From Pontibacter mangrovi (GTDB lineage: Bacteria > Bacteroidota > Bacteroidia > Cytophagales > Hymenobacteraceae): a DNA stretch of 64,000 nt. The stretch spans positions 186,001 through 250,000 of the forward strand of contig NZ_VFRQ01000002.1 of assembly GCF_006385705.1 (NCBI RefSeq), read 5' to 3'. Positions 1-64,000 of this stretch are shown piece by piece; within the stretch, counting starts at the first letter, position 1; each line of letters starts with the position of its first letter. The notes under the pieces were generated by a model, which searched no databases, was not told where the DNA came from, and saw only the letters and a list, made by a program, of their open reading frames with translations. A program made the position numbers and the translations under genes.

Positions 1-6
1 TTCAAA

Positions 7-132
7 TTGCAGAAAGCGGTGGCTATAGAAGTATAAACAGAAGTAAGTATTAAGTATCGCCAAAGTATAAAAAACACTGGCTGCAAGCCCGCGCAAGCGG
101 AGGCTAACCTATAAGGCACAAGCGGACGCTTG
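7..132. repeat. Dispersed intergenic repeat, copy 1
   Basis: Positions 7-28 match 15535-15556 with one mismatch (core AAAGCGGTGGCTATAG), and ACAAGCGGACGCTTG at 118-132 is identical to 15563-15577. The second block is nearly palindromic (CAAGCG-GA-CGCTTG). The blocks are 89 nt apart here and 6 nt apart in the other copy, and AAGTAT motifs fill the gap. No gene is visible from 1 to 214. A short mobile or REP-like element is possible. Confidence 0.6.
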
Positions 133-158
133 GGCCAGAAAAGTAATGATGAAAGTAT

Positions 159-191
159 AAAAAAACGGCAGCCGCTTTATTGCAACTGCCG
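159..191 (-). terminator. Rho-independent terminator of the DUF2911 gene
   Basis: Read on the minus strand, CGGCAG (191-186) pairs with CTGCCG (171-166) and is followed by seven T (165-159). It lies 24 nt past the stop codon of the DUF2911 gene. Confidence 0.75.
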
Positions 192-214
192 CTCCTTATA
201 GGCTTGAAAAACCC

Positions 215-730
215 TTACTGCGCCTGCACACTTATCGGAACCTCCAGGTTCTCCCAGCCCAGCACAAGTTCGTCGTCCTTTACCTCATACTTTAGCCGCT
301 CGTTCATCTGCGCAGATTCCCGTGGCGTAACCTGTACCCGCAAGGCGTCCTGGCTCTCGTCATACTCCGTGCCCCACTGCTTGGTAACCTTGTTAAAGAT
401 TACCGTCCACTCCTTTTCGCCGGGAATGGCGTAGAAGCTGTATGTGCCCGCCGGCAGCGCCTCGCCCTCTACCAGCACATCCTTGTCGAACATAACGGTA
501 GTGGCCTCGTTGGCCCCGGCACGCCATACTTCGCCGTAAGGCACCAGCTCGCCCCAAATCGTGCGGCCTTTCACACCCGGGCTGCTGTAGTTAACGGTTA
601 CGGTTGCCTCGCCGATTTTACCCGTAGCGGTGGCCGCAGGGCTGGCTTTTGTTTCCTGGGCATAGGCTCCCACCGACAGCAGAATGCCGAATAACATCAC
701 GCACAAGCTTACAAAGTTTGATTTTTTCAT
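215..730 (-). CDS. DUF2911 family secreted protein
   Basis: A 171-residue protein with a clear signal peptide (about residues 1-24, cut after GAYA), so periplasmic or outer-membrane associated. The mature part matches DUF2911, common in Bacteroidota: SSPGVKGRTIWG at 49-60, WRAGANEATT at 69-78, and GTYSFYAIPG followed by EWTVIFN at 95-113. The biochemical role of the family is not established. The ATG at 730 gives a perfect signal peptide, so the start is secure. The gene is monocistronic, with its own terminator downstream. Confidence 0.9.
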   Translation of the reverse strand: MKKSNFVSLCVMLFGILLSVGAYAQETKASPAATATGKIGEATVTVNYSSPGVKGRTIWGELVPYGEVWRAGANEATTVMFDKDVLVEGEALPAGTYSFYAIPGEKEWTVIFNKVTKQWGTEYDESQDALRVQVTPRESAQMNERLKYEVKDDELVLGWENLEVPISVQAQ

Positions 731-958
731 ACTCCTTATACTTTAAGTTCAAAGAAGGAATACGTAAAAAGCCACCGCAGGTATAAAGTATATTTCTGAT
801 TATCAACAGAAAGTATAAATATACAGTAACGCAAGGCCAAGGCAGCTGCCACTGCACCCCGGGCTTCTATACCGCTGCCATGGCCTCTGCTGTTGCTTTC
901 TCCCGTATAGGGAGAGAAAGTATAAACCGAAGCCCGACAGCACAAAAAACAAACGCCC

Positions 959-2368
959 ATGCCATCATCCCCCTACAACAGCAGGAACACGGGTGCAGAC
1001 TCGCACACGCAGCCCCTGAAAAACACGTACGGCCGAACCCGCTACACCACCGAGCCGGCACAAACCTACGGCACCGGCCGCCGCACCCAGGCTACCATTA
1101 GGAACAGGCGCAAAACCAGGTTCAGGAGAAGAGCAACAAGCGGCTCGGCGGTAGAGGGCGCGAAGAACAGGCTCAAGAACTTTAAGCAGGCATCTATCCT
1201 GGCGGTGGCCATTACAGGCTTTATCATGCTGCTGTTTGCGCCCGGCGAGGCAGGGCTGGCACAGGGCAGCGGGCAGGATACCGTTGATACCGTGGCCATT
1301 ATTGAGGAAGTAGCCGTGGAGGACTTGCTCACCACAGACTCCGTAGCGCAAAACGCAGCGGCAGAAGACACCACTGCAGCCTTGTCGGGTAAGGAAGCGG
1401 CCGGCGAAGCCATCGGGGCGCTGCAGGGCATGTGGGACAGTTTTTTCTATAACCTGCCCAAAATGCTCATCGCGCTGGCCACCTTGCTGCTGGCCTGGGG
1501 TGCGGTGCGGTTGCTGCGGATGCTCCTTCAGAAGGCGCTGGGCCGTTGGGAGCGTTCCAATGCTATAATCTCCTTGTTATCAATAGCGGTATGGATGCTG
1601 GCCATAGGCATTGCCATTAGCGTAGTGGCCGGCGATATACGGGCGCTGGTAGGCTCACTGGGCCTGATTGGCCTGGCGCTGTCGTGGTCGCTGCAGACGC
1701 CGATAGAGAGCTTTACAGGCTGGCTCCTCAACTCCTTCCAGGGCTATTACCGTGTGGGCGACCGGGTGCGGGTAGGCGATGTTTTCGGGGATGTTTTTCG
1801 TATTGATTTTCTGACCACCACCGTGTGGGAGATTGGGGCGCCCTACCAAGCCGGTTTCGTGCAGGCCGAGCAGCCCACCGGCCGCCTGGTCACCTTCCCC
1901 AACAACGAGATCCTGACTGGCACTGTCATCAACCTGACGCGCGATTTTCCTTATGTATGGGATGAGCTGGCTTTTGCCGTGGCCAACGAGTCAGACATTC
2001 CGCTCTCAGTGGAGGTGATAGGCGGTGTAGCCGAGGAGCTGCTTGGCAACTACATGGTAGCGCCCGCCCGAAACTATGCCGCCATTCTGAAACGCGCCGG
2101 CCTGGATTACAACATCGCCGATAAGCCGCAGGTCTTCATCTCACTGGAGGAGTCCTGGACTAACATCATCGTCCGCTACCTGGTGGGAGCCCGCGAACGC
2201 CGCAAATGGAAGAGCGAACTATCGGTGCGCCTGCCCAAAGAAACGGCCAAACCTGAATACCGCGGCAAGATCATCCCGGTATACCCTCGGCAGCAAGTGC
2301 AGTTCATCACCCCTGAAGGAGTTCCAACTGCCGGCGGCTTCTCAGACCAGGGCGCTAAAAGCCCCTAG
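959..2368 (+). CDS. MscS-family mechanosensitive ion channel
   Basis: A 469-residue membrane protein. Hydrophobic helices lie near residues 85-103, 155-180, 190-212 and 218-240. The last runs into the pore-helix-like LGLIGLALSWSLQTPIESF and then a soluble beta-rich domain with RVGDRVRVGDVFG and VTFPNNEIL, the hallmark of MscS channels. The expected role is a tension-gated inner-membrane channel that releases solutes on osmotic downshock. The first ~75 residues are very basic and low in complexity, so the true start may lie downstream. The helix near 85-103 followed by GLAQG could be a signal peptide preceded by spurious sequence. The soluble domain is sure; the start is not. Confidence 0.85.
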   Translation: MPSSPYNSRNTGADSHTQPLKNTYGRTRYTTEPAQTYGTGRRTQATIRNRRKTRFRRRATSGSAVEGAKNRLKNFKQASILAVAITGFIMLLFAPGEAGLAQGSGQDTVDTVAIIEEVAVEDLLTTDSVAQNAAAEDTTAALSGKEAAGEAIGALQGMWDSFFYNLPKMLIALATLLLAWGAVRLLRMLLQKALGRWERSNAIISLLSIAVWMLAIGIAISVVAGDIRALVGSLGLIGLALSWSLQTPIESFTGWLLNSFQGYYRVGDRVRVGDVFGDVFRIDFLTTTVWEIGAPYQAGFVQAEQPTGRLVTFPNNEILTGTVINLTRDFPYVWDELAFAVANESDIPLSVEVIGGVAEELLGNYMVAPARNYAAILKRAGLDYNIADKPQVFISLEESWTNIIVRYLVGARERRKWKSELSVRLPKETAKPEYRGKIIPVYPRQQVQFITPEGVPTAGGFSDQGAKSP

Positions 2369-2628
2369 GCTTCACCTGTTTGAGTCTTCTGGAACAACCC
2401 AAGGCCTCTTCGTAGGCTGATTATATGTTAGCTTATACTTGCCGGTACAAGCCAGGTGCGCACGCTGCAGGGGTTAGCCTCCATCATACTCGCCTGCAGC
2501 AAAACAGGCATGCCTGCACTATTTTAAAGAGCAGTTCCGAGAAGCGGCTGGCGTAGGTAATGGTTGTGGCTCACTGTAACTTTCCCGCTGGCTGCGCGGT
2601 ATGAAATCATACTTTAAAACAGACACTT

Positions 2629-3255
2629 ATGAAAACATACTTTATCATACTTGCAGCCCTGTTTTTCCTGGCCTCCTGCGGCTCCGACTCCGCTGACGGC
2701 AACTATAACCGCGCCGCCGATGAGGACCTGATAGAAGAGCAGGTAGACACCGGCACCAAAGCCACCATCGACAGTGTAGCCCAGGCAGCCGAAGAGGGCA
2801 CCATTCTGCAGCCACTACCCGACACATTAGTAAGCCTGCTGGAGCAGCGGCAGCCTGAAACGGAAGTAGCCACGCTCACCGATCAGGCGATGGCAAACAA
2901 GCGCCTGCAGGTAGACAACCCGCTATTCCTGCGCGGCAACCTGAACGGCAACAGCACCCCGGATTATGCGGTGCAGGTGCTGCAGAACGACTCTATCCAC
3001 CTTCTCGCCTTCCTGGATTACACCCAAAAGCCACAGGAAGTGAAGGTGGCAACTTACCCGGCGCAGCAATTAAACGGCCGCCGCTACAGCTCCCTGCAGC
3101 TGAAACTGGCCCCCCAAGACTCGCTGGTGCGCAACCCGCGCCGGCAGAAAATCACCAACCTCAAAGCAGACGGCATCTCGGTGCTGCAAGACAACCGCAC
3201 CACGCTCTACGTGTTGCAAAACGGCCGCTTTATACCTTTCGATGCGCAGGAGTAA
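2629..3255 (+). CDS. Hypothetical lipoprotein
   Basis: A 208-residue protein with a type II signal peptide. The lipobox LASC puts the lipidated Cys at residue 17, so it should be anchored in the membrane and face the periplasm or cell surface. The mature part starts with an acidic linker (~20-60) and continues as a soluble domain with several short beta-like stretches (RGNLNGNSTPDYAVQVL, then SIHLLAFLDYTQ). DFxxDGxxDY-like wording at N-GNSTPDYAVQ recalls VCBS-type repeats but is too short to assign. No family recognised. It stands alone between MscS and the J-domain gene on the same strand. Confidence 0.8.
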   Translation: MKTYFIILAALFFLASCGSDSADGNYNRAADEDLIEEQVDTGTKATIDSVAQAAEEGTILQPLPDTLVSLLEQRQPETEVATLTDQAMANKRLQVDNPLFLRGNLNGNSTPDYAVQVLQNDSIHLLAFLDYTQKPQEVKVATYPAQQLNGRRYSSLQLKLAPQDSLVRNPRRQKITNLKADGISVLQDNRTTLYVLQNGRFIPFDAQE

Positions 3256-3326
3256 GGAGTGATATTAGTAACTTGCCAGCTACAGCGCCTTGCTTCTATC
3301 CATAAGTTTAACTGCACCATACTCTA

Positions 3327-4397
3327 ATGCCCCAATCCCATCAACTTGCCCGCCAGATCACGCCCCAAATCACCTCTCCCGGCGAGCATGAGCTGAACAA
3401 GCTGCAGCAGGAGTTTAACCAAAAGACAGCGCTGATAGACCAACTGAAGCAGGAGCTTGCGGCTAAACACCAAAGTATAAACCTGGCTCAGAAACGCATC
3501 GAAAAGGAGTTGCGGCCTATTATAGAGCAACAGCTGGAGAAGCGCGTAGAGCTGGCAAGAACGCTGGATGAAGCTTACGCACTGGCACTTTTCAGTTACC
3601 GCGAAAAGGAAAAACTGGCCGCCCTGATAGAGAATATCGCCTTTGAGCTGATAACCAACTATGAGCGACGGGACATGATCGAGCTGCACGACAGGTACGC
3701 GGAATCCACTTACAAAGAAAAAACAACTTATTCTGATGAAGACGCGCCAGATCTGGATGAAAGTATAGCGGAGGATGAGCCGGGAACAGAAGATGATTTT
3801 GAGAGCCTGGATGACTACGAGCGCATACAGGCTGATCTGGACAGGGAGATGGCGCAACGGGAGCAGGAGAAGCAGAACCGCCAGAAAAGCCGCAAAACAA
3901 AAGCGCAGCTAGCCAAAGAAGCCCAGGCAAAGGCCGAGCTCAGCAACATCAGCAAGGCCAGCCGCCGCGTGTATACCGAGCTAGCCAAGCAACTGCACCC
4001 CGACAGGGAGCTGGACGAAACGAAACGTGCCTGGAAAGAAGAAGCCATGAAACGGGTAACCCAGGCCTACCGCCACGACGATTTTTTTGAGCTGCTGCGG
4101 CTGCAGCTGGAGTTTATGCAGGAGCAGGGCCAGGCGCTGCACCAACTGCCCGAGGAGCAGCTGCAGTACTACGTCAAGATCCTGACTGACCAGGTAGATG
4201 CGCTAAAGGCAGAGCTTCAGGATTTCTTATTCGGCCCTAACGCAGGTTTTTACTCGCGCTTTGGCGGCACTCCCAAGCAGATGGACCAGAAGTTTAAATC
4301 GGCCAGAGAAGACCTGAACCGGGAACTGGAGCAGCTAAAGCAAAACCTCCGCACATTGCAGAATGATCCGCAGATGATCCGGGTGCTGCTGAAGTAA
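3327..4397 (+). CDS. J-domain (DnaJ-like) coiled-coil protein
   Basis: A 356-residue soluble protein. Residues ~20-110 are predicted coiled coil, ~135-165 are strongly acidic, and ~165-210 are charged coil (EQEKQNRQKSRKTK). A J-domain-like segment follows at ~211-262 with the diagnostic HPD tripeptide at 224-226 (YTELAKQLHPDRELD) and a second helix (KEEAMKRVTQAY). The last 80 residues are again coiled coil. HPD proteins stimulate DnaK ATPase activity. Here the domain is internal and flanked by coils, so it probably targets DnaK to a specific partner rather than acting as a general DnaJ (inference). No Gly/Phe or zinc-finger region is present. Confidence 0.8.
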   Translation: MPQSHQLARQITPQITSPGEHELNKLQQEFNQKTALIDQLKQELAAKHQSINLAQKRIEKELRPIIEQQLEKRVELARTLDEAYALALFSYREKEKLAALIENIAFELITNYERRDMIELHDRYAESTYKEKTTYSDEDAPDLDESIAEDEPGTEDDFESLDDYERIQADLDREMAQREQEKQNRQKSRKTKAQLAKEAQAKAELSNISKASRRVYTELAKQLHPDRELDETKRAWKEEAMKRVTQAYRHDDFFELLRLQLEFMQEQGQALHQLPEEQLQYYVKILTDQVDALKAELQDFLFGPNAGFYSRFGGTPKQMDQKFKSAREDLNRELEQLKQNLRTLQNDPQMIRVLLK

Positions 4398-4512
4398 GAA
4401 AGTCGGCTCAAAAGACCTCACAGTGTTTCCAAAATCTTTGAGCGTCTGAAGGAATAGCCGCTGCTTTATAGCTAACAAGACGCTGTGAGGCCTGATTAAA
4501 GTATAAAACGGA

Positions 4513-4971
4513 TTAGTTCGAGTGGTCGTGCAGTATTTTCCAGCCTCTGTCGGAGTGCTCCAGCACCAGGGTATAGCGGCCGCTTTGCTCCGTCGAGTCC
4601 TGGCTGGTGAGGATATAACGCCCGGTTACCAGCGCATGGCTGTTGCCTAATGGCCGCATCTCCAGGCTGTCGAAGCTTAAGGTAGAGGTAGGCGTGCCGG
4701 TCTCGGTAAAAGCCTCCTGGTAATACCCTTTCATCTCGCTCACCCCGATTGGCCCCTTCGGCAGCATAAACGTGGCCGCGCTGTCATAAACGGTAATAAA
4801 CTCGTCTAAATCACCTTTATTCCAATCGGCTGTAATCGCCTGCAATGTGGGAATAACCTGCGTAAAATCTGCCTTTGGCTCTTCTTGTACAGGAGCTTCA
4901 GGGGTGTTGCAGCTGGTTGCAAGTAGCGCCGCCGCAAGTATAGCGCAGTTAATAGTGTTCAGTAGTTTCAT
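4513..4971 (-). CDS. SnoaL/NTF2-like (DUF4440-type) lipoprotein
   Basis: A 152-residue protein from the ATG at 4971. An ATG 48 nt upstream would add a tail before the signal peptide and is less likely. The lipobox LATSC is followed by a linker rich in Glu and Pro, then an NTF2-like fold: ITADWNKGDLDEFITVYDSAATFMLP, MKGYYQEAF, ALVTGRYILTSQDS and GRYTLVLEHSDRGWKILHDHSN. This layout is typical of SnoaL/DUF4440 proteins, small cone-shaped ligand-binding or enzyme domains whose substrate cannot be told from sequence. It is transcribed towards the J-domain gene and stands alone. Confidence 0.85.
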   Translation of the reverse strand: MKLLNTINCAILAAALLATSCNTPEAPVQEEPKADFTQVIPTLQAITADWNKGDLDEFITVYDSAATFMLPKGPIGVSEMKGYYQEAFTETGTPTSTLSFDSLEMRPLGNSHALVTGRYILTSQDSTEQSGRYTLVLEHSDRGWKILHDHSN

Positions 4972-5180
4972 TTTGTGCAGTGGAATTGGAAGTATAAATT
5001 TCGCTGTGTAAATATGCAAAATTCCAGATATACTTTACAGGAATTTAGGCAGTCCCCTATCGCCTCTTCTATTTTTTTCCTTAATTTAGAAAACATGGAA
5101 AGTATGCCCATAGGCAAGACCACTCCGGCCACCGGCATGCTTGCTCCTCATAACGAGTTTATAAACTTATTCCTCTTTGT

Positions 5181-5648
5181 ATGAAACAGTTTGTTACGGC
5201 CTGTCTTTGTTGCCTGCTAAGTATGGTCAGCTTCTCCGGGAGCGCGCAATCAAACCCCATCACGCTTCGGCTCAACCACATTGCTGTGTATGTGCACGAC
5301 CTGGGACAGAGTACCGCCTTTTATGAAGACGTGCTCCAGCTAAAGCAAATCCCGGAGCCTTTCCACGACGGCCTTCACACCTGGTTCTCTCTGGGAGACG
5401 CCGGTCAGCTGCACCTCATACAGGGAGCGGCCCAGAACATTCCGCGCGATAAGAACGACCACCTCTGCTTCAGCGTGGCATCCATCGAGGACTTCATCGC
5501 CAACCTCGACAAGCACCAGGTAGCTTACACCAACTGGCCCGGCACCGCCAAAGCCCCCACCGTGCGCGTGGACGGCGTGAAGCAAATCTACTTCCAGGAC
5601 CCGGACGGGCACTGGATCGAGGTGAATAATGACAGGCTGGGAAAGTAG
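5181..5648 (+). CDS. Secreted VOC (glyoxalase/bleomycin-resistance) family protein
   Basis: A 155-residue protein with a signal peptide (~1-23, ending GSAQ). One vicinal-oxygen-chelate domain follows: LNHIAVYVHDLGQSTAFYED at the start, HLCFSVASIEDF in the middle and IYFQDPDGHWIEVN at the end. His in the first strand, His in the middle strand and Glu in the last strand are the usual metal ligands. One such domain normally dimerises to form the active site. A VOC protein exported to the periplasm is less usual than the cytosolic glyoxalase I type, so the substrate is unknown. It ends just before the convergent RAYT gene. Confidence 0.87.
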   Translation: MKQFVTACLCCLLSMVSFSGSAQSNPITLRLNHIAVYVHDLGQSTAFYEDVLQLKQIPEPFHDGLHTWFSLGDAGQLHLIQGAAQNIPRDKNDHLCFSVASIEDFIANLDKHQVAYTNWPGTAKAPTVRVDGVKQIYFQDPDGHWIEVNNDRLGK

Positions 5649-5661
5649 GTGCTATACAAAC

Positions 5662-6198
5662 TTACTGATAGAATACATCTTCAGGCCATTTCTCCGGATT
5701 GCTCAGAATATAATCTCTGATCTAATTATAAGCTCTTTCATTCCGGATAATGTGATCGTGGAAGGAGCGCTGCCAGGAGAAGTCTGTTAAACCTGCTGCC
5801 CTTATTAGTTTAGTTGTCGTGGTTTTGTAGGCCCCTATTAGTTGAGACAGAGATTTGCTTTTGAGAGATAGGGAGAGAGGCGTTTCTGTTTCAGCTGCAT
5901 GTCCTAGCGCGGACAGGTCGCGACCTGTCCCTACAGCATCACGGTCAATTTCCAGGATACCATGCACATGGTTCGGCATTACCACAAAAGCATGAAGCAC
6001 CACATACGGATATTGTTCCTTAAGCCAGGTCCATTGCTGCTCTGCTATACAGCCATACTTATTTAGCTGCATTGTTTCGTTCACCACCTCACCAAATACA
6101 CACGCTTTATCCTTTACACAGGAGGTCATAAAGTATAGCGCGTCCCTGCTGTAGTCAAACCCATTTAACCTGTTCCGTTTCCGATCCGGCCATTTCAT
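5662..6198 (-). pseudogene. REP-associated tyrosine transposase (RAYT), interrupted by an amber codon
   Basis: Starting at the ATG at 6198 this reads as a Y1/IS200-like RAYT. It opens with MKWPDRKRNRLNGFDYS, has the HUH motif in MPNHVHGILEI, the probable catalytic Tyr in SLSQLIGAYKTTTT, and the C-terminal signature WQRSFHDHIIRNERAYN. A TAG at 5722-5724 stops it there, but the same frame continues as IRDYILSNPEKWPEDVFYQ and ends at TAA (5662-5664), exactly the conserved end of the family. The last 19 residues are therefore lost to one nonsense change unless it is read through. A REP palindrome lies inside the gene and adds residues TGRDLSAL to the frame. RAYTs cut and join REP DNA. Confidence 0.85.
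5908..5936 (-). repeat. REP palindrome inside the RAYT gene
   Basis: It holds the perfect 20-nt palindrome GGACAGGTCGCGACCTGTCC at 5911-5930. On the minus strand it is preceded by CTGTAG and followed by GCG, which makes a 29-nt element identical to 6247-6275 in inverted orientation. The GTAG directly 5' of the palindrome is the tetranucleotide known for REP elements recognised by RAYT enzymes. Confidence 0.9.
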
Positions 6199-6246
6199 GA
6201 AATGAGTATACGGCAGCAATCTCCATCTGATTGAATCAGAAATCCT

Positions 6247-6275
6247 CTGTAGGGACAGGTCGCGACCTGTCCGCG
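6247..6275 (+). repeat. REP palindrome upstream of the RAYT gene
   Basis: CTGTAG (6247-6252), then the 20-nt perfect palindrome at 6253-6272, then GCG. It is identical to the copy inside the RAYT gene but inverted, so the two copies flank the 5' part of the gene about 310 nt apart, the arrangement of a REP doublet. Confidence 0.9.
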
Positions 6276-6378
6276 AGAAAGGCTGAGCGATGGAACAAGA
6301 ACAGCTGATGAAGTATAGCCTGATTCTGTACATCCTGATTCAGATAAAATTGCGCAACCTTCTCCTCCTCCACACTGT

Positions 6379-6409
6379 TCTGATAAGACATTAACTTGTA
6401 GTATCTTTG
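6379..6409 (+). promoter_or_regulatory. Probable mfd promoter
   Basis: TATCTTTG at 6402-6409 fits the Bacteroidota -7 consensus TAnnTTTG. TCTG at 6379-6382, 19 nt upstream, is a one-mismatch -33 box. It leaves a leader of about 65 nt before mfd. Confidence 0.5.
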
Positions 6410-6422
6410 TAAGGAAGACATA

Positions 6423-6457
6423 GCAGAACACGACTTGGTAAAAGTCCTGTGTTCTGC
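6423..6457 (+). other. Strong hairpin in the mfd leader
   Basis: GCAGAACAC (6423-6431) pairs with GTGTTCTGC (6449-6457), and GACTT (432-436 of this block) pairs with AAGTC around a 5-nt loop. The result is a 14-bp stem with a 2-nt bulge. It lies between the predicted promoter and the mfd start codon, followed by a T-rich but interrupted tract (CTTTGCTGTTTTG). It could be an attenuator or an mRNA stabiliser. Confidence 0.6.
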
Positions 6458-6482
6458 CTTTGCTGTTTTGTAATAGACCTGA

Positions 6483-9400
6483 ATGAAAGTAACTGATTTT
6501 TTAGAACTGTACCGCCTCGACAGCGTGGTGCAGACCATTGCCGAACGCCTCAAGGCCAAAGAGCCATACCGCCTGCAGCTCAAGGGCATGGCAGGCAGCC
6601 TGGACGCCGTCATGGCGTCGGCAGTTTATACTTTAAATCCGCAGCACCAACTCTTTGTGATGCACGACAAAGAGGAGGCTGCTTATTTTTATACCGACCT
6701 CAAAAACCTGCTCGGCGACCAAAAGGAGATCCTGCTTTTCCCGACTTCCTATAAGCGGCCCTACAGCTTCGATGATACCGAGAACGCTAACATCCTCATG
6801 CGGGCAGAGGTGCTCAACCGTCTCAACAGCAAAGCCGATAAAGGTGAGCTGATCGTAACCTACCCGGAGGCGCTGACGGAGAAAGTTATCAACAAAAAAT
6901 CTTTGGTGGAGAACACGCTGGGCGCGAAAGTAGGTGCCAAGCTGGACGTAAGTTTCCTGAGCGAGATGCTGGCCGAGTATGGCTTTGAGCGCACCGAGTT
7001 TGTGTACGAGGCAGGCCAGTACGCCGTGCGCGGCGGCATCGTCGACGTGTTCTCCTATGCCAATGACTTACCGTACCGCATCGAGCTTTTCGGCGATGAG
7101 ATTGAAAGTATAAGAACCTTCGACCCGGACACGCAGCTGTCGGTGGAGACGAAGAAGGCTATCTCCATCATACCTAACGTGCAGACGAAGCTGCTGCAGG
7201 AGACCCGCGAGGCTTTCCTGGACTTCCTGCCCAAAAACACCAACATCTGGTTTAAGGATGTGCGCCTGACGCTGGATGTGATCGACGAGTATTTCGACAA
7301 GGCTTCGTACAACTTCGAGAAGATGATGGCCGGCAGCGGCGGCACGCAGATCGTGTCGGACCCGGAGCAGCTGTTCCAGACGCAGAAGCAGTTCAAGAAG
7401 CTGCTGGATAACTTTACAGTGGTGGAGATCGGCAAGCGCTTTCACTTCAAATTCGCAGAGGTGTTGCAGCTACAGGCCAAGCCACAGCCATCCTTTAACA
7501 AAGATTTTACCCGGCTGTTAAAAGACCTGCACGAGCACCAGGGCGCTGGTTTTGTAAACCTGATCGCCACAGACTCGCCGCGCCAGATCAACCGCCTCAC
7601 CATGATCTTCGATGAGCTGGACCACGACGTGCGCTTCCAGCATTTGCCGGTTTCGCTGCGCGAGGGCTTCATCGACCAAACGCTTAAAATCACCTGCTAC
7701 ACCGACCACCAGCTGTTCGACCGCTTTTACCAGCACAAGGCCAAGGAGGGGCACTCCAAAACCAAGGCCATGACGCTGAAAGAGCTGCGCTCGCTGCAGC
7801 CCGGCGATTACATTACGCACGTAGACTACGGCATCGGCCGCTTTGCCGGCCTGGAGAAGGTAGAAGTGGGCGGACGTTTGCAGGAGGCTATCCGACTGGT
7901 ATACCGCGACGACGATTTGCTGTACGTCAGCATCCACTCGCTGCACAAGATCAGCAAGTATAGCGGCAAAGAGGGCGGTCCGCCAAGTATGAGCAAGCTG
8001 GGCTCGCCGGAGTGGGAGAACAGGAAGAAGAAGGTAAAGAGTAAGGTAAAAGACATTGCCCATGAGCTGATATCTCTTTACGCCAAGCGCAAGGCCGCAC
8101 CGGGCTATGCTTTCTCCAAGGATGGCTTTTTGCAGGCCGAGCTGGAGTCGTCGTTTATCTATGAGGACACCCCGGACCAGGCGAAATCTACTGAGGACGT
8201 GAAAGCCGACATGGAGCAACCGCACCCGATGGACCGCCTGGTGTGCGGCGATGTGGGCTTTGGTAAAACAGAGATCGCCATTCGTGCCGCCTTTAAAGCG
8301 GCTTGCGACGGAAAACAGGTGGCCGTGCTGGTGCCCACCACCATCCTGGCCATGCAGCACTTCCGCACCTTCCGCGACCGACTGGAGCAGTTCCCGATAA
8401 CCGTAGACTACATCAACCGCTTTAAAACCGCCAAGGACACGAAGGAAACGCTGAAACGTGTGGCTGAAGGTAAGGTGGATATCCTCATCGGTACGCACCG
8501 CATTGTGAGCAAGGACGTGAAGTTCAAAGACCTGGGCCTGCTGGTGATTGACGAAGAACAGAAATTTGGCGTAAAGACGAAGGACAAACTTAAGGAGATG
8601 AGGGTGAACGTGGATACCCTCACGCTGACCGCCACGCCGATTCCGCGCACGCTGCACTTCTCGCTGATGGGCGCCCGCGACCTGAGCGTGATTGCCACGC
8701 CGCCGCCCAACCGCCAGCCGGTAAAAACCGAGCTGCACGTGTTTGATGAGGGGCTGATACGCGATGCCGTGGTAAGCGAGATGAAGCGCGGCGGGCAGGT
8801 TTTCTTTGTGCACAACCGCATCAAGGACATAGAGGAGATTGCCGACATGATCCTGCGCCATGTGCCCGACGCCAAGGTAACCTACGCCCACGGGCAGATG
8901 GAGCCGGAGAAGCTGGAAAAACGCATGATGAAGTTCGTGAACGGCGAGTATGATGTGCTGGTAAGTACCAACATCATCGAGTCGGGCCTGGACATCGAGA
9001 ACGCAAACACCATCATCATCAACCGCGCACACATGTTCGGCCTCTCGGACCTGCACCAGATGCGCGGGCGCGTGGGTAGATCCAACAAAAAGGCTTATTG
9101 CTACCTGCTTACGCCACCTGTGGCCGGTTTGCCAAGCGACGCCCGCAAACGGTTGAGCACCCTGGAAGAATTCTCCGACCTGGGCGAAGGCTTTAAGATC
9201 GCGATGCGAGACCTGGACATCCGCGGGGCCGGCAACCTGTTGGGCGGCGAGCAGAGCGGCTTCATCACCGACCTGGGCTTTGAGATGTACCACCAGGTGC
9301 TCGACGATGCTATCAAGGAGCTGAAAGAAACTGAATTCCGGGAGTTGTTCCTGGGCGATAACCTGGCCGAGTTCGTAGAGCCGGTGCGGGAGTGCAACAT

Positions 9401-9854
9401 CGAAACCGACATGGAGGTGCTGATACCGGAGAGTTATGTGAGCAACATTTCGGAGCGCCTGAACCTCTACAGCAAACTCGACAGCGTGAAAAGTATGGAA
9501 GAGCTGGAGAAACTCACGGCAAGTATAACCGACCGTTTCGGGCCGATGCCGGAGCAGGTGCAGCAGCTGGTGGAGATCGTGAAACTACGCTGGCAGGCGC
9601 AGCAGCTGGGCTTCGAGAAGCTCACTATTAAGAAGGAAGTAATGAAAGGCTACCTGCCCAGCGAGAACAACGACAAGTATTTCCAGTCTGATACCTTCGG
9701 CAACATCCTAAAGTATGTGCAGCAGCACCCGCGCCGCTCGCGCCTGAAAGAAGCCAAGGACAAGCTGATCGTGATCGTGGAGGACATCCAAAGTATAGAA
9801 GATGCCAAGGAAGTTTTTGAGGGGCTTGGCGTGAAAGCGCTGGTCTCAGCCTAA
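6483..9854 (+). CDS. mfd: Transcription-repair coupling factor Mfd
   Basis: A 1123-residue protein of normal family length. It has an N-terminal UvrB-like module, a CarD-like RNA polymerase interaction domain beginning near residue 434 (LQPGDYITHVDYGIGRFAG), and an SF2 translocase with Walker A GDVGFGKTE (~589-597) and DEEQ box (~689-692). TATPIPRTL, the helicase C part (STNIIESGLDIENAN, QMRGRVGRS) and the C-terminal TRCF domain (VLIPESYVSNISERLNLYSKL) follow. Mfd pushes stalled RNA polymerase off damaged DNA and recruits UvrA. The gene is alone, with a possible promoter and leader hairpin upstream. Several AAGTAT motifs occur in frame. Confidence 0.98.
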   Translation: MKVTDFLELYRLDSVVQTIAERLKAKEPYRLQLKGMAGSLDAVMASAVYTLNPQHQLFVMHDKEEAAYFYTDLKNLLGDQKEILLFPTSYKRPYSFDDTENANILMRAEVLNRLNSKADKGELIVTYPEALTEKVINKKSLVENTLGAKVGAKLDVSFLSEMLAEYGFERTEFVYEAGQYAVRGGIVDVFSYANDLPYRIELFGDEIESIRTFDPDTQLSVETKKAISIIPNVQTKLLQETREAFLDFLPKNTNIWFKDVRLTLDVIDEYFDKASYNFEKMMAGSGGTQIVSDPEQLFQTQKQFKKLLDNFTVVEIGKRFHFKFAEVLQLQAKPQPSFNKDFTRLLKDLHEHQGAGFVNLIATDSPRQINRLTMIFDELDHDVRFQHLPVSLREGFIDQTLKITCYTDHQLFDRFYQHKAKEGHSKTKAMTLKELRSLQPGDYITHVDYGIGRFAGLEKVEVGGRLQEAIRLVYRDDDLLYVSIHSLHKISKYSGKEGGPPSMSKLGSPEWENRKKKVKSKVKDIAHELISLYAKRKAAPGYAFSKDGFLQAELESSFIYEDTPDQAKSTEDVKADMEQPHPMDRLVCGDVGFGKTEIAIRAAFKAACDGKQVAVLVPTTILAMQHFRTFRDRLEQFPITVDYINRFKTAKDTKETLKRVAEGKVDILIGTHRIVSKDVKFKDLGLLVIDEEQKFGVKTKDKLKEMRVNVDTLTLTATPIPRTLHFSLMGARDLSVIATPPPNRQPVKTELHVFDEGLIRDAVVSEMKRGGQVFFVHNRIKDIEEIADMILRHVPDAKVTYAHGQMEPEKLEKRMMKFVNGEYDVLVSTNIIESGLDIENANTIIINRAHMFGLSDLHQMRGRVGRSNKKAYCYLLTPPVAGLPSDARKRLSTLEEFSDLGEGFKIAMRDLDIRGAGNLLGGEQSGFITDLGFEMYHQVLDDAIKELKETEFRELFLGDNLAEFVEPVRECNIETDMEVLIPESYVSNISERLNLYSKLDSVKSMEELEKLTASITDRFGPMPEQVQQLVEIVKLRWQAQQLGFEKLTIKKEVMKGYLPSENNDKYFQSDTFGNILKYVQQHPRRSRLKEAKDKLIVIVEDIQSIEDAKEVFEGLGVKALVSA

Positions 9855-10154
9855 AGTAAACCCGAAGTATGAATCTGTTTAAGATGCCCTGTCATACTTT
9901 GGCAGGGCATCCTCATAAATAGCTGGCTTCAGGGACGGTAGCTGTTGGTGCGGCGGCAAAGTATAATCTTTTAAACATCGGTCTATCTTCAAACCAGCAA
10001 ATTTTCGTATAGCCTTGTATGGAGGGATGTTTTGCCTTTCCAGAAATATAAACTATCTTGGACAGTGTATACTTCACCGATCCCCAGTGCACATAGGTGC
10101 GTATGGGTTAAATAAAAGTGCGACTTGAGGCGTTATACCCTGCGGGAGCACCAC
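9855..10154. other. Gene-free stretch after mfd
   Basis: About 390 nt separate mfd from the receiver gene. A perfect 9-bp hairpin, GATGCCCTG (9883-9891) with CAGGGCATC (9903-9911), lies just after the mfd stop. It has no T-run, so it is a weak terminator or an mRNA end stabiliser. The rest holds AAGTAT/ATACTT motifs and no convincing reading frame. A promoter sits at the right end. Confidence 0.6.
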
Positions 10155-10183
10155 TTTCTGCGGCAGTGCCGCAAATACCTTTG
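10155..10183 (+). promoter_or_regulatory. Promoter of the single-domain receiver gene
   Basis: TACCTTTG at 10176-10183 matches TAnnTTTG. TTTC at 10155-10158, spaced by 17 nt, is a near -33 box. A small inverted repeat, TGCGGCAGTGCCGCA, fills the spacer and could be an operator. The same -7 octamer and 17-nt spacing recur before the PAS gene at 38490. Confidence 0.6.
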
Positions 10184-10245
10184 AACAAAGTTTCCCTTAT
10201 CTACTTTAAGTAACAGACCAAAGATTCCTACACGAGGTGGCCACC

Positions 10246-10653
10246 ATGAAAGAGCTGAACACGATTCTACTGATAGACGATGACGAGACAACCAACTACC
10301 TGAACCACCGCTTGCTGGCCCGCCTGCAGGCAGCCCCCGACATCAGGGTAGTGATGAATGGCGAAGAAGCGCTGGACTACCTGGAGCATGCCTTCGCCGG
10401 TGTGGAAGGCTACCCTCGCCCCGACCTTATTTTTGTAGACATCAAAATGTCGGTAATGGATGGGTTTGAGTTTTTGGAAGAGTACCAGAAGTTCTCGGAA
10501 GAGCAGAAAGGCGAAACCGTGCTCCTGATGCTAACCTCTTCGGCCAGTTTCTACGACCTGGAGAAACTCAAGGCTTTCCCGGATGTGCGCAAGCATTACT
10601 CCAAGCCCTTGGCGGAGGCCGACGTGCGCGAAATTTTGCAGGAGTACTTTTAA
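10246..10653 (+). CDS. Single-domain response regulator
   Basis: A 135-residue lone receiver domain from the ATG at 10246. A GTG 9 nt upstream is possible but less likely. The acidic pair is Asp11/Asp12 (LLIDDDETTN), the phospho-acceptor Asp65 lies in LIFVDIKMSVMDGFEF, the switch Thr/Ser is in LMLTSSAS and the conserved Lys in HYSKPL. The usual Pro after the phospho-Asp (D-x-x-M-P) is Ser here. It has no output domain, so it should act through protein contacts like CheY or Rcp1-type regulators. It has its own promoter and terminator, and no kinase is adjacent. Confidence 0.93.
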   Translation: MKELNTILLIDDDETTNYLNHRLLARLQAAPDIRVVMNGEEALDYLEHAFAGVEGYPRPDLIFVDIKMSVMDGFEFLEEYQKFSEEQKGETVLLMLTSSASFYDLEKLKAFPDVRKHYSKPLAEADVREILQEYF

Positions 10654-10674
10654 CCTGTTGCTAAACCGGCTACG

Positions 10675-10715
10675 GCAGCGGCTCCCTTACTAGCTAAGGG
10701 GGCCGCTGCTTTTTT
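10675..10715 (+). terminator. Rho-independent terminator of the receiver gene
   Basis: A long stem, GCAGCGGC plus CCCTTA pairing with TAAGGG plus GCCGCTGC (10675-10709), is followed by six T (10710-10715). It is a textbook intrinsic terminator. Confidence 0.9.
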
Positions 10716-10818
10716 ATGGCCGATGCGGCCCGTTAACTATAGCCATAGCATTACCGTAAACTAAGTACCACAGTTTGTGGGCTAATACATTGTGAAACAT
10801 CTAAATAAAGATACAGCT

Positions 10819-11637
10819 ATGGCAAACAACCCAATGACACCGGACAATAACGAGAACCACGAGATCGGGCGTGACCTGTATAAGAAAGACCAGCAACAGC
10901 AGGGGCAGCAGCATACCCAGCGCTACGGCTACCGCGGCCAGGATACCCGCCAGTGGGGTGAGGGAAACTACTTCCATACCGGCCCAAACCCGCGCGGTGC
11001 CCAGGACAAGCCAGAGCATAAGTATGGCGAAAGCTACCAGCACGACCAGCACTCGACCTACGCCCGCGAGCGCAACGCGCATTTAGCCGACCACTACGGC
11101 AGCAAGCCCGGCAGCGCCTACCGCGAAGAGGGGCACTACCTGAACCACGGCAACCGCAGCGGCCACTACATGCAACGCCCTGAAGCACCCGGCGCACCTT
11201 TGCAAAGCAACCGCAGCGACATGAACGAACGCCGCAACGAGCCTTGGCGCGAGGGGCCCGGCACCCGCAGCCGCTACAAAGACGATGACTTCCGCTACGG
11301 CAGTGGCTCGCACAACTGGTACCGCGAGGGCCGTTATACCCCCGACAGCGACGAGACAGCTCCTTACCCACGCGAGCACCGCGGCTTTATGGACCGGGTA
11401 AAAGACACCTGGAATGACATCTGGCACTCGGACGACCCGCGTTACCAGCCGCGCCACCAGCACCAGCCCAGCCCCGCAGACCGCGTGGACTCGCATAAGC
11501 GCTATGGCTCAGAGCCTTACCGCGACCGCTACTACAGCAGGGGCTACGAGAGCGGGCCTCGTTGGGCCGATGAAACCGACTCCGGCAACGACAACTACTA
11601 TAACGATATAGACAGGGACCAACGGTACCGCCGCTAG
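10819..11637 (+). CDS. Disordered Gly/Arg/Tyr/His-rich protein
   Basis: A 272-residue protein from the ATG at 10819; a GTG at 10792 would add nine residues. It is almost wholly low-complexity and hydrophilic, with many RYG, HYG and YR pairs and no predicted hydrophobic core. The exception is one amphipathic stretch near residues 188-206 (HRGFMDRVKDTWNDIWHSD), which resembles the short helix of SWFGD-type stress proteins. There is no signal peptide. Composition suggests an intrinsically disordered, possibly nucleic-acid-binding or desiccation/stress protein (inference). It has its own terminator and is followed by a second disordered gene. Confidence 0.75.
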   Translation: MANNPMTPDNNENHEIGRDLYKKDQQQQGQQHTQRYGYRGQDTRQWGEGNYFHTGPNPRGAQDKPEHKYGESYQHDQHSTYARERNAHLADHYGSKPGSAYREEGHYLNHGNRSGHYMQRPEAPGAPLQSNRSDMNERRNEPWREGPGTRSRYKDDDFRYGSGSHNWYREGRYTPDSDETAPYPREHRGFMDRVKDTWNDIWHSDDPRYQPRHQHQPSPADRVDSHKRYGSEPYRDRYYSRGYESGPRWADETDSGNDNYYNDIDRDQRYRR

Positions 11638-11695
11638 GGCCGTATAAGCATACCTGATTAGGTAGATTTGGAAGTAGATTAATTTGGTTAATGAG

Positions 11696-11731
11696 CAGGA
11701 GAGCTGGCGCTGAGCCGGCCCTCCTGTTTTT
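11696..11731 (+). terminator. Rho-independent terminator
   Basis: CAGGAG (11696-11701) pairs with CTCCTG (11721-11726) and an inner GCTGGC pairs with GCCGGC. TTTTTATTT follows. It ends the disordered-protein gene upstream. Confidence 0.85.
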
Positions 11732-11843
11732 ATTTCTCCCAAATTATGCTTATCTTAAAAAGGAACCTCCTGACTATCACAGCGTACACTGAAATTACCT
11801 GTGGTTTGTCAGGTCATTTTTTTACCATTTAAGAGAAACAAGC

Positions 11844-12260
11844 ATGCAGCACGAAGAGCAAGACCCAAGACACCCGCACCACCGGGAGCACCATCCGCCG
11901 CGCCCGCCGCGCCCGGAGCACTTCCATGATTTCAGAAGCCGCTGGGGGGAGCCCGTACCGGCCATTTACCCAGGCCACCCGGAGTGGCAGCCAGAGGAGG
12001 AGCGCATGAGGCCAGACCGCCGCTTCCACCGCGAAGAGTGGCTACCCGAGCAGCAGCGCCACCACCAGCCGCACCCAGAGCATTTCCGCCGCATGGAAGA
12101 GCAGTATCCGCCACACCCTATTTGGCGCCAGCGCGACGTACACTTCGACCCCAGCAACCAGCGCGTGGAAGACCGTTGGTTCGAAGACCCGCTCATGCCA
12201 CATCCAAACCGCAGGCAAACCCGCCATTACGATGGCTTCTGGCAAGACTACGAGGATTAG
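11844..12260 (+). CDS. Disordered His/Pro/Arg/Glu-rich small protein
   Basis: A 138-residue protein dominated by His, Pro, Arg, Glu and Trp (for example HPHHREHHPPRPPRPEHF near the N-terminus, and repeated HPE, PEE and HRE). No signal peptide, membrane helix or known domain was found. The His clusters could bind metal, but no defined site is visible. Its bias resembles the gene upstream, and both are followed by strong terminators, so both are likely well-expressed single genes. Function unknown. Confidence 0.7.
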   Translation: MQHEEQDPRHPHHREHHPPRPPRPEHFHDFRSRWGEPVPAIYPGHPEWQPEEERMRPDRRFHREEWLPEQQRHHQPHPEHFRRMEEQYPPHPIWRQRDVHFDPSNQRVEDRWFEDPLMPHPNRRQTRHYDGFWQDYED

Positions 12261-12284
12261 CCCGAACACACCAGAAAAGATGAC

Positions 12285-12315
12285 AAAAGCCGGTATAGCC
12301 GGCTTTCGCTTTTTA
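12285..12315 (+). terminator. Rho-independent terminator
   Basis: AAAGCCGG and CCGGCTTT (about 12286-12306) form the stem. CGCTTTTT follows. Confidence 0.8.
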
Positions 12316-12343
12316 TACCATACTTGCACTGCCTGCCCTTCTT

Positions 12344-12373
12344 TTTGCCTAAGTTTATACTTTTGTAATTTTG
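12344..12373 (+). promoter_or_regulatory. Promoter of the uracil-DNA glycosylase-like gene
   Basis: TTTG at 12344-12347, an 18-nt spacer and TAATTTTG at 12366-12373 match both Bacteroidota promoter boxes exactly. Only five bases separate it from the ATG at 12379, so transcription would begin at or inside the start codon. Confidence 0.6.
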
Positions 12374-12378
12374 TGGGG

Positions 12379-12957
12379 ATGAAGCAACTGGAGAGTTTAC
12401 TGCAGCAGGTGCGCGCCTGCCGCATCTGCGAAGATAGTTTACCGTTGGGGCCACGCCCCGTGCTGGCCGCCGCAAGCACAGCGAAGTTATTGGTAGTAGG
12501 CCAGGCACCGGGCACCAAAGTACACGCCAGCGGCATTCCCTGGGATGACCAGAGCGGCAAGCGCCTGCGGCAGTGGCTGCGGCTGGAGCCAGAGGTGTTT
12601 TACGACGCCTCCCAGGTCGCCATCATTCCCATGGGCTTCTGCTACCCCGGCAAAGGCAAATCCGGCGACTTGCCGCCCCGCCCTGAGTGTGCCCGGCACT
12701 GGCACCAGCAGCTGCTCGCCCTCCTGCCCGACATTCAGCTCACGCTGCTCATCGGCAAGTATGCCCAGGACTATTTCCTGGGTAGCCAGGCAAGGCCAAC
12801 CCTCACCGAAACAGTAGCCAATTGGCACGAGTATCTGCCAACGTATATGCCCATGCCGCACCCTTCGCCACGCAACCAGTTCTGGCTGCGCCGCAACCCT
12901 TGGTTCGAGGCTGATGCTATACCTTATGTGCAGCAGCTGGTGCACCGTATTCTCTAG
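12379..12957 (+). CDS. Uracil-DNA glycosylase superfamily protein
   Basis: A 192-residue protein. The ATG at 12379 is chosen because upstream in-frame codons overlap the preceding terminator. Near the N-terminus CRICEDSLPLGPRPV carries the Cys pair seen in one UDG subgroup. The signature segments are VVGQAPGTKVHASGIPWDD (family 4/5-like motif 1) and MPHPSPRNQFWLRRNPWF (motif 2 with the active-site His). It is the compact uracil-DNA-glycosylase-like type often annotated only as a superfamily member. A base-excision role is likely but not shown. The next gene starts 59 nt downstream on the same strand. Confidence 0.85.
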   Translation: MKQLESLLQQVRACRICEDSLPLGPRPVLAAASTAKLLVVGQAPGTKVHASGIPWDDQSGKRLRQWLRLEPEVFYDASQVAIIPMGFCYPGKGKSGDLPPRPECARHWHQQLLALLPDIQLTLLIGKYAQDYFLGSQARPTLTETVANWHEYLPTYMPMPHPSPRNQFWLRRNPWFEADAIPYVQQLVHRIL

Positions 12958-13016
12958 AAATATGCGTACATTTAACTGCCACAGCGCGCTGTGTACACCC
13001 AAAGCCAGCCTACGGT

Positions 13017-14165
13017 ATGATAAACTACCCCACAAGCAAACTGCCTGATGTAGGCACCAGCATTTTTACGGTAATGTCGGCACTGGCCAACGAGCATAAA
13101 GCGATAAACCTCTCGCAGGGCTTCCCGGACTTTAATTGCCCCAAGCCGCTGATGGACCTGGTGACGAAGTATATGCGCGAGGGCTTTAACCAATATGCGC
13201 CGATGGCCGGCATGCCGCAGCTGCGCCACCAGATCGGCCAGAAAACGGAGCGAATGTATGGCTATCAGCCTGACCCCGACACGGAAATAACTGTTACCTC
13301 TGGTGCCACGGAGGCCCTGAACGCGGCCATCACGGCGGTAGTAAAGCCAGGCGATGAAGTAGTGTTGCTGGAGCCATGCTACGACAGTTACGCACCGGTT
13401 ATCCGGCTGTGCGGCGGCTCCCCCATCTACGTGCCGCTGGCCTTGCCAAACTTCTCCGTGGACTGGGACCAGGTAAAGAAGCGCATCTCCTCCCGCACCC
13501 GCATGGTCATCATCAACACACCGCATAACCCCACCGGCGCCGTTATAGCAAAGCAGGATATGGACATGCTGGCCAGCCTAACCAGCGGCAGCGATATACT
13601 GGTGCTAAGCGATGAAGTGTATGAGCACATGGTGTTTGACGGGCAGCAGCATTACAGCGCGTTGCAGCACCCGCAGCTGCGCGAGCGTAGTTTTGTCGTA
13701 TCGTCGTTCGGGAAAACGTACCATACCACCGGCTGGAAGGTAGGCTATGCCATTGCTCCGCCCCGGCTAACCGCTGAGCTACGCAGGGTGCACCAGTTTA
13801 CCACATTCTGCACCGCTACTCCCTTTCAGCTGGCTATCGCCGATTTTATAGAGGAAGCGCAACACTACCTGCAGCTACCGGACTTCTACCAGGCTAAACG
13901 CGACCTTTTTGTGGAGCTGCTGCGGCAAACACGGTTCGAGGCGGTTCCTTCGGCGGGCACCTATTTTCAGCTGGCAAAGTATAGCGGCATCACCGACGCT
14001 TATGACCTGGAGTTTGCCAAGCGCCTGACCACCGGCACAGGCGTGGCCGCCATACCGGTGTCGGCATTCTACCATGACAAAACCGATCATAAGTACCTGC
14101 GTTTCTGCTTTGCCAAAAGCGAGGAGACATTAAGGACAGCCGCAGAGAAGCTGGCTAAATTGTAA
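13017..14165 (+). CDS. ybdL: Methionine (class I/II, PLP) aminotransferase
   Basis: A 382-residue fold-type I aminotransferase of normal length. It has the N-terminal SQGFPDFNCP, the cofactor motifs TSGATEAL and NTPHNPTGAV, and the PLP lysine at Lys233 in SSFGKTYHTTGWK, as in the methionine/kynurenine aminotransferase YbdL group. It should transaminate methionine and aromatic amino acids against 2-keto-4-methylthiobutyrate or glutamine. The omega-amidase gene follows after 68 nt. That pair fits the glutamine transaminase plus omega-amidase route that recycles keto-methylthiobutyrate to methionine. Family sure; exact substrate inferred. Confidence 0.92.
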   Translation: MINYPTSKLPDVGTSIFTVMSALANEHKAINLSQGFPDFNCPKPLMDLVTKYMREGFNQYAPMAGMPQLRHQIGQKTERMYGYQPDPDTEITVTSGATEALNAAITAVVKPGDEVVLLEPCYDSYAPVIRLCGGSPIYVPLALPNFSVDWDQVKKRISSRTRMVIINTPHNPTGAVIAKQDMDMLASLTSGSDILVLSDEVYEHMVFDGQQHYSALQHPQLRERSFVVSSFGKTYHTTGWKVGYAIAPPRLTAELRRVHQFTTFCTATPFQLAIADFIEEAQHYLQLPDFYQAKRDLFVELLRQTRFEAVPSAGTYFQLAKYSGITDAYDLEFAKRLTTGTGVAAIPVSAFYHDKTDHKYLRFCFAKSEETLRTAAEKLAKL

Positions 14166-14233
14166 GCTTTATTGCTTGATTGGTTAATTATTAACTTATT
14201 GCTTTTCATTTCTAATTTGCTCAAATTACGATA

Positions 14234-15007
14234 ATGGACCTACGCGTTAGCATAGTACAAACGGAGCTGCACTGGCAGGACCCGGCGGCAAACAGAAGTA
14301 TGTTTTCGGAGAAGTTGGCCGCTGCTGCCCCACAAACCGACCTGATCGTGCTGCCCGAGATGTTTACCACCGGGTTTAGCATGAACGCCACAGAAGTAGC
14401 GGAGCAAGCCGAGACTGATACGCTGCACTGGATGCAACAGGAGGCGCAGCGCCACGCGGCGGTGCTAACGGGCAGCGTGATGGTGCGGGTGGGCACGCAA
14501 TACTTTAACCGCCTGTACTGGGTGCGCCCCGACGGCAGCTACGCCAGCTATGATAAAAAGCACCTGTTCCGGATGGCCAAGGAGCACCATGCGTATACTG
14601 CCGGCAAAGAGCGGCTGGTGGTGGAGTTGAACGGCTGGAAAGTATGCCCACTGGTATGCTACGACCTGCGCTTCCCGGTTTGGAGCCGCAACACCGACAA
14701 CGCCTACGACCTGCTGCTGTATGTGGCTAACTGGCCCAAAGTGCGCCGCCAGCCCTGGAGCACGCTGCTGCAGGCCCGCGCCATCGAGAACCTGGCCTAT
14801 GTAGTGGGGGTAAACCGCGTCGGCACCGACGGCAACGGCTATCCCTACTCCGGCGATTCGGCTATCATCCACCCCAAAGGCTACCCCCTACTGGAAACAG
14901 CCGAGGTGGAAGGCATTCATACGTTAACCCTAAGTAAAAAGGAGCTGGAGGATTTCAAAGAGGCTTTCCCGGCGCACCTGGATGCTGACAGGTTTAGTTT
15001 AGAGTGA
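14234..15007 (+). CDS. yafV: Omega-amidase (nitrilase superfamily, YafV-like)
   Basis: A 257-residue protein with the nitrilase catalytic triad: Glu42 in LPEMFTTGFS, Lys108 in YDKKHLFRM, and the nucleophile Cys142 in VCYDLRFPVWSR. Omega-amidases hydrolyse 2-ketoglutaramate or 2-ketosuccinamate, the products left when glutamine or asparagine donates its amino group. The gene directly upstream encodes the matching aminotransferase, so the two probably form one transcript. The family length is normal and all residues are present. Confidence 0.92.
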   Translation: MDLRVSIVQTELHWQDPAANRSMFSEKLAAAAPQTDLIVLPEMFTTGFSMNATEVAEQAETDTLHWMQQEAQRHAAVLTGSVMVRVGTQYFNRLYWVRPDGSYASYDKKHLFRMAKEHHAYTAGKERLVVELNGWKVCPLVCYDLRFPVWSRNTDNAYDLLLYVANWPKVRRQPWSTLLQARAIENLAYVVGVNRVGTDGNGYPYSGDSAIIHPKGYPLLETAEVEGIHTLTLSKKELEDFKEAFPAHLDADRFSLE

Positions 15008-15136
15008 TAAGATTTGTTGGCCCCTAGCGCAAGTGGCTTGCGGTGCCGGGGTCAAACCACCCCTGGCTCTCTCCCGAAACAAGTGCGGGATCTGCGAATT
15101 GTTTAAGGCGGGGAAATTTCTGCAAAAGTATGAACT

Positions 15137-15200
15137 CACCCCTTAGAGCTACGCTCGCTACCTTCGAACTCCCGTTCTCGGTAGTCCAGAGGAGGGGAAT
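15137..15200 (+). repeat. Nested hairpin element, copy A
   Basis: A 64-nt element from CACCCC to GGGGAAT that aligns without gaps to 48326-48389. The outer stem is CCCCT with AGGGG. The inner stem is CTACC (15158-15162) with GGTAG (15180-15184). The inner stem in the other copy has a compensating base-pair change. Confidence 0.8.
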
Positions 15201-15225
15201 TAACCTCACCCCAGCCCTGTCCAAC

Positions 15226-15258
15226 CACCCCTGCCCCTCCTTGTCTAAGGAGGGGAAT
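15226..15258 (+). repeat. Short member of the CACCCC...GGGGAAT hairpin family
   Basis: CACCCCTGCCCCTCCTT, then GTCT, then AAGGAGGGGAAT. It shares both ends with the 64-nt element and with the pair at 47895-47966. Confidence 0.7.
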
Positions 15259-15534
15259 TATACTTGTTCCATAGCCCGAGCCGTGGCTATCTAAAAATGA
15301 TCCCAGCCTTTGGGTGGGGGTCTCCCCCAAGAGTGCCTTCTAGATTTTCGGTGCCGCCTTGGCGGCATTGCGACGCAGGAGCAAAGGAAATGTAGACAGC
15401 GCGATACCCTTATCGAGGGCCCCTACCCCCAAGGCGAGGCCTCCCGGCCTTGGAGGGAACCAAGTATGAAATGCAACTTTAGGTTTGTAAGACTGAGGAT
15501 GAAACGGCAGATAGTAAGGGTGGCTTAGTTAAAG

Positions 15535-15577
15535 TTGCGGAAAGCGGTGGCTATAGCGAGGTACAAGCGGACGCTTG
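15535..15577. repeat. Dispersed intergenic repeat, copy 2
   Basis: TTGCGGAAAGCGGTGGCTAT and onwards (15535-15556) matches 7-28 with one mismatch. ACAAGCGGACGCTTG (15563-15577) is identical to 118-132. Confidence 0.6.
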
Positions 15578-15675
15578 CGCTAAGGAAGCTTTAGAAAGTA
15601 TAACTAAAGTATAGCTGTGGATATAAAATCGGTCTGGAGCCCCAAGGCAGCCTGGCAGATTTTAGTCGAAGCGAG

Positions 15676-16062
15676 TTACACTTCTAAGAAGCGCTTCACC
15701 TCCCCCACTACCTCCTCTTCTATCACTACTTTAAACGCCACATGCGGGCGGGCGGCGAAAATGCGCTGGAGGCGCGGTTGCAGCCCAGTCAGGATAACTA
15801 GCCGCCGTTTTTCTTCCTCGAACAGCTCCTCCAGCAGCGGCATTATACTTGCCAGCTCGGTTGCCTCCCCATCCGCTTTTATACATACCACCGCACGGTG
15901 GCTTTCGCGCAACAGGCGCAGGGCGTAGTGTTGCAGCAACTCATCAGAGCGGGCATCCAGGTCTAGCACCGTTACCTGCGGAAAGCGTTGGCGCACCTGC
16001 TCTGCCACGGGCTGATGGAAGGCGGTGCTTTGCGTTAGATCCAGGTATAGAAAAGCCTGCAT
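15676..16062 (-). CDS. Hypothetical small soluble protein
   Basis: A 128-residue protein with no signal peptide or membrane helix. It alternates strands and helices in a Rossmann-like way: QAFLYLDLTQ, VTVLDLDARS, RAVVCIKADG, RRLVILTGLQ. No family recognised. Its ATG overlaps the TGA of the T9SS cargo gene upstream by one base (TGATG), so it is probably translated by coupling from that mRNA, although one product stays in the cytosol and the other is secreted. Confidence 0.75.
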   Translation of the reverse strand: MQAFLYLDLTQSTAFHQPVAEQVRQRFPQVTVLDLDARSDELLQHYALRLLRESHRAVVCIKADGEATELASIMPLLEELFEEEKRRLVILTGLQPRLQRIFAARPHVAFKVVIEEEVVGEVKRFLEV

Positions 16063-18293
16063 CAGCGCACCATCAGTTTAACAGCGGCCGATGCTCCACG
16101 CTCAGAACTTGCCCTGATGATGTAGATGCCCGCCTGCAGCTCCTGCGTTGGCACTGCATGGCTGCGGCTGTACTTACCGCGCTGTGTGCGGTACACACGC
16201 TGGCCAACGATGCTGTATACGTCCAGTTGCACCGGCTCCGAAGCCTGCACTTTTACCGGCTCCGCCAGCGCTTGGTCGTGCGGGTTAGGGTATACTTGCA
16301 GCGCCAGCCTGGCATTTTCGCCGGGGCCGGCTGCGTTTCCTGCGGTTTGCTGCAGCAAGTATAAACCACCTCCCCTGCTGCCCAGCGCCAGGTACAGCGT
16401 GTTGTCTCCTTCTAAAGGCGCAGCTGTTATACTTAGCCCGTTCCCAAGCCGGGTAGCCTGTACCTGTGCGGTAAGCTCATTCTCCAGCACCTCGGTTTCG
16501 GCATCAAGTCCAGCGTTTTGGCTTTTTATGATGTTGCGGTAACTACGCAGCTCGCCGCTTTCGTCCACAGTCAGCAGGTCCGGCGCACCGTCTCCGTCCA
16601 CATCATACACAAAAGGATGCAGGTAGCGGCGCTCAAAGTCGTAGCCTATGCCGCCAAACTCTGTGTTCTCTAAAGTATAAGCCGGCGCTGTGGCAGTGCC
16701 GGTATTCCGGTAAAACTCCAGGTTGCTGGCGGCTTTGCCAAGCAGCAGGTCCAGGTCGCCGTCTCCGTCCAGGTCAGTAAAGGCAGGTGCATCGCCTTCT
16801 GCCACTCTTTGTAGCACCTGCAGGTAAGCCATGTCGTAGCTGAGCGGCTGGCCTTTGGCGGCCAGGTTCTGGAGCCATACGATGCGCGAGGAGCCTGGCT
16901 GCACGCCGCTGAGGGTAAGTACAAGGTCTGTAGCGCCGTCTCCGTTCAGATCGGCAAAGGTGGGTTTTATGTGATATACTTGCTGGTCGTGGAGCTGCAG
17001 GTAGTTATCTGTAACAAGTGTAAAGGCAGGCTCCGAGGCGGTGCCGGTGTTGCTGTATAAGCTCAGCGAGCCGCCGTACACGCCATCCCGTAGGCTGCCA
17101 TCATTTCCCACCAGCATATCCAGGTCACCGTCGTTGTCCCAGTCCGCAAAAGCCGGGTAAGCTCCCTCCCCCAGGTCAATCATCTGGTTCTGCAGAAAAT
17201 CGCCTTGCACAAAATCAAACGCTGGCCTGTTTTCGGTGCCTTTGTTCTGATACACCCAAACCGACTGCTGAAAGTCCATGTTATGGGTTTCCTGAGACAC
17301 TTGCGACGTCACCAGCAGGTCCGGCACGCCATCAAACGTAACGTCCTCGTAGTATGCGGCCGGGAACATGTTCAGCACGGCGGGCTTCGTTTCGGGGAAA
17401 AGCGGGTTTACATCCGTCATCAGGGCATCTGTTTCGTTGCCCTTGTTCTCCATCAGCACCAGGTTTGGGCAACTCACGCTACCCGATACCAGTTCCTTGT
17501 CGCCATCACCGTCCAGGTCCAGCAGCAGAAGCGAGGAGCCGGCGTGGCCGGAGTGCATGGGGCTGGCTACACTATGGCCCTCGTTACTACTGCACGCCTC
17601 CCCGAATTTGTAGTCATTACAGCCCTCGCACTCGGTTATGCCGCCCCACCAATCTGTCTGAAGCTTAAAAGTTAACGTGCCGCAGGCCTCCTCCTGCTCT
17701 GCCTGCATGTTGCGGTAAAGCTCCAGTTTTGTACCCTGCGAGAAGTTGGTCACAAGTATGTCCAGGTCTCCGTCGTTATCCGTGTCTGTTATCGCGGGCA
17801 CATCGGCGCTGTTCATCTGTATGTTGGCGTTTCTGCTGCCATAATGGATGCCTTCCGTCACCAGCGCGAACGCAATATCCTCCTTTTGCTCGAACACCCG
17901 GATGCCGAGCAAGGAGCTGGTAAAGATGTCTTTCAGGCCATCGCAGTTATAGTCGCGCAGCAGCACCCAGTCGCTTAGGTCATCGGGAAACAAAGCCTCA
18001 TACTCTGGCGCATACGCATACTTCCACTGCCCTGCCTCCTGCACCGCCAGCCAGGTAAACACTTTCTGCAGCTGCCTGTCAAAGGCAAACAAATCCTCCT
18101 GCCCGTCCTGGTTCAGGTCGATGGTGGAGAACTGCGGCGCGTTGAGCCCGCCGCTCCAGGGGCTCGCCAGTTGGCCGGCCGGCGTCGTGACAGGTATGCT
18201 TTGGCTGATGCGGAAGCGAAGCGGCTCCGGCTGCTGCGCCAGGGCAGTCGTGGCCCAGCAAAAGGCCATCAGAAGGGCAAAGGGTACTCTCAT
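16062..18293 (-). CDS. VCBS/FG-GAP repeat protein with type IX sorting domain
   Basis: A 743-residue secreted protein. The signal peptide is ~1-19 (TTALAQ). Many FG-GAP/VCBS-type calcium-binding repeats follow, such as DLNQDGQEDLF, DYNCDGLKDI, DTDNDGDLDI, DLDGDGDKEL, DWDNDGDLDM and DVDGDGAPDL, which should fold as a beta-propeller. The C-terminal ~80 residues (LQVYPNPHDQ to AGIYIIRASS and VKLMVR) are a type A T9SS sorting domain, so the protein passes the outer membrane and is attached or released at the surface. The ligand is unknown; adhesion or polymer binding is typical. Confidence 0.93.
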   Translation of the reverse strand: MRVPFALLMAFCWATTALAQQPEPLRFRISQSIPVTTPAGQLASPWSGGLNAPQFSTIDLNQDGQEDLFAFDRQLQKVFTWLAVQEAGQWKYAYAPEYEALFPDDLSDWVLLRDYNCDGLKDIFTSSLLGIRVFEQKEDIAFALVTEGIHYGSRNANIQMNSADVPAITDTDNDGDLDILVTNFSQGTKLELYRNMQAEQEEACGTLTFKLQTDWWGGITECEGCNDYKFGEACSSNEGHSVASPMHSGHAGSSLLLLDLDGDGDKELVSGSVSCPNLVLMENKGNETDALMTDVNPLFPETKPAVLNMFPAAYYEDVTFDGVPDLLVTSQVSQETHNMDFQQSVWVYQNKGTENRPAFDFVQGDFLQNQMIDLGEGAYPAFADWDNDGDLDMLVGNDGSLRDGVYGGSLSLYSNTGTASEPAFTLVTDNYLQLHDQQVYHIKPTFADLNGDGATDLVLTLSGVQPGSSRIVWLQNLAAKGQPLSYDMAYLQVLQRVAEGDAPAFTDLDGDGDLDLLLGKAASNLEFYRNTGTATAPAYTLENTEFGGIGYDFERRYLHPFVYDVDGDGAPDLLTVDESGELRSYRNIIKSQNAGLDAETEVLENELTAQVQATRLGNGLSITAAPLEGDNTLYLALGSRGGGLYLLQQTAGNAAGPGENARLALQVYPNPHDQALAEPVKVQASEPVQLDVYSIVGQRVYRTQRGKYSRSHAVPTQELQAGIYIIRASSERGASAAVKLMVR

Positions 18294-18466
18294 GCAGGTA
18301 GCTTCTTCTTAGTGGATGTATGGTTTGTGCTATTTTGGTGAACGGGAGGACCGCTACTGTCGTTTTTGTCTAATTGGATGTATATTGCCAACAGGCAAAG
18401 CCACGACTAGTTTAGCCGCTTGTTATTACAGGAAACACCAGAATCAAGCTAAAATTAAAGCATTTC

Positions 18467-19753
18467 ATGCAGAATACGATCGAGTTTCTATACCAAAAAT
18501 ACCTGGAGTGCCGCCACGTCAGCACCGACTCCCGCGCCGCGCAGGACCAAAGTATGTTTTTCGCCCTGAACGGCCCCAACTTTAAAGGAGCAAAGTTTGC
18601 GCAGATGGCGCTGGAGAAAGGTGCCAAGTATGCCGTGGTGGATGACCCAAGTATGGCCTCGGATAATGTATTTGTAGTGGAGGATACGCTGCAAGCGCTG
18701 CAGGACCTGGCCCGCCACCATCGCCGGCAGCTAAGTATACCGGTGATCGGCATCACGGGCTCCAACGGCAAAACCACTACCAAAGAACTCATACATGCGG
18801 TGCTGAGCCAGAAGTTCAACACGCTTTACACGCAGGGCAACCTGAACAACCACATTGGGGTGCCGCTCACGCTGCTGCGCCTCACCCCGGAGCACGAGAT
18901 GGCCATTATCGAGATGGGTGCCAACCACATCGGCGAGATTGCGCTGCTGTCTTCCATAGCGATGCCCACGCACGGCATGATCACGAACATCGGAAAAGCA
19001 CATTTAGAGGGCTTCGGCAGTTTGGAGGGTGTGGCCCGCGGCAAGAGTGAGCTGTACGTGCACCTGCTGGAGCATGGCGGCACCGTGTTCATCAACACCG
19101 GCAACGAGCACCTGATGCGCATGAGCCGCCGCATCGAGAGCAAAGTAACTTACCCGGCACCAGGAGATTTTTATCATAGCGAACTGCTGGAGGCTTCGCC
19201 TTATGTGGTGTACAAGGATGAGGAAGGCAACGTGGTGCACACGCAGCTGGTGGGCAGCTACAACTACGAGAACATGGCTGCCGCAGTCTGCATCGGCAAG
19301 TACTTTGGCGTGCCGCTGCAGAGAGCCAACGAGGCCATCGCCAACTACAGTCCGGTCAACAACCGCTCGCAGGTGCTGCAGAAGGGCAGCAACACCATCA
19401 TCCTGGACGCCTACAACGCCAACCCCACCTCCATGGCCGCCGCCGTGCGCAACTTCGGAAGTATGAACGCACCCAAAAAAGCGGTTATACTTGGCGATAT
19501 GTTTGAGATGGGCGCAGAGAGCGAGGCTGAGCACCGCGCCTTGGGAGAAGTAGTAGCCCAGCAGCCGTTCGACACCGTTATACTTTGCGGTAAGGACATG
19601 CAATACGCCGCCGGGGTGAAGGACAGCTTTTTATACTTTGAGACGAAGCCGGAGCTGCAAACCTGGCTGCGCAAGAACCCGGTAGCCGATAGCTATGTGC
19701 TGATCAAAGGCTCGCGCGGCATGGGACTGGAGACGCTGGTGGAGGAGCTATAA
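18467..19753 (+). CDS. murF: UDP-N-acetylmuramoyl-tripeptide--D-alanyl-D-alanine ligase
   Basis: A 428-residue Mur ligase. The N-terminal substrate domain has RHVSTDSRAA and MFFALNGPNFKGAKFA. The ATP loop GITGSNGKTTTKEL is near residues 94-107, the central motif is IEMGANHIGEI, and the C-terminal domain holds VNNRSQVLQKG and DAYNANPTSM. MurF adds D-Ala-D-Ala to the UDP-MurNAc tripeptide, the last cytosolic step of the peptidoglycan precursor. It stands alone rather than in a dcw cluster. Eight AAGTAT/ATACTT hexamers occur in its 1287 bases, in more than one reading frame, about thirteen times the chance level. Confidence 0.97.
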   Translation: MQNTIEFLYQKYLECRHVSTDSRAAQDQSMFFALNGPNFKGAKFAQMALEKGAKYAVVDDPSMASDNVFVVEDTLQALQDLARHHRRQLSIPVIGITGSNGKTTTKELIHAVLSQKFNTLYTQGNLNNHIGVPLTLLRLTPEHEMAIIEMGANHIGEIALLSSIAMPTHGMITNIGKAHLEGFGSLEGVARGKSELYVHLLEHGGTVFINTGNEHLMRMSRRIESKVTYPAPGDFYHSELLEASPYVVYKDEEGNVVHTQLVGSYNYENMAAAVCIGKYFGVPLQRANEAIANYSPVNNRSQVLQKGSNTIILDAYNANPTSMAAAVRNFGSMNAPKKAVILGDMFEMGAESEAEHRALGEVVAQQPFDTVILCGKDMQYAAGVKDSFLYFETKPELQTWLRKNPVADSYVLIKGSRGMGLETLVEEL

Positions 19754-19825
19754 ACCAGTAAAGAAGGCGATTTAATTGATTTTGCCTGATTAGTGTCAAT
19801 AAAGACTTGATAAGTTTAAAGCCTT

Positions 19826-19859
19826 GTAGAGACGCAACGTATTGCGTCTCTATTTTTTT
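19826..19859 (+). repeat. GTAG-type REP palindrome acting as murF terminator
   Basis: GTAG (19826-19829) leads into TAGAGACGCAA (19827-19837), a 4-nt loop CGTA and the perfect complement TTGCGTCTCTA (19842-19852). Seven T follow from 19853. It has the head and form of a REP element and also all parts of an intrinsic terminator. Confidence 0.8.
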
Positions 19860-19926
19860 GAGCCCAGATAAACAGAGCAGAGGGAGTTTACAGGATCTGC
19901 AAAAGGAAAAACGAACAGGCCTCAAC

Positions 19927-19962
19927 AGAAGAGGCAGCAACTATAAAGCTGCTGCCTCTTCT
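19927..19962 (-). terminator. Hairpin terminator of rfbC
   Basis: AGAAGAGGCAGC (19927-19938) pairs with GCTGCCTCTTCT (19951-19962), a 12-bp stem with a 12-nt loop. No clean T-run follows on either strand, so its efficiency is uncertain. Confidence 0.6.
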
Positions 19963-20011
19963 TCGTAAATTAAAATCCTGTTAAATCAGTCGAATCCCCT
20001 TCATCACCGGT

Positions 20012-20554
20012 CTAGAAAGGTGAACTGAAATGCTCCAGCGTCGGCAGCACCTCATCCTTCGGCGATACCAGCGGCTCGGCTATGCCCCAATCTATACCTA
20101 AAGCAGGGTCGTTCCAAAGTATACCGCCTTCCGTTTCAGGCGCGTAAAAGTCGGTGCACTTGTAAAGGAAGGTGGTATCATCCTCCAGCGCCACAAAGCC
20201 ATGCGCAAAGCCTTCCGGTATGTAAAATACATTGTGCTTTTCAGAGTCGAGTATGCAGGCAACGTGTTGGCCGTAAGTAGGCGAGTTCTGGCGTAAATCC
20301 ACGGCTACGTCCAGTGCCTTGCCCGTGCTTACCCGCACCAGCTTTGCCTGCGCATGCGGCGGCTTCTGGAAGTGCAGCCCGCGCAGCACCCCTTTCTTCG
20401 ACATCGACTGGTTATCCTGCACGAAGTTCGGTTTCAGGCCGAGCGGCTCAAACCACTTCATGCTGAACGTTTCCATAAAATACCCCCGGTCGTCGCGGAA
20501 GATGCGCGGCTGAAACTCTATTAGGCCCTCAATTCCGAAAAGTTTGTGATCCAT
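20012..20554 (-). CDS. rfbC: dTDP-4-dehydrorhamnose 3,5-epimerase
   Basis: A 180-residue cupin enzyme. The conserved blocks are FRDDRGYFMETFS, FVQDNQSMSKKGVLRGLHFQ (catalytic His in LRGLHFQ), GKALDVAVDLR, YIPEGFAHGF, and FLYKCTDFYAPE with the active-site Tyr. It converts dTDP-4-keto-6-deoxyglucose to the L-lyxo form in dTDP-L-rhamnose synthesis for surface polysaccharides. The other rml genes (A, B, D) are not in this window. It is convergent with murF. Confidence 0.95.
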   Translation of the reverse strand: MDHKLFGIEGLIEFQPRIFRDDRGYFMETFSMKWFEPLGLKPNFVQDNQSMSKKGVLRGLHFQKPPHAQAKLVRVSTGKALDVAVDLRQNSPTYGQHVACILDSEKHNVFYIPEGFAHGFVALEDDTTFLYKCTDFYAPETEGGILWNDPALGIDWGIAEPLVSPKDEVLPTLEHFSSPF

Positions 20555-20671
20555 CTTGTGTAATCTAATATGGCTAAAGTGGCGTTAATGGCCGGCAAGT
20601 TAGCCATTTTGCGGGCAGCATCAGAAATTTTAACGTAATTTGCATACGCTCTTTCAACCAAAGTATAAAAC

Positions 20672-21397
20672 ATGCAAGCAACTGTTGCGTTTCTGCACAC
20701 GCACGTACTGGTCGTGGTGCTGTTCCTGCTCCTGTTTGGGGCAAAGGCGGTACTGCTCCTGCTTAACAAGCACAAGGCGCTGGCAAAAATGCGTAAACAA
20801 ACACGTGTGCTGGACATCATCTTTGGCACGCTTATACTTGTTACCGGCGGCTACCTGCTCTTCCGTTACCAGGGAGATCTGCCCGCCTGGCTTATCACCA
20901 AAGTGGTACTGGTAGTAGCGGCCATCCCGCTGGGTATTGTAGGCATAAAACGCGAGAACAAAGCGCTAACGGTGCTCGCACTGCTGCTCTTCCTGTACCT
21001 GTACGGGGTAGCCGAAACGAAAAGCCTGAAGATGAAACCAACCGCTGCCAGCTCCACGACGGAGGCAACGGCCACACCCGAAACAGACTCCGCCGAAATG
21101 GGCGATGCCAGCCTGAGCGAGTCGAAGGAGGTGCAGCAGACCATAGTGGAGTCTATGAGCGAGGCGCAGCTGGCAAACGCGCAGGCAATCTATACCCAGC
21201 TTTGCCAGACCTGCCACGGCGCCGACGGCACCAAAGGGCTTGGCGGCGCCACTAACCTGCAGGCAAGCAACCTGAGCCAAAGCAAGCGGGTAAACGTAAT
21301 CGCAGAGGGCTGGGGCCTGATGCCGGCCTTTGGCAGCCAGCTGACCGATGAAGAGGTGGAAGCTTTGGCCGCCTATACCATGACGCTTAAGAAATAA
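20672..21397 (+). CDS. SirB-like membrane domain fused to cytochrome c
   Basis: A 241-residue inner-membrane protein. Four hydrophobic helices (~9-30, 48-66, 72-92, 98-111) resemble SirB family proteins. A Thr/Ala/Glu-rich linker (~117-150) follows, then a class I cytochrome c domain with heme site CQTCHG and probable distal Met ligand in GLMPAFGSQLTDEE. One periplasmic c-heme tethered by four helices suggests electron transfer at the membrane, but no redox partner is adjacent. hflX begins four bases after its stop, so they are probably co-transcribed. The fusion is unusual compared with stand-alone SirB. Confidence 0.85.
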   Translation: MQATVAFLHTHVLVVVLFLLLFGAKAVLLLLNKHKALAKMRKQTRVLDIIFGTLILVTGGYLLFRYQGDLPAWLITKVVLVVAAIPLGIVGIKRENKALTVLALLLFLYLYGVAETKSLKMKPTAASSTTEATATPETDSAEMGDASLSESKEVQQTIVESMSEAQLANAQAIYTQLCQTCHGADGTKGLGGATNLQASNLSQSKRVNVIAEGWGLMPAFGSQLTDEEVEALAAYTMTLKK

Positions 21398-21400
21398 TGA

Positions 21401-22612
21401 ATGGCTAAAAAGAAATATTACGAAACCTCCAAACCACAGGAAACCGCCGTGCTGGTGGCGGTGCCAAGCTATCGCCAAACCGATGAGCAGACGGAGGAAT
21501 ACCTGGATGAGCTTGCTTTTCTGGCTGAAACGGCCGGGGCGCAGACGCTGAAACGCTTTGTGCAGAAACTGGATAAGCCCGATGTGCGCACGTTTGTGGG
21601 AAGCGGCAAGCTAGAGGAGATAAAGGCTTTTGTAAAGGAGCACGAGGTGGATATGGTGATTTTTGACGATGACCTGAGCCCCTCGCAGGTGCGCAACATT
21701 GAGCGCGAGATACAGGTGAAGATCGTGGACCGGAGCCTGCTTATACTTGACATCTTCGCCCTGCGCGCCAAAACCGCCCAGGCACACGCCCAGGTAGAGA
21801 TGGCCCAGTACCAGTACCTGCTGCCGCGCCTCACCAACCTCTGGACGCACCTTTCCAAGCAAAAGGGTGGTATTGGCATGAAAGGCCCGGGTGAGACAGA
21901 GATTGAGACGGACCGCCGTATTGTGCGCGACAAAATATCCTTGCTGCGTGAGCGCCTGCGCAAGTTTGAGAAACAGAATTTTGAACAGCGCAAGGCGCGG
22001 GCGGGCATTGTGCGCGTGGCGCTAGTGGGGTATACCAACGTGGGCAAATCAACCCTGATGAACCTGCTGTCGAAGTCCGAGGTGTTTGCCGAGAACAAGC
22101 TGTTTGCCACCGTGGATGCCACCGTGCGCAAAGTCGTGCTGGATAACATACCTTTTCTGCTCTCCGATACAGTAGGGTTTATCCGCAAGCTGCCTACCAA
22201 GCTCATCGAGTCGTTTAAGTCTACCCTGGATGAGATACGCGAGGCCGACCTGCTGGTGCACGTCGTGGATGTATCGCACCCTTCGTTTGAGGACCATATT
22301 GGCGTGGTGAACCAAACGCTGAAAGACATCAACTCTGCCGACAAGCCGGTGCTGCTGGTGTTTAACAAGCTAGACCAATACCTGAAGAAGCGGGAGCAGG
22401 AACTGCAGGAGGAGCAGCAGGGCATGAACGAAGAAGGCGGCCACCACGTGCGCCCTTCCGTAGAGGACCTGAAGGCAACTTACATGGCCAAAGAACACGC
22501 GCCGGCTCTGTTTATCTCCGCCACCGATAAGCTTAATATTGAGGCGCTGCGCGAAGAGCTGCAGCGCCGTGTGGCCGAGATCCACTTCCAGCGCTACCCA
22601 AACAACGTGTAG
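21401..22612 (+). CDS. hflX: Ribosome-associated GTPase HflX
   Basis: A 403-residue protein of family length. The N-terminal HflX domain has FVGSGKLEEI and VIFDDDLSPSQVRNIE, with QAHAQVEMAQYQYLLPRLT and GPGETEIETDRR next. A G domain follows with P-loop GYTNVGKST near 209-217, switch DTVGFIRKLP and G4 NKLD. HflX splits stalled ribosomes, especially under heat or antibiotic stress. It is tightly coupled to the cytochrome c gene upstream and has a terminator 26 nt downstream. Confidence 0.97.
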   Translation: MAKKKYYETSKPQETAVLVAVPSYRQTDEQTEEYLDELAFLAETAGAQTLKRFVQKLDKPDVRTFVGSGKLEEIKAFVKEHEVDMVIFDDDLSPSQVRNIEREIQVKIVDRSLLILDIFALRAKTAQAHAQVEMAQYQYLLPRLTNLWTHLSKQKGGIGMKGPGETEIETDRRIVRDKISLLRERLRKFEKQNFEQRKARAGIVRVALVGYTNVGKSTLMNLLSKSEVFAENKLFATVDATVRKVVLDNIPFLLSDTVGFIRKLPTKLIESFKSTLDEIREADLLVHVVDVSHPSFEDHIGVVNQTLKDINSADKPVLLVFNKLDQYLKKREQELQEEQQGMNEEGGHHVRPSVEDLKATYMAKEHAPALFISATDKLNIEALREELQRRVAEIHFQRYPNNV

Positions 22613-22637
22613 CCAGGCTCACCCATTATTCTATTCG

Positions 22638-22669
22638 AAGCCCGCCCTGCCCCGCAGCGGCGGGCTTTT
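22638..22669 (+). terminator. Rho-independent terminator of hflX
   Basis: AAGCCCGCC (22638-22646) pairs with GGCGGGCTT (22659-22667). TTTTG follows. Confidence 0.85.
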
Positions 22670-22802
22670 GCTTTGAGCGCTGCCATTGCCACTGCCATAC
22701 TTAGCCAGACACACACAACCATTTAGCCATACTTTCAGTAAGTAGCAAAGCCACAACTGTGGCCTTGGGAGGCCCTTGCTGGCCCTGAGAAACAGAAAAT
22801 GT

Positions 22803-23297
22803 ATGAAAACGCTTTATATCCTTAGGCACGCCAAATCCAGTTGGAAGTTCGATGAGCTCAGCGACCACGACCGCCCCCTGAACAAGCGGGGACGCCACGA
22901 CGCGCCGCTGATGGGGCACGAGCTGGCCTCGCGTGGCGTAAAGCCGCAGCTGATCATCTCCAGCCCGGCGGTACGGGCCATCAGCACAGCGACGCTGGTA
23001 GGCCGGGAGCTTGGCTACGACCCTGATGACATTGAGGTGAACACCGACGTATACGGCGCTGGCAAAAAAGACCTGCTACAGGTGGTGCAGGGCGCCCCGT
23101 CCGACATCGAGACCCTGATGCTGGTGGGCCACAACGAGGCTATTTCGGAGTTTGCCGATATGCTCTCGATGGAGCCTGTTGGCAGCCTGCCCACTGCAGG
23201 CGTGGTAGGGCTGGAGTTCGACTGCGAGAGCTGGTACGACATCTCGAAGGACAACTCCAGGCAACTGTTCCTCGACTTTCCCAAGAACCATAAATAA
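22803..23297 (+). CDS. sixA: SixA-like histidine phosphatase
   Basis: A 164-residue protein from the ATG at 22803, which puts the catalytic motif at the normal place; an ATG 27 nt upstream adds an unlikely tail. The RH motif LRHAKSSWK is at 7-15, with DRPLNKRGRHDAP, ISSPAVRAISTA and the second catalytic His in LVGHNEAISEFAD. The superfamily removes phosphate from His or small molecules; SixA acts on phospho-His of Hpt domains. It lies 45 nt upstream of ppk1, a pairing that suggests a phosphate-related role (inference). Confidence 0.92.
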   Translation: MKTLYILRHAKSSWKFDELSDHDRPLNKRGRHDAPLMGHELASRGVKPQLIISSPAVRAISTATLVGRELGYDPDDIEVNTDVYGAGKKDLLQVVQGAPSDIETLMLVGHNEAISEFADMLSMEPVGSLPTAGVVGLEFDCESWYDISKDNSRQLFLDFPKNHK

Positions 23298-23342
23298 TAT
23301 TACCCTTGCCGCCCCTCCGGTGGCAGAAGAACGCAACCCATC

Positions 23343-25448
23343 ATGGTAAAAGAGAAAGAAAAAGCCCTGAAGGCAACCGCAGCTACCCCTTACATTAACC
23401 GGGAGCTGAGTTGGCTGGCTTTTAACTATAGAGTACTGCAGGAGGCAAAAGACAAGAACGTGCCCCTGCTAGAGCGCATTAAGTTTATGGCAATATTCTC
23501 GTCTAACCTGGACGAGTACTTTAAAGTGCGCGTAGCCACCCTGAAGCGCCTGATCAAACTGAAGCCCAAAACCCGCAGCAAGCTGGACGAAGAGCCCCAG
23601 GAGACGCTGGGCCAGGTACTGCAGGAGGTGCACCGCCAGCAGGAGGAGTTCGGCCAGGTATACCGCGACGGCATCTTGCCGGCCCTGCGCGAGCACGACA
23701 TCCACATGCTAACAGAGCACAACCTGAACCCCGAGCAGAAGGAATGGATCACAGACTATTTTAAGGAAACGCTGGAGCCGCTCCTGCTGCCCATCAACCT
23801 CGATGAGACGGAGACGCACCTGTTCCTGCGCGACCAAACCGTGTACCTGGGCGTGAAGATGTGGGAAGCGGCTGAGGCCGATGCCAAACCGGAGCGTTTC
23901 GCGATGCTGGAGATCCCGACAAAGAAGCACGGAGGACGCTTTATTAAGTTACCTACCGTAGACGAGCAGCGCTACGTCATGTTCATTGATGATGCCATCC
24001 GGTTCTGCCTGCCCCTGCTGTTCCCAAAGTATAAGTCCTTTGCCGCCCATGCTGTTAAGGTATCGCGGGATGCGGAGCTGGATATTGAGGAAGAGGTATC
24101 GGGTAGCTTGATGGCCAAGATACAGAAGAGCCTGAAAAAGCGCGAAACCGGCTATCCGGCCCGCCTGCTCTACGACCCCGAAACACCGCAGGACCTCCTG
24201 GACCGCATGATGGCGCATACTGGCATTACGGAGGAGGAACTGGTCGTGGGCAGCAAGTACCACAACTTCCGCGATTTTTTTGGTTTCCCGGACTTTAACC
24301 TGCCCGACCTGAAGTATAAGCCGCAGCCCACGCTCATACACCCCGAGCTGGAAAAAGAGCCAAGTATAATTGCGGCCATGCAAAAGAAGGACTACCTGGT
24401 GCACTACCCGTACCAGTCATTTAGCTATGTGCTGCGCCTGTTTGAGGAGGCTGCCAACGACCCCAAAGTTACGGCCATGAGCGCCACGCTTTACCGCGTA
24501 GCCGACAAATCGAAAATTGCCAAGGCACTGGTAAAGGCCGCCAAAAACGGAAAACTGGTAACCGTGGTGGTGGAGCTGAAGGCGCGCTTCGATGAGGAGT
24601 CGAACATATACTGGGCGGGCAAGCTGCAGAAGGCTGGCGCTAACGTCATCTTCGGCGTACCAGACCTGAAAGTGCACTCCAAGATAGGCCTCATCACCCG
24701 CAACGAGGAAGGGAAGCTGGTAAACTATGCCTACCTGAGCACCGGCAACTACAACGAGGCTACCTCCAAGATTTACGCCGACCACGCCCTCTTTACCTCA
24801 GACAAACGCCTGACAAAAGACGTGGAGCAGGTTTTCAACTTCTTTATAGACCGGCAAACCGACAAGAAATTTGAGCACCTGCTGGTAGCGCCCATCAACA
24901 TGCGCCAAAGCTTTATAAAGTTTGTTGACCGAGAGATTAAAAACGCCCGCAAAGGCCTGCCCGCAAGTATGACCCTGAAGATGAATGCCCTGCAGGATAC
25001 GCGCATGATCAAGAAGCTGTACCAGGCCAGCCAGGCTGGCGTAAAGGTGAAACTGCTGGTGCGCGGCATTTGCTGCCTGGCACCGGGCATAGAGGGAATA
25101 AGCGAGAACATTGAGGTACGCAGCATCGTGGACCGCTACCTGGAGCATGCACGGGTATACCTTTTCCATAACAACGGCGATGAGCAACTATACGTAGCTT
25201 CCGCTGACTGGATGACCCGTAACCTGGACCGACGCGTGGAAGTGGGTTTCCCGCTGTACCAGAAGGACCTGGTGGAGCAGGTACGGCACATTATAGACCT
25301 GCAGCTGCAGGACGACACCAAAACCCGCTCCGTAGACAACAGCTACGTGAAGCCAGCCGCCGCTACCAACGTGCGCGCGCAGTATGCCACCTATGATTAC
25401 CTGCGCGAGCTGGTGCCACAGGACATGCCGCCTGCCTGCAAAGAGTAG
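23343..25448 (+). CDS. ppk1: Polyphosphate kinase 1
   Basis: A 701-residue protein. It begins with YINRELSWLAFNYRVLQEA and IKFMAIFSSNLDEYFKVRV. The phospholipase-D-like catalytic half includes YPYQSFSYVLRLFEEAA, the His region DLKVHSKIGLI near residue 444, LSTGNYNEATSKIYADH, LVRGICCLAPGI and ASADWMTRNLDRRVEVGFPL. Ppk1 makes polyphosphate from ATP through a phospho-His. All main motifs are intact. It is in an operon with the sixA-like gene and followed by a bidirectional terminator. Confidence 0.97.
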   Translation: MVKEKEKALKATAATPYINRELSWLAFNYRVLQEAKDKNVPLLERIKFMAIFSSNLDEYFKVRVATLKRLIKLKPKTRSKLDEEPQETLGQVLQEVHRQQEEFGQVYRDGILPALREHDIHMLTEHNLNPEQKEWITDYFKETLEPLLLPINLDETETHLFLRDQTVYLGVKMWEAAEADAKPERFAMLEIPTKKHGGRFIKLPTVDEQRYVMFIDDAIRFCLPLLFPKYKSFAAHAVKVSRDAELDIEEEVSGSLMAKIQKSLKKRETGYPARLLYDPETPQDLLDRMMAHTGITEEELVVGSKYHNFRDFFGFPDFNLPDLKYKPQPTLIHPELEKEPSIIAAMQKKDYLVHYPYQSFSYVLRLFEEAANDPKVTAMSATLYRVADKSKIAKALVKAAKNGKLVTVVVELKARFDEESNIYWAGKLQKAGANVIFGVPDLKVHSKIGLITRNEEGKLVNYAYLSTGNYNEATSKIYADHALFTSDKRLTKDVEQVFNFFIDRQTDKKFEHLLVAPINMRQSFIKFVDREIKNARKGLPASMTLKMNALQDTRMIKKLYQASQAGVKVKLLVRGICCLAPGIEGISENIEVRSIVDRYLEHARVYLFHNNGDEQLYVASADWMTRNLDRRVEVGFPLYQKDLVEQVRHIIDLQLQDDTKTRSVDNSYVKPAAATNVRAQYATYDYLRELVPQDMPPACKE

Positions 25449-25471
25449 AAACGGAGAAACACGCATCCACA

Positions 25472-25513
25472 AAAAAGCCCCGGCTATACTTCTAAGTATG
25501 GCCGGGGCTTTTT
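25472..25513. terminator. Bidirectional terminator between ppk1 and the DUF6268 gene
   Basis: AAAAAAGCCCCGGC is on the left and GCCGGGGCTTTTT on the right, giving a stem with T-runs on both strands. The upper part is the inverted pair ATACTT-CT-AAGTAT, so the genome-wide motif builds the loop end. Confidence 0.9.
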
Positions 25514-25529
25514 GCTGTAGCTGCCGCCG

Positions 25530-26549
25530 CTACTTTTGAGTGAACCTTCTGGGTGGCACCAGGAAAACCTCGACCCGGACGTAGCCACTGCCCGCCAGGT
25601 CATTTTTAATAAGATCATCCACAGAGCCTACCTCATCAAAAACACGGTGCCTGTAGTACTGCCGAAAACCGCCCTCCACGGCAAACCACAGAAAGTCGTA
25701 AATCTCGCGCTCCATGCGCGCCAAGCCTTTTATGTCGGTGCGGCGCAGCTCCAGGTCCACGAACTCCGATAGCGGGGCCTCATCCACATACATGTTGTAG
25801 CTGGCCCCCTCTAGCCGGTAGCCGGCATAAAAAAGCGTTTTTTCGTTGGCATTGTAGCGCAGCCGCAGGTTAGCCGGAAAAATAGACTCTACGCCCCATT
25901 TCGGGTTAAAGGTGCGGTTGTACAGGATACCGGGGTATACGCGCTGCCGGCCAAAAGTATAGCCCCACTGCAGGCCCACGCCAATGGCGTAGTCCGGCGA
26001 CTTCTTCCAGCCATAGCCAAGGTCCACCGTGGTTTTCAGGTAATCGGAGATGTTGATGTCGTCGCGGGTGTAGTCTCCGTTCAGCTCGCCTTTTATCCGG
26101 ACCAGGTAGAAGTTGCGCTCGTTGAGGGAGTGCAGGAAAGCCGCCTGCAAACCAATGCTTTTCAGGTTCTTGTCTTCCAGGTAGCGGTACAGCCCGTAAG
26201 AGTTTTTCGTCAGGCCATCAAAGTTAAACTCCTCCAGTTCATAGTCAAAGCCAACGATCAGTTTGCTTTGGGGCTTGTTTAGCACAGGCGCAAAGGCACG
26301 CACCTGAAATTTGTTATGACGCTTGATGTGCCCCGAGCCGTTGCCCACGCGCGGGTCATCAGACTCAGAGTCTATATCGAAATTGGGCAGGCGCTCATAG
26401 CTAACCACTACGCCCTGCGGCTTGCCCATGCCACGCACACCCGGCGCCGCGTATTCTTCAATTGCCTCTACATCAGGCCCCTGCGCCTGCGCAGGAAGTA
26501 TAAACCCGCTGAAGGCAAGTATAAAGCACAGTAAAATATTCTTCTTCAT
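25530..26549 (-). CDS. DUF6268-type outer-membrane protein
   Basis: A 339-residue protein from the ATG at 26549, chosen because the signal peptide (~1-22, ending PAQAQ) starts there. The rest alternates strands typical of an outer-membrane barrel: KLIVGFDYELEEFNF, KSIGLQAAFLHSLNERNFYLVR, VDLGYGWKKSPDYAIGVGLQWGY and GVESIFPANLRLRYN, with EGGFRQYYRHRVFDE near the end. It fits the DUF6268 family, of unknown function. It lies 75 nt downstream of the giant phosphatase-barrel gene on the same strand, so they may work together. Confidence 0.85.
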   Translation of the reverse strand: MKKNILLCFILAFSGFILPAQAQGPDVEAIEEYAAPGVRGMGKPQGVVVSYERLPNFDIDSESDDPRVGNGSGHIKRHNKFQVRAFAPVLNKPQSKLIVGFDYELEEFNFDGLTKNSYGLYRYLEDKNLKSIGLQAAFLHSLNERNFYLVRIKGELNGDYTRDDINISDYLKTTVDLGYGWKKSPDYAIGVGLQWGYTFGRQRVYPGILYNRTFNPKWGVESIFPANLRLRYNANEKTLFYAGYRLEGASYNMYVDEAPLSEFVDLELRRTDIKGLARMEREIYDFLWFAVEGGFRQYYRHRVFDEVGSVDDLIKNDLAGSGYVRVEVFLVPPRRFTQK

Positions 26550-26624
26550 AGTTTCTTGTCGTGTAAAAAATTCAGCAGCTGTTGCTCCAGCTTGCCCCTT
26601 TATACTTGTAAGCACCTGTTTGTG

Positions 26625-29600
26625 TTAAAAAAAGAAGCCGGAGGTGAGCATCCAGTAGCTTTGTTCGTGCCCATTGGTGTAGCTCAGCGACAGCACCGTG
26701 CGGTTCAGCAGGTCGAGCCACACGCCGCCGCCATACCCTACGTGCATGTTCCGGAAAAAGGCTCCCTCAGGCTCGCCGTCCATGTACACGCGCCCCACAT
26801 CCATCAGGCCCAGCAATCCAAACCTGATAGGTGTAAAGTATACATTGTAGTCGATCAGGTGCAGCCGCGCCTCGCCGTTGGCATACACGCTGCTTCGGCC
26901 GGCAAAACGGGTGCGCCTAAAGCCGCGCAGGTTCTCGGTGCCGCCCAAGGTGCTGGCCTGGTAAAACCGGTAATCGCCGTAGTTGCGCGAGGCCCCTAAA
27001 CGGCCTGCCCAGGTAAGCTTGAACGGGAAGTTAGGCGTGATGTAAAAGCGGAACTCCGAACTGATGTTTGTGAAGTGCAGCTTTTGGCCGCCCAGCTGAT
27101 GGTTGTAGCTGATGGTATTGTACCAGCGCATGCCAATGCGGGGATTGGCTGCTGTGCTGCCGCCACCGATTACCTCCAGGTTGGCAAAGGCTTTTGCCCC
27201 CAGGTAGTGCAGCGGCTCAAACTGCTGCGTTAAAGCGTCATAAGTACCCTCTTGCAGCAGCCCCTGCTGCCCCTGGCTCAGGAGGAAATTCTCCCCCGAA
27301 GGCGTTTTTACCTCGAACCTGTCGTAGGTTGGACCCAAGCCAAATTCCACAAAGGCCACCGGCTCCCGCACCAGCGCCGCCCCTAGCGTTTGCCGCTCAT
27401 AGTTTACGCTGTAAAAATCATCGCCTGCGCCGGCTGCCTCCTCGGTTTTGTTGCCTAGCCCGTAGAAGTTACGCCTGAACTCCGGCCCTTGCAGCTGCGC
27501 GTCCAGGGCCAGGTGCCAGTAGCCCAGCACTTGCCGGAAACTGCCGGCATACTTCAGGTCATACGCGTCGGTCCGGAAGGCATACTTGCCCTCCAGCAGG
27601 TGCTCGGCCGCATAAGGCTTCTTGCGGAATTTTTGCGTGCGCCACAGCACACCGATGCCAGGCACTGCCCCGTCGTCCACGTTATAGGCTGCTGAAAGGC
27701 GCGGCGCGATGTACGGCAGTTGGTAATTATCCCGGTCATAGAGGTTCACTTCCTCATCGGCCCTTGTTTTGTCTTTTGTTTCGCTGCCGAAGCTGAGGCG
27801 GTTGCCTTCTTCCGTGTCGTACACCACGGTATACTTTTTCAGGCCACGCACATGGGAACTGTCCGTGATCACGTCCTCATCGTCTCCGCCAATGATGCGC
27901 ACCAGGATGCTCTTATCCACATCCCCCGACAGCACAAACTCGTCCAGGCCGCCCATGCCGTAAATGCGCACTTCCTTTGTCTGGTCAGTGTAAAAGGTGC
28001 GGTTAAAGATCTCCTCCCGCACCTCGCCCTCTTTGGAAGTTTTGTAGCCGATTACCTGCAGTTCCTGGTCGTTCAGGCGGTTTATCAGGAAGCGCTCATG
28101 CTTGTCGCTGCCCGTAATGTCCACGTACTTAGCCAGAAAGTCGTAGTACTGCGCCGCTACTTCCGGAAGTTTCTCGCGCCTTGCCTGCAGCTTTTCCGTT
28201 ATCTCTGCCGCCGATAGTTTGCGTATGGACTCGGGCCACTGCTGCATTGCCTGCGCTATCACCTCGTCGGTCATACTTTGCCGGATGTCTTCGGCTATGC
28301 GCAGCCACTCTTCCCGGGTCACTTTTGATGTGAGCGTGCGGTCCAGCGTCAGGCTGCTCAGGTTAAGCCCCACCACATCCGGGAAATCATACCCGAAGTT
28401 CTGTATGTTGCGGATGCCCCACCTGCGCGTAACCAGCCACGGCAGCACGCCATCGGCTTTAAAAAAGGCCTGGTCGCGGTCCTCGGGCACCGGGGTGTAT
28501 AGCTTGCCTTTGCCGGGCTTGTCCTCCTCCACCCAGCGCCACTGCCCCTCATGCCGGTCCCAGTCGCCGATGAGCATGTCGAAGAGGCGCGCCCGCACGT
28601 ACTCCTGCTGGTCCACCTCGTTGTCGTTGTCCTGCTCCAGTTCCTCCAGCACCTTGTCGGTGCCCACCAGGTTTTTGGCATAGCCTAAGCTGGCTGTTTC
28701 CTCGTGGTTCTCATCGGCGTCTTCCTCCAGGTAAGCCAAGGTGTTACTAAACTCATCCTGGTACTGCCGCAGGTAAGGCGTGTTGGGGATGTAGACGAGT
28801 TTGGGGTTAGTGTGGTAAACGCCTGCGGCATCGGCCAGCGGCGGGATGATCAGGGCGCCGTATGGGTGCTGCGCCGATATCTGGTCCTGCAACAATGTGC
28901 GGGCAGCCGTTTCGCGCAGGTAGGGCGGCAACGACATGGTGGGGTCTTTATCCACGGTGCGCAGGCTATACTCCTTGGCCTCCGGCGTGCGCACCTTTAA
29001 GGCCGCTGTCTGCTTGCCGCCGCCTTTCTGGTAAGGCGTCAGGCCGCCTTCTTCCTGTTTCATGTCCAGCAGGGGCACCTCTATAGGCGTGCTCCACTCC
29101 CGGCGGTAGTGCTTGCCCAGCAGCGCCCGGTGCAGCCCGCTGGCCTCGTAGGCGGAGTTGGCGGCCAGGGTGATGGTGCTGTCGGCGTAGTTGGTGTCGT
29201 CGGATGGGCGTGCACGCTCTTTGCGGGGCTTTTTGGTATAAAGCAGCGTGCGGTAGGTTACTTTGCCCGTTTCGCCTTCTCCTTCCGGCACCCAGAACTC
29301 GGCCCACACTTCGCCGTTTTGGTGGTAAGTCGTCTTCACGAAGCCCTTTATCTTCTGGGCATAGTCGGCACCGCCGCCAGGCTTTACGTAGTCGGTTTTG
29401 CAGCCGGCCCCGCTGATGATGTGCGCCAGGTCATTATACTTAAAATACTGCAGCGCATGCTCATGGCCGGCGGCATACACCACGTTGTCATACTTGTTAA
29501 AGATATCGAGCAAGCCCTGGATATAGGCCTGATAGCGGGGGTGCGGCACGTCCTGCAGAATACCGCCATACTTGCGCGCGAACGGGTAGATGGAGCCGAT

Positions 29601-30440
29601 AACCGGCAAAGGCAGGTAAGCCCAGTTGTACAGCATGGTTAGCGGAAAGAGATGATCCTTGAGCGTGAAGAAACCGCCGTGCTCGCCGCGGGTCATGAGC
29701 GGGTGGTGCCCCACCACCAAAATGTCGCTGCCGCTGTTTTTCTCGATGATGTCTTCCAGTTGCACCAGCATCTCTCCTTCTGTGGCGGCGCCGCAGTTGC
29801 TGTTGTCGCCGTAGGGCCGGTTAAAAGGGTGCAGCCACCACTCCGAGTCCAGGGCAATCATCACCAGGTCATCGCTCAGCCGCACCTCATAGGGGCCGGG
29901 GCAGCCGTCGCCGGGCACGTAAAAATCGCCGCCCACCACAATGTTCTCGTCGGTCAGGTACTCGTTCACGAAGCGCTGCTCCCGCATCACGAACTCCAGG
30001 CCGCCGCGCCCGCTGTGGTTCCAGTCGTGGTTGCCGGGGATCATGTACTTCTCGCCGGGGTAGCCCCTTAAAATATCCAGCTGTGCCGTCAGGCGGTCTT
30101 CCGATACTTCTCTGTCGTACCTGCCCTCCGGCGGCAGGCCGTTCATGTATACATTGTCACCCAGAAAGATCGTGGCGCTGCTTTCGCCGGTTTCCATCAT
30201 CATCTTGCGCATCAGCTTCAGCGACGGCTCGCCATCCAGCATAGGCGCCCCCACGTCCCCGATCAGATACACCGTATAAAGCACATCGTTGCCGGGCTCA
30301 GGTTTACTCTGTTCCCAATTAAGGGCCTGGCTGCTGTAGTGCGGCTCTGTGGAGATACAAGCGGAGAGAAAGAGGCTTAACAGCACACACCACCCGTAGC
30401 GTTTTAGTGGCCGGTGTATACTCTGCATCGTTTTTATCAT
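26625..30440 (-). CDS. Metallophosphatase-BamA barrel fusion lipoprotein
   Basis: A 1271-residue lipoprotein. The ATG at 30440 is chosen because it gives a lipoprotein signal (FLSAC, Cys28). Domain 1 (~50-400) is a calcineurin-like phosphatase with YLIGDVGAP, FLGDNVYMNG, IPGNHDWNHSG, LVVGHHPLM and YAAGHEHALQ. Domain 2 (~450-800) has the segment LFDMLIGDWDRHEGQWRW near 610 and EDRDQAFFKADG; the D-H and D-R-D-Q pattern recalls kinase-like folds but is not proof. Domain 3 (~900-1271) is a BamA/D15 barrel with LGGTENLRGFRRTRFAG near 1167 and a C-terminal Phe. It should sit in the outer membrane, with the phosphatase in the periplasm or outside. Confidence 0.88.
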   Translation of the reverse strand: MIKTMQSIHRPLKRYGWCVLLSLFLSACISTEPHYSSQALNWEQSKPEPGNDVLYTVYLIGDVGAPMLDGEPSLKLMRKMMMETGESSATIFLGDNVYMNGLPPEGRYDREVSEDRLTAQLDILRGYPGEKYMIPGNHDWNHSGRGGLEFVMREQRFVNEYLTDENIVVGGDFYVPGDGCPGPYEVRLSDDLVMIALDSEWWLHPFNRPYGDNSNCGAATEGEMLVQLEDIIEKNSGSDILVVGHHPLMTRGEHGGFFTLKDHLFPLTMLYNWAYLPLPVIGSIYPFARKYGGILQDVPHPRYQAYIQGLLDIFNKYDNVVYAAGHEHALQYFKYNDLAHIISGAGCKTDYVKPGGGADYAQKIKGFVKTTYHQNGEVWAEFWVPEGEGETGKVTYRTLLYTKKPRKERARPSDDTNYADSTITLAANSAYEASGLHRALLGKHYRREWSTPIEVPLLDMKQEEGGLTPYQKGGGKQTAALKVRTPEAKEYSLRTVDKDPTMSLPPYLRETAARTLLQDQISAQHPYGALIIPPLADAAGVYHTNPKLVYIPNTPYLRQYQDEFSNTLAYLEEDADENHEETASLGYAKNLVGTDKVLEELEQDNDNEVDQQEYVRARLFDMLIGDWDRHEGQWRWVEEDKPGKGKLYTPVPEDRDQAFFKADGVLPWLVTRRWGIRNIQNFGYDFPDVVGLNLSSLTLDRTLTSKVTREEWLRIAEDIRQSMTDEVIAQAMQQWPESIRKLSAAEITEKLQARREKLPEVAAQYYDFLAKYVDITGSDKHERFLINRLNDQELQVIGYKTSKEGEVREEIFNRTFYTDQTKEVRIYGMGGLDEFVLSGDVDKSILVRIIGGDDEDVITDSSHVRGLKKYTVVYDTEEGNRLSFGSETKDKTRADEEVNLYDRDNYQLPYIAPRLSAAYNVDDGAVPGIGVLWRTQKFRKKPYAAEHLLEGKYAFRTDAYDLKYAGSFRQVLGYWHLALDAQLQGPEFRRNFYGLGNKTEEAAGAGDDFYSVNYERQTLGAALVREPVAFVEFGLGPTYDRFEVKTPSGENFLLSQGQQGLLQEGTYDALTQQFEPLHYLGAKAFANLEVIGGGSTAANPRIGMRWYNTISYNHQLGGQKLHFTNISSEFRFYITPNFPFKLTWAGRLGASRNYGDYRFYQASTLGGTENLRGFRRTRFAGRSSVYANGEARLHLIDYNVYFTPIRFGLLGLMDVGRVYMDGEPEGAFFRNMHVGYGGGVWLDLLNRTVLSLSYTNGHEQSYWMLTSGFFF

Positions 30441-30807
30441 AGTGGTTTGTTGGCTAAGGGTGCCTCCTGACATAGCACGCCGCTGCGGATGCCAGCCTGC
30501 CGGCATTGCCGTGACATACAGGCTTTGCCAAAGGAAGGGTGATGCAGGGGCGCACAGCTGCTTAAACGGCACTGTGCCGCCTCATCCGTACACGGCGTTT
30601 GCCATGGGCGTGGCAGAACAGGAATTGATAAACGAGTTGGCTTGGCTTTTAGTTGTTACCTAGTATTATACTGCCAGACACCCCCGCTGTTACTCTTTTC
30701 ACTAACAATTTGTTGTTTTTTGCCGTAACCGCAGATTACCAGATGCCTCACATTTGGCACGCCGCCGACAAAAGCCATACTTGTGTCGGCAAGCTACTTA
30801 ACCGATT

Positions 30808-32007
30808 ATGGAAGATCAGACACTTGTAAAGCAAGCCGGGGAGTATGTCTTCAGGCTGTATAAAGACAGACTCTCGAAGAAACTTGTTTACCACAACTAT
30901 AAGCACACCTTTGAAACCGTGGCCGAAGCCCAGGACCTGGGCCAGCGGAGCCGCATCACGGAAGACCAGCTGCAGGACCTGGCCCTGGCCGCCTGGTTTC
31001 ATGACACGGGCTATGTAAACACCTATGATGGGCACGAGGAGGAAAGCGTGCAGATCGCGACGGAGTGGCTGCAGGAAAAGCAGTACCCGCAGGAGCGCAT
31101 CGAGCTGATTGCCGACACCATACGCGCCACCCAGCATGGCCGCGAGCCCGAGACCCTGCTGCAGGAGCTGCTGGTAGACGCCGACATGTCGAACATAGGC
31201 AAGGACACCTTTTTTGCCACCGCCGAGTTGCTGCGTGTGGAGTGGGAGATCTTCCGGGACAAGTTTTTTTCGGATAGCGAATGGGAGCAGTTCCAGATGG
31301 ACTTCCTGCTTTCCACCACCTTCCATACCAACCAGGCGCAGCGCAAGTTTGCCTCGCAGCTCGGCCTGAACATACAGGAGCAGCGCAGCCGCCTGAGCAA
31401 AGAGCTGGAGAAGAAGAAAAAGGAGGAGAAAAAGCACAACAAGACGCTGGCGCAGCCCAAGCGGGGCATCGAAACCATGTTCCGCAACACCTACCGCACC
31501 CACCTTAACCTCAGCGCCATAGCCGACAACAAGGCCAACATGATGATCAGCCTCAACGCCATCATCATCTCGGTGATTATTACCTACCTGAGCGCCAAAA
31601 CCTCCACCATCGGCATCGACTATACTACGCACCGCACATTCCTTATCCCGATCGGCACGCTGCTGCTCACCACGCTCGGCTCGGTGGTGTTTGCCATTAT
31701 CTCGGCGCAGCCCGAGGTAACCAGCTTCACGTTTAAAAAGAAGCGCAACCAAAAGCTCGACACCCGGAAAGTGAACCTGCTCTTTTTCGGCAACTTCACC
31801 AACCTGCCCCTGGAGGAGTTCCAGAACGGTATGCACGACATCATGCGCGATAAGAAGTCGCTTTACAACAACATGATCACCGACATTTACTACCTGGGCG
31901 AGGTGCTTAGCCGCAAGTATAAAATCCTGCGCATTTCCTATACCATCTTTATGCTGGGGCTGGTGCTTACCGTACTTGGCTTTGTGTACGCCATCACCAG
32001 CGCCTGA
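30808..32007 (+). CDS. HD-domain/Pycsar-type (PycTM) membrane effector
   Basis: A 399-residue protein. Residues ~1-150 are an HD phosphohydrolase with His33 (YHNYKHT), His65-Asp66 (WFHDTGY) and Asp124/Asp126 (LLVDADMSNIG). A highly charged coil (~185-220) follows, then a DUF5706/PycTM-type membrane region with the entry motif ADNKANMMISLNA at 239-251 and helices near 245-262, 278-300 and 374-396. PycTM domains are effectors of Pycsar anti-phage systems, where cCMP or cUMP triggers membrane damage. No pyrimidine cyclase is adjacent. The HD domain may destroy the nucleotide signal (inference). This HD-PycTM form may also be a housekeeping protein. Confidence 0.85.
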   Translation: MEDQTLVKQAGEYVFRLYKDRLSKKLVYHNYKHTFETVAEAQDLGQRSRITEDQLQDLALAAWFHDTGYVNTYDGHEEESVQIATEWLQEKQYPQERIELIADTIRATQHGREPETLLQELLVDADMSNIGKDTFFATAELLRVEWEIFRDKFFSDSEWEQFQMDFLLSTTFHTNQAQRKFASQLGLNIQEQRSRLSKELEKKKKEEKKHNKTLAQPKRGIETMFRNTYRTHLNLSAIADNKANMMISLNAIIISVIITYLSAKTSTIGIDYTTHRTFLIPIGTLLLTTLGSVVFAIISAQPEVTSFTFKKKRNQKLDTRKVNLLFFGNFTNLPLEEFQNGMHDIMRDKKSLYNNMITDIYYLGEVLSRKYKILRISYTIFMLGLVLTVLGFVYAITSA

Positions 32008-32139
32008 TTTATACTTGCCCCCGGTACCGACATCTGCCAAACACAGTTCGTAAAAAAATAACCCGTTTTATACTTAGATAGCGCCGTGATTTCATAAGTT
32101 AGTAGCAAAAAAGGCATCGATAAGACGCACGTTATCGCC

Positions 32140-34692
32140 ATGGGTTCAAAAATTAATGACACGATGCTGGAGAAGATGGCCGCGTTCTCTCCTGACCTGA
32201 TGTGTGCTATCGATGCAGCGGGCCGCTTTGTGCATGCCAGCAACGGCAGCGTGAGCACGTTGGGCTACACCAGCGAAGAGCTGACGGACCGCCACTACTC
32301 CGAGTTCACGTACCCAGATGACCTGGAGGCAACGGCCCTGCACATGGCGCAGCTTACAGGCGGCGGCGAGGCTGTTGCCTTCGAGAGCCGCATGGTGCAT
32401 AAAGCGGGGCACCTGGTAACGCTGCGCTGGTCTGCCGTGTGGTCGGAGGGCGATGAGCTGGCGTTTTGCACCCTCCGCGACATCAGTGCCCATAAGCTGG
32501 ATGAGCACCGGCTGGAGGTAAGCGAGCAGAAGTATAAATCCCTGTTCAACAACAACCCCGATGTTATTTTTCTGGAGGATGCCGACGGGCAGGTGCTGGA
32601 AGGCAACCTGAGCTTTTACAGGGCATTCGGACTTGCCCCAGAGGCCATTCTGCACCGGCAGCTGCAGCCTTACCTTCCCCCTGAGATGGGCAAAGTATGC
32701 GCGGCGGCCTTGCACCAGGCGCTGCAGGGCATCTCCAGCAGCTTTGAGCTGGTATTGTATACTTCCTCCCAAACCGAGCGGCGCGTGTATGATGCCGTGA
32801 AGCAGCCGGTCATGATCGGGGGCAAAGTGGCTTTTGTGCAGACCATTGCCAAGGACATCACCCCCATGGTGCGCTCCTACGAAACCATACAGCTGCAGGC
32901 AAACAAACTCAACACCATTTTCGAGAGCATCACCGACGCGTTTTTTACGCTGGACAGAGACTGGCGCTTTACCTACATCAACCACGAAGCAGAGCGGCTC
33001 CTGCACCTGGACAGAAAAGTACAGCTGGGCCAGAACATCTGGCACGTTTTTCCGGTGGAGATCTTCGGGGAGTTTCAGCGGCAGTACCAGTATGCGGCAG
33101 ATACCGGCAAGGCAGTGCATTTTGAGGCATACAACCCGCACCTGCACAAGTGGGTGGAGGTAAAGGCGTTTCCTTCGGAAGAAGGCATTTCCGTATACTT
33201 CACAGACATCACCGAGAAGGTGGAAGCCCGAAAAGAACTGGAGAAGCTGTCGCTGGTGGCCAGCAAAACAACCAATGGCGTCCTCATCCTAAACAAGGAC
33301 TTTAAGATTGAGTGGGTAAACGAGGGCTTTGTTAGCCTTACCGGCTACAGCCTGCAAGAAGCCGCCGGCCAAACCCCCTTCAGCTTGCTGCATAACCCCA
33401 CCGCCGACCAAAGCTCTCTGCAGGCCGTTATGCACAAAATGCAGCAGGGCGAGCCGGTGTCGTTTGAGATCCTGCGGAGCAAGAAAAGCGGGGAAGACCT
33501 TTGGCTTTTGGTGCAGGTAAACCCGATCTTGGATGAAAGTGGCCAGGTGGACCGCTATGTTTTCATTCAGTCTGACATTACAGAGCGGGTAAAGTCGCAG
33601 GAGGAGATAAGCATGCTGTCGCTGGTGGCCAGCCGCACCACCAACTCTGTTATCATTATGAATGAGAAAGGGCAGATGGAATGGGTAAACGAGGCTTTCA
33701 GCCACCTCACGGGCTATACGCTAGACGAGGCGCTGGGCAACAAACCGTTCAGGCTTTTGCAAGGCCCCCACACAGATCAGGCTACCCTAAACCGGATTGT
33801 GGAGAAACTGGCAAGCCAGCAGCCCATTAAAGAGGAGATACTCGTATACCGCAAGTCTGGCGAAGAGCGGTGGTTCTCCATTGACGTGAGCCCTGTGCTG
33901 GACACTGACGGCACCGCGACCAGGTATGTTGGCATCCAGACGGACATTACTGACCTGAAAAGATCGGAGCAGGAGCTAAGCAAGCTGGCCCGCGACCTGT
34001 ACCGGCAGAACAGCGACCTGCAGCAGTTCTCCTACATCGTGTCGCACAACCTGCGCTCGCCGGTGGCAAACATACTTGGCTTCACCAACATCCTGGCCTC
34101 CATCGGGAAAGACTCGCCTGTGTTTGATGCGTCGATAGACAAGTTGAAGGAAAGCGCACGCAAACTGGACGAAGTGCTGCGGGACATGAACACCATTTTG
34201 AGCATCCGCGACAGCAAAGGCAACCTGGAGCTTAGCCCGATTAGCCTGCGCGAGGTGATCGATCAGGCACAGGCCTCCCTGCACGAGCTGCTGCTGCAGA
34301 GTGCCGCAGAAGTTACCTGCGACTTTGGCGAAGATGTTGTGGTGGAGGCCAACAGGGCATACCTGTACAGCATATTCCATAACCTGCTTTCCAATGCCAT
34401 TAAGTATAGGTCGGCGCTAAGGCCGCTGCAGGTAACCATCTCCTGCATCTACCACAATGCGCAGGGCACGCTCATCTCGTTTTCCGACAACGGCTCCGGC
34501 TTTGACATGGACCAGGCCAGGGAGCATGTGTTTAAGCTTTACAAGCGGTTCCACCGGAACAAGGAGGGCAGCGGCATTGGCTTATACCTGGTAAAGTGCC
34601 ACCTGGAGGCGATGGACGGGCACATAGAAGTGAGTAGCGAAGTAGAGAAAGGCACCACATTCCTGATTTACCTGCCCGGCCCACGGCAGTAG
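32140..34692 (+). CDS. Five-PAS hybrid-free sensor histidine kinase
   Basis: An 850-residue kinase with no membrane helix, so cytosolic sensing. Five PAS domains run at about 5-125, 127-245, 250-365, 366-490 and 491-615. The last two are recent duplicates, both opening LSLVAS-TTN and ending in the PAC-type FIQSDITERV or GIQTDITDLK. The dimerisation domain carries the phospho-His at His636 (FSYIVSHNLRSP). The ATPase domain has NLLSNAIKY, DNGSGFD and GSGIGLYLVK. It shares most of its C-terminal half with the kinase at 35693-37903. Its response regulator is not obvious. Confidence 0.94.
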   Translation: MGSKINDTMLEKMAAFSPDLMCAIDAAGRFVHASNGSVSTLGYTSEELTDRHYSEFTYPDDLEATALHMAQLTGGGEAVAFESRMVHKAGHLVTLRWSAVWSEGDELAFCTLRDISAHKLDEHRLEVSEQKYKSLFNNNPDVIFLEDADGQVLEGNLSFYRAFGLAPEAILHRQLQPYLPPEMGKVCAAALHQALQGISSSFELVLYTSSQTERRVYDAVKQPVMIGGKVAFVQTIAKDITPMVRSYETIQLQANKLNTIFESITDAFFTLDRDWRFTYINHEAERLLHLDRKVQLGQNIWHVFPVEIFGEFQRQYQYAADTGKAVHFEAYNPHLHKWVEVKAFPSEEGISVYFTDITEKVEARKELEKLSLVASKTTNGVLILNKDFKIEWVNEGFVSLTGYSLQEAAGQTPFSLLHNPTADQSSLQAVMHKMQQGEPVSFEILRSKKSGEDLWLLVQVNPILDESGQVDRYVFIQSDITERVKSQEEISMLSLVASRTTNSVIIMNEKGQMEWVNEAFSHLTGYTLDEALGNKPFRLLQGPHTDQATLNRIVEKLASQQPIKEEILVYRKSGEERWFSIDVSPVLDTDGTATRYVGIQTDITDLKRSEQELSKLARDLYRQNSDLQQFSYIVSHNLRSPVANILGFTNILASIGKDSPVFDASIDKLKESARKLDEVLRDMNTILSIRDSKGNLELSPISLREVIDQAQASLHELLLQSAAEVTCDFGEDVVVEANRAYLYSIFHNLLSNAIKYRSALRPLQVTISCIYHNAQGTLISFSDNGSGFDMDQAREHVFKLYKRFHRNKEGSGIGLYLVKCHLEAMDGHIEVSSEVEKGTTFLIYLPGPRQ

Positions 34693-34759
34693 CGGCAGGC
34701 CACACCTGCTTTCGCCAGCCAAATCTCTTTTTACAGAAACACCTGCCATTTTTCTTCCC

Positions 34760-35263
34760 ATGACACCTGAAGCACAAGACCCTGAGTCGCAGCGGCTCGT
34801 GCAGCTGCACCGCTACTTAGGCATTCCAAGTATAGAAAAAGGCGGAGTCTACAGCCATGTGGTAGGCATGGCGGCGCATATCTTTAAAATGCCCATTGCT
34901 TTCCTGAACTTTGTGGCGAAGGAGGAGGTGCTGACCCAGGCTAGTATAGGTTTGCCCGGCCTCACGAAAGTAAGCCGGGAGAAAAGCCTCTGCTGTTTTG
35001 CCATACTTCGGGATGAGGTAACTGTTTTCAGGAATATACGGGAAGAGCCGTGCCTTTTTATGAGCCCCTTTGCCCACGGGGAGTTTGGCGTGGCCTTTTA
35101 TGCGGCAGCTCCCCTTGTCTCGCCGGGCGGCCTTAGAGTGGGCGCTCTGGGCGTAGCCGATACCAAGATCCGGGACTTCTCGCGCCTCGATGAGCTAGCC
35201 TTGCAGAAACTGGCAGCATACGTTATACAGCAAATAGAAGCGCAAGCTGCCGCAACGCGTTAG
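34760..35263 (+). CDS. Stand-alone GAF domain protein
   Basis: A 167-residue protein that is one GAF domain: QRLVQLHRYLGIPSIEKGGVYSHVV, then AAHIFKMPIAFLNFVAKEE, SLCCFAILRDEVTVFRNI and FYAAAPLVSPGGLRVGALGVAD. It resembles the GAF domains that precede kinases in Bacteroidota but has no output. It could bind a ligand or redox cofactor (two adjacent Cys in SLCCFAI). It follows the five-PAS kinase after 67 nt, so it is probably its partner (inference). It ends tail-to-tail with the receiver gene. Confidence 0.88.
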   Translation: MTPEAQDPESQRLVQLHRYLGIPSIEKGGVYSHVVGMAAHIFKMPIAFLNFVAKEEVLTQASIGLPGLTKVSREKSLCCFAILRDEVTVFRNIREEPCLFMSPFAHGEFGVAFYAAAPLVSPGGLRVGALGVADTKIRDFSRLDELALQKLAAYVIQQIEAQAAATR

Positions 35264-35286
35264 CGGTGGCTGCATACGTTGCCGGG

Positions 35287-35718
35287 CTAGATAGGCTCAC
35301 CGTCACTTTGGTAACTATCCTGTGGCGCAGCAGCTTTTACGATGGCCTCCAGCTGCTCCTGCGAGAAAGGCTTTTGCAGCATGCCAGCCACCAGGGGGCA
35401 GGTAGTGCTGTGGGTACGGTCCTGCTCCCATACCGACGAGGAAAGCACGTATAACCGGCAGCCTTGCGCCCGAAAAGCCGCGGTGTGCTTCTCCAGCTTT
35501 TGCAGCATCTCCCAACCACCCATAAAGGGCATGTTCAGGTCCAGCAACACCAGGTCGGGCAAATTGCCTGCCAGTACGTCCGCCTCCAGCTGCGCCAGCG
35601 CGTCGTGCGTGCTTTCAAAGCCCGATAACCCCGTTTCCGGGGTAGACAGCGTAAAAACCAGCTGCGTCAGGTACAGCGTTATCTGGTCGTCGTCAATGAT
35701 GTATGCTTTCTTTAGCAT
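35287..35718 (-). CDS. Single-domain response regulator
   Basis: A 143-residue receiver with Asp10/Asp11, phospho-acceptor Asp60 in LVLLDLNMPFMGGWE, YVLSSSV with the switch Ser, and Lys in MLQKPFSQE. It has no DNA-binding or enzymatic output. Its ATG lies 26 nt inside the 3' end of the upstream PAS kinase gene, so it is translationally coupled and is almost certainly the kinase's direct target. Rcp1-type lone receivers usually pass the signal by protein binding. Confidence 0.93.
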   Translation of the reverse strand: MLKKAYIIDDDQITLYLTQLVFTLSTPETGLSGFESTHDALAQLEADVLAGNLPDLVLLDLNMPFMGGWEMLQKLEKHTAAFRAQGCRLYVLSSSVWEQDRTHSTTCPLVAGMLQKPFSQEQLEAIVKAAAPQDSYQSDGEPI

Positions 35719-37903
35719 TTGACTTAAATTTTATACTGAATGTAGTGCCGCAGCCGGGCTCCGAAACTACTTTTATACTTCCGTGCAGGGCGTCTAAGTA
35801 TGTTTTTACGAGATACAGGCCCGCCCCGCGCCCTTTGTACCCCCTATGGAACTTCTTGTACAGCTTAAAGATGTGGTCTTTGGCCAGCTCCATGTCCATG
35901 CCGATGCCATTGTCCGTTACCGTCAGCTCCACCTTCTTCTTGGTCTTCACAGCCGAGAGCTTCAGGTGCAGCGGCTCCTGTGCTTTCCGGAACCTGATGG
36001 CGTTGGAGATCAGCTGCTTCAGCACCTCGAACAAGTATGCCTTGTTTGTCCGGAGCACGGCCTGGTTGCGCACCTCCAATTCAACGGTATGCCTGATTTT
36101 GGAGAGCTTGTGCTGCATGGCCGCGATCACTTCATCAAAAAGCTGCCGTAGGTCCACTTCCTCCAAGTCCAACGACATGCTCCCCTCCCGAACAGACAGC
36201 ACCTGGTTCATGTCCCGGATCACATGATCAAGCTTAAAGGCCGACTCGCGCACCCGCAGCAGCGCCTCATCAAACATAATGGAGTTTTTGCCCACCAGCT
36301 GCAGAATATCGGTCAGGCCGATGAGGTTTGCCGCCGGTGCTCGCAGGTTATGCGACACCATGTAGCTGAACTGCTGCAGATCCCGGTTCTGCTGAAACAG
36401 GTCCTGCGCCAGGCGCATCAGGTCCTGCTCCCGCTGTTTACGCTCTGTTATATCGGTGCGGATGGCAATAAACTTTTCCACCTGCCCTGCTTTATTGTAA
36501 ATTGGTGTAATCTCCAGGTAAAACCAAATTTTGCGCCCATCCTTGGCATAATTCAGAACCTCGCCTTTAAACGCCTGCCCGTTGCCAAGCTTCTTTTTAA
36601 GCTTTTTCAGGGTTTTAGCAGAGGTTTCTTCCCCGGCCAGCAGCTCCTGCGGCTCGCGGCCAAAGCAGTCGGCCAAGGTAAACCCCGTCAGGTCTTCAAA
36701 AGCCTCGTTCACCCACTCCATGCGGCAGGCGGCATCCATCACCATCACGCACGTGGTGGTTTTGCTGGCCACCAGCGCCAGCTTCTCCAGCCTGTCGCTT
36801 TCCCGCTTCCGCTCGGTTATGTCCTCAAAGTGCACCGACACGCCCTTGGCTAACGGGTATATCTGGAAACTCAGGACAGAATCGTCTCGCTTGCCCACCG
36901 TTTCCTCGAAGCTCACTGATAACCCGCTTTGCGCCACTTTATTGCACTCCTGGTAAAATTGGGTCTCCATACACTCCGGGAACAACTCCCAGATACAGCT
37001 GCCGATCAGTTCCTCTTTGCTTTTGCCCACATAGGAGGCGTAGTAGGAGTTAACGTAAGTATAGCTCCAATCTTTATCGAGGGAGTAAAAGGACTGCGGG
37101 ATGCGCTCCATGATGTTGTTGAGCAGCTCAGCCTGCTCGGTTACCAGCAGGGTATACTTTTTCTGCAGCGTGATGTCTTTGGCGATGCCCTGCAGGCTTA
37201 CCACCTGACTCTCGATCAGCACGGGAAACACGGTAATGCCCAGGGTGCCCACCTCGCCGCTTGGCCGCACCACCGACAGCTCCAGATACTCTGAGTTGCC
37301 GCCCATGGTGTTTATAAAAGCCTGCGTAGCCGTGGCCATGTTGTCTTTGTGCACAAACTTCTGGAAATGCGAGCCCAGAATCTCCTCGTCCGGGTACTGC
37401 AGCACCTGCGACACCGTTTTGTTGACGCGCACAAACACGCCCTCTGCGTTCAGCTCAAACACAGCGTCGGGGTGGTTGTAGAACAGCGACTCGTAGTGTG
37501 CCTGGCTCCTGTCTTTCAGCTTTTCCTCCATCACGTAGTCTGTCACGTCGCGCGAGTTAGTCACAAAGCCCTTTATCTGATCTACGTCCGTCTTGTTTGT
37601 GATAGAGGCCTCAATCCAGCGCCACTCCCCGCTTTTGGCCCTGAACCTGAACGGGGGCAACAGCGCGCTGGCTTTAGTCACGGCATCGGCCAGCGCCAGC
37701 GTGGTAAAGCCTATGTCTTCTGCATGCACGTACTCAAAGGCGCTCCGCCCCACCATCTCTTGCGGCTGGTAACCCAGAATGTTTAGCACCGAACCGCCCA
37801 CAAAGCTATACCGCCCCTCTGCATCGATGATAGAGATCAGGTCTGTGCTGTTTTCCAGTAGGGCCAAAAAGAAATTGTTTTCACGCTCGTCATTCCAGGG
37901 CAT
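35693..37903 (-). CDS. Four-PAS sensor histidine kinase
   Basis: A 736-residue cytosolic kinase. PAS domains lie at about 8-128, 133-250, 255-370 and 371-495. The second to last ends VHFEDITERKRE and the last opens LALVASKTTTCVMVMD. The phospho-His is His518 (FSYMVSHNLRAP). The ATPase domain contains QLISNAIRF, DNGIGMD and GRGAGLYLVK; the Ala in place of Ile or Ser in that glycine box is mild. It is paired with the coupled receiver gene. Similarity to the kinase at 32140-34692 suggests a local duplication with changed PAS number. Confidence 0.94.
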   Translation of the reverse strand: MPWNDERENNFFLALLENSTDLISIIDAEGRYSFVGGSVLNILGYQPQEMVGRSAFEYVHAEDIGFTTLALADAVTKASALLPPFRFRAKSGEWRWIEASITNKTDVDQIKGFVTNSRDVTDYVMEEKLKDRSQAHYESLFYNHPDAVFELNAEGVFVRVNKTVSQVLQYPDEEILGSHFQKFVHKDNMATATQAFINTMGGNSEYLELSVVRPSGEVGTLGITVFPVLIESQVVSLQGIAKDITLQKKYTLLVTEQAELLNNIMERIPQSFYSLDKDWSYTYVNSYYASYVGKSKEELIGSCIWELFPECMETQFYQECNKVAQSGLSVSFEETVGKRDDSVLSFQIYPLAKGVSVHFEDITERKRESDRLEKLALVASKTTTCVMVMDAACRMEWVNEAFEDLTGFTLADCFGREPQELLAGEETSAKTLKKLKKKLGNGQAFKGEVLNYAKDGRKIWFYLEITPIYNKAGQVEKFIAIRTDITERKQREQDLMRLAQDLFQQNRDLQQFSYMVSHNLRAPAANLIGLTDILQLVGKNSIMFDEALLRVRESAFKLDHVIRDMNQVLSVREGSMSLDLEEVDLRQLFDEVIAAMQHKLSKIRHTVELEVRNQAVLRTNKAYLFEVLKQLISNAIRFRKAQEPLHLKLSAVKTKKKVELTVTDNGIGMDMELAKDHIFKLYKKFHRGYKGRGAGLYLVKTYLDALHGSIKVVSEPGCGTTFSIKFKSNAKESIHH

Positions 37904-38428
37904 AGTCCTACATTTTGAGTCTCCTTACCATCACTACAAAGTATACTTATTGCTTTTGACCTTGGGCACAGGCAGCCGGCACCCGGCTTTACGTTTGGGC
38001 TGCTTTATACTTTATGCCAAACAGCGCTGTAAAGAAACATCTCTAAAGCTTAGCTTATTTACCACTCTTAAAGATAGCAAGCAAATTAAATATGGCACCA
38101 CAGCCAAATGCACTAATATTTCAAAGTATATACCTTAATTATACTTGCCACTTTCGGGGCATGCCATCTGCTGTAACAGATGGTGTTGCACTTAGCCTAC
38201 TTTGCACAGGTGGGCCAGAAAGCTGAAAGTTAAGAACCGCCCTACAGAACAGGAACAGCGGCTGGTGGCCCATACTTATACTTGCATTGTGGGGTGTATT
38301 GTCGGGTAAGAACCGCAATGCCGGCGGCACCGGCACCAGGAAAAGCAGGGACGGAGGCATTTTTTTTACCGCTCCGAAAACAAAAGCCGCTTAACCGTGT
38401 AGTATAGCATCGTGTAAAGAAATTTACG
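37904..38428. other. Gene-free stretch before the PAS-CZB pair
   Basis: About 525 nt between divergent signalling genes. It contains several AAGTATA/TATACTT motifs (near 37938, 38004, 38122, 38140 and 38274) and an inverted repeat CATCTGCTGTAACAGATG near 38163. No convincing frame was found; the short frames present lack codon bias and known motifs. Confidence 0.5.
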
Positions 38429-38457
38429 TTTAGTGCCGTTTATTTAACATACCTTTG
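38429..38457 (+). promoter_or_regulatory. Promoter of the PAS-CZB pair
   Basis: TTTA at 38429-38432, a 17-nt spacer and TACCTTTG at 38450-38457. The spacing and -7 octamer are identical to the receiver-gene promoter at 10155. It leaves about 25-30 nt of leader. Confidence 0.6.
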
Positions 38458-38489
38458 ATACAGTATAAATTGCACAACATCGCCTAGCA

Positions 38490-39737
38490 ATGGACTCATA
38501 TAAGCTACTTGTAAACTTGCCAGACACAGTGGTTTTCCTTTCACCGGACCTGAAAGTACTGGAAGCCACAGACGATTACCTGAAAACAACCATGCAGACG
38601 CGGGAGGGGCTTATCGGGAAAGACTTCCTGGAAATGTTCCCGGACAACCCCACCGAACAGGAGTCTAAGAACATGCTGCTGCTGCGCGAGTCGCTGCTGC
38701 GGGCGATACAAACCAAGAAGCCGGACTACCTCCCTACCATTCGCTACGACATTCCTATTCCTGCCTCGCGGGGCGGCGGATTTGAGAAGCGCTACTGGGA
38801 GGCGGTGCACAAACCTGTTTTGGGCGACGACGGCAACGTGCTTTACGTAATCCAGAAAACCAGCGATGTAACGCAAAGGGAAGTTGCCAAGCGGGCTGCC
38901 GAACTAGAGGAGTCTAAGTATAAGTTTATGATGAACGCATTGCCGCAGCTGATTTATACTGCTGCCCCCGACGGCAAGGCCACCTTTTATAACCAGCGCT
39001 GGTACGACTACACGGGCACTTCCGCAGAAACCCTGGAGCAGCATAGCTGGCAGGAGTCAATTCATCTGGAGGACTTGCTAAGAGTGGAGCAGATAGTGGA
39101 GAAGGCAATGCAGGAGGGCACCGAGTTTCAGGCTGAGGTAAGGATCAAAGACAAAAACGGCCGTTACCGGTGGTTCCTGTCGCGCAGCATCCCAATGCGA
39201 GACAAGCACGGCAATATACTCCTGTGGATAGGCAGCGCGGTCGACATCGATGCCACACGCCAGCTGGTGCTGGAGTTGGAGCAGTCTCATGGGCAGATGG
39301 TGGAGCTCTCGGAGCAGGTGCAGCAGGCGTATGCCAAAGCCGAGGCGGAGCGCAAAGTGCTGGAGCGCCTCGTCATGAAAGCGCCTGTGTTCTTCTGCAT
39401 CCTTCATGGCCCGGAGCACCGCTACCGGCTGCTTAACGAAAAGTACCAGCAGCTGATGCCCAACAAAGAATTAATAGGCAAAACTGTTGCAGAGGCCTTG
39501 CCAGAGGTAGCAGAGCAGGGCTTTGTAAAGGTGCTGGACGAGGTGTATACTACCGGTAAGGACTTTGTGGCAGAGGGCATTCCTGTGATGGTGGACCGCT
39601 ATAACACGGGCAAGCCCGAGCAGATGCACCTCACCTTTATCTACCAGGCTATTTACGACGAGAACCAGAAAGTAACTGGCATCATGGTCTGCGGCTACGA
39701 TTTAGCAGAGCGCAGCAGCACTAAAAACGAAGAATAA
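38490..39737 (+). CDS. PAS-only sensory protein without output domain
   Basis: A 415-residue protein with three PAS domains at about 5-135 (LVNLPDTVVFLSPDLKVLEATDDYL), 140-260 (MNALPQLIYTAAPDGKATFYN, ending WIGSAVDIDATRQ) and 310-408 (MKAPVFFCILHGPEHRYRLLNE). A coiled coil at ~260-305 separates the last two. There is no histidine kinase, cyclase or DNA-binding part. Such proteins in Bacteroidota usually precede a kinase core; here the frame simply stops. A CZB-like gene follows after 44 nt, so the two may form a split sensor. Confidence 0.88.
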   Translation: MDSYKLLVNLPDTVVFLSPDLKVLEATDDYLKTTMQTREGLIGKDFLEMFPDNPTEQESKNMLLLRESLLRAIQTKKPDYLPTIRYDIPIPASRGGGFEKRYWEAVHKPVLGDDGNVLYVIQKTSDVTQREVAKRAAELEESKYKFMMNALPQLIYTAAPDGKATFYNQRWYDYTGTSAETLEQHSWQESIHLEDLLRVEQIVEKAMQEGTEFQAEVRIKDKNGRYRWFLSRSIPMRDKHGNILLWIGSAVDIDATRQLVLELEQSHGQMVELSEQVQQAYAKAEAERKVLERLVMKAPVFFCILHGPEHRYRLLNEKYQQLMPNKELIGKTVAEALPEVAEQGFVKVLDEVYTTGKDFVAEGIPVMVDRYNTGKPEQMHLTFIYQAIYDENQKVTGIMVCGYDLAERSSTKNEE

Positions 39738-39781
39738 ACTTTGCGTTTCTATACTACCACAGTAAAACCTGAACAAGCCGT

Positions 39782-40129
39782 ATGGAGTTAGCCCGCCTGG
39801 ATTTCCAACAACTCAGGGTAAAGCATATTTTCTGCAAGTCTAAAGTGCGGACTGTGCTTTACGGGGCAGGCGACGACAGCAGCTTTTTTCAGAGCCAGAA
39901 CCCCGTGTCGCTGTGGTTTACTTCCGTCGGGCAAGTAAAGTATGGCAAGGAGCCGGAGATGCAGCACCTACACCGGCTGCACCGGGATTTCTCTGTGCTT
40001 TCCGATGAGTTGATAAAAAAATACAAAAGCGGCCAGATTGAACAGGCGCACGCCGGTTTGGCAGAGTTGGGAGAGATGTCTGATAAGTTCCTGAAAATAG
40101 TCTCCTCCCTAGAAATGCGCTATCAGTAA
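39782..40129 (+). CDS. CZB-like (chemoreceptor zinc-binding) protein lacking the Cys ligand
   Basis: A 115-residue all-helical protein resembling the CZB domain. It has the first-helix His15 in LRVKHIFCKSKVRTVLYG, the central NPVSLWFTSVG, and the C-terminal His cluster HLHRLHRDF (His62, 64, 67). The usual zinc site is three His and one Cys, with the Cys just before the G-W turn. Here no Cys is near that turn, and the only Cys is residue 18. Zinc binding may be lost or altered. It is the second gene of a PAS-CZB pair. Confidence 0.75.
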   Translation: MELARLDFQQLRVKHIFCKSKVRTVLYGAGDDSSFFQSQNPVSLWFTSVGQVKYGKEPEMQHLHRLHRDFSVLSDELIKKYKSGQIEQAHAGLAELGEMSDKFLKIVSSLEMRYQ

Positions 40130-40280
40130 GCAATTTTATACTTTGTGATTTTCCCCTGCTCCATCGGTTACAAGCTGTAGTTGGAAGGGCGTCGCAGAAG
40201 TTGCCGGAAGTATAAAATCATAAAAAGCGGGTAAGACTGGCAGCAGGCATGCAGTTGTTTACGCTCATTTCTGTAGCTGT

Positions 40281-41057
40281 TTAACAGCCTTTGCGCAGGT
40301 TATCGGCAAAGGCATTCGGCAGCGCGCTATCCTCTATGGCACGGGCCGCTTTCTCGTAGTCATACTTAAACCGGATAAACTCTACCTGTATACTGTCCTT
40401 GTCCAGCACGGAGCTGCTCTCAACCAAGGTAAGCATCACATAGCCTCCGCGGTTATCGCCATCCTTAGGCTTGCCCACCGAGCCTATATTGACGGCGTGG
40501 CGAAAGCAGTCCTTCTCCCCCTCTCCTGATCTCAGTATCCGGTGGTACGGCTTGTGGGTATGCCCGAAGCACAGGATGTCGGCATTGGCGTTTTGCATCA
40601 GGCGCAGCAGGCTTTTCTCCTCGCGGTCTTCGAACAGGTACTCGTTTACCCTTCTGGGGCTGCCGTGCACAAGCAGCAGGTTCAGTTTGTGGCTGTTTAG
40701 CTGGTACTCTACCCTGATGTGGGCCGGGAGCGTTCGGAGGTAGCGGCGCTGCTCGGGCTTGATGGTTTCGTTGGTGAAGGAGATGGAGATAGCGCCGTTG
40801 GCCTTTTCTTCTTCCGTTTTGTAGGCACAACCGCAGTCGCTGCTTTCCCTGCCAACGCCAAAGTCATAGTTGCCGGCAATGGTGGGGATGTTGCGCCTCC
40901 TGATCTCGTCGATCACTTCATTCGGCCAGATGTTGTAGCCTACCAGGTCGCCGAGGCAGTAGATAAAGTCCGGCTTCCTGCTGTCTACATCCGCAAAGAA
41001 AGCCTCCAGCGCGGGCAGGTTGGCGTGGATGTCGCTGAAGAGCGCTATCTTACTCAT
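40281..41057 (-). CDS. YfcE/MJ0936-type metallophosphoesterase in the ars-like operon
   Basis: A 258-residue calcineurin-like phosphoesterase with all metal motifs: FSDIHANLPAL (Asp9, His11), CLGDLVGY (Asp37), AGNYDFGVG (Asn63; Tyr replaces the usual His of GNHD), LLVHGSPR and CFGHTHKPY. It also carries a CGC pair (Cys75, Cys77) and a C-terminal Cys258. It starts 34 nt after the DUF6428 stop on the same strand, so it belongs to the ArsR operon. Substrate unknown; its place suggests a phosphorylated product in metalloid handling (inference). Confidence 0.9.
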   Translation of the reverse strand: MSKIALFSDIHANLPALEAFFADVDSRKPDFIYCLGDLVGYNIWPNEVIDEIRRRNIPTIAGNYDFGVGRESSDCGCAYKTEEEKANGAISISFTNETIKPEQRRYLRTLPAHIRVEYQLNSHKLNLLLVHGSPRRVNEYLFEDREEKSLLRLMQNANADILCFGHTHKPYHRILRSGEGEKDCFRHAVNIGSVGKPKDGDNRGGYVMLTLVESSSVLDKDSIQVEFIRFKYDYEKAARAIEDSALPNAFADNLRKGC

Positions 41058-41091
41058 TGCTTATCTTATATTTAGCAAGTATAGCGGCAGT

Positions 41092-41547
41092 TTAGCAGCA
41101 GCCACCGCCGGGAGTGCAGGCGTTACCTGTTGCCACTACTTTAAGCTGTTCCATCGGGATGCCGCACTTATCGGGGGCCAGGCAGTTGGTGGTTTTCGAA
41201 AGCAGCACAAAGCTCTTTCCGTTATAGCCAAGGCCATACTTGCCGATGGTATCCCCCTGGTACTCCACCTCAATTTCCAGGTCTTCCATATCCAGCGCTT
41301 TCTCGGACAGGCCAATGATGTGAAGCAGCTTCTGCGGCTTTAGCCTGTGCTCAAAGTCGTTGGCATCCCATAGCTGAAAGTTTGCCACCTTCTCGCTGCG
41401 CACCGTGCCGCCGCAGTCGATGAAGCGCTTGGCAACCACGCCTACCTCCGTTACATGGAAGTGCGCCGGCACCTTTGCCCCGTTCTCCAGTTCAAAATCC
41501 ACCGCCTCCGCAGTTTGCAGTATTTGTTTTACTTCTGATAGTTTCAT
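41092..41547 (-). CDS. DUF6428 family Cys-rich protein
   Basis: A 151-residue soluble protein with MKLSEVKQILQTAEAVDFELENGAKVPAHFHVTEVG (family start, split here by sense), FIDCGGTVR, and a Cys-rich tail with Cys122, 128, 144, 150 and 151 (ending GGGCC). The family often follows ArsR in Bacteroidota arsenic operons. Six Cys and three His would suit As(III), Sb(III) or a similar soft metal. It lies 36 nt downstream of arsR and is read with the metallophosphoesterase. Confidence 0.85.
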   Translation of the reverse strand: MKLSEVKQILQTAEAVDFELENGAKVPAHFHVTEVGVVAKRFIDCGGTVRSEKVANFQLWDANDFEHRLKPQKLLHIIGLSEKALDMEDLEIEVEYQGDTIGKYGLGYNGKSFVLLSKTTNCLAPDKCGIPMEQLKVVATGNACTPGGGCC

Positions 41548-41583
41548 GATAAGTATGGTTAACTACAACAATGAATATACTTG

Positions 41584-41916
41584 TTAGCAACAGGTGGTAT
41601 CCTGCTCTCTGACACCGGACAGCAAAGCAGAGAAATAGCGGTTCAGGTAGTCGAATGCCTTCTCATCCAGGCAATAGCAGATAGCGCTGCCCGCTACCGT
41701 GCCTTTGATGATGCCGGCCTTCTTTAGCTCCTTCAGGTGCTGCGACACAGTTGCCTGCGCCAGCGGCAGTTCAACCACTATATCGCCGCACACGCAGGAT
41801 TTTGCCTTTAGCAGGTGCCCGATAATGGCAACTCTTGCCGGGTGGCCCAAAGCTTTCAGCAGGACGGCGACCTTGTTCTGCTCCGCCGTAAAATGCTCCG
41901 TTTTTGTTAATCCCAT
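41584..41916 (-). CDS. arsR: ArsR/SmtB family metalloregulator
   Basis: A 110-residue winged-helix repressor with ALGHPARVAIIGHLL, CVCGDIV (Cys41, Cys43), the recognition helix PLAQATVSQHLKELK, and YCLDEKAF. Extra Cys at 80, 82, 109 and 110. ArsR proteins release DNA on binding As(III), Sb(III) or other soft metals through Cys thiolates; the C-x-C pair near the recognition helix is the likely site. A perfect palindromic operator is 12 nt upstream. It heads the operon arsR-DUF6428-phosphoesterase. Confidence 0.94.
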   Translation of the reverse strand: MGLTKTEHFTAEQNKVAVLLKALGHPARVAIIGHLLKAKSCVCGDIVVELPLAQATVSQHLKELKKAGIIKGTVAGSAICYCLDEKAFDYLNRYFSALLSGVREQDTTCC

Positions 41917-41928
41917 TGTCCCGATCTT

Positions 41929-41950
41929 TTCATCGTAATATTACGATGAA
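41929..41950 (-). promoter_or_regulatory. ArsR operator
   Basis: A perfect 22-bp palindrome whose centre is CATCGTAATATTACGATG. It lies 12 nt upstream of the arsR start. A TTTTG box (41956-41960 on the minus strand) is at -33 distance, so the operator covers the expected -7 region. This fits autorepression. Confidence 0.85.
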
Positions 41951-42041
41951 TATTTCAAAACAGCAAGAGATAAATGCTCTTGGGGCAAAAGCTTAAAGTA
42001 TGGGTTTGTAGAGGAAGGCCAATCATAGTATAAAATCCTTG

Positions 42042-43220
42042 TCAGTTAACTGCCTGGGCTGGCTGCGGAAGGCTAAGGAAATAGAGGATCACCAGCACCG
42101 TAACGGTTGCCGTGGTTAAGAAGGCCGCCGTAGCCCCAAACTGAAACCAGATAAGCCCCGTCAGCGAGCTTGCCAGCATGGTGCAGATGCTCTGGAAGCC
42201 GGCGTAGGTTCCGATCGCCGTTGCGGTGTCTTTCCTACTTGTGATGTTGGAAATCCATGCCTTGGAGATGCCCTCGGTGGCGGCGGCGTAGATACCGTAG
42301 AGCAGGAACAGGCCGTAAAACAAGTACAGGTTCGTGTTTACCGCCATCCCGAAGTATACGGCTGCAAACAAGCTTAGCCCAATGATGAAGATCGTCTTGA
42401 GCCCGACCTTATCTGCCACCACACCTACCGGGAAAGCAAACAGGGCATAGACAAGGTTATAGAAGATATAGACCCCGATCACCGTTGTGTCATCCAGCCC
42501 GGCCGCCTTTGCCTGCAGCAGCAGAAACACATCAGAACTGTTGAACAGCGTAAAGAGGAGCAGGCCGCCAACTACTTTTCTGTAAGCTGCGGGGCTTTCT
42601 TGCCAGTAATGCAGAAATGAGAAAAACGAGGTCGGCGCCTTGGTTGCTGGTGCAGGAGATCTCTTCTCTCTGAGCAGGAAGGTAGTGCCAACGGCCAGCA
42701 GCCCCGGCACAAACGCTATAAAGAAAAGCGCTTTGTAATGCTCCGGGTGATAGTGAAGGTATACCAACGCCAGGGCCGGGCCGATAACAGCCCCCAGGGT
42801 ATCCATGGAGCGGTGAAACCCGAAGATCTTGCCCTTTGTTTGCGGCGTCGCCTCATCCGACAGGATAGCATCTCTGGCTCCTGTTCTAATGCCTTTCCCG
42901 AACCGGTCGATGGTTCTGGCAAGGAAAATCCAGAGGGGAAACACGAATATGGCCATCATCGGTTTTGACACGGCGCTGAAGGCATACCCCACCTGCACAA
43001 ACGGCACCCGCCTGCCAGAGGCATCCGACATCTTTCCGAAATAGCCTTTGCTCAGTCCTGCAGTGGCTTCGGCAACACCCTCAAGTATACCAATAAGCAC
43101 AACAGAGAAGCCTATGGACTTCAGGTAAATTGGCATGATGGGGTAGAGCATTTCGCTGGCTGTATCGGTAAACAAGCTTACCAGCGACAAAACCCACACT
43201 GTTTTGGAGATATGCTTCAC
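42042..43220 (-). CDS. MFS transporter of the ars-like module
   Basis: A 392-residue, 12-helix major facilitator. The start MKHISKTVWVLSLVSLFTDTASEMLYPIMP, the A-like loop GKMSDASGRRVPFV, and the DRFGKGIRTGARDAILSDEA segment mark it as the MFS group often found by metal-resistance regulators. It lies 125 nt upstream of arsR on the same strand, with the operator between. It may be read through into arsR or be a separate unit. Export of a metalloid or its conjugate is plausible but unproven. It does not resemble ArsJ by eye. Confidence 0.88.
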   Translation of the reverse strand: MKHISKTVWVLSLVSLFTDTASEMLYPIMPIYLKSIGFSVVLIGILEGVAEATAGLSKGYFGKMSDASGRRVPFVQVGYAFSAVSKPMMAIFVFPLWIFLARTIDRFGKGIRTGARDAILSDEATPQTKGKIFGFHRSMDTLGAVIGPALALVYLHYHPEHYKALFFIAFVPGLLAVGTTFLLREKRSPAPATKAPTSFFSFLHYWQESPAAYRKVVGGLLLFTLFNSSDVFLLLQAKAAGLDDTTVIGVYIFYNLVYALFAFPVGVVADKVGLKTIFIIGLSLFAAVYFGMAVNTNLYLFYGLFLLYGIYAAATEGISKAWISNITSRKDTATAIGTYAGFQSICTMLASSLTGLIWFQFGATAAFLTTATVTVLVILYFLSLPQPAQAVN

Positions 43221-43475
43221 TGTTGCTTTGATATCGGGTTAGCCTTAGATCTATTGATATATATGTAAACTTTGCGCCAACTGTTTTCCAATGTCCACTG
43301 TACCTGAGGCCAACTTTACTCGTAGTTCTGCCTTGTATGATGTTGCCAATGTCTTATATTTGTGCGCGTGGTAAAGTATGGCTTATTATGCCCTAACCTG
43401 CCATGCAAAGTATACATTCCGGTGTACAACATTTTTCAGGCTGTAGCAGTGGCTTCTGCCGCAGCTAAAGACCAA

Positions 43476-43547
43476 GGCCCTGTAGTTCAATGGATAGAAT
43501 AGGAGTTTCCTAAACTCTAGATCCAGGTTCGATTCCTGGCAGGGCCA
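43476..43547 (+). tRNA. tRNA-Arg(CCT)
   Basis: A 72-nt cloverleaf: acceptor GGCCCTG with CAGGGCC, anticodon stem GGAGT/ACTCT, loop TTCCTAA with anticodon CCT (reads AGG), and T arm CCAGG-TTCGATT-CCTGG. The discriminator is A; CCA is not encoded. Confidence 0.95.
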
Positions 43548-43834
43548 CAAAACCGCTGACACTGCGCGCCAAGCCATACTATACACCGCTCTCCTGGCCG
43601 TAAAACATTGCTTTCCCAGATAAAATTTCCCAGCCATTTCCCTATCCATCCAGCCTGAACAAAGATTTATACTTCATGCAGGTTTCTCTGCACCTAGTAT
43701 GCCCTCGCTTTGCTTGTGCTACAAACAGTTAAAAAACGCAACGCTCTAGCACCAAGCTACAAATGTTTTGCAGGTGTGTAACATTCTGCGCACGATTACA
43801 TATATATACTACTATACTACATTTCTGGCGCACC

Positions 43835-44179
43835 ATGCTATACACCCGATGCCTCACGTTTGCCGCCTTTTTATTCTGCGCCTGCTCCAGTAACAACGGG
43901 GAGCTGCAGGAACAGGAAAAGGCCACCGTTGCCAGCGAAACAGGGCAAGCAATGCCCCTTCCCGCCGATGTGCTTTATAGCACCAAGTCCCTGATCAACG
44001 GAAAGCTCTACAGCAAACCGGATTTTAAGGCCAGCCCCCTAGCCTATTTCGACACGTCACAAAGTATACAGGTGCTCGACACAACTCATACTTTATTTGC
44101 CAAAGCCCGCATCCGCCGGGATACGGTGCAGTATGTAGGCTACGTGCCTAAAACCATACTTCCGGAGCAAAAGAAATAA
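43835..44179 (+). CDS. Small SH3-like lipoprotein
   Basis: A 114-residue protein from the ATG at 43835; an upstream ATG would put the signal in the middle. The lipobox is FCAC. A linker follows, then a ~65-residue domain (SLINGKLYSKPDF, SQSIQVLDTTHTLFAKARI, TVQYVGYVPKTIL) with the pattern of bacterial SH3 domains, which bind peptidoglycan or peptides. The family cannot be named with certainty. It ends convergently with the T9SS-domain gene over a shared terminator. Confidence 0.78.
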   Translation: MLYTRCLTFAAFLFCACSSNNGELQEQEKATVASETGQAMPLPADVLYSTKSLINGKLYSKPDFKASPLAYFDTSQSIQVLDTTHTLFAKARIRRDTVQYVGYVPKTILPEQKK

Positions 44180-44199
44180 CAGAAACTCCCATTAAACAA

Positions 44200-44232
44200 A
44201 AACGGCAGCCCTGCTGACCAGAGCTGCCGTTT
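44200..44232. terminator. Bidirectional terminator
   Basis: AAACGGCAGC (44200-44209) pairs with GCTGCCGTTT (44223-44232). It is flanked by AAACA on the left and GTTTG on the right, between two convergent genes. Confidence 0.75.
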
Positions 44233-44250
44233 GTTTGGCAAACACCAAGA

Positions 44251-44628
44251 TTATTTTATCACCACACGCCGCACGGCGCTGTAATTATCTGCCTCCAGTT
44301 TTACGTAGTATAGCCCCTTGGCATAGCGATCCAGGTTAATCGTGCGGGTAAGCTTTGGCTCGCTGCGCCTTAACGTTTCGCGGTGAATCTCGTTACCAAT
44401 TACGTTCAGGATCGTGAGTTCCACCTGCTCTGCCTCCAGGTTAGAAACAGATATGGTAAACACGCCATTGCTGGGGTTAGGATAAATAGAAATGCTTTCT
44501 TCCTGCTCCAGGCCAAGTGGGTTTTTCTCCACCTGCTGCGTTGCCTGCACCTGTGCAGGAGGTTTTGCCTGGGCCTGCACAAACAGCACAGTAAAACATG
44601 TAAAAACGGTAAGTAAAAGTTGCTTCAT
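44251..44628 (-). CDS. Small secreted protein with T9SS type A sorting domain
   Basis: A 125-residue protein from the ATG at 44628. The signal peptide is ~1-19 (FVQAQA), followed by a short Gln/Pro linker. The whole remainder is a type A sorting domain: ISIYPNPSNGVFTISV, VELTILNVIGNEI, RTINLDRYAKGLYYVKLEAD. It has no passenger domain, so it may be a truncated cargo or a small surface decoration. Export by the type IX system is expected. Confidence 0.88.
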   Translation of the reverse strand: MKQLLLTVFTCFTVLFVQAQAKPPAQVQATQQVEKNPLGLEQEESISIYPNPSNGVFTISVSNLEAEQVELTILNVIGNEIHRETLRRSEPKLTRTINLDRYAKGLYYVKLEADNYSAVRRVVIK

Positions 44629-44802
44629 ATTAAATATTCGCCGGAATGTGATCCGAATTATTACTGACAAAAGTCGTTCCATTTATAAAACGCTTGAGGC
44701 AGTTTTTTGTTCCTGTATTATACCCCTAAAAAAGGGGCTGTTCACCAAATTTGCGGCTTCCAAATTGAATTTATCTTAGTTTATACAGCACAGGCAGGTT
44801 AG

Positions 44803-45918
44803 ATGAAAAAAGATGTTGTGGTGATTGGCGGGGGGCTGGCGGGCTTGGTAAGTGCATTAGGCCTGGCCCGGGCCGGCTTGCAGGTGGCAGTTGTCGAGAA
44901 GCGCGCATACCCCTTTCACCGGGTTTGTGGCGAGTATGTCTCCAATGAAGCTTTGCCTTACCTGCGCCGGGTAGGTGCCCAAATCAGTACCCTTAACCCG
45001 GCCCGCATCAACAACTTTATGCTCACCTCCCCCACCGGCGCCAGCCTGCACGCAAAACTGGACTTAGGCGGGTTTGGACTTAGCCGCTACACACTGGACA
45101 ACTACCTGTACAAACTGGCAGAGGCTCAGGGCGTAACGTTTTTGCTGGGGCAAACGGTGCAACAAGTAAGTTTTGCTGATAACCGGTTTACAGCGCAGCT
45201 AAGCAGCGGCACAAGTATAAAAGCAGAGGTAGCCATCGGTGCGTTTGGCAAGCGCGCCAACCTCGACCGCCAGCTGCAGCGCAGTTTCTTTCAGGTGCGC
45301 TCGCCCTACATCGGTGTCAAGTACCACATCAGGCATGACTTTCCGCGCGACCTGATCGCCCTGCACAACTTTAAAAATGGCTATGCCGGCATTTCAGCCA
45401 TCGAAGACGGCAAGCACTGCTTCTGCTACCTCACCACCCGCGACAACCTGAAAGCGCATGGCTCCATACCTGCTATGGAGCAGGCCATACTTTACCGCAA
45501 CCCGCACCTGCGCCGCATCTTTTCCGAGGCCGAATTTCTTTACCCGCAGCCCGAGGTGATCAACGAGATTTCTTTTGCCACCAAAACCTGCCTGGAGAAC
45601 CACATGCTGATGTGCGGCGACGCGGCCGGCATGATCACGCCGCTGTGCGGCAACGGCATGGCCATGGCCATACATGCTGCCAAAATCGCGACAGACCAGG
45701 TGCTGCTATACTTTGGCGGGAGCCGCACGCGGCAAGAGCTGGAGCAACAGTATACTTTAGCCTGGAAGAAGCAGTTTGCCGGCCGGTTGCGCCTGGGCCG
45801 CACGGTGCAGCAGCTGTTTGGCGGGCCGCTGCTGTCGGAGGCGGCGGTGGGGCTGCTGAAGGCGGTGCCGCCCGCGGTGCAGCTGATTATGCGGAGAACG
45901 CACGGTCGCCCTTTCTGA
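44803..45918 (+). CDS. FAD-dependent oxidoreductase (GGR/UbiH-like) of the polyketide cluster
   Basis: A 371-residue flavoprotein with the N-terminal dinucleotide fold VVVIGGGLAGLVSALGLARAG (two parts, residues 5-25), acidic Glu32 for the ribose, the PFHRVCGEYVS motif around Cys42 seen in geranylgeranyl-reductase-type enzymes, and the second FAD motif MCGDAAGMITPLCGNGM. It could hydroxylate or reduce a lipid or aromatic product. It lies 121 nt upstream of the type III polyketide synthase and is probably a tailoring enzyme, like the FAD hydroxylase of phenolic-lipid clusters (inference). Confidence 0.9.
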   Translation: MKKDVVVIGGGLAGLVSALGLARAGLQVAVVEKRAYPFHRVCGEYVSNEALPYLRRVGAQISTLNPARINNFMLTSPTGASLHAKLDLGGFGLSRYTLDNYLYKLAEAQGVTFLLGQTVQQVSFADNRFTAQLSSGTSIKAEVAIGAFGKRANLDRQLQRSFFQVRSPYIGVKYHIRHDFPRDLIALHNFKNGYAGISAIEDGKHCFCYLTTRDNLKAHGSIPAMEQAILYRNPHLRRIFSEAEFLYPQPEVINEISFATKTCLENHMLMCGDAAGMITPLCGNGMAMAIHAAKIATDQVLLYFGGSRTRQELEQQYTLAWKKQFAGRLRLGRTVQQLFGGPLLSEAAVGLLKAVPPAVQLIMRRTHGRPF

Positions 45919-46039
45919 CCCTGCTTAAATCTTATCAGCTGCTGCTTCCGTACTTAAGTGCATGTTTCGTTTTCCGTGTGCGGCATATCATCGGCATACT
46001 TTCTCCTGAAACATACTATACCGAAACATATCCCGATAC

Positions 46040-47167
46040 ATGAAAAGCTACATTTGCGCCATCGGCACGGCTAACCCTCCGCATGTTATACCGCAGATGC
46101 AGGTGGCGGATTTTATGGCTGCCGCCCTGCAGTTCGGCGAGCAGGATACCCGCAAGCTGAAGGCACTGTACCGTGTGTCGGGCATTGGGCAGCGCTACAG
46201 TGTGCTGGAAGACTACACCCGCCAGAACGGCCACTTCTCCTTTTACCCCAACACCCCTACCCTGGAGCCTTTCCCCACGGTGCAGCAGCGCATGGATGTG
46301 TACCGCCGCCATGCCGTGGACCTGTCGGAAAAAGCCATACGTGATTGCTTGGAGCAGGCAGGGCCGACGCAGCTAAGCGAGCTGACGCACCTGATTACGG
46401 TAAGCTGCACGGGCATGTATGCGCCGGGGCTGGACATTGAGCTGGTGGAGCGGCTGGACCTTTCGCCGTGCGTGCAGCGGACCTCGGTGAACTTTATGGG
46501 TTGCTATGCCGCCTTTAACGCCATCAAGATTGCCGACTCCATTTGCAGGGCAAACCCCGAGGCGAAGGTGATGCTGGTGTGCACTGAGATCTGCACCATC
46601 CATTTCCAGAAAAACCCGGAGCAGGACCACCTGGTGTCGAACGCGCTGTTTGGCGACGGCGCGGCGGCGGTGCTGATGCAGGGGCAGCCCTGCCAGCAGG
46701 TGAGCCTGGAGCTGCAGTCGTTTCACTGCGACCTGGCCCCGGCGGGCAAGCGCGACATGGCCTGGCACATCGGCGACACCGGCTTCGAGATGACGCTCTC
46801 CTCCTACGTGCCCGACCTCATTAAGAAAGGTATAAAACAGCTGACGGAGCGGCTGCTGCAGGGGCTGAAGACTACCATCTCCGAGATAAAGCTCTTTGCC
46901 ATACACCCCGGCGGGCGCCGCATTCTGGAGGTGATAGAACAGGAACTGGGCATGACGCGCCACGACAACCGCTTTGCCTACCAGGTGCTGCGCGATTTCG
47001 GCAACATGTCGTCGGCCACGGTGCTGTTTGTGCTGAAGGAGCTGATGCAGACGCTCACGCCCCAAGAGAAGGACGAGCCAGTGCTAAGCTTCGCCTTCGG
47101 CCCCGGCCTTACCCTCGAATCGATGTTACTGAAGGTACACTATGCACATGCTGAGGCAGCGGTCTAA
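46040..47167 (+). CDS. Type III polyketide synthase
   Basis: A 375-residue chalcone-synthase-type enzyme with the full catalytic triad: Cys155 in VNFMGCYAAFNA, His289 in AIHPGGRRILE and Asn322 in FGNMSSATVLF. It also has SCTGMYAPGLD and NALFGDGAAAVL. Such enzymes condense an acyl-CoA starter with malonyl-CoA units to alkylresorcinols, alkylpyrones or similar. The methyltransferase gene starts inside its 3' end (26-nt overlap), so the two are co-translated. Product not known. Confidence 0.95.
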   Translation: MKSYICAIGTANPPHVIPQMQVADFMAAALQFGEQDTRKLKALYRVSGIGQRYSVLEDYTRQNGHFSFYPNTPTLEPFPTVQQRMDVYRRHAVDLSEKAIRDCLEQAGPTQLSELTHLITVSCTGMYAPGLDIELVERLDLSPCVQRTSVNFMGCYAAFNAIKIADSICRANPEAKVMLVCTEICTIHFQKNPEQDHLVSNALFGDGAAAVLMQGQPCQQVSLELQSFHCDLAPAGKRDMAWHIGDTGFEMTLSSYVPDLIKKGIKQLTERLLQGLKTTISEIKLFAIHPGGRRILEVIEQELGMTRHDNRFAYQVLRDFGNMSSATVLFVLKELMQTLTPQEKDEPVLSFAFGPGLTLESMLLKVHYAHAEAAV

Positions 47168-47849
47168 CGAGCCGGAGCTGATGGATGACCTGACGCTGAC
47201 AGGCGAGGAGCTGCGGCGGAACCTGGCGGAGCTGGAGGTGATCAACAACTGGCTGGGCGGGCATAAGGTGGTGCTGGATGCGCTGGACGAACTGGTGGCC
47301 AAGTATAAACCGCCCCGCCTGCGCATCGCCGACATTGGCTGCGGCGGCGGCGACACCCTGAAAAGCATTGCCCGCTGGGCGCGTAGCAAAAGTATAAATG
47401 TAGAGCTGGTGGGTGTGGATGCGAACGATTTTATGGTGCAGTACGCCCGCCGCCACTGCAGCGACTTCCCGGAAGTGCAGGTGCAGCAGCACGATGTGTT
47501 CTCAGAGGAATTCGCTTTGCAAAAGTATGATGTGGCAGTCTGCAGCCTCTTTTGCCACCACTTCACCGATGCACAGCTCGTGCACATGTTCCGGCAACTG
47601 CACCGGCAGGCAAGTATGGCCGTCATCATCAACGACCTGCACCGGCACTGGCTAGCCTACTACTCCATCAAGTATATTACAGCGGCCTTCTCCCGCTCAT
47701 ACCTCGTAAAGAACGATGCGCCGCTTTCGGTGTGGCGGGCCTTCCGGCGGCAGGAGCTCGAGGAGTTGGTGCGGCAGGCGGGCATAAAAAAGTATGAGCT
47801 GCGCTGGATGTGGGCGTTCCGGTGGCAGTTGCTGCTGCACAATGTATAA
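47142..47849 (+). CDS. Class I SAM methyltransferase of the polyketide cluster
   Basis: A 235-residue methyltransferase with motif I IADIGCGGGDTL near residues 62-73, VELVGVDAND, the post-motif DVAVCSLFCHHF and a hydrophobic C-terminal half. The ATG at 47142 overlaps the PKS by 26 nt; an ATG at 47181 would avoid overlap and is possible. It should O- or C-methylate the polyketide or a quinone made from it. Gene order oxidoreductase-PKS-methyltransferase resembles the srs phenolic-lipid operon in content, not order. Confidence 0.9.
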   Translation: MHMLRQRSNEPELMDDLTLTGEELRRNLAELEVINNWLGGHKVVLDALDELVAKYKPPRLRIADIGCGGGDTLKSIARWARSKSINVELVGVDANDFMVQYARRHCSDFPEVQVQQHDVFSEEFALQKYDVAVCSLFCHHFTDAQLVHMFRQLHRQASMAVIINDLHRHWLAYYSIKYITAAFSRSYLVKNDAPLSVWRAFRRQELEELVRQAGIKKYELRWMWAFRWQLLLHNV

Positions 47850-47894
47850 GTTAAACGCAAAATGCGATCTACAACTGTTATCAAAACTCTAACC

Positions 47895-47922
47895 CACCCC
47901 TAGCCCCTCCGAGGAGGGGAAT
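47895..47922 (+). repeat. CACCCC...GGGGAAT hairpin element, pair member 1
   Basis: CACCCCTAGCCCCTCC then GAGGAGGGGAAT. It forms an inverted pair with 47940-47966, 17 nt away. Confidence 0.7.
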
Positions 47923-47939
47923 AAGTTATTTTTGCAGAA

Positions 47940-47966
47940 ATTCCCCTCCCTGGAGGGGCAGGGGTG
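47940..47966 (-). repeat. CACCCC...GGGGAAT hairpin element, pair member 2
   Basis: The minus strand reads CACCCCTGCCCCTCC then AGGGAGGGGAAT. It is inverted relative to its neighbour, so the whole block 47895-47966 can form one long hairpin, possibly a terminator of the polyketide cluster. Confidence 0.7.
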
Positions 47967-48026
47967 GGTTAATCGAAAAATGTTTTAAGTATAAAGGAGG
48001 GCTACGGCTAAAAAGAAGAACCAATT

Positions 48027-48233
48027 ATGCGCAAACAAACCATCAACTTCTGGATACTTTTTGCGGTCTCCGTTATTCTCTCGGCTATCGCCATTTCCCT
48101 CTTCTTCAAGGCGCTGAAGATAATCCTTATGGTCATCCTCACACTGGCCCTTGCCCCGATCGTCTACCTCATCCTCCGCCTCATCTTTCCGACTAAAAGG
48201 CACGACGAGGACAAGCTGCGGGAGCGGGATTAA
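48027..48233 (+). CDS. Small two-helix membrane protein
   Basis: A 68-residue protein with two hydrophobic helices (~8-28 and ~30-52) and a charged C-terminal tail (KRHDEDKLRERD). No family recognised. The start has normal context, and the frame fits the local codon use better than antisense frames. It lies between two repeat clusters. It may be a small membrane regulator, but an unexpressed frame cannot be excluded. Confidence 0.55.
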   Translation: MRKQTINFWILFAVSVILSAIAISLFFKALKIILMVILTLALAPIVYLILRLIFPTKRHDEDKLRERD

Positions 48234-48325
48234 GGCCGGTGATTTTATGGATTAGAGGGATTATATCAATATCGATTGAGTAATGCGCATGGGTTTGCCC
48301 CACAGTTTACCAACAGCCTAGAACC

Positions 48326-48389
48326 CACCCCTAAGAGCTGCGCTCGCTAGCACAAAACTCTCGTCTTGGCTAGCCCAGAGGAGGGGAAT
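48326..48389 (+). repeat. Nested hairpin element, copy B
   Basis: A 64-nt element aligned without gaps to 15137-15200. The inner stem is CTAGC (48347-48351) with GCTAG (48369-48373). The outer stem CCCCT/AGGGG is conserved. The 281-nt gap around it (48234-48514) shows nothing else. Confidence 0.8.
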
Positions 48390-48514
48390 CTGCCTATAGA
48401 TTTGTAAAAGGTACTGCGCACGAACTAATTGACATGAGTATTAGTATGATTTTACCACCGCATGTATAACCTGCCTATGTACAGGTTTCACTCTCTAACT
48501 TTTTAACTTTCTAA

Positions 48515-49417
48515 CTAGAAAAAGAGCTGCTGCGCCAGCCTAAACGTGTTGGCGTGCGCCTCCACAATGTGCGCGATTTTTTGGGAGTAGCCGCCGCCCA
48601 TACTTACCGTCACCGGCAGGTTGTTTTTCCGGCACAACTCCAGCACCGCGCGGTCGCGGGCTTTGCAGCCGTCTATGCTCATGCCCAGTTTGCCCAGCTT
48701 ATCCGTCGCCAGCACATCCACCCCCGACTGGAAAAAAACGAACTCCGGCTGCACCTCATCGATCAGGCGCGGCAGGTAGTCGTTCAGCAGCTTCAGGTAT
48801 GTTTTGTCATCCGTCCCCGCCTCCAGCGGCACATCCAGGTCCGATTTCTCTTTATGGAAAGGATAGTTGTGGCCGCAGTGCATGCTGAAGGTGAACACGC
48901 GCGGCTCATTTTCAAAGATCTGCGCCGTGCCGTTCCCTTGGTGCACGTCCAGGTCTACCACCAGCACCTTGTTTATACTTTTATACTTGAGGAGGTGATT
49001 GGCGGCAATGGCGATGTCGTTGAGCAGGCAGAAGCCCTCGCCACGGTCGGTGAAGGCGTGGTGGGTGCCGCCGGCAATGTTCATCCCCACGCCATACTCC
49101 AGCGCAAACAAACTGGCCTGCACCGTGCCGTTCATAATCACTACCTCGCGCTGCACCAGCTGCTCCGACAGCGGGAAACCCGTCTTCCGGATCTCAGAAG
49201 CCGTGAGCTGCAGGTTGCTGAGGCGCTGCCAGTATTCTGTGTCGTGGGTATCTAGTATAAACTGCTCGGCCAGCGGCTCGGGGGCAAACAGGTTTTCTTG
49301 GGCAATGGTGCCTTCGTACAGCAGCTGCTCGGGCAGCAAATCATACTTGGCCATCGGGAAACGGTGGCCTTCGGGCAGGCTGTGGGCAAAAATTTCGGAC
49401 CAGGCAATCTTCAGCAT
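48515..49417 (-). CDS. Histone deacetylase family (acetoin utilisation/AcuC-like) deacetylase
   Basis: A 300-residue zinc hydrolase. GGTHHAFTDRGEGFC contains the catalytic His pair (His119, His120). DLDVHQGNGTAQIF supplies the metal ligands Asp155 or Asp157 and His159. FSMHCGHNYPF and VFFQSGVDVLATDKLG complete the fold. These enzymes remove acetyl groups from lysines or small amines; the substrate in bacteria is often unknown. It is divergent from the porin gene across the AT-rich region. Confidence 0.94.
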   Translation of the reverse strand: MLKIAWSEIFAHSLPEGHRFPMAKYDLLPEQLLYEGTIAQENLFAPEPLAEQFILDTHDTEYWQRLSNLQLTASEIRKTGFPLSEQLVQREVVIMNGTVQASLFALEYGVGMNIAGGTHHAFTDRGEGFCLLNDIAIAANHLLKYKSINKVLVVDLDVHQGNGTAQIFENEPRVFTFSMHCGHNYPFHKEKSDLDVPLEAGTDDKTYLKLLNDYLPRLIDEVQPEFVFFQSGVDVLATDKLGKLGMSIDGCKARDRAVLELCRKNNLPVTVSMGGGYSQKIAHIVEAHANTFRLAQQLFF

Positions 49418-49532
49418 AGCACAAAACTAACAAAATAACGCAGGCCTTGGTTTGCGAAAACAACAAAAAACAATTAGTGCTCTACTGCCACACCTCCACC
49501 AGATTAGTGCAATTTAGCCGATCTTTAAAGGC

Positions 49533-49800
49533 CTTGGTGGATAACTTGCGAAACTAATTATGAGCGTTGGCTGGAGCTAAGTTTCACAGCATTTTTAAGC
49601 GCATAAATGTGGATAACTTTGTTGATTACCCTTGTTTATCCACCAAGCATTGTGAATTCCTATGGAAAAGCAACTTCATTTTCTGATATTTTAGTTAAAA
49701 AATAAAATAGTGTGGAATTTATCCACAGGTGCCATACATGTTGCTACATGCACATCTCTTGTTAATATTAATTTTCATATTATCGGAATATCACAATTAA
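49533..49800. other. Candidate replication origin (DnaA-box cluster in AT-rich DNA)
   Basis: Four DnaA-box-like 9-mers lie within 195 nt. TGTGGATAA (49608-49616) and TTATCCACA (49719-49727) are perfect. GGTGGATAA (49536-49544) and TTATCCACC (49636-49644) have one mismatch each. The last two lie in a 12-bp inverted repeat, CTTGGTGGATAA and TTATCCACCAAG. AT-rich tracts follow each cluster (49681-49710 and 49760-49800), which could unwind. The whole gap 49418-49973 has no gene and lies between divergent genes. dnaA is not in the window, as is common for Bacteroidota origins. Gene strand bias does not clearly switch here, which weakens the case. Confidence 0.5.
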
Positions 49801-49973
49801 AGACCCTGTTCTTTTCTCCTACTATGCGTCTTCTCTAGTAGCCCAACAGGCACTGAACCGCCGTAATTAGCCTCATCAGGAACTACTGCTACAACCTGAG
49901 CGCAGAAATAAAGTATAAATCATATATAAACAGCGCTCCGGCGTCAGCGGAGGCTCAGAAAGAACTAGAAACT

Positions 49974-50600
49974 ATGAAAAAAGCATGTTTACTTGTGCTG
50001 CTGGCACTTTGGTCGGCTACCGTGTTTGCCCAGAATACCGATGTGCCCAGCAACATTATGCAGAACCACAACCTGCTTAGCCGCTCGCCCAACTCAGGCA
50101 TAGGCATAAAAGGAGGCGTAAACTTTGCCAGCATCCATGGCGGCGACAAAGACAAATTTGGGGAGTCCAACAGCCATACTTCTTTCCATGCGGGTATTTT
50201 TGCGCAGTTTGGCTTCGGCAGCTTCTTTTCGCTGCAGCCGGAGCTGCTTTACTCGCGCAAAGGCTATGAGCGCCAGGATTCGGTTTTCAGGATGGATTAC
50301 CTGGAGGTGCCTGTGCTGGCGGTCTTTAACATTTCCGACAATTTTAGCGTGCACATGGGGCCGCAGGTGGGGGTGATGGTATCGGCTAAGGTAGAGGACG
50401 AGGAAGTAGACCTGGAGCCCTACAACACCTTTGATTACGGCCTGGCCGCCGGGCTGGAAGGCCAACTGGACCGCTTCCGGGTTGGCGCCCGCTATGCCCA
50501 CGGCTTTGCCGACCTGCGCAAAGAGGACAGCGACGGCAACAGCCTTGACGAGGACATTAAGAACGGCGTGATACAGGTATACGTCGGCATCTCCTTCTAA
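49974..50600 (+). CDS. Outer-membrane beta-barrel protein (porin family)
   Basis: A 208-residue protein with a signal peptide (~1-20, VFAQN) and an eight-strand-type barrel pattern: GIKGGVNFASIHGGD, FHAGIFAQFGFGSFFSLQPELLYSRKGY, DYLEVPVLAVFNISDNFSVHMGPQVGVM, FDYGLAAGLEGQLDRFRVGARYAHG and a last strand VIQVYVGISF ending in Phe. It matches the PorT-like outer-membrane beta-barrel family (PF13568 type). The exact role is unknown; likely a structural or transport barrel. Confidence 0.9.
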   Translation: MKKACLLVLLALWSATVFAQNTDVPSNIMQNHNLLSRSPNSGIGIKGGVNFASIHGGDKDKFGESNSHTSFHAGIFAQFGFGSFFSLQPELLYSRKGYERQDSVFRMDYLEVPVLAVFNISDNFSVHMGPQVGVMVSAKVEDEEVDLEPYNTFDYGLAAGLEGQLDRFRVGARYAHGFADLRKEDSDGNSLDEDIKNGVIQVYVGISF

Positions 50601-50692
50601 AAAAAGCAAAGCTGCCGCCGCACACGCTAAAGCATACCTGGTATCGTTTTAGCTTCCAGATAACGTACATACTGCCATATAATCCTGAATTT

Positions 50693-51409
50693 ATGCGTAA
50701 AACGCGCCGATACCTGACCTTACTGCTGGCTTTGCCGCTCCTGATGCTTTGCGCCTGCGACACCACTGTGCAGACCGACGAGGCAGAGATTGGCGAGGCT
50801 GTAGTGAAGAAAACCACCCTTACCCCCACCGACACCTTTGCCCTGGACACCGCCCAGAGCAAGGTAACCTGGATCGGCGCCAAAATGACCGGCCGCCACA
50901 ACGGTTTGATCGACATCCAGACAGGGGAGCTTTACATGACGGATAGCCTGATTACCGGGGGCAAGGTGGTGCTTAGCATGACCACCGTGCGCTCCGCCGA
51001 CAAAACCATAGACGAAGCCAGCAACAAGAAACTCACAAACCACCTGCGCTCCGACGATTTTTTTGACACAGAGCGCTACCCTACCGCCGTGTTCGAGCTG
51101 ACCGGAATCGCCCCTTACGACAGCTCCGAGGCCGGCACCAGCGATGCGGTGGTGTACAGCGAACTGCGCGTGCAGCATCCCTCGCACCGCATTACCGGCA
51201 ACCTCACCATCCGCAACCAGACTAAAAGCGTGGCTTTTCCGGCACGGGTAACGCTGGAAGACAGCCTGCTGCGCGCCAAGGCCAACTTCAACATCGACCG
51301 CACGCAGTGGGGCCTTGTTTACCGCTCCGACAAATCGCTAGGCGACCAGACCATCCGCAACGAGGTGAACATTGGGTTGGACCTGGTGGCCAAGCCCAAG
51401 CAGCCCTGA
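50693..51409 (+). CDS. YceI-like lipoprotein
   Basis: A 238-residue protein with a lipobox (LMLCAC, Cys22 likely). The YceI lipocalin-like domain follows: FALDTAQSKVTWIGAKMTGRHNGLIDIQTGEL, GGKVVLSMTTVRSAD, HLRSDDFFDTERYPTAVFELTGI, HRITGNLTIRNQTKSVAFPARV, and FNIDRTQWGLVYRSDKSLG. YceI proteins bind polyisoprenoid or quinone-like lipids in the periplasm. It starts 92 nt after the porin gene. Confidence 0.93.
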   Translation: MRKTRRYLTLLLALPLLMLCACDTTVQTDEAEIGEAVVKKTTLTPTDTFALDTAQSKVTWIGAKMTGRHNGLIDIQTGELYMTDSLITGGKVVLSMTTVRSADKTIDEASNKKLTNHLRSDDFFDTERYPTAVFELTGIAPYDSSEAGTSDAVVYSELRVQHPSHRITGNLTIRNQTKSVAFPARVTLEDSLLRAKANFNIDRTQWGLVYRSDKSLGDQTIRNEVNIGLDLVAKPKQP

Positions 51410-51495
51410 TCGGACATTAGCAGCGGCACAAACTACACCCTGTGTATGCTAAAGCCTGTTTTTGTGCGTTCCTACTCATAAACCACCGTTTACTT

Positions 51496-52038
51496 ATGAG
51501 AAAAGTTTTATACCTGCTCCCTCTTCTGCTGCTTTTTTGCCTGACGGCCAGTGCCCAAAGCCTGCCCCAGCTAAACCAGTCGCAAACAGGCACCTTAAAG
51601 GCAGGTATGCTCGTTTTGGGCGGATGGGCCATTCTCAACATCCTGTTCAGTAGCTTTAAGCTTACCAGAACCAGCCGCAGCCGCCGGTATTTTCATCAGA
51701 TGAACGTGTACTGGAACATCGTAAACCTGCTGATTGCCAGCTACGCCCTCTACGCTATACTCTCCCGGCCCAGCGCCGGCCTGCCGCTACCTGACAGCCT
51801 GCAACTGCACACACTGTACAAAAGCCTGCTCTACCTGAACGTGGGGTTGGATGTGGCTTACCTCCTGCTGGGCCTCTACCTGAAGGAGCGCGCGCGCTGG
51901 GCTACCGGCAACGAACAGCTGCAGGGCTGGAGCCAATCGGTGCTGCTGCAGGGCGCCTTCCTGTTTGTGCTGGACCTGGTGCTGGTAGTGCTGTTGGAGG
52001 GCTACACAGAGCCATTTTTCAGGCTGGTGCAGCAGTAA
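51496..52038 (+). CDS. DUF6992-type four-helix membrane protein
   Basis: A 180-residue membrane protein from the ATG at 51496, where a signal peptide starts (~1-20, TASAQ). Helices lie at about 34-54, 72-90, 110-128 and 148-172. The motif SSFKLTRTSRSRRYFHQMNVYWNIVN after helix 1 is shared by a Bacteroidota family of unknown function (DUF6992-like). It follows the YceI gene after about 85 nt. It is convergent with the DJ-1 gene over a terminator. Confidence 0.8.
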   Translation: MRKVLYLLPLLLLFCLTASAQSLPQLNQSQTGTLKAGMLVLGGWAILNILFSSFKLTRTSRSRRYFHQMNVYWNIVNLLIASYALYAILSRPSAGLPLPDSLQLHTLYKSLLYLNVGLDVAYLLLGLYLKERARWATGNEQLQGWSQSVLLQGAFLFVLDLVLVVLLEGYTEPFFRLVQQ

Positions 52039-52111
52039 CCTGGAAAAAAATATACGCCTCGACCGGTTATACTTTACAGCTGCCCTGCCTACGCCAAAGT
52101 ATAAAAACAAA

Positions 52112-52145
52112 GCGAGCCGCACCTTAAGTATAAAGTGCGGCTCGC
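52112..52145. terminator. Hairpin terminator between convergent genes
   Basis: GCGAGCCGCAC (52112-52122) pairs with GTGCGGCTCGC (52135-52145). The loop is CTTAAGTATAAA. On the minus strand TTTGTTTTTA follows, so it mainly ends the DJ-1 gene. Many AAGTATAA copies surround it. Confidence 0.8.
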
Positions 52146-52170
52146 GGCAAAGTATAAAGTATAAACCGGC

Positions 52171-52728
52171 TTAGCGGTTATGCTTTCCTTCGGCAAATTC
52201 TTCCACCATTTTCTTGTTGAAAGCCGGGATGTCGTCCGGGTTGCGGCTCGTTACGAGGCCTTGGTCCACTACCACCTCCTGGTCTACCCATTCGGCGCCG
52301 GCGTTCTTCAGGTCGGTCTGCAAGGTATGGTAGCTGGTCATTTTCTTACCTTTTACCTTACCCGTCTCGATCAGCGTCCAGGGGCCGTGACAGATGGCCG
52401 CTACCGGCTTGCCGCTCTCCATGAACTTGTTCACAAAACTAACAGCCTCCTTGTTGGCGCGCAGGTTGTCCGGGTTCATCACGCCGCCCGGCAGCAGCAA
52501 ACCGTTGTAGTCGTCGGCTTTTACCTCGTTCAGCTTTTTGTCTACCTTAAACTTGTCGCCCCAGTCGGTGTGGTTCCAGGCCTTTATCTCGTTGTTTTTG
52601 TTTGGTGAGATGATATGCGCCTCGGCGCCCGCGTCTTTCAGGGCCTGCAGCGGCTTTGTCAGCTCCACCTGCTCAAATCCTTCCTCTACCAGTATCGCTA
52701 TCTTCTTTCCTTCTAATTTATTCGCCAT
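52171..52728 (-). CDS. DJ-1/PfpI family class I glutamine amidotransferase-like protein
   Basis: A 185-residue protein of normal length with the nucleophile elbow AAICHGPWTLIE (Cys113, His114), the conserved Glu in VEEGFEQVE and the loop LLLPGGVMNPDNLR. It belongs to the YhbO/PfpI subgroup, reported as chaperones, deglycases or glyoxalase III-like enzymes in stress. It is alone on the minus strand. All key residues are present. Confidence 0.94.
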   Translation of the reverse strand: MANKLEGKKIAILVEEGFEQVELTKPLQALKDAGAEAHIISPNKNNEIKAWNHTDWGDKFKVDKKLNEVKADDYNGLLLPGGVMNPDNLRANKEAVSFVNKFMESGKPVAAICHGPWTLIETGKVKGKKMTSYHTLQTDLKNAGAEWVDQEVVVDQGLVTSRNPDDIPAFNKKMVEEFAEGKHNR

Positions 52729-52858
52729 TGTTAAGTTTGTCTTTTGTGGTTAAACATTTCTTAAGTAGATAACGGTTAAAAGCGCCTTTTGTTAACGCCC
52801 CGGTGCCGCAACGCTCCCTCCTGTTATAATAGCTTCCGCTAATATTTTCTAAAATTAT

Positions 52859-52890
52859 CTTGTGGGTTTGATGTTGGCACCTTAAGTTTG
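52859..52890 (+). promoter_or_regulatory. Possible promoter of the siderophore receptor gene
   Basis: TAAGTTTG at 52883-52890 fits TAnnTTTG. CTTG at 52859-52862, 20 nt upstream, is a weak -33 box. About 90 nt of AT-rich leader remain before the ATG. No convincing Fur box was found. Confidence 0.45.
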
Positions 52891-52979
52891 TACCACTATT
52901 TATAATAAGTCTAAATAAATATAGCGTTTGCTAAGCTAAAAGAATATTGGCTGGGGAGCGCTGCTAACAAACCTGTTAC

Positions 52980-55415
52980 ATGCTGAAAAACTATACTTTA
53001 CTCGCGTTACTTCTCACCCTGTGCCAGCTGGCATGGGCGCAAAGATCAAACACCATACAAGGCCGCGTGCTGAGCGCAGACGGGGCGGCAGTTTCTGGAG
53101 CCAGCGTAGTGCTGGAGCACACCCGCTACGGCACCACCACAAACGATGAGGGCTATTTTGAGATCAGCCATGTGCCAGACGGCACCTACCGGGTGCGCGC
53201 CATGCTGCTGGGTTTCGAGGGTAACGCACAGAGTGTAACGCTTGCCCAGGGCCAGGCAAAATCCGTGACGCTAACGCTATCGCCTAATGCCCGGCAGGTA
53301 TCGGAGGTGGAGGTGTTTGGCGTGCGCGACAAGCAGCCGGAAAAACTGGACGCTATTACCCGCCTGCCGCTAAAGCCAAGCGAGCAGATCCAGAGCATTT
53401 CCGTGATCTCCGAGAAACTGATTGAGCAACAGGGGGCGCTAACGGTGGTAGAGGGCGTGCGCAACGTGCCGGGGGTTTATACTTATGCTACCTATGGCGG
53501 CGTGAGGGAGAGCATTTCTTCGCGCGGTTTCCGGGGCATCCCGACGCTGAAGAACGGGGTGCGCGTGATGACCGACTTCCGTGGCCAGGGCTTCTCTACG
53601 GATATGCAGGGCGTGGAGAGCGTGCAGGTGCTAAAGGGCGCCAGCTCCGTTACCATGGGCGCCTCTACCGATCTGGGCGGCCCGGGCGGCATCGTGAACA
53701 TCGTTACTAAAACACCGAAGTTCGAGAACACCGGCAGCCTGTCGCTGCGTGCCGGCAGCTGGGGGCTCATCAGACCGACCTTTGACGTGCAGCGGGTGCT
53801 GGACAAGGACAATAAAGTGGCCGTGCGCCTGAACGGGGCCTATGAGAACGGCGGCAAGTTCCGCGACCACATGAGCAACGAGTCGTTCTACATCAACCCA
53901 AGCCTGGAGTGGCGGCCAAACAACCGCAGCACCTTAACCCTGGAGATGGACTACTTTGACGAGGCGCAGAACATAGACCCGGGCACCGTAAACCTGTCGG
54001 CGGACAACTCCGAGAACCGCATTTATGACCTGCCGCGGGAGCGCTACTTCGGCTTTGAGTCTGATAAAACCGATGTGCAGCACAGCACCTATACTGCCCG
54101 TTACAACTATAACCTGAGCAGCAATTTATACTTGCGCGCCGCCTTCTTCAACTCCAATTACAACGCCGATGCCATTAAAACCGGGCTTTCGGCGCTGAAG
54201 ACAGACGAGGCGAACAACATTAACGTGGACCAGGCCAACTGGTACCGCCGCTCCATTGCCCACAACTCAACCCGCGAGGATAACAGCACCGTGCTGCAGC
54301 TGGATTTGGTGGGCCGCAAACTGGAGACCGGCAAGACCAACCATACTTTCCAGGTGGGCGTGGACTACCGTTACATCGACCTGTTCCAGCCAACCTACAA
54401 CTCCATCGCAATTGACCAGATCAACGTGTTCGACCCGGCTACCATCAGCCATACCTTGCCGGAGAACCTGCCGGCCTTTGAGCGCACCGGCGGCACGCAG
54501 TCGTACGACTACCGCTTTGGCGCCACGCTGCAGGATGTGATCCAGCTGACGGATTGGGCCAGGGTATACGGCGGCGTGCGCTACAGCACCAACAAAACCA
54601 GGAGCAAAGGCGAAACCAGCGCCACCACCGAGTTCTGGAACCCGCTGGCCGGGGTGATGTTTACGGTAACCGACGGGCTGAACATCTTCGGCTCCTACAC
54701 CAACAGCACCAACCCGCGCTCTGCCGCCGTGGTAGACGCAAACGGCGACCCGCTTGGTGCCGAGCGCATTGACCAGCTGGAGGCAGGCATCAAGTCGGAG
54801 TGGCTGAACGACCGCCTGCGCTTCAACCTGACGCTCTACAAAATCAACAACAAAAACATGAACCTGAAGGCCTTTACCGTGGATGAGAACGGCACGGTGC
54901 TGGAAACCGGCTACTACATAAAAGGCGGCAACGACGAGCGCAAAGGCGTGGAAGTGGAGCTGACGGGGCGTGTGCTGGAGAACCTGGAGATCGTGACTGG
55001 CTATGCTTACATTGATGCGCAGTATAAAGAGCATACCACCTTTGTGCCGGGCTCTGCGCCGAACAACACGCCCAAGCATACCTTTAACGCCTACGCCAAC
55101 TACACCTTCCGCAACGGGCTGTTGCAGGGCCTGAGCCTGGGCACCGGCGCCTATTACCTGGGCAAGCGCCCTTACAACGACTGGACTGTGGAGGGTGTGC
55201 AGTACCACGACATCGAGCCGAATACCGCGCCGTGGTACAACAAAGCTTACACCCTAGTGAATGCCCAGATCGGCTACGAGTTTAAGAAGCACTGGGGCGT
55301 GCGGGCGCTGTTCAACAACGTGTTCGACGAGGTAGGGTATGACGCCTACCGCTCCAACTTCATCGACAGAATACAGCCGCGCAACTTCTCCGGTATCGTC
55401 ACTTACAAATTTTAA
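52980..55415 (+). CDS. TonB-dependent siderophore receptor
   Basis: An 811-residue outer-membrane receptor. Signal peptide ~1-20 (LAWAQ). An N-terminal carboxypeptidase-D-like beta domain (~23-105, IQGRVLSADGAAVSGASVVL) replaces the usual STN. A plug (~120-245) with IQSISVISEKLIEQQ, ISSRGFRG and LGGPGGIVNIVTK follows, then a 22-strand barrel ending YRSNFIDRIQPRNFSGIVTYKF, cut here by sense as the C-terminal aromatic strand. The PepSY gene next door is typical of ferric-siderophore uptake with reductive release. Confidence 0.95.
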   Translation: MLKNYTLLALLLTLCQLAWAQRSNTIQGRVLSADGAAVSGASVVLEHTRYGTTTNDEGYFEISHVPDGTYRVRAMLLGFEGNAQSVTLAQGQAKSVTLTLSPNARQVSEVEVFGVRDKQPEKLDAITRLPLKPSEQIQSISVISEKLIEQQGALTVVEGVRNVPGVYTYATYGGVRESISSRGFRGIPTLKNGVRVMTDFRGQGFSTDMQGVESVQVLKGASSVTMGASTDLGGPGGIVNIVTKTPKFENTGSLSLRAGSWGLIRPTFDVQRVLDKDNKVAVRLNGAYENGGKFRDHMSNESFYINPSLEWRPNNRSTLTLEMDYFDEAQNIDPGTVNLSADNSENRIYDLPRERYFGFESDKTDVQHSTYTARYNYNLSSNLYLRAAFFNSNYNADAIKTGLSALKTDEANNINVDQANWYRRSIAHNSTREDNSTVLQLDLVGRKLETGKTNHTFQVGVDYRYIDLFQPTYNSIAIDQINVFDPATISHTLPENLPAFERTGGTQSYDYRFGATLQDVIQLTDWARVYGGVRYSTNKTRSKGETSATTEFWNPLAGVMFTVTDGLNIFGSYTNSTNPRSAAVVDANGDPLGAERIDQLEAGIKSEWLNDRLRFNLTLYKINNKNMNLKAFTVDENGTVLETGYYIKGGNDERKGVEVELTGRVLENLEIVTGYAYIDAQYKEHTTFVPGSAPNNTPKHTFNAYANYTFRNGLLQGLSLGTGAYYLGKRPYNDWTVEGVQYHDIEPNTAPWYNKAYTLVNAQIGYEFKKHWGVRALFNNVFDEVGYDAYRSNFIDRIQPRNFSGIVTYKF

Positions 55416-55425
55416 ATAGCAAGCT

Positions 55426-55456
55426 AAAGCCGCCGATGTCTGCTGTCGGCGGCTTT
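55426..55456 (+). terminator. Intercistronic hairpin after the siderophore receptor
   Basis: AAAGCCGCCGA (55426-55436) pairs with TCGGCGGCTTT (55446-55456), an 11-bp stem. It lacks a strong T-run, so part of the transcription may continue into the PepSY gene. Confidence 0.65.
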
Positions 55457-55489
55457 GCCTTATACCTACACCTACACAACCCCTGCACC

Positions 55490-56683
55490 ATGAAAAAGTA
55501 TACTTTGCGACAACTGTTTAACGATGTGCACCTGTGGCTGGGCATTGCCAGCGGCCTGGTGCTGTTTGTGGTTTGCCTTACGGGCACTATTTATACTTTC
55601 CGGGAGGAGGTAGAGCAGCTGATGGCTCCGGAGAAGTATACAGTAGCAGTGCCGACTGATGCGCAGCCTATCGCCACCAACACACTTATAAAGCAACTGG
55701 AGCAGGAGCTGCAGGGCAAGGTTGTCAGCATAAGTATACCTGCGGATAAAGCCAGCACCTACAGCATCGGCGTTGCTCCGGCGGCTGAAGCAGTTGGCAG
55801 GAAAGCTGCGGGAGGCAAAGGCGGCGGCAGACCGGCCACCTACTTTGTAAACCCTTATACCGGCCAGGTAGTGGGCACCCCGGAAAGCGCCACTTCTGAG
55901 TTTTTCGGCACTGTGATGCGCCTGCACCGCTGGCTGCTGATAGAAGGCAATGTGGGCAAGATCATCGTGGGGGCCTCTACCATCATCTTTACGCTTCTGG
56001 TACTGACGGGCCTGGTGCTGTGGTTCCCCGTGAAGCGCAAGAACTGGAAGCAGGGCTTCAGGATAAAAACCAACGCCAGATGGAAGCGCGTGAACCACGA
56101 CCTGCACAACACACTGGGCTTCTACTCTTCCGTTCTGTTGCTGATCATGGCGCTTACCGGCCTTTGCTGGTCGTTTGGGTGGTACCGCGACGGGCTGGGC
56201 AGCGTAATGGGTGCCGAGGTGTTTAAGGGCCGCAAAGAAAAACCGATGACCATTGCCGCCACAGCAACCACAGCCACTCCGGAAGAATACCTTGCCCAGG
56301 CCAACCAACTGCTGCCCTACCCCGGCGACCTGCGCCTCTCGCTGCCCACCGACGATACCACCGCCGTGGTAGCACAGAAAAGCAAGACCGGCTTCTTTGC
56401 CCTGGCCGCCTCCGACAAAGTACAACTGAACAAGCACAGCGCCGAGCCGCTGAAAGTAGAGAAATTCGCTGACAAGCCCCTGAACGAGCAGATCGTGTCG
56501 CTGATAAAGCCGCTGCATGTGGGCAACGTTTACGGCACTTTTTCCAAGATCTTATACTTTATCGCCTGCCTGGTGGCTACCAGCCTGCCCATTACTGGCA
56601 CGCTCATCTGGGTTAACAAACTCCGCAAAAAGAGCAAGCCAAAAAAGCCGACCAAGTATGGCGCTGCCCCGGTGGCAGGTTAA
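55490..56683 (+). CDS. PepSY-domain transmembrane reductase-like protein
   Basis: A 397-residue inner-membrane protein from the ATG at 55490. Four helices: LGIASGLVLFVVCLTGTIYTF, IIVGASTIIFTLLVLTGLVLWF, YSSVLLLIMALTGLCWSF and YFIACLVATSLPITGTLIW. His occurs at each helix start (NDVHLWLG, MRLHRWLL, RVNHDLHN, KPLHVGNV), fitting heme binding. A PepSY-type domain lies between helices 1 and 2. Members reduce ferric siderophores at the inner membrane. It forms a unit with the TonB receptor. Confidence 0.93.
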   Translation: MKKYTLRQLFNDVHLWLGIASGLVLFVVCLTGTIYTFREEVEQLMAPEKYTVAVPTDAQPIATNTLIKQLEQELQGKVVSISIPADKASTYSIGVAPAAEAVGRKAAGGKGGGRPATYFVNPYTGQVVGTPESATSEFFGTVMRLHRWLLIEGNVGKIIVGASTIIFTLLVLTGLVLWFPVKRKNWKQGFRIKTNARWKRVNHDLHNTLGFYSSVLLLIMALTGLCWSFGWYRDGLGSVMGAEVFKGRKEKPMTIAATATTATPEEYLAQANQLLPYPGDLRLSLPTDDTTAVVAQKSKTGFFALAASDKVQLNKHSAEPLKVEKFADKPLNEQIVSLIKPLHVGNVYGTFSKILYFIACLVATSLPITGTLIWVNKLRKKSKPKKPTKYGAAPVAG

Positions 56684-57060
56684 GTATGAATTTAGTGAAG
56701 TTAGGATAGATGAGTTACAGTCCCTGCCACAGTTCCTGGCGGGGGCTTTTGCATATAGCCGCAGGCTATGCGGATATGAACGTTTATAAACGAATAAAAC
56801 CAAAGCCGGCCCTCGCCACCTCCCTTTCAGCGGCCAGGCAAAGAGCTTCTAAAGCTTGTAAAAGTGCTGCAAAGCCCTTATTGCCTATACTTTATCAAGA
56901 TAAAACAAAGCTTTGCCGCTCTTGTACTTTTATACTATATTGTATATGCCTTTTGCGAGATGTGCTAAACCACCTCCGCACATAGGGCAGATAAACGGAA
57001 TAGGGTTCCGTTTAGCAGGTAGTTGAGTGTAAACTAAAGTATGAACAACTTTTGAAATCT
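56684..57060. other. Gene-free stretch at the edge of the AT-rich island
   Basis: A weak hairpin (CCCTGCCA with TGGCGGGG near 56722-56745, then CTTTTG) may end the PepSY gene. A perfect 8-bp hairpin AAACGGAA (56993-57000) with TTCCGTTT (57006-57013) lies just upstream of the DUF4369 gene. Composition shifts to more AT from here. No reading frame is convincing. Confidence 0.55.
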
Positions 57061-57705
57061 ATGAACAAACTTTTACTACCAGCCCTCTTTTTTGGTCTGT
57101 TAATATTAAGCTACTGTGCAGGCAGGAAGCATACTTCCCCCTTGGGAAGCTATAAAATGTTAGGCACTGTAAAGGGAGTGGCAGATGGTACTTGGATATA
57201 CCTGAAAAACAATGAGGGAAGCAGCCTAACACCTTTGTTGGATTCAGCTCTTGTCAAAGAGGAGCGCTTTGAGTTTCGGGGCCAATTAAAAGATAAGGTA
57301 CTGCAAACTATGGTTAGTTTCAAAGAGCCATTCTACGATGCCGATGGCACTTTCAAAGGTTATAAACTATCAGATGCGGCAATGCTCTGGCTTGAGAACA
57401 GTGATGTTAGGCTGGAAGGGGAAAAAGGAAGTCTGTTTAAGGCTAAGATAACAGGCTCAGCAACACAACAGGATTTTGAGAGAGTCCTTAAATCCTCTGG
57501 AGATGATAAGCTTCTGGGCTTCATTCGGCATAACCCAAACACGTCATACCTCGGCATTTATCTCTTGAACTTGAATAAAGAAAAGTTTGGGAAAGAAGTA
57601 GCAGCTGAGCTATTCAGTCTGATGACAGAAGACAAAAGAGAAACCAACTATGGAAGAGAGATTGATGACTATTTAGGTGCTAGAAATAGCAGAGGCGTAA
57701 ATTAA
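57061..57705 (+). CDS. DUF4369-type lipoprotein without thioredoxin domain
   Basis: A 214-residue protein from the ATG at 57061; a TTG 9 nt upstream is unlikely. The lipobox is LSYC. The domain KMLGTVKGVADGTWIYLKNNEG, VKEERFEFRGQL, NSDVRLEGEKGSLFKAKITGSATQQDFE is split here by sense and matches DUF4369, the N-terminal part of TlpA-like thiol-disulfide proteins in Bacteroidota. The thioredoxin half with its C-x-x-C is absent; the frame ends with a helical tail. Codon use is less GC-biased than in genes before 56.7 kb. Confidence 0.78.
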   Translation: MNKLLLPALFFGLLILSYCAGRKHTSPLGSYKMLGTVKGVADGTWIYLKNNEGSSLTPLLDSALVKEERFEFRGQLKDKVLQTMVSFKEPFYDADGTFKGYKLSDAAMLWLENSDVRLEGEKGSLFKAKITGSATQQDFERVLKSSGDDKLLGFIRHNPNTSYLGIYLLNLNKEKFGKEVAAELFSLMTEDKRETNYGREIDDYLGARNSRGVN

Positions 57706-57818
57706 CCTTCTTCTTTGCAGGCCCTATAGAAAGTCAACACTCAACCCTGTTCAGCCTTAACCCTTGCTACGCTACGGGCTTCGGCTGCACGAACTACGTT
57801 GTATAAAATCTATAAATT

Positions 57819-59174
57819 ATGAAGCATATCATCATTATTATATTTCTTTTGGCAAACTTAAATATTGGATTTTGTCAGGATAAAAATTTGAATCAAAAGC
57901 TAAATTTAGCAATAGAAGCATACGAAAAAGTATATGACTTTTCAGGTACAGTTAAAGTGGTAATAGACAATAATAATACCTTTGAAAAAAGCTATGGGTT
58001 TGCCAACAGAAGCTTCGAAATCAAGAATACACCAGATACAAGATTCTCGATAAATTCAATTTCAAAAACATTTACAGCTACGGCAATTTTAATTTTAGTC
58101 GAGGAGGGCAGGATTGATATAAATGCGCCAGTTACACGATATATCCCTAGTTTAAAAACAAGTTGGGCAGATAGTATTACAGTACATCATATATTGACCC
58201 ATACTTCGGGTCTTCCGAGAGAATCTGGTATTCAATCACATGAAGAATTGACATTTAAGGAACAAGTCAAACTTGTTGAGAAACAAACGCTTCTTTTTAC
58301 CCCTGGAGAACGATACGAATATTCCAACGCTGGTATTATTTTATTGGGTTCTATTATTGAAAATGTAAGCGGCATGAGCTACGAGACATTTATTACTAAA
58401 AATATTATACAACCGTTAAACTTGAGGAATACAGGCTATTATAGTGGCAGAAATGTTATTTCAAATCTGGCAGTACCATACCGAATAACTTCGGATGGAT
58501 TAGAATTTACTCAAAGAAGTAAGCATTATGGAGATAATGCTGGGGGTGGACTGTACTCTAGCCCCTCAGATCTTTTTCAGTTTGTTAAAGGGTTGGAAGA
58601 CCATATAATTCTAAGTAAAAAGTATGTAGACATGATGTTCCAATCTTATGTACAAAGTGGCGAAAATGAATTTGAAGGTTATGCATGGAGCATTAAATAT
58701 TTTGGGAATGAAAAATTACATTTTGCAGCAGGTAGTGGTTATGGTACTAAGAGTGTAATTGTTAGAATGCCAGAATCCGGAGACTTCATAGGAATAACTT
58801 CAAATTGGGGAAACACCCCTATACTTCAATTATTACGTGATTTATATCTTACTATCAGAAATATAGATGTAAAACTACCATCTGAAGATGAACTAGCTAA
58901 TCCAGATTCATATAAGAGTCAAATTGGAACTTATATTTTCGATAAAGAAGAACTCGCCAAACATCTTGGTATTAAACGCGATAAAATTCTGTTACAAGAA
59001 GTTAATGGTCACTTATTTTTAGATGATGAGTTATTAGCTGAAGAGGGTAATTTTTTGAAACTAACCTATACCAATGAGTTAAAAATTGAGTTTAATGGTG
59101 ATAAAATGATTATAAATATGAATGGTAATATCATTAAAGGAAGTAAACTACATACAACTTTATATAAGCGATGA
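57819..59174 (+). CDS. Secreted serine hydrolase (class C beta-lactamase/PBP fold)
   Basis: A 451-residue protein with a signal peptide (~1-19, GFCQ). The catalytic SxxK is Ser80-Lys83 in FSINSISKTFTATAI and the second motif is YSN at 168-170 (RYEYSNAGIILLG). HTSGLPRE, HYGDNAGGGLYSSPSDL and FAAGSGYGTKSV fit the beta-lactamase-related serine hydrolase family, with a C-terminal lipocalin-like extension. Such enzymes act as D-aminopeptidases, esterases or PBPs. Its coding DNA is much more AT-rich than the rest of the window, strong evidence of recent transfer. Confidence 0.93.
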   Translation: MKHIIIIIFLLANLNIGFCQDKNLNQKLNLAIEAYEKVYDFSGTVKVVIDNNNTFEKSYGFANRSFEIKNTPDTRFSINSISKTFTATAILILVEEGRIDINAPVTRYIPSLKTSWADSITVHHILTHTSGLPRESGIQSHEELTFKEQVKLVEKQTLLFTPGERYEYSNAGIILLGSIIENVSGMSYETFITKNIIQPLNLRNTGYYSGRNVISNLAVPYRITSDGLEFTQRSKHYGDNAGGGLYSSPSDLFQFVKGLEDHIILSKKYVDMMFQSYVQSGENEFEGYAWSIKYFGNEKLHFAAGSGYGTKSVIVRMPESGDFIGITSNWGNTPILQLLRDLYLTIRNIDVKLPSEDELANPDSYKSQIGTYIFDKEELAKHLGIKRDKILLQEVNGHLFLDDELLAEEGNFLKLTYTNELKIEFNGDKMIINMNGNIIKGSKLHTTLYKR

Positions 59175-59309
59175 TGTGGGGGTAAGTGCTAATTTTAAAC
59201 TAACTTAATTTTAATAGCATACTGTCAAACCGAAAGGAAAGTGCTAATAATCCCGCACTAAGCTTATACTTGACCGTTGCATATCATAAACACAAATAAA
59301 AATATACCT

Positions 59310-60323
59310 ATGAACAGACTTTTTCACAAAATCACTTTAGTCTTTTTTTTACTTGCGGTTGCCCTTCAGGCGAATGCACAAACGAATACCGCCTACTATG
59401 CAAGAATTAACGAGGCAGAAGTACTTGTTACTGATTCTCTTTTTGCAGAAGCGCTTGTAAAGTACAAACAGGCTTTTAGCCTTCAACCCGCAGCAACCGC
59501 CAACGCCTACTACAATGCTGCTGTCTGTGCAACATTGACTGGCAAAAACAAAGACGCCTTCACCTATTTGGGAAAACTCAAGTGCAAGGGTATAGCCTTG
59601 GATGAAATTCAAGAGCAGCAAGTGTTCATCTCCCTAATGGGCACAAAGGAATGGCAGAAGTTTTCCAAGCAGTACCAAAGATCGGCTAGCAACTGCACTG
59701 ACAAAATCAACCAGAGCTACAGAGACACCCTCTTGGCCATGGTGGCCTCTGACCAACACTATTACAGGATAAGGGCTGAGCTAGCCTCCAATAAGACAGA
59801 CTCTGCGCTGCTTGCCGCTTATGTTGACTCCATTGACTATATCACCAATCGAAACACGGACGCGTTCTTGAGACTGGTTGCCAGGAACGGCTTCCCTTCT
59901 GAGAATCTGGTGGGTGCCACGAAGCCAGATGGAGCTGTTTTCTATAACATCCTGCTGCGGCATGCAGTCCAGCGAGGAAGAAGAGATATACTGCCTGTTT
60001 TACTGACAGCTGTTCAGAATGGTGAATTATCCCCTCATATCTACGCCTACCACGCGGAATACTTTGAAAAAGCGAAATTTGGTTCCACGGTAGTGAGAGG
60101 AACAGCAAGCGGTACACAGGAGCTACCGTTTAGTCCTGAGGCAGAGGAAGCAAAAAACCAGGAGCGTGCGAGGCTGGGAATGGAATCTTTAGCTGACCTG
60201 AGGAAGAAGGCAAACTTTAGTAGCCGTGATAAGAGGTTCTACATCAATAAGCCAAATTCCACGGTGAGATTCTTTAAGTCCAGAGAAGAAATGCTTCAGT
60301 ACAGGAGAGAGAATAGTCTGTAA
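59310..60323 (+). CDS. DUF6624-type secreted protein with TPR-like N-terminus
   Basis: A 337-residue protein from the ATG at 59310, where the signal peptide (~1-24, QANAQ) begins. Residues ~30-100 form TPR-like helices (FAEALVKYKQAFSLQPAATANAYYNAAVCATLTG). From ~135 it matches DUF6624: SYRDTLLAMVASDQHYR-like, then RLVARNGFPSENLVGATKPDGAVFYNILLRHA, cut here by sense. The function is unknown. It lies in the AT-rich island, with composition between the serine hydrolase and the core genes. Confidence 0.85.
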   Translation: MNRLFHKITLVFFLLAVALQANAQTNTAYYARINEAEVLVTDSLFAEALVKYKQAFSLQPAATANAYYNAAVCATLTGKNKDAFTYLGKLKCKGIALDEIQEQQVFISLMGTKEWQKFSKQYQRSASNCTDKINQSYRDTLLAMVASDQHYYRIRAELASNKTDSALLAAYVDSIDYITNRNTDAFLRLVARNGFPSENLVGATKPDGAVFYNILLRHAVQRGRRDILPVLLTAVQNGELSPHIYAYHAEYFEKAKFGSTVVRGTASGTQELPFSPEAEEAKNQERARLGMESLADLRKKANFSSRDKRFYINKPNSTVRFFKSREEMLQYRRENSL

Positions 60324-60430
60324 TCTACTTCAAGTTAAGAGGTAGAGATCATAAATATTGCGGCACAGGCTCCATACTCGGCTAAGTCTCACACACTCGC
60401 TGCACTAGCACGCAAGCTTAAGAACCATAG

Positions 60431-60871
60431 ATGAAGATAACCTTAACTGAATACATTAAAAAAAGAAACGGAGTAGCCATAGGAAACTCAAGGTCGTTAA
60501 GGAATAACCTTTACCGCTCACTTGGATCTAAAAATTTTTCCACTTTTTGGAATCATTGGAATCCTATTTTCGGATTTTATTTAGGGAAATATATTTTCAA
60601 GCCGCTAAAAATATATTTTCCTGTCACAATTGCCTTTCTCTTAACTTTTATCTTTTGCGGGCTCATACACGATGCTGTCACTACTCTTGTCCGAGGAAAA
60701 ACATCCTTTTTCTTTACAACCTGGTTTTTGTTTATGGGAGCAGCGGTCCTAATAACTAGATTGTTCCATCATAACTTTTCAAGGCAAAAATGGCTAGTAC
60801 GAGCAGTTATTAATCTTACCATAATTGGTATCTGTTTATTACTCACCATATTTATTAAAAAACACTTCTGA
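60431..60871 (+). CDS. MBOAT-like mini membrane protein
   Basis: A 146-residue membrane protein with three or four helices after residue 60. The segment FSTFWNHWNPIFGFYLGKY followed by IFKPLKIYFP and CGLIHD resembles the core of membrane-bound O-acyltransferases, where F-W-x-x-W-H is followed by Y-x-x-P-L and a helix with the active His. Here a His occurs in the last part (LIHDAV). It is far shorter than a normal MBOAT (about 400-500 residues), so it may be a minimal relative or a fragment. AT-rich DNA. Confidence 0.7.
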   Translation: MKITLTEYIKKRNGVAIGNSRSLRNNLYRSLGSKNFSTFWNHWNPIFGFYLGKYIFKPLKIYFPVTIAFLLTFIFCGLIHDAVTTLVRGKTSFFFTTWFLFMGAAVLITRLFHHNFSRQKWLVRAVINLTIIGICLLLTIFIKKHF

Positions 60872-61144
60872 GAAGGAGAAAAACCAGCGCACAACAATGG
60901 CTTTTTAAAGAACTATTTTCCTGCAGTTATTTCCATAAAAACAGCCGGTTCAACTGAAAATGCATCTTCCCAACATGCCGCTTTTAGTAGCCGAGACGTT
61001 ATACGCCTTACCCTGAAAGACGGTATCGCAACAGGTAACATGGAGACAAGAAGTACAGGGCGGCAGTAAAGAAGTTTTTGTAGTTAGCCTCATGGCTTTT
61101 GGTATAGGCGGCGCGTACACTTACCCTAAAGAATGTAAAGCGGC

Positions 61145-61717
61145 ATGACACCGACAGAAAAAGAAAAAATGATTGCCGGCGAAATGTATGACCCACTGGA
61201 TAAGCAACTGGTAGAGGACAGGCTGCAAGCGCGGCTGCTCCTAAAAGCCCTGAACGATAGCCGGGAAGACGACACAGCGGAAAGAAGCCGCATCCTGAGA
61301 GAGCTCGTTCCTAACGCAGCGCCAGACCTGTGGCTGCAGCCGCCCTTTTACTGCGACTACGGCTATAACATGCACGTTGGCGAACGGGTGTTCTTTAACT
61401 TTAACTGCATTGTGCTGGATGTAGCGCCGGTAACGATCGGCAGCCGCACCATGTTTGGCCCAAACGTGCAAGTATACACCGCCACGCACCCGCTGAACCA
61501 TGTGGAAAGAAGCTCGGGTCGCGAGTACGCAAAGCCTATCGTAATTGGCGAGGATGTATGGATAGGCGGTAGCGCCGTTATTTGCCCCGGCGTATCGATA
61601 GGAGACCGAAGCGTGATAGGTGCCGGCAGCGTGGTGACCAAAGACATTCCTGCAGATGTTTTTGCCGCCGGTAACCCTTGCCAAGTTATCCGCCAACTAG
61701 ACCCCAGCCGCCAGTAG
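61145..61717 (+). CDS. Sugar O-acetyltransferase (maltose/galactoside acetyltransferase type)
   Basis: A 190-residue left-handed beta-helix enzyme. It opens with EKEKMIAGEMYDPLDKQLVEDR, the Maa-type N-terminal domain, and has YCDYGYNMHVGERVFFNFNC, DVAPVTIGSRTMFGPNVQVYTATHPLN with the catalytic His, and DVWIGGSAVICPGVSIG hexapeptide repeats. It transfers acetyl from acetyl-CoA to a sugar hydroxyl. Normal length. Composition returns to the GC-rich norm, which marks the end of the AT-rich island. Confidence 0.94.
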   Translation: MTPTEKEKMIAGEMYDPLDKQLVEDRLQARLLLKALNDSREDDTAERSRILRELVPNAAPDLWLQPPFYCDYGYNMHVGERVFFNFNCIVLDVAPVTIGSRTMFGPNVQVYTATHPLNHVERSSGREYAKPIVIGEDVWIGGSAVICPGVSIGDRSVIGAGSVVTKDIPADVFAAGNPCQVIRQLDPSRQ

Positions 61718-61906
61718 CGCCCCATAAGCCGGTAATTTTCCCAGCCGCTACCACAAAACTTGCAAAAGTATGGCTGATGCGCTACTTTTCTACCGCACTC
61801 GCTTAAAACCGGAAGGCAGCGCAAAGCATGGCTCCCGGTTTCATGCCTTTGCCAACATATTTCAACGGCGGTTAACCGTACGTACCAAAACACCTGAGCC
61901 AGGCAC

Positions 61907-62437
61907 ATGCAGTATCAGTTTAGAAAAGCCACGATTTCTGACATCCCTCACATATGGGCTATTTTGCAGGCAGCCATCGCCCGCAGAAAAGCAGACGGCA
62001 GCAACCAGTGGCAAGATGGCTACCCTAACCCGGAGGTGATACAGAAAGACATAGAAACGGATGCCGGCTACGTGCTAACCGCCAACGAGGACATAGCGGG
62101 CTACGTGGCCGTGCTGGTTAACGACGAGCCCGAGTATGACAACATCCGGGGCAAGTGGCTGACAAACGCAGACTTTGTGGTGTTTCACAGAGTGGCTATT
62201 TCAGAACAGTATTTGGGGCAGGGCCTGGCCAAAAAGCTTCTTCAGTTTATAGAGGAACTGGCGTCTAGTAAAGGTATACACAGCATTAAGGCAGACACGA
62301 ACTTTGACAATGTGCCGATGCTGAAAATTTTTGAAAAGTCGGGTTATACGTACTGCGGCGAAGTATACTTTAGAGGAAGCCCCCGGAAAGCCTATGAAAA
62401 AGTGCTGTCCTCGATTGATGGCAGTAAGCCCTATTAA
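61907..62437 (+). CDS. GNAT family N-acetyltransferase
   Basis: A 176-residue GNAT enzyme: MQYQFRKATISDIPHIWAIL, the central YVLTANEDIAGYVAVLVN, the acetyl-CoA loop VAISEQYLGQGLAKKLLQFIEEL and the C-terminal DTNFDNVPMLKIFEKSGYTYCGEVYF. The substrate amine is unknown. It lies 189 nt after the sugar acetyltransferase on the same strand. Confidence 0.92.
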   Translation: MQYQFRKATISDIPHIWAILQAAIARRKADGSNQWQDGYPNPEVIQKDIETDAGYVLTANEDIAGYVAVLVNDEPEYDNIRGKWLTNADFVVFHRVAISEQYLGQGLAKKLLQFIEELASSKGIHSIKADTNFDNVPMLKIFEKSGYTYCGEVYFRGSPRKAYEKVLSSIDGSKPY

Positions 62438-62557
62438 AAGGTGTTTCTGCAACGGCAACGGCAGTAGACCAGCCACTAAATCATGCTTAGCTACAAAGGC
62501 AGGCGCAAACTGCAGCGCCGTTTACAAGAGATCAACTTAAAATAACCATACCTATAT

Positions 62558-62836
62558 ATGTACTACATCCTTTTCTACAAAACCACGGAAGACTACCTCG
62601 AAAAACGCGGCGCATACCGCCCCGAGCACCTGGACATGATCAACAAGGCCCACGAAAAAGGCGAGCTGGTGATGGCCGGCGCCCTGGCAGAGCCAGCCGA
62701 CGGCGCCGTGCTGATCTTTAAAGGCGACAGCCCGCAGGCAGCCGAGTCCTTTGCCCAAAACGACCCGTATGTAAAGAACGGCCTGATACGCGAGTGGCAG
62801 GTGCGCCAATGGACGGTAGTTGCCGGAGGCGAGTAA
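62558..62836 (+). CDS. YciI family protein
   Basis: A 92-residue ferredoxin-like-fold protein: MYYILFYKTTEDYLEKRGAYRPEHLDMINKAHEKG, with His24 and Asp26 as the proposed catalytic pair, GALAEPADGAVLIFKGDSP and NDPYVKNGLIREWQVRQW at the end (cut here by sense). YciI-like proteins act as small dehydrochlorinase or lactone-type enzymes; most substrates are unknown. It is 77 nt upstream of the sulfurtransferase. Confidence 0.92.
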   Translation: MYYILFYKTTEDYLEKRGAYRPEHLDMINKAHEKGELVMAGALAEPADGAVLIFKGDSPQAAESFAQNDPYVKNGLIREWQVRQWTVVAGGE

Positions 62837-62913
62837 ATCATCTATTTCAAACTCCGGGGCCAGCGTTTATACTTGTCCCGGAGCTTGGCTCTTAAACCTA
62901 AGCCTATAAAACT

Positions 62914-63756
62914 ATGAAGCCCATCATCAAGCCACAGGAACTGGCGCCGCTCCTTCCGCAGGAAAACCTTATACTTATTGATGCCCGCTCCGGCCCCACC
63001 GCCCGCGACAAGTATAAAAACGAGCACCTGCAGGGCGCCCTCTTTGCCGATCTGGAAACAGACCTGGCAAGGCCAACGGATAACCCTGCAGTGGGTGGCA
63101 GGCACCCGCTGCCAAGCCCTGCGGAGTTTGCAGCATTTCTAGGGCAGCTAGGGATAACTCCTGAGAGCCGGGTGGTGGTGTACGATGATATGAGCGGGGC
63201 CAACGCCGCGGCCCGTTTCTGGTGGATGCTGCGTGCCCTGGGCCACCAAAACGTGCAGGTGCTGGATGGCGGGTATGAGGCAACCAAAGAGGCCGGCCTG
63301 CCGGTTAGCAGCCAAACAGAGCAGCCCCACCCGCAGCCGCCTTACCCGCAACACGGCTGGCAGCTGCCCATGGCTACCGTAGAAGAAGTAGAGCAGGCCG
63401 CCCAAAACCCCGACAACCTGGTGATAGACGTTCGCGCCGCCGCCCGTTTCCGCGGCGAGGTAGAGCCCATAGACCTGGTAGCCGGCCATATCCCGGGTGC
63501 GGTAAACATCCCCTATACTTCCAACCTCGACAGCAAAGGCTTTTACCTGCCGCAGGAGGAGCTGCGCACAAAGTATGAAAACGCCCTCGGTAACAGAAAG
63601 CCAGAGAAGGTGACGGTGCACTGCGGCTCCGGCGTTACCGCCTGCCACACGCTGCTGGCCATGGATTATGCCGGGCTGGAGATGCCCAAACTATACGTCG
63701 GCTCCTGGAGCGAGTGGTCGAGGAGCGGGCGCACGATTGGCACCGGAGAGGAGTAA
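62914..63756 (+). CDS. Thiosulfate/3-mercaptopyruvate sulfurtransferase (two-domain rhodanese)
   Basis: A 280-residue tandem rhodanese. The first domain has LIDARSGPTARDKYKNEHLQGALFADLETDL and VVVYDDMSGANAAARFWWMLRALG. The second has VIDVRAAARFRGEVEPIDL, GHIPGAVNIPYTSNL and the active-site loop HCGSGVTACH with Cys237. The CGSGVT loop fits the mercaptopyruvate type. It transfers sulfane sulfur to thiols or cyanide. It is convergent with the truncated gene at the window end; the stop codons are only 12 nt apart. Confidence 0.95.
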   Translation: MKPIIKPQELAPLLPQENLILIDARSGPTARDKYKNEHLQGALFADLETDLARPTDNPAVGGRHPLPSPAEFAAFLGQLGITPESRVVVYDDMSGANAAARFWWMLRALGHQNVQVLDGGYEATKEAGLPVSSQTEQPHPQPPYPQHGWQLPMATVEEVEQAAQNPDNLVIDVRAAARFRGEVEPIDLVAGHIPGAVNIPYTSNLDSKGFYLPQEELRTKYENALGNRKPEKVTVHCGSGVTACHTLLAMDYAGLEMPKLYVGSWSEWSRSGRTIGTGEE

Positions 63757-63768
63757 AGTATAGCTGCG

Positions 63769-64000
63769 CTATTCTACCTTTTTTGTGTCGATGGGCAGTG
63801 GGGCCTCTGTGGGGGTAATGGCGCTGGCGGCCTTGCGTGAGGGGTTCAGGTGGCGGCGGTGCTTCATGCCCTCCAGCCGCGCCTCCACCTCATACTTGTT
63901 GTTGTAGTAGCCCACCCGCCACGACTCCTGCAGGTATAGCCACAGAAACCGAAAAAAGCCATGCTCCCGGAACTGCCGGATATGGCACAGCTCATGCGCC
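63769..64000 (-). CDS. HExxH-type metalloprotease-like protein, partial (C-terminal end)
   Basis: Only the last 76 residues are inside the window; the start lies beyond 64000. It begins AHELCHIRQFREHGFFRFLW, contains HELCH, a zinc HExxH motif, and continues LQESWRVGYYNNKYEVEA with a conserved E-x-E-A that could give the third ligand. This resembles the small DUF4157-like or fungalysin-unrelated peptidase-like proteins of Bacteroidota. The tail is basic and then Thr/Pro-rich. The function of the full protein cannot be judged. Confidence 0.7.
   Translation of the reverse strand, partial: AHELCHIRQFREHGFFRFLWLYLQESWRVGYYNNKYEVEARLEGMKHRRHLNPSRKAASAITPTEAPLPIDTKKVE

Follow-up and report, generated by a model that had tools for sequence, protein, structure and literature searches.

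A putative Car1-type arsenate-reduction operon without its usual acr3 pump gene in Pontibacter mangrovi

An arsR gene that is followed by genes for a DUF6428 protein and a metallophosphoesterase, and preceded by a gene for an MFS transporter, raises the question of which route of arsenic resistance, if any, is encoded by a locus from which the classic ars genes are missing. The locus was analysed within a 64-kb window (the whole stretch of DNA under study, 64,000 nucleotides) and against the genome of its host (4.88 Mb, estimated to be 100% complete). The favoured reading, to which a probability of roughly 0.77 was assigned, is that of an ArsR-repressed operon for Car1-type arsenate reduction (arsR-DUF6428-car1) that resembles those commonly carried by Pontibacter and related bacteria but has lost acr3, with arsenite leaving the cell through GlpF or, less likely, through the MFS protein. 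The ars operon is genuine and its kind is known, with a reductase type that was described recently; apart from the lost pump gene, the locus is largely typical of its relatives.

The four genes and the palindrome reported by the first-pass annotation were all recovered in their places, with every gene on the minus strand. These genes encode an MFS transporter (43220-42042; PF07690, 5e-39), which represents a separate gene upstream of the operator, an ArsR/SmtB repressor (arsR, 41916-41584; PF01022; NF033788 at 65 bits, over the cut-off), a DUF6428 protein of 151 aa (41547-41092; PF20001, 1.3e-61) and a metallophosphoesterase of the Car1 family (41057-40281; PF12850/PF00149). A tRNA-Arg gene (cct; 43476-43548, plus strand), the sole tRNA gene of the window, is located a short distance upstream of the MFS gene.

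The 125-nt gap between the MFS gene and arsR contains a perfect 11+11 palindrome (41929-41950; TTCATCGTAAT/ATTACGATGAA), which begins 12 nt ahead of the arsR start codon and represents the putative ArsR operator. This palindrome was found once in the 4.88-Mb genome, where a search allowing up to three mismatches revealed no further copies, and shuffling the upstream region 100 times never produced an equally good palindrome. As the operator is unique, a second ArsR-regulated locus in the genome was rejected. Its core, ATCGTAATATTRCRAT, is present upstream of arsR in many relatives, and the variant TATGTCGTATATTTACGACATA precedes arsR in Hymenobacter. The arsR product carries a CVC motif and a C-terminal Cys pair, and the ArsR/SmtB HTH, the Cys ligands close to the DNA-binding helix and the operator palindrome are those expected of an arsenite-responsive repressor; from its sequence, the protein is presumed to act as an arsenite sensor and autorepressor. 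Assignment of the locus to an arsenic-type (ArsR) module was upheld. Operator control is a fair claim for arsR, DUF6428 and the phosphoesterase gene; it does not include the MFS gene, whose stop codon precedes the operator, so that no control over that gene would be exerted from such a position. A search for a terminator between the MFS gene and arsR returned weak hairpins only, with folding no better than that of shuffled sequences.

The phosphoesterase is almost certainly, on the strength of its sequence features, a Car1-type arsenate reductase. According to the account given in a 2025 paper (PMC12124457, citing Shen et al.), Car1 of Rufibacter tibetensis is an arsenate reductase with a metallophosphoesterase fold in which Cys74 and Cys76 are essential, and a clostridial metallophosphoesterase encoded in an ars operon, ~40% identical to Car1, keeps both residues. 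The CGC pair pointed out in the first-pass annotation was located at Cys75 and Cys77 of the window protein, which has one additional N-terminal residue, and these align with positions 74 and 76 of Rufibacter and Adhaeribacter proteins; the match to Car1 was made via such Rufibacter-group proteins, with the residue numbers of R. tibetensis Car1 taken from the citing paper. Because the pair aligns with Cys74/Cys76 of Car1, it is read as the reductase signature. Both the Cys pair and the metal ligands were invariant in all 12 proteins of the Rufibacter/Adhaeribacter alignment and in all 18 of a more diverse alignment, in which the ligands correspond to D9, H11, D37, N63, H131, H166 and H168. The protein thus unites the traits of a Car1-type enzyme, i.e. 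a calcineurin-like metallophosphoesterase domain, intact metal ligands, a Cys-x-Cys pair and a location in an arsR-controlled ars operon. Its membership of the Car1 family together with the Cys pair indicates that the arsenate-reductase step is present; the earlier proposal that the phosphoesterase recycles a carrier is therefore not needed, and the suggestion of an undescribed resistance route is not supported. The window protein is ~60% identical to homologues from the genus Rufibacter, and no other branch of its Pontibacter clade is as long as its own; its activity could therefore have drifted.

Phosphoesterases with a CxC pair were also encountered elsewhere. Six Pontibacter genomes (L206, L207, L208, L210, L211 and L212) encode a CGC-bearing one, 80-84% identical and located at about 5000-5774 of the respective loci, where the flanking 5 kb contain neither arsR nor DUF6428 nor acr3 and, in several cases, a histidine-kinase gene adjoins; these proteins form a single clade in the tree. 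Homologues on cyanobacterial plasmids (L229 and L231; ~34% identity) keep the CxC motif (CECS and CDCS) and adjoin folE and genes for a GTP-binding protein, outside an ars context. Given such homologues, CxC alone is no proof of arsenic use. Furthermore, ars operons of Pedobacter, Dyadobacter and Taibaiella were shown to contain, directly after the CGC-bearing gene, a tandem second phosphoesterase gene whose product is devoid of the Cys pair (at about 6776-7540 in L111, L113, L115, L118, L120, L121, L138, L140, L149, L154, L158, L161 and L164). This second protein is probably of the MrMe2 type and may be a true phosphoesterase.

A lack of conserved linkage of the phosphoesterase gene or the MFS gene to arsR in relatives had been set beforehand as grounds for refuting the proposed module; the phosphoesterase gene passed this test and the MFS gene failed it. 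Among 80 named phosphoesterase loci, mostly from Bacteroidota, at least 77 have arsR nearby, at least 66 ACR3, at least 42 DUF6428 and at least two the MFS gene, these counts being lower bounds since some contigs are short. DUF6428 is carried by 82 of the 150 sampled genomes of the host family, and the regions around 40 of these loci exhibit the order arsR-DUF6428-(arsC or arsN)-metallophosphoesterase-ACR3, with variation; the 361-aa protein that follows the metallophosphoesterase in relatives is ACR3 (TIGR00832, 447 bits). All 13 other Pontibacter DUF6428 loci are arranged as arsR-DUF6428-metallophosphoesterase-acr3, with ACR3 encoded directly after the metallophosphoesterase. Homologues of the MFS gene, conversely, had ars neighbours at one of 20 loci of the family and at none of 29 loci of the phylum (checked to 1.5 kb).

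Searches for the missing genes were negative at each scale. The 64-kb window contains no acr3, no LMW-type arsC and no ArsI relic, and neither acr3 nor a relic of it is present downstream of the metallophosphoesterase gene at 40130-40280, where acr3 begins in the 13 other Pontibacter loci; an acr3 relic in the window was thus rejected. Across the whole genome, no ACR3, ArsB, ArsP or LMW-type ArsC was found, the sole SBF-family protein resembles a pantothenate transporter, and matches to ArsM were weak and of a generic methyltransferase nature only. The absence of the usual pump and of LMW-type ArsC extends to the genome, and the operon is not a complete one in the sense of being accompanied, in the operon or in the genome, by a known arsenite pump (ACR3, ArsB or ArsP). 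The best reading is that it has lost its terminal acr3 gene. This loss may be recent. A point against the favoured reading is that a cell which reduces arsenate but has no pump for the product might suffer from it.

The DUF6428 protein of the window ends in ACTPGGGCC. Its AlphaFold model displays an alpha/beta fold of fair confidence (mean pLDDT 79), with a low-confidence, Cys-bearing C terminus; a known fold was rejected, as comparison of the model with the PDB gave no significant fold match and comparison of the sequence gave no match. Searches of the available literature on DUF6428 and on the tail sequence retrieved nothing relevant. A scan of the 6,125 ORFs from 160 loci yielded 93 instances of the tail, C-x-P-(G/A)-x-G-C-C, every one of them at the very end of a protein and none internal; its bearers are DUF6428 proteins (77 of 82), ArsM (nine of 27) and ArsI-type proteins (seven of 13). 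Tail-bearing loci include the window (41092-41547), L167, L213, L214, L216-L218, L221, L223 and L224, among others. ArsM is a methyltransferase and ArsI has a glyoxalase fold, and neither matches DUF6428. The exclusiveness of the tail to ars proteins is partly a matter of sampling because the loci were chosen for their ars genes; its sharing across three families and its lack of internal copies are no sampling effect. A similar tail was observed at the end of an ArsD in L130; ArsD is a known arsenite chaperone. The simplest reading of the CxPGxGCC tail is an arsenite-binding tag, and DUF6428 is a possible arsenite-binding helper. A tentative extension of this, considered less probable than not by some distance, is that DUF6428 represents a new arsenite-handling family and that the tag is shared by otherwise unrelated ars proteins (DUF6428, ArsM and ArsI-type), which would pass arsenite among themselves or to a pump; in the window, the tag protein and the reductase would have stayed while ACR3 was lost.

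A locus that has lost its pump without trace might also be a decaying remnant, in which resistance disappeared with acr3 and the operon is drifting. The long Car1 branch fits such decay, as does a median dN of 0.102 for the window phosphoesterase versus 0.071 among relatives. However, all frames are open, neither the catalytic residues nor the metal ligands have been altered, and the palindrome of the operator is perfect, while arsR, DUF6428 and the phosphoesterase gene are under purifying selection (median dN 0.10-0.15 versus dS 1.2-1.6; dN/dS ~0.1 for each). Decay is consequently regarded as unlikely.

In the favoured reading of a pump-less Car1-type operon, ArsR would sit on the palindrome until released by arsenite. 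The Car1-type protein would convert arsenate to arsenite via Cys75/Cys77 and be recharged by thioredoxin, with the chemistry taken from Car1, for which Shen et al. (2024, Mol Microbiol) reportedly proposed that Cys74 attacks arsenate, that a Cys74-Cys76 disulfide is formed and that thioredoxin serves as the reductant. The C-terminal CxPGxGCC tail probably enables the DUF6428 protein to bind arsenite or to pass it on. Arsenite may then exit passively through GlpF, as with AqpS in Sinorhizobium, and export by the MFS protein would be a less likely way out. The genome encodes one MIP channel, which can be identified as GlpF since its gene adjoins that for glycerol kinase (glpK). Aquaglyceroporins are established arsenite transporters, and the Sinorhizobium AqpS may replace a pump (PMC6205960). 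A MIP gene is present in some related operons where acr3 was not found (L071, L107 and L125).

The alternative in which the MFS protein took over arsenite export from ACR3, making MFS-arsR-DUF6428-car1 a complete resistance unit, draws on the absence of acr3 and on the position of the MFS gene directly upstream in the same direction, and MFS pumps such as ArsJ are known from ars operons (review PMC6205960). Two other loci lend it some colour: a distant Bacteroidetes MAG (L167, 2000-3550) shows the same MFS-operator-arsR order with an MFS protein that is 68% identical, and an ars operon of Hymenobacter (L104/L091) encodes an MFS homologue after arsC. Nevertheless, both L167, where arsR is followed by arsC, arsM, acr3 and a phosphoesterase gene, and L104 retain acr3 in the operon concerned, the MFS copy of Hymenobacter is interrupted by a stop, and the MFS proteins of the three ars-linked cases are scattered in the tree. 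With 19 of the 20 family loci and all 29 phylum loci devoid of ars neighbours, and with no recurrent partner gene found for the MFS homologues, a role as conserved ars partner was rejected; moreover, the MFS gene ends before the operator, of which there is no second copy. Takeover is accordingly quite improbable: the MFS gene is largely an independent neighbour and is not a proven substitute for the arsenite pump. The first-pass idea of an ArsJ-like route, in which a metalloid would be phosphorylated or conjugated and then exported by the MFS protein, with the phosphoesterase serving to recycle its carrier, can be set aside as very improbable. In its favour, a phosphoesterase fold and an MFS gene occur near each other, and ArsJ belongs to the MFS and is believed to carry an arsenate-phosphoglycerate derivative out of the cell (PMC6205960). 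However, no GAPDH gene adjoins the MFS gene, no ArsJ or ArsK model is among the NCBIfam matches of its product, the MFS gene is not conserved as a partner, and the phosphoesterase belongs to the Car1 family, bears the Cys pair of the reductase and is usually accompanied by ACR3.

The main points of interest are the loss of a pump while the remaining genes stay under purifying selection, and a Cys tail common to three unrelated ars families (DUF6428, ArsM and ArsI), which provides the DUF6428 family with a concrete, testable role. Genes annotated as 'metallophosphoesterase' beside arsR are probable arsenate reductases, and arsenate reduction in many Bacteroidota is therefore overlooked by surveys based on arsC only. 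Whether a cell benefits from reducing arsenate when it has no dedicated exporter is a question for which the pump-less operon provides a natural test.

Among known systems, GAPDH-ArsJ of Pseudomonas aeruginosa shares with the locus an MFS gene near arsR, whereas the locus is devoid of GAPDH, its MFS protein matches no ArsJ model and the MFS linkage is not conserved. The AqpS-ArsC pair of Sinorhizobium meliloti (PMC6205960) follows the logic proposed here, with arsenate reduced inside and arsenite leaving down its gradient via a channel, although in the present strain the gene for the GlpF channel is located at another place in the genome, away from control by the ars operator. The ars operons of Mucilaginibacter gossypii P3 (PMC10652896) likewise contain metallophosphoesterase genes in a Bacteroidota setting (mrme1/mrme2, described there as uncharacterized), but as two tandem copies and alongside acr3, arsC and arsN. 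On plasmid pls1 of Pontibacter kalidii (NZ_CP111080.1), which accounts for one of the 13 other Pontibacter loci and is annotated as arsR-DUF6428-metallophosphoesterase-acr3, the first three genes have the same order and are about 74-83% identical; unlike in the window, acr3 is present and no MFS gene lies upstream. As for Car1 of R. tibetensis itself (doi 10.1111/mmi.15289), as depicted in the citing paper, the window protein, a predicted reductase, differs in its distance from the Rufibacter homologues and in having no acr3 behind it, while the two share fold family, metal ligands and Cys-x-Cys position, come from related genera and have homologues in ars operons.
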